The notes beneath the pieces are model-generated. The model made no database searches and was not told where the DNA came from. It saw only the letters and a list, made by a program, of their open reading frames with translations. This document shows positions 1 through 5,476 of a DNA stretch of 5,476 nt, one piece after another. The number at the start of each line of letters is the position of its first letter. Position 1 is the first letter of the stretch. Both the position numbers and the translations under genes were made by a program. The DNA is from Candidatus Bathyarchaeota archaeon (GTDB lineage: Archaea; Thermoproteota; Bathyarchaeia; Bathyarchaeales; UBA233), in the NCBI GenBank assembly GCA_004376975.1, contig SOJA01000054.1:1-5476 (forward strand), in the 5' to 3' direction.

Positions 1-78
1 CGCCAAGGGAGCCAATTTAATAATAGGATCTTCCAGCGCAAATCCAATTGCTCTTTTCTGCAATTGCTCCAAAAGCAC
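1..78 (-). CDS. 5' end of an unidentified protein, cut by the left window edge
   Basis: Only the first 26 codons are present. They start at a GTG at 78-76 and read MLLEQLQKRAIGFALEDPII, ending in KLAPLA at the edge with no stop. The start is supported by an AGGTGAT ribosome site at 82-88, three bases upstream, and by position 23 bases after the glycosyltransferase stop at 102-104 on the same strand. The charged amphipathic start followed by a hydrophobic stretch could lead into a membrane segment, which would suit a transporter, flippase or membrane glycosyltransferase in a glycan operon, but the fragment is too short to name. An ATG at 80-78 opens a different frame (MCFWSNCRK...) that looks much less protein-like. 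I am fairly sure a gene starts here and do not know what it is. Confidence 0.6.
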   Translation of the reverse strand, partial: MLLEQLQKRAIGFALEDPIIKLAPLA

Positions 79-81
79 ATA

Positions 82-88
82 ATCACCT
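82..88 (-). promoter_or_regulatory. Ribosome binding site AGGTGAT for the left-edge gene
   Basis: On the minus strand AGGTGAT lies three bases before the GTG at 78. It matches the AGGTGAT part of the 16S-complementary sequence and decides in favour of the GTG start over the overlapping ATG at 80, which is only one base from the site. Confidence 0.55.
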
Positions 89-101
89 AACCAAAAAATT
101 T

Positions 102-1214
102 CTATTTATCCCATGCAATAATCTTCTTCTTACTCATATGAAGAATCAACGAATAAAAAAGAATAAACTGATCCATAATCCCTTGAATAACATAATTTCT
201 AACAGTAGGAATCAAGCTCAATACACAGAAACCCAGGATGAGAGGGATCACAACAACTGGATACCAAACCATCAACAAAAAGGTCACACACGTAAGAACA
301 ACAAAAATAATTGGATTGAATATTAACAGAAACATTTCCGGTATAGCTATCCTCTTAGGCAACAACAAACGATCTTTCAAGAGAAGCCACAAGCATTGAA
401 GCCATAGCCCAGTCAAATGAAAAGCCCGCCTTGTCTTTGCCCTTGTTCTAGCTTTAAGACTGCTAGAAACTTCTGAAAACGCAAACACTTCTGGAACAAG
501 AATCGCCCTAAACCCTTTTTGAACAACTCTCAAAGCGGTCCCAGAATCGTCTGCTCCAGAATCACTATCAAATTCATCAAAAGCACTCCGTTTAAAGGCA
601 CAAAAACAACCTTCAAACCTAATCGTCGAATGTATCTTTGACTCACCCAGCCTTAACAAAAGCATTAAACTTAGATATCCTTCTTCAGCCCTTCCCACCC
701 AAGACTCTCCAAAATCTTCAGAGGTCCCCCACCCAGTTATCGCTCCCACCGTCGGATCAGACATATATGGCAACGCCTTACGAAGTGTATCAGGTGGCCA
801 AACAGAATCTGCATCAGTCACGACAACAATATTATTCGACGAAATCTCAAGGCCCTTATTCAAAGCATTTGCCTTCCCTATCCTATGCTGTTGCTTCAAA
901 ATCTTTATTGGCAGTTCTGGATGTTTCCCAGCGAAATCATAGGCTCTTGCCAATGTTTGATCTGTTGATGCATCATCCACCAGAATGACTTCTAGTTTAT
1001 CTTTAGGGTAAGAAACTTCCGTTAGATTTCTTAACTTTGTTTGGATCATCCTTTCTTCGTTACGAGCAGGAACAAGAATGGTTACGTGTGGACAAAACTG
1101 CGAATCCACATTCAATCCCCAACTTTTGCTTACATGAAGCTTGAGATAGACAAAGTACGTGGCGTAGCTTCCAGCAAAGACGCCAAAAAGCACAAGCCAC
1201 AAGAAAATAATCAA
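102..1214 (-). CDS. Membrane-anchored family 2 glycosyltransferase (processive type)
   Basis: This 370-residue protein should transfer a sugar from a nucleotide donor at the cytoplasmic face of the membrane. It opens with one membrane helix (about residues 3-25), then a GT-A catalytic domain: VPARNEE at 48-54, VDDAS at 79-83 for nucleotide binding, KANALNKGL at 114-122, and TDADS at 133-137, whose D-x-D should hold the metal and donor phosphates. GADD at 220-223 sits where the acceptor-activating acid is expected. RRAFH at 262-266 stands where processive enzymes have Q/R-x-x-R-W, so the final Trp is missing. Hydrophobic segments follow at about 290-335 and 345-360. This layout resembles cellulose or hyaluronan synthase-like and N-glycosyltransferase GT2 proteins. 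The start is a TTG at 1214, supported by GGGTGA five to six bases upstream within the end of the aminotransferase gene, with six bases between the genes. The family is clear; the sugar, the acceptor and processivity are not. Confidence 0.9.
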   Translation of the reverse strand: MIIFLWLVLFGVFAGSYATYFVYLKLHVSKSWGLNVDSQFCPHVTILVPARNEERMIQTKLRNLTEVSYPKDKLEVILVDDASTDQTLARAYDFAGKHPELPIKILKQQHRIGKANALNKGLEISSNNIVVVTDADSVWPPDTLRKALPYMSDPTVGAITGWGTSEDFGESWVGRAEEGYLSLMLLLRLGESKIHSTIRFEGCFCAFKRSAFDEFDSDSGADDSGTALRVVQKGFRAILVPEVFAFSEVSSSLKARTRAKTRRAFHLTGLWLQCLWLLLKDRLLLPKRIAIPEMFLLIFNPIIFVVLTCVTFLLMVWYPVVVIPLILGFCVLSLIPTVRNYVIQGIMDQFILFYSLILHMSKKKIIAWDK

Positions 1215-1220
1215 GGTGGC

Positions 1221-1226
1221 TCACCC
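1221..1226 (-). promoter_or_regulatory. Ribosome binding site GGGTGA for the TTG-started glycosyltransferase
   Basis: GGGTGA on the minus strand contains the TGA stop of the aminotransferase and lies six bases before the TTG at 1214. The site being built into the stop of the previous gene suggests translational coupling, and it supports the unusual TTG start. Confidence 0.55.
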
Positions 1227-2282
1227 AGCACGCGCAGCAAATAACACATCGAACATTTGAAGTAGATACTCGATTTCGACCTCAGAAAGACCAGGATATA
1301 ACGGAATGGATAACGCCTGCTCATACACTTTGTCAACATTTGGACAACTAAATCCAGATAGGTTTGTATGGAGAGGTTTGTAGACAGGCTTTTCACATAT
1401 GACGCCATTTTCTTTTGCGCGTTTCTGAACAACTTCAGCGTTTTCAGCCCTTATGACGTATCTGTAGAAGACAGACTTTTTGTGAGGATAAATGTGCGGT
1501 ATTTCAATGTTGTACTCAGATAATCGACTAGTGTATAGAGAGGCAATCTCTCTCCTACGTTCAATGAAATTCGGGAGCTTCTTTAGTTGACTGAGCCCTA
1601 AAGCTGCTTGAAAATCAGTCATCTTATAGTTGTATCTCATGCAAGTCAAAGGCTTTTTATCGTACTCCCTGATCTCCAAAATTCTTGAGTAAGAATCGCT
1701 GTTGTTCGTCAAAACCATACCACCCTCACCAGTGGCGATCATCTTAGTCGCATAGAACGAATTAATCGACAACTCTCCAAAACTCCCGACAAGTCGACCC
1801 TGATATTCTGCACCCAAGGATTGTGCACAGTCCTCAATAATAGGAACACCAAGCTCAAGCAACTCGTCAAGCTCAGCAGGAGTTCCAAACATGTGAGGCA
1901 CAATTACCGCCTTCGTCTTTGGAGAAACGTGTTTTTCCACAGTTCGAGCGCAGATATTCAGATCTGTGAGGTCAATATCAACAACTTTGGGGACAGCTCC
2001 AGCATGGAGAGCAGCCAGATAAGGCGAAGGACAGATATAACTAGGCATGATGACTTCATCTCCCGCCTTCACACCAATACCTATCAACGCCAGATGAAGA
2101 GCAGAAGTACCAGAAGACACTGCAACACCATACTTGACACCAACAAACTCGGCCATCGTCTCCTCGAACTTTCTGACTTTCTCACCTTGTGCAATCATCC
2201 CTGAAGCTAGAACTTCAGTGACAGCTTCAATGTCTTCCTGATCTATCACTGGTCTGGAATGCGGTATTCGCATAGGAACCAT
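1221..2282 (-). CDS. DegT/DnrJ/EryC1-family PLP-dependent sugar aminotransferase
   Basis: This 353-residue enzyme should move an amino group, usually from glutamate, onto a keto-sugar (commonly a nucleotide-linked keto-sugar) using PLP. It begins MVPMRIPHSRPVIDQED, matching the family opening that precedes the 'sG.i.qG..v..fE' segment. SSGTSALHLAL from about residue 56 binds the cofactor phosphate. IIEDCAQSLGA at about 149-159 supplies the Asp that contacts the pyridine nitrogen (D151) and the stacking-region Gln. SFYATKMIATGEGG at about 175-188 contains the Schiff-base lysine (K180). RYNYKMTDFQAALGLSQL follows at about 216-233, and ALSIPLYPGLSEVEIEYLL is the typical C-terminal block. Length is normal. 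An in-frame ATG lies at 2306, but a strong GGGAGG site eight bases before the ATG at 2282 favours the later start; ATG 2273 is less well spaced. Which sugar it aminates cannot be read from the sequence. Confidence 0.93.
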   Translation of the reverse strand: MVPMRIPHSRPVIDQEDIEAVTEVLASGMIAQGEKVRKFEETMAEFVGVKYGVAVSSGTSALHLALIGIGVKAGDEVIMPSYICPSPYLAALHAGAVPKVVDIDLTDLNICARTVEKHVSPKTKAVIVPHMFGTPAELDELLELGVPIIEDCAQSLGAEYQGRLVGSFGELSINSFYATKMIATGEGGMVLTNNSDSYSRILEIREYDKKPLTCMRYNYKMTDFQAALGLSQLKKLPNFIERRREIASLYTSRLSEYNIEIPHIYPHKKSVFYRYVIRAENAEVVQKRAKENGVICEKPVYKPLHTNLSGFSCPNVDKVYEQALSIPLYPGLSEVEIEYLLQMFDVLFAARAG

Positions 2283-2285
2283 AAT

Positions 2286-2296
2286 CTCATCCTCCC
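2286..2296 (-). promoter_or_regulatory. Strong ribosome binding site GGGAGGATGAG ahead of the aminotransferase
   Basis: On the minus strand GGGAGGATGAG contains a full GGAGG core at 2295-2291, eight bases before the ATG at 2282. This is the best Shine-Dalgarno sequence in the window and places the aminotransferase start at 2282 instead of 2306, which lies upstream of it. Confidence 0.7.
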
Positions 2297-2340
2297 ACAT
2301 ATACACATATTTTAGAGAAATCGCGTTCCATCACGGAATT

Positions 2341-2910
2341 CTACGGATTAGCCCTTTTGAGCCAAGCTTCTCTCCAAAAACAGAAACAAGACCTATCACA
2401 ACCCCCATGCGCTTCACCATCACATAGGACCCCATCCAACAAAACCGTTGGAGTTCTTATTCTTCTCAGCTCTCCGGTTGCTTCTAAAATTATCTTCTCA
2501 AGCCTCCTATAAACTCTAAATCGTTTCCCACAGAACTGCACCATCTCAGGAGTAAAGCGCAAACCCCTCAGCTTACCCTGCGCATTCAGCGTAGCAAAGA
2601 TCTCCTTCACTGAACGCACCTCAACCCACTCTCCAAGCTGCAAATTCAAAGCCTCACCAACTTGGCTTCTACTAGACACTCTACCAAGCTTTTTCCTTCG
2701 TTTGTTAACATGTTTACCCAACTTTGTTGACGGAAATATTCTTGACACAAAACCACCTAGCCCAAGAACACTAATGTACCAAACGTACCTCTTGAGCGTC
2801 CAAAAATACCTACGAAGAGGTAAAGCTAAACGGGGATCCGATAACGTAGCCCTCACCATATCGGCATAATAATATTGACAAGCCTCTTTACTATCTTTCA
2901 TAGCCTTCAC
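2341..2910 (-). CDS. Conserved protein of unknown function with Cys-rich C-terminal block
   Basis: This protein has 189 residues and no assigned function. The N-terminal third is basic and aromatic (RRYFWTLKRYVWYISVLGLGG at about 33-53), with a weakly hydrophobic stretch that could touch a membrane or pack as a helix. The C-terminal half has LGEWVEVRS at 92-100, PEMVQFCGKRFRVYRR at 121-136, and a cysteine-rich end around LCDGEAHGGC at 162-171, followed by C175, C177 and WREAWLKR at 179-186. C127, C163, C171 and C175 or C177 with H168 could bind zinc or another metal. From memory, the 'EWVEVRS ... FCG+RF+VY+R ... CDG..HGGC...C..FW+EAWLKR' pattern recurs in unnamed proteins of bacterial polysaccharide and natural-product clusters; I could not verify this. 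The GTG start at 2910 overlaps the BshC-like stop. An ATG at 2901, with GTGA five bases upstream, is an equally good start and removes three residues. The overlap implies coupled translation and a shared task with the BshC-like protein. Confidence 0.85.
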   Translation of the reverse strand: MKAMKDSKEACQYYYADMVRATLSDPRLALPLRRYFWTLKRYVWYISVLGLGGFVSRIFPSTKLGKHVNKRRKKLGRVSSRSQVGEALNLQLGEWVEVRSVKEIFATLNAQGKLRGLRFTPEMVQFCGKRFRVYRRLEKIILEATGELRRIRTPTVLLDGVLCDGEAHGGCDRSCFCFWREAWLKRANP

Positions 2911-4658
2911 TGATCACGATGTGCCCACACATAACTCTCGGTAACTGGTATTAGATCGTCAAAACTGGTTTTCAGACACACATCAGACAGCAAGCTTCCA
3001 TTCTCCCTCAGGAACGCTGTCCACTGTTCACTTGTCGATTTTAAACCAATGTTCACCGCATAATCCACCATACATGGATAGAGAAGCATTACTGAACGAA
3101 CATTCTCCATCATTCTCCAATTTCTCATGAGCACAGAATAATCTGACTGGTTCCTTATCCTAGACTGGGCAATCGAAAGGGCTTTCACCTTAACATACTT
3201 CTCCTCTTTTTCCATTTCATCATCTTCCATTACAGACTGCTTTTGAAGTTCGAGTTCCTTAATGCGCTGCTCAACCTCCAAAATCTCCTTCTTGAATTGG
3301 CCAACAACCTCTGAATACTTAGAAAGGTCACATGTTCCAGAGAATTTTTTGAAGTTCAGAAACGCTTCTAACTGACCTATTCCAAGATAGACATCTCTAG
3401 GACGCCATATCACAACAAGTGGAAACCCTATGCCCAAATGCTCAGCCACATACTTTGCCTGCTTAAGATAAGCCTTCCCTCCAACCCCACCCACATAACA
3501 GCACACATTGAGACCGGGAAAAAAGGTAGTAGGCATAGAAATACTCCGCATCGACATCTTAGACATTATTCCAGAAAAATCAGGCTCCCCATCCGAATAA
3601 AAATCAATCTGATACTCTTGCCCACAACGCAAACACTGTCCACGACCAACAATAGATCCATTCCGCTCTTCAGCCATCAACCTTGCTTTACTTCCACAGT
3701 CACAAAGATACCAAAATGGTATGATTCGATACTCTTGCCTGCTCACGCCTCCCTCATGAGAAGCTGTTGCCTCTCTAACATAATTAGAGTACTCTTTGAA
3801 ATGAGAAAGTAAAAACCAGAACTTATCTTCAAAAATTTGTTGACACTCGGAAAACCTTGAAAAAACCGTATCATATCCCCAAACTCCATTCACAACCTTT
3901 GACATGATAAAAGCATTAAAGTCTGAATAAGACCTTGCTTTCTCGTAGGCATCTTCAACGATCCCCCAGAAATCCTTGAAATCCTCGTCTAGGCTGTAAT
4001 TGTTCAGAGCGAATTCTATCCCAAAAGACATACAGAACCTTTCAATCGACTTGATCTTCCTATTGTACCAGTTTTCAATCTTCTCTTGCCAACCATTTAA
4101 AACTTGTTTTGAAGGCTTTTGCACGCAGTTTAACAATAGTCTATCAGTTAAGCCTACACGGAGTTCGAGCACACCGTTTCTTCTCTCCACAGCAGGAAGA
4201 AGTGCTGACTTTACCCATCGATCATCAGTGAAATCCTGATCTGCAATCCCAAAAAAACTAACAACAGGTAGATTCAACTTTTCCGCGAGTCGTTCTGCAA
4301 GAACATGGTTCAACGTTACTTTCCGAAGCACCCCACCATAGGCAAAGAGATTTGGTTGATGGGCAGTCATAAGGAGCAAGCAAGAATCGTCATGAAGTCT
4401 CTCAAGAGCTTCTTTAACTCTCAGAGACAGCGTTCCACATTCCTGATGAAATTTTCGAGCCCAACTGGATAAATGCACTCGTTTCTCACGAGTCTTAACA
4501 TCTGTTGTTTCTCTAAGTGAACCCCAGTAATAACTCGCGCATGCCTCGACTAAGTCGTCCATGTTCTTAAACGAGAAAGGCTGACCTAACCTGGCATCCA
4601 ATCTACCTGAACCCATCATCTGTAATCCTACAATACAACGATTAAACTTCATAGGCAC
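2907..4658 (-). CDS. BshC-like protein with inserted zinc-ribbon-like motif (putative amino-acid ligase)
   Basis: This 583-residue protein resembles BshC, the cytoplasmic enzyme proposed to join cysteine to glucosaminyl-malate in bacillithiol synthesis. TAHQPNLFAYGG at 98-109 corresponds to the BshC 'TGQQ.GLF.GP' loop of its Rossmann core. PVVSFFGIADQDF at 131-143 corresponds to the 'PVFWIA.EDHDF' strand and active-site motif. NVCCYVGGVGGKAYLKQ at 384-400 matches the late 'aYVgGPgE.aY..q' block, followed by HLGIGFPLVVIWRP. A heptad-like charged helix at about 455-500 fits the BshC coiled coil. Unlike the BshC proteins I know, it carries C319-x-C321 and C342-x2-C345, a zinc-ribbon spacing, just before the late core block, and it is longer than the roughly 540 residues of Bacillus BshC. 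The acidic residue of 'GPGE' appears replaced. The GTG start at 4658 follows the deacetylase by five bases; ATG 4652 is an alternative. Family membership is well supported; the amino acid and acceptor are unknown, so no gene symbol is given. Confidence 0.85.
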   Translation of the reverse strand: MPMKFNRCIVGLQMMGSGRLDARLGQPFSFKNMDDLVEACASYYWGSLRETTDVKTREKRVHLSSWARKFHQECGTLSLRVKEALERLHDDSCLLLMTAHQPNLFAYGGVLRKVTLNHVLAERLAEKLNLPVVSFFGIADQDFTDDRWVKSALLPAVERRNGVLELRVGLTDRLLLNCVQKPSKQVLNGWQEKIENWYNRKIKSIERFCMSFGIEFALNNYSLDEDFKDFWGIVEDAYEKARSYSDFNAFIMSKVVNGVWGYDTVFSRFSECQQIFEDKFWFLLSHFKEYSNYVREATASHEGGVSRQEYRIIPFWYLCDCGSKARLMAEERNGSIVGRGQCLRCGQEYQIDFYSDGEPDFSGIMSKMSMRSISMPTTFFPGLNVCCYVGGVGGKAYLKQAKYVAEHLGIGFPLVVIWRPRDVYLGIGQLEAFLNFKKFSGTCDLSKYSEVVGQFKKEILEVEQRIKELELQKQSVMEDDEMEKEEKYVKVKALSIAQSRIRNQSDYSVLMRNWRMMENVRSVMLLYPCMVDYAVNIGLKSTSEQWTAFLRENGSLLSDVCLKTSFDDLIPVTESYVWAHRDQ

Positions 4659-4663
4659 CTATT

Positions 4664-5314
4664 CTAAATCTCTAGGAGAAACTTGCCAACCTCGAAAGCC
4701 TCAGCGAGTAATGCACCAGCCTGAAAGCCTCTGTATCTTGCGAGACCTTCAACAGCGTTTGACACATATGGAAGCTGATGCACACTTGCATCATGGCGGT
4801 CATTGCCTCTAAAATAAACCTTTTCAGCTTGCGAGCCAAACATTTCCAACGCCTTCAATTTAACATCAAAGGCTGAACATACATCAACAAACACTTGGGG
4901 ACAGAACTCTCTCAAAGCCGCTGGAGACTCGTACAAAAAGATTTTTTTGGAGTTCCTAGCCGCAGACAAAGATGCCATGCCAGCGTTTCTATGATCTTGG
5001 TGTCCATCTTTATAGCTATGCGCGAAAATGAGGTCGGGCTTGAGTTCATTTATGACATTCTCAATTGCCATAATTGTTTCAATCCCGTCAGTAATTCTCG
5101 TATCTTGGAGATCTCCGAACAGCAACTTCTTAGCACCCAATATCTTTGCGGCTTCCTCGCATTCTTTTTCTCTAGCTTTTGGATCGCCAGAGGCTTCACC
5201 TTTCGTCAACACAAGCATGTAAACCTCGTGTCCTTTTCTGTTATATAATACAAGAGTTCCTCCGCAGCCTATCTCAATGTCGTCAGGGTGTGCTCCTATA
5301 GCCAAGATTCTCAT
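4664..5314 (-). CDS. PIG-L/LmbE-family zinc N-deacetylase, BshB-like
   Basis: This 216-residue enzyme should remove an acetyl group from an N-acetylated amino sugar, as BshB does for GlcNAc-malate, MshB for GlcNAc-inositol and PIG-L for GlcNAc-phosphatidylinositol. AHPDDIEIGCGG at 8-19 contains the zinc ligands H9 and D12 and the catalytic base D11. HSYKDGHQDHRNAG at 99-112 contains the HxDH motif, whose H108 is the third zinc ligand. The end, RYRGFQAGALLAEAF at 193-207, matches the conserved 'rG...G..yAEaF' tail of BshB-type members. Length is normal for a soluble enzyme; there is no signal peptide or membrane helix, so it acts in the cytoplasm. The ATG at 5314 is preceded by GTGATCC three bases upstream. 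The gene starts 10 bases after the preceding aminotransferase end and stops five bases before the BshC-like gene. That pairing with a BshC relative strengthens the BshB-like reading, but the true substrate is unproven. Confidence 0.93.
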   Translation of the reverse strand: MRILAIGAHPDDIEIGCGGTLVLYNRKGHEVYMLVLTKGEASGDPKAREKECEEAAKILGAKKLLFGDLQDTRITDGIETIMAIENVINELKPDLIFAHSYKDGHQDHRNAGMASLSAARNSKKIFLYESPAALREFCPQVFVDVCSAFDVKLKALEMFGSQAEKVYFRGNDRHDASVHQLPYVSNAVEGLARYRGFQAGALLAEAFEVGKFLLEI

Positions 5315-5317
5315 TTT

Positions 5318-5324
5318 GGATCAC
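5318..5324 (-). promoter_or_regulatory. Ribosome binding site GTGATCC for the deacetylase
   Basis: GTGATCC on the minus strand, three bases before the ATG at 5314, is complementary to the GGATCAC part of the 16S 3' tail. It begins directly after the stop of the upstream aminotransferase at 5325-5327, so translation of the two genes is probably coupled. Confidence 0.55.
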
Positions 5325-5476
5325 TCAACTCTGTTCAGTTAAAACCTTCTTTAAACTATCAATAACGTATTCAACTTCTTTTTTCTGCATTCGTACATAC
5401 ATAGGAAGACACACAGCCCTACTCAAAGTCTTTGAGAGTTAGAACTTCAACCGCCACCTTTGCCTTCTCAGCCATC
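5325..5476 (-). pseudogene. 3' end of a second DegT-family aminotransferase, apparently frameshifted
   Basis: The last roughly 50 codons of an aminotransferase are visible, but in two frames. The downstream part reads SRAVCLPMYVRMQKKEVEYV and ends at KKVLTEQS with TGA at 5325-5327. It matches the DegT C-terminal pattern '...SLPMYP.L...EVEYVI..I' and parallels the intact copy in this window (ALSIPLYPGLSEVEIEYLL). That frame is closed upstream by TAA at 5439-5441. The upstream part in the neighbouring frame reads MAEKAKVAVEVLTL, also aminotransferase-like, and is closed by TAG at 5419-5421. A shift of one base between about 5422 and 5438 would join the two. It may be a true inactivating mutation or a sequencing or assembly error; the window edge prevents a decision. 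If intact it would make the amino sugar on which the downstream enzymes act. Confidence 0.6.

Follow-up and report, generated by a model that had tools for sequence, protein, structure and literature searches.

We report that a predicted PIG-L deacetylase gene and a gene for a BshC-like protein, which adjoin in the window (the whole 5476-base stretch of archaeal DNA analysed here), occur together in archaea far more often than by chance. With moderate confidence we read the pair as an archaeal amino-sugar re-acylation module within surface-glycan synthesis. The bshA-linked loci of other Bathyarchaeia carry different BshC proteins.

Gene content of the window

The five main ORFs of the window all lie on its minus strand and run in the same direction (Table 1). 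The first-pass annotation had placed a BshB-like and a BshC-like gene side by side, five bases apart, with no visible BshA; the coordinates hold, with the gap counted to the first GTG of the BshC-like ORF, and GT4 is absent from the whole 5476 bases. Translation of the BshC-like gene may instead begin at an ATG some 40 bases downstream of that GTG, since aligned relatives begin at about residue 14-15 or later and the predicted structure is uncertain over residues 1-24. Among the neighbours named there, one DegT aminotransferase and the GT2 glycosyltransferase stand, but the plural aminotransferases depend on the split fragment at the window end, which we take to be DegT-like from the C-terminus of that family. 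The complete DegT protein scores 252 bits against the PseC model, below the cut-off of 423.5.

Table 1. Features of the window, all on the minus strand.
Feature	Coordinates	Strand	Basis or remark
Predicted PIG-L (LmbE/BshB-like) amino-sugar N-deacetylase, 216 aa	4664..5314	-	PF02585, motifs
BshC-like putative ligase, HQPN motif and CxC...CxxC probable zinc ribbon, 583 aa	2907..4658	-	PF10079
189-aa protein, no Pfam/NCBIfam name	2341..2910	-	overlaps BshC-like gene by 4 bases
DegT/DnrJ/EryC1 sugar aminotransferase, 361 aa	1221..2306	-	PF01041, 299.1 bits
GT2 glycosyltransferase, 370 aa, hydrophobic stretches by eye	102..1214	-	PF00535, 92.1 bits
C-terminal end of probable second DegT-like protein	5340..5476	-	two reading frames; cut at window end

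All of the motifs claimed earlier for the two proteins are present: AHPDD by the N-terminus, GHQDH (HxDH) and AEAF by the C-terminus in the deacetylase, and TAHQPNLFAYGG, FFGIADQDF and YVGGVGGKAY in the BshC-like ORF. PIG-L enzymes N-deacetylate amino sugars, and the window protein belongs to the PIG-L/LmbE superfamily by its PF02585 score (99.1 bits, cut-off 28.2) and its metal motifs. It falls below the cut-off of the BshB1 equivalog TIGR04001 (125.3 vs 182.5 bits), and its best PDB sequence match is 2ixd (E 1.5e-19).

The BshC-like protein passes the gathering cut-off of the BshC domain PF10079 (31.8 vs 27 bits) and scores far below the BshC equivalog TIGR03998 (27.8 vs 265.8 bits). Searched alone against the PDB it reaches canonical BshC (4wbd) only at E 0.097, after an unrelated topoisomerase at 0.074; an HMM of the window-family profile A3 does reach 4wbd (E 1.9e-5), with a match confined to positions 38-129. 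Structure prediction agrees with the first-pass assignment, the 583-residue model having the BshC fold across its full length. The model also shares its catalytic fold with the amino-acid-activating class I aminoacyl-tRNA synthetases, LysRS-I being the best match among them. HIGH- or KMSKS-type motifs were not recognisable by eye. Conservation is high at 51 positions of a 67-sequence family alignment, each being kept in 66 rows or more; these include HQPN (100-103), D140/D142, R371, G391/G394/Y397 and cysteines 319, 321, 342 and 345. Many of the kept positions belong to the zinc ribbon or to the HQPN and GG-GG-Y regions. The four cysteines probably bind zinc. Bathyarchaeia provide the top organism-named relatives among the matches listed for the BshC-like protein (P0044), the 189-aa protein (P0125) and the PIG-L protein (P0254). 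Among viral contigs no relative was confirmed.

Recurrence of the gene pair

The first-pass annotation had proposed surveying whether the pair recurs, and it does. It is found in all five window-type loci read: the window, L001 and L002 from Bathyarchaeota, L003 from Methanomethylicus, and L022 from genome G282. In each of them the PIG-L ORF is directly upstream, at most five bases away or overlapping when first start codons are counted. When the best 120 matches of the PIG-L protein were set against the best 120 of the BshC-like protein, 26 contigs of at least 3 kb were of exactly equal size, which serves as a proxy for the same contig; 120 offset sizes gave a chance mean of 0.225 and a maximum of 2. 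One PIG-L match of equal contig size (P0329, with BshC-like P0009) carries the name Helarchaeota. Scanned neighbours of the window-type pairs include GT2, DegT, Gfo/Idh, GNAT and methyltransferase proteins and, in L001, an asparagine-synthase-like protein; ATP-grasp was absent from the part of the neighbouring ORFs that was scanned. Presence is patchy, at 3 of 162 genomes of the window's order, and of 398 phylum genomes profile A1 matches 9 (E<=1e-30), five of which, 2.7-3.4 Mb in size, had not been met before. Open-licence papers yielded no description of the pair, subscription literature lying mostly outside the scope of the search.

A second archaeal family, that of genome G574, probably represents ammonia oxidisers resembling Nitrososphaeraceae. 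The window-family profile A3 matches 38 of 70 of these genomes at E<=1e-10, some matches being fragments, and 25 of the 38 supplied the 26 loci that were read. A PIG-L gene (BLAST E<=1e-15) shares the stretch in 22 of the 26. It is at most 100 bases from the BshC-like ORF in 6 of these; in 14 others an ATP-grasp match separates the two, which are about 1.1 kb apart, and the distance is 4.6 or 6.7 kb in the last 2. The four loci without PIG-L are contigs of just 4.1-6.6 kb. Pfam domains were taken from L101, L102 and L103, and the other loci were annotated by BLAST match to those. ATP-grasp matches occur in every locus except L151, which has neither of the two layouts seen: (i) a PHP match with ATP-grasp, in 19 loci, and (ii) GT4, an epimerase-like ORF (by eye) and ATP-grasp, in 6 loci (L100, L102, L138, L139, L150, L156). 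In the latter the GT4 gene lies near the pair; the DUF3492 and GT4 domains of its product were read in L102 only. UDP-glucose dehydrogenase matches occur in 6 loci, and GT2 is also among the neighbours. The one BshC-like protein scanned from this family, that of L101, has no Pfam match at E<=0.001.

BshA and the BshC families

The canonical BshC pathway includes BshA, but BshA (TIGR03999, cut-off 273.7 bits) is over cut-off in none of nine genomes with window-type BshC (G001, G002, G003, G282, G454, G574, G547, G526, G446; the window's own genome lies outside the sample), compared with 28 of 250 genomes of the class. Weaker GT4 matches, below the BshA cut-off, are present in all nine. The absence carries less weight in G003, which is only 0.7 Mb, completeness values not being given for the genomes. 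None of 200 phylum genomes, a sample other than the 250, had a TIGR03998 BshC match over cut-off.

The 28 BshA genomes include two kinds of locus. Seventeen score 393-419 bits for BshA, and in 15 of these a zinc-ribbon BshC (profile A2) lies within about 650 bases of bshA, with none in G287 and G278. A2 matches 18 genomes at E<=1e-50; in G252, G256 and G262 the match is at a contig end, with BshA not over cut-off. The other 11 score 453-483 bits, and in each of the 8 that were read three genes stand in a row: an ORF of 500-607 aa, one that looks PIG-L-like by eye, and bshA. Six bshC-position ORFs from this group were aligned and represent a canonical-like archaeal BshC with GQQP and no CxC...CxxC; that of L086 matches 4wbd at E 7.8e-57. 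Pfam identifies Amidohydro_2 and two DinB/MST-like proteins in L025, and similar ORFs are present in other loci. This DinB/MST-like cluster was found in BshA-type loci only, and in none of the five window-type loci.

The excerpted text of PMC12719100 gives the full bacillithiol pathway in no archaea, and that of PMC7278568 counts 39 archaeal InterPro hits for BshA and as many for BshC, mostly Asgard, with bacillithiol not detected.

In an unrooted tree of 37 BshC proteins, one branch (98/99) sets apart the 12 rows of the window family, another (100/99) the 14 rows of the second family, and a third (100/99) the two together; the BshA-linked types form groups at 100/99 and 100/100. Resolution is poorer in the 29-row PIG-L tree, where support for the window group is 87/93 and the PIG-L proteins of the second family do not form a single group. 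The family closest to the window's is the zinc-ribbon BshC (hhalign probability 99.3, E 3.3e-20; the 334 aligned columns take in the zinc ribbon), which differs in lying next to bshA, in its GQQP motif and in falling on a separate side of the tree at 100/99. Canonical BshC (4wbd) likewise has GQQP where the window family has HQPN. Compared directly, the window family and canonical-like archaeal BshC score either probability 3.5, E 0.013 or probability 74.8, E 2.6e-5, depending on which profile is the query, and the chain between them goes via A2.

WbqC and class I synthetases

Two blocks, HQPN and GG-GG-Y, occur in identical order in the window family and in WbqC (PF08889). The HQPN block scores probability 70.9 and E 3.8e-5 with A3 as query (2.3e-4 in reverse), and the GG-GG-Y block probability 80.3 and E 1.4e-5 with WbqC as query (3e-4 in reverse), so that the best-scoring block depends on direction: HQPN comes first with A3 as query and GG-GG-Y with WbqC. 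Profiles of the 189-aa family and of LysRS-I against A3 or WbqC gave E 0.10-0.86. The WbqC profile does not match A2 (0.075, 0.05) or A4 (0.12, 0.53), and a search of the window protein with PF08889 (cut-off 21.3) gave nothing at E<=1. WbqC is also the smaller protein (about 220-260 aa in the rows used), without the zinc ribbon and long C-terminal helices of the window protein. It was found in 9 of 200 phylum genomes. For an association of WbqC with N-glycylated sugars the literature search gave no confirmation, and no description of its activity was found in open-licence literature. Its putative place in glycan synthesis is given by its database name and by a remark in the excerpted text of PMC7848895.

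The structural match to LysRS-I has no counterpart in sequence comparisons. A 14-row LysRS-I profile against A3, A2 and A4 gave E 0.13, 0.11 and 0.075 (reverse 0.10, 0.25 and 0.22), and the window protein does not match the class I LysRS model TIGR00467 (147.55 bits) at E<=1; a sequence link was rejected. The HIG and KxSxS motifs of LysRS-I were not seen by eye in the window protein. Kinship of the BshC-like protein with class I LysRS (1irx) is thus confined to its predicted fold. Mycothiol synthesis offers a parallel, with MshB as deacetylase followed by MshC, a class I synthetase-like ligase, as predicted for the window pair. MshC and BshC put cysteine on the freed sugar amine. MshC appears in the Foldseek list of the BshC-like model at E 4.5e-3; it is derived from CysRS, whereas the best synthetase match of the window protein is LysRS-I.

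Proposed role and alternatives

In the module that we favour, the PIG-L enzyme would take the N-acetyl group off an amino sugar linked to a nucleotide, lipid or glycan, and the BshC-like enzyme would then form an amide between the exposed amine and a carboxylate, which is most likely that of an amino acid. Another sugar amine would come from DegT, and GT2 would incorporate the residue into a glycan. We infer deacetylation in vivo, amide ligation, the sugar, the acyl group and the fate of the product; replacement of N-acetyl by another acyl group is suggested by both folds and the kept PIG-L metal motifs, the lack of BshA and the company of sugar genes. The pairing counts, glycan neighbours, BshA result, patchiness, synthetase fold and WbqC blocks together argue for re-acylation, and the second WbqC block, GG-GG-Y, raised our confidence in it. 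Several results count against it: the LysRS-I profile is not significant, HIGH and KMSKS are not seen by eye, the 4wbd match is weak, 4 of 26 second-family loci lack PIG-L (though on short contigs), and presence in 38 of 70 second-family genomes is common enough for a metabolic role.

The first-pass annotation had suggested either a bacillithiol-like pathway or aminoacylation of a glycan precursor, and the results support this in part, the latter more than the former, on account of the BshA result and the sugar-gene neighbours. We regard as unlikely a bacillithiol-like low-molecular-weight thiol made without BshA, in which another glycosyltransferase would produce a glycoside of an amino sugar, the PIG-L enzyme would deacetylate it and the BshC-like enzyme would add cysteine. 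Such a thiol would fit the tie between the window family and the BshA-linked zinc-ribbon BshC, and it is conceivable above all in the second family, where GT4 lies near the pair in 6 of 26 loci; it sits poorly with BshA being over cut-off in none of the nine window-type genomes, with the restriction of the DinB/MST-like cluster to BshA-type loci and with the patchy presence in the window's order. Still less probable, in our judgement, is that ATP-grasp or asparagine-synthase-like ligases make an acyl group first and the BshC-like protein then transfers or edits it, with no ATP-driven activation of an amino acid of its own. The ATP-grasp matches in 25 of 26 second-family loci, the asparagine-synthase-like protein of L001 and the unrecognised KMSKS motif are in keeping with this, but the scanned window-type neighbours include no ATP-grasp and the fold is that of amino-acid-activating synthetases. 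Least of all do we expect a non-catalytic relative that stands beside PIG-L only because both occur in glycan clusters. Its similarity to characterised enzymes is low, yet 51 positions are kept, many of them in the zinc ribbon and the HQPN and GG-GG-Y regions, and PIG-L pairing extends over Bathyarchaeota, Methanomethylicus and the second family.

If re-acylation is correct, the deacetylate-then-amidate module of protective thiols also serves glycan decoration. The public record of one family member (P0044) is labelled 'bacillithiol biosynthesis BshC', which credits an archaeon with a thiol that it possibly does not make; the BshA contrast sets archaea that possibly make bacillithiol apart from mere carriers of a BshC relative. 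Two links can be put to the test: that of BshC with class I LysRS, through the fold match, and that with WbqC, through the two blocks in common. A broader reading, which we offer tentatively and consider doubtful as a whole, is that MshC and canonical BshC are joined, in archaea, by a further sugar-amide ligase derived from class I synthetases. This ligase would unite a zinc ribbon like that of LysRS-I with WbqC-like blocks, HQPN and GG-GG-Y, have a PIG-L partner, and make an amino-sugar/amino-acid conjugate in Bathyarchaeia, Methanomethylicia and probable ammonia oxidisers, with ATP-grasp ligases extending it in the last of these. BshC, WbqC and class I LysRS would then belong to one lineage, and WbqC would be predicted to be an acyl ligase of amino sugars too.

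The 189-aa protein

The protein encoded downstream of the pair, which the first-pass annotation left unnamed, has 630 homologues and a C-terminal CDGxAHGGCDRSCFxFWREAWL motif, with no Pfam match over cut-off and no NCBIfam match. Its predicted model (pLDDT 72.6) has no PDB match at E<=0.001; a nitrile-hydratase-beta-like fold was set aside, the matches being weak (best E 2.9e-3, TM about 0.3). Among the five window-type loci read, the ORF is in the window and L003 only. Comparison of the best 120 matches each of the 189-aa and BshC-like families gave 10 equal-size contigs, where 0.28 were expected.

Archaeal loci with bshA

The ORFs at the bshC, PIG-L and bshA positions are contiguous in the loci of eight genomes (L086-L093), and in all eight a BshA scores above the TIGR03999 cut-off of 273.7 bits. 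The BshC protein encoded at L086 matches the BshC structure 4wbd (E 7.8e-57). This gene set is a candidate archaeal bacillithiol pathway. A second BshC type, bearing a zinc ribbon, is found close to bshA at L023-L029; most of these loci also have PIG-L, Amidohydro_2-like and DinB/MST-like ORFs, and the amidohydrolase could be a previously unrecognised component of the pathway.

Relatives of the window's BshC-like family

Two blocks, HQPN and GG-GG-Y, occur in the same order in WbqC (PF08889; rows taken from L175-L187) and in the window's BshC-like family, suggesting that WbqC is part of the same superfamily. In a second archaeal family, probably made up of ammonia oxidisers, the BshC-like gene forms a conserved cluster with ATP-grasp and PHP genes, mostly accompanied by PIG-L (L101, L103-L105, L140-L149, L152-L155, L157).

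One genome of this family, G574, has two copies of the BshC-like gene (L101 and L102), and their clusters are of different types: ATP-grasp and PHP accompany one copy, GT4 and an epimerase-like ORF the other.

Other genes of the window

The 189-aa protein has 630 homologues, with the family motif CDGxAHGGCDRSCFxFWREAWL, and its domain is present twice in the homologues P0122 and P0123; a Pfam scan of the protein returned no family above cut-off. At the window edge, a DegT-like C-terminus is divided between two reading frames, which may reflect either natural decay or sequencing error.

Coordinates of features in the window and at example loci
Feature	Sequence	Positions	Strand
189-aa protein	window	2341-2910	
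DegT-like C-terminus	window	5340-5476	minus
Contiguous bshC, PIG-L and bshA positions	L086	6332-9668	
Zinc-ribbon bshC close to bshA	L025	7167-12970
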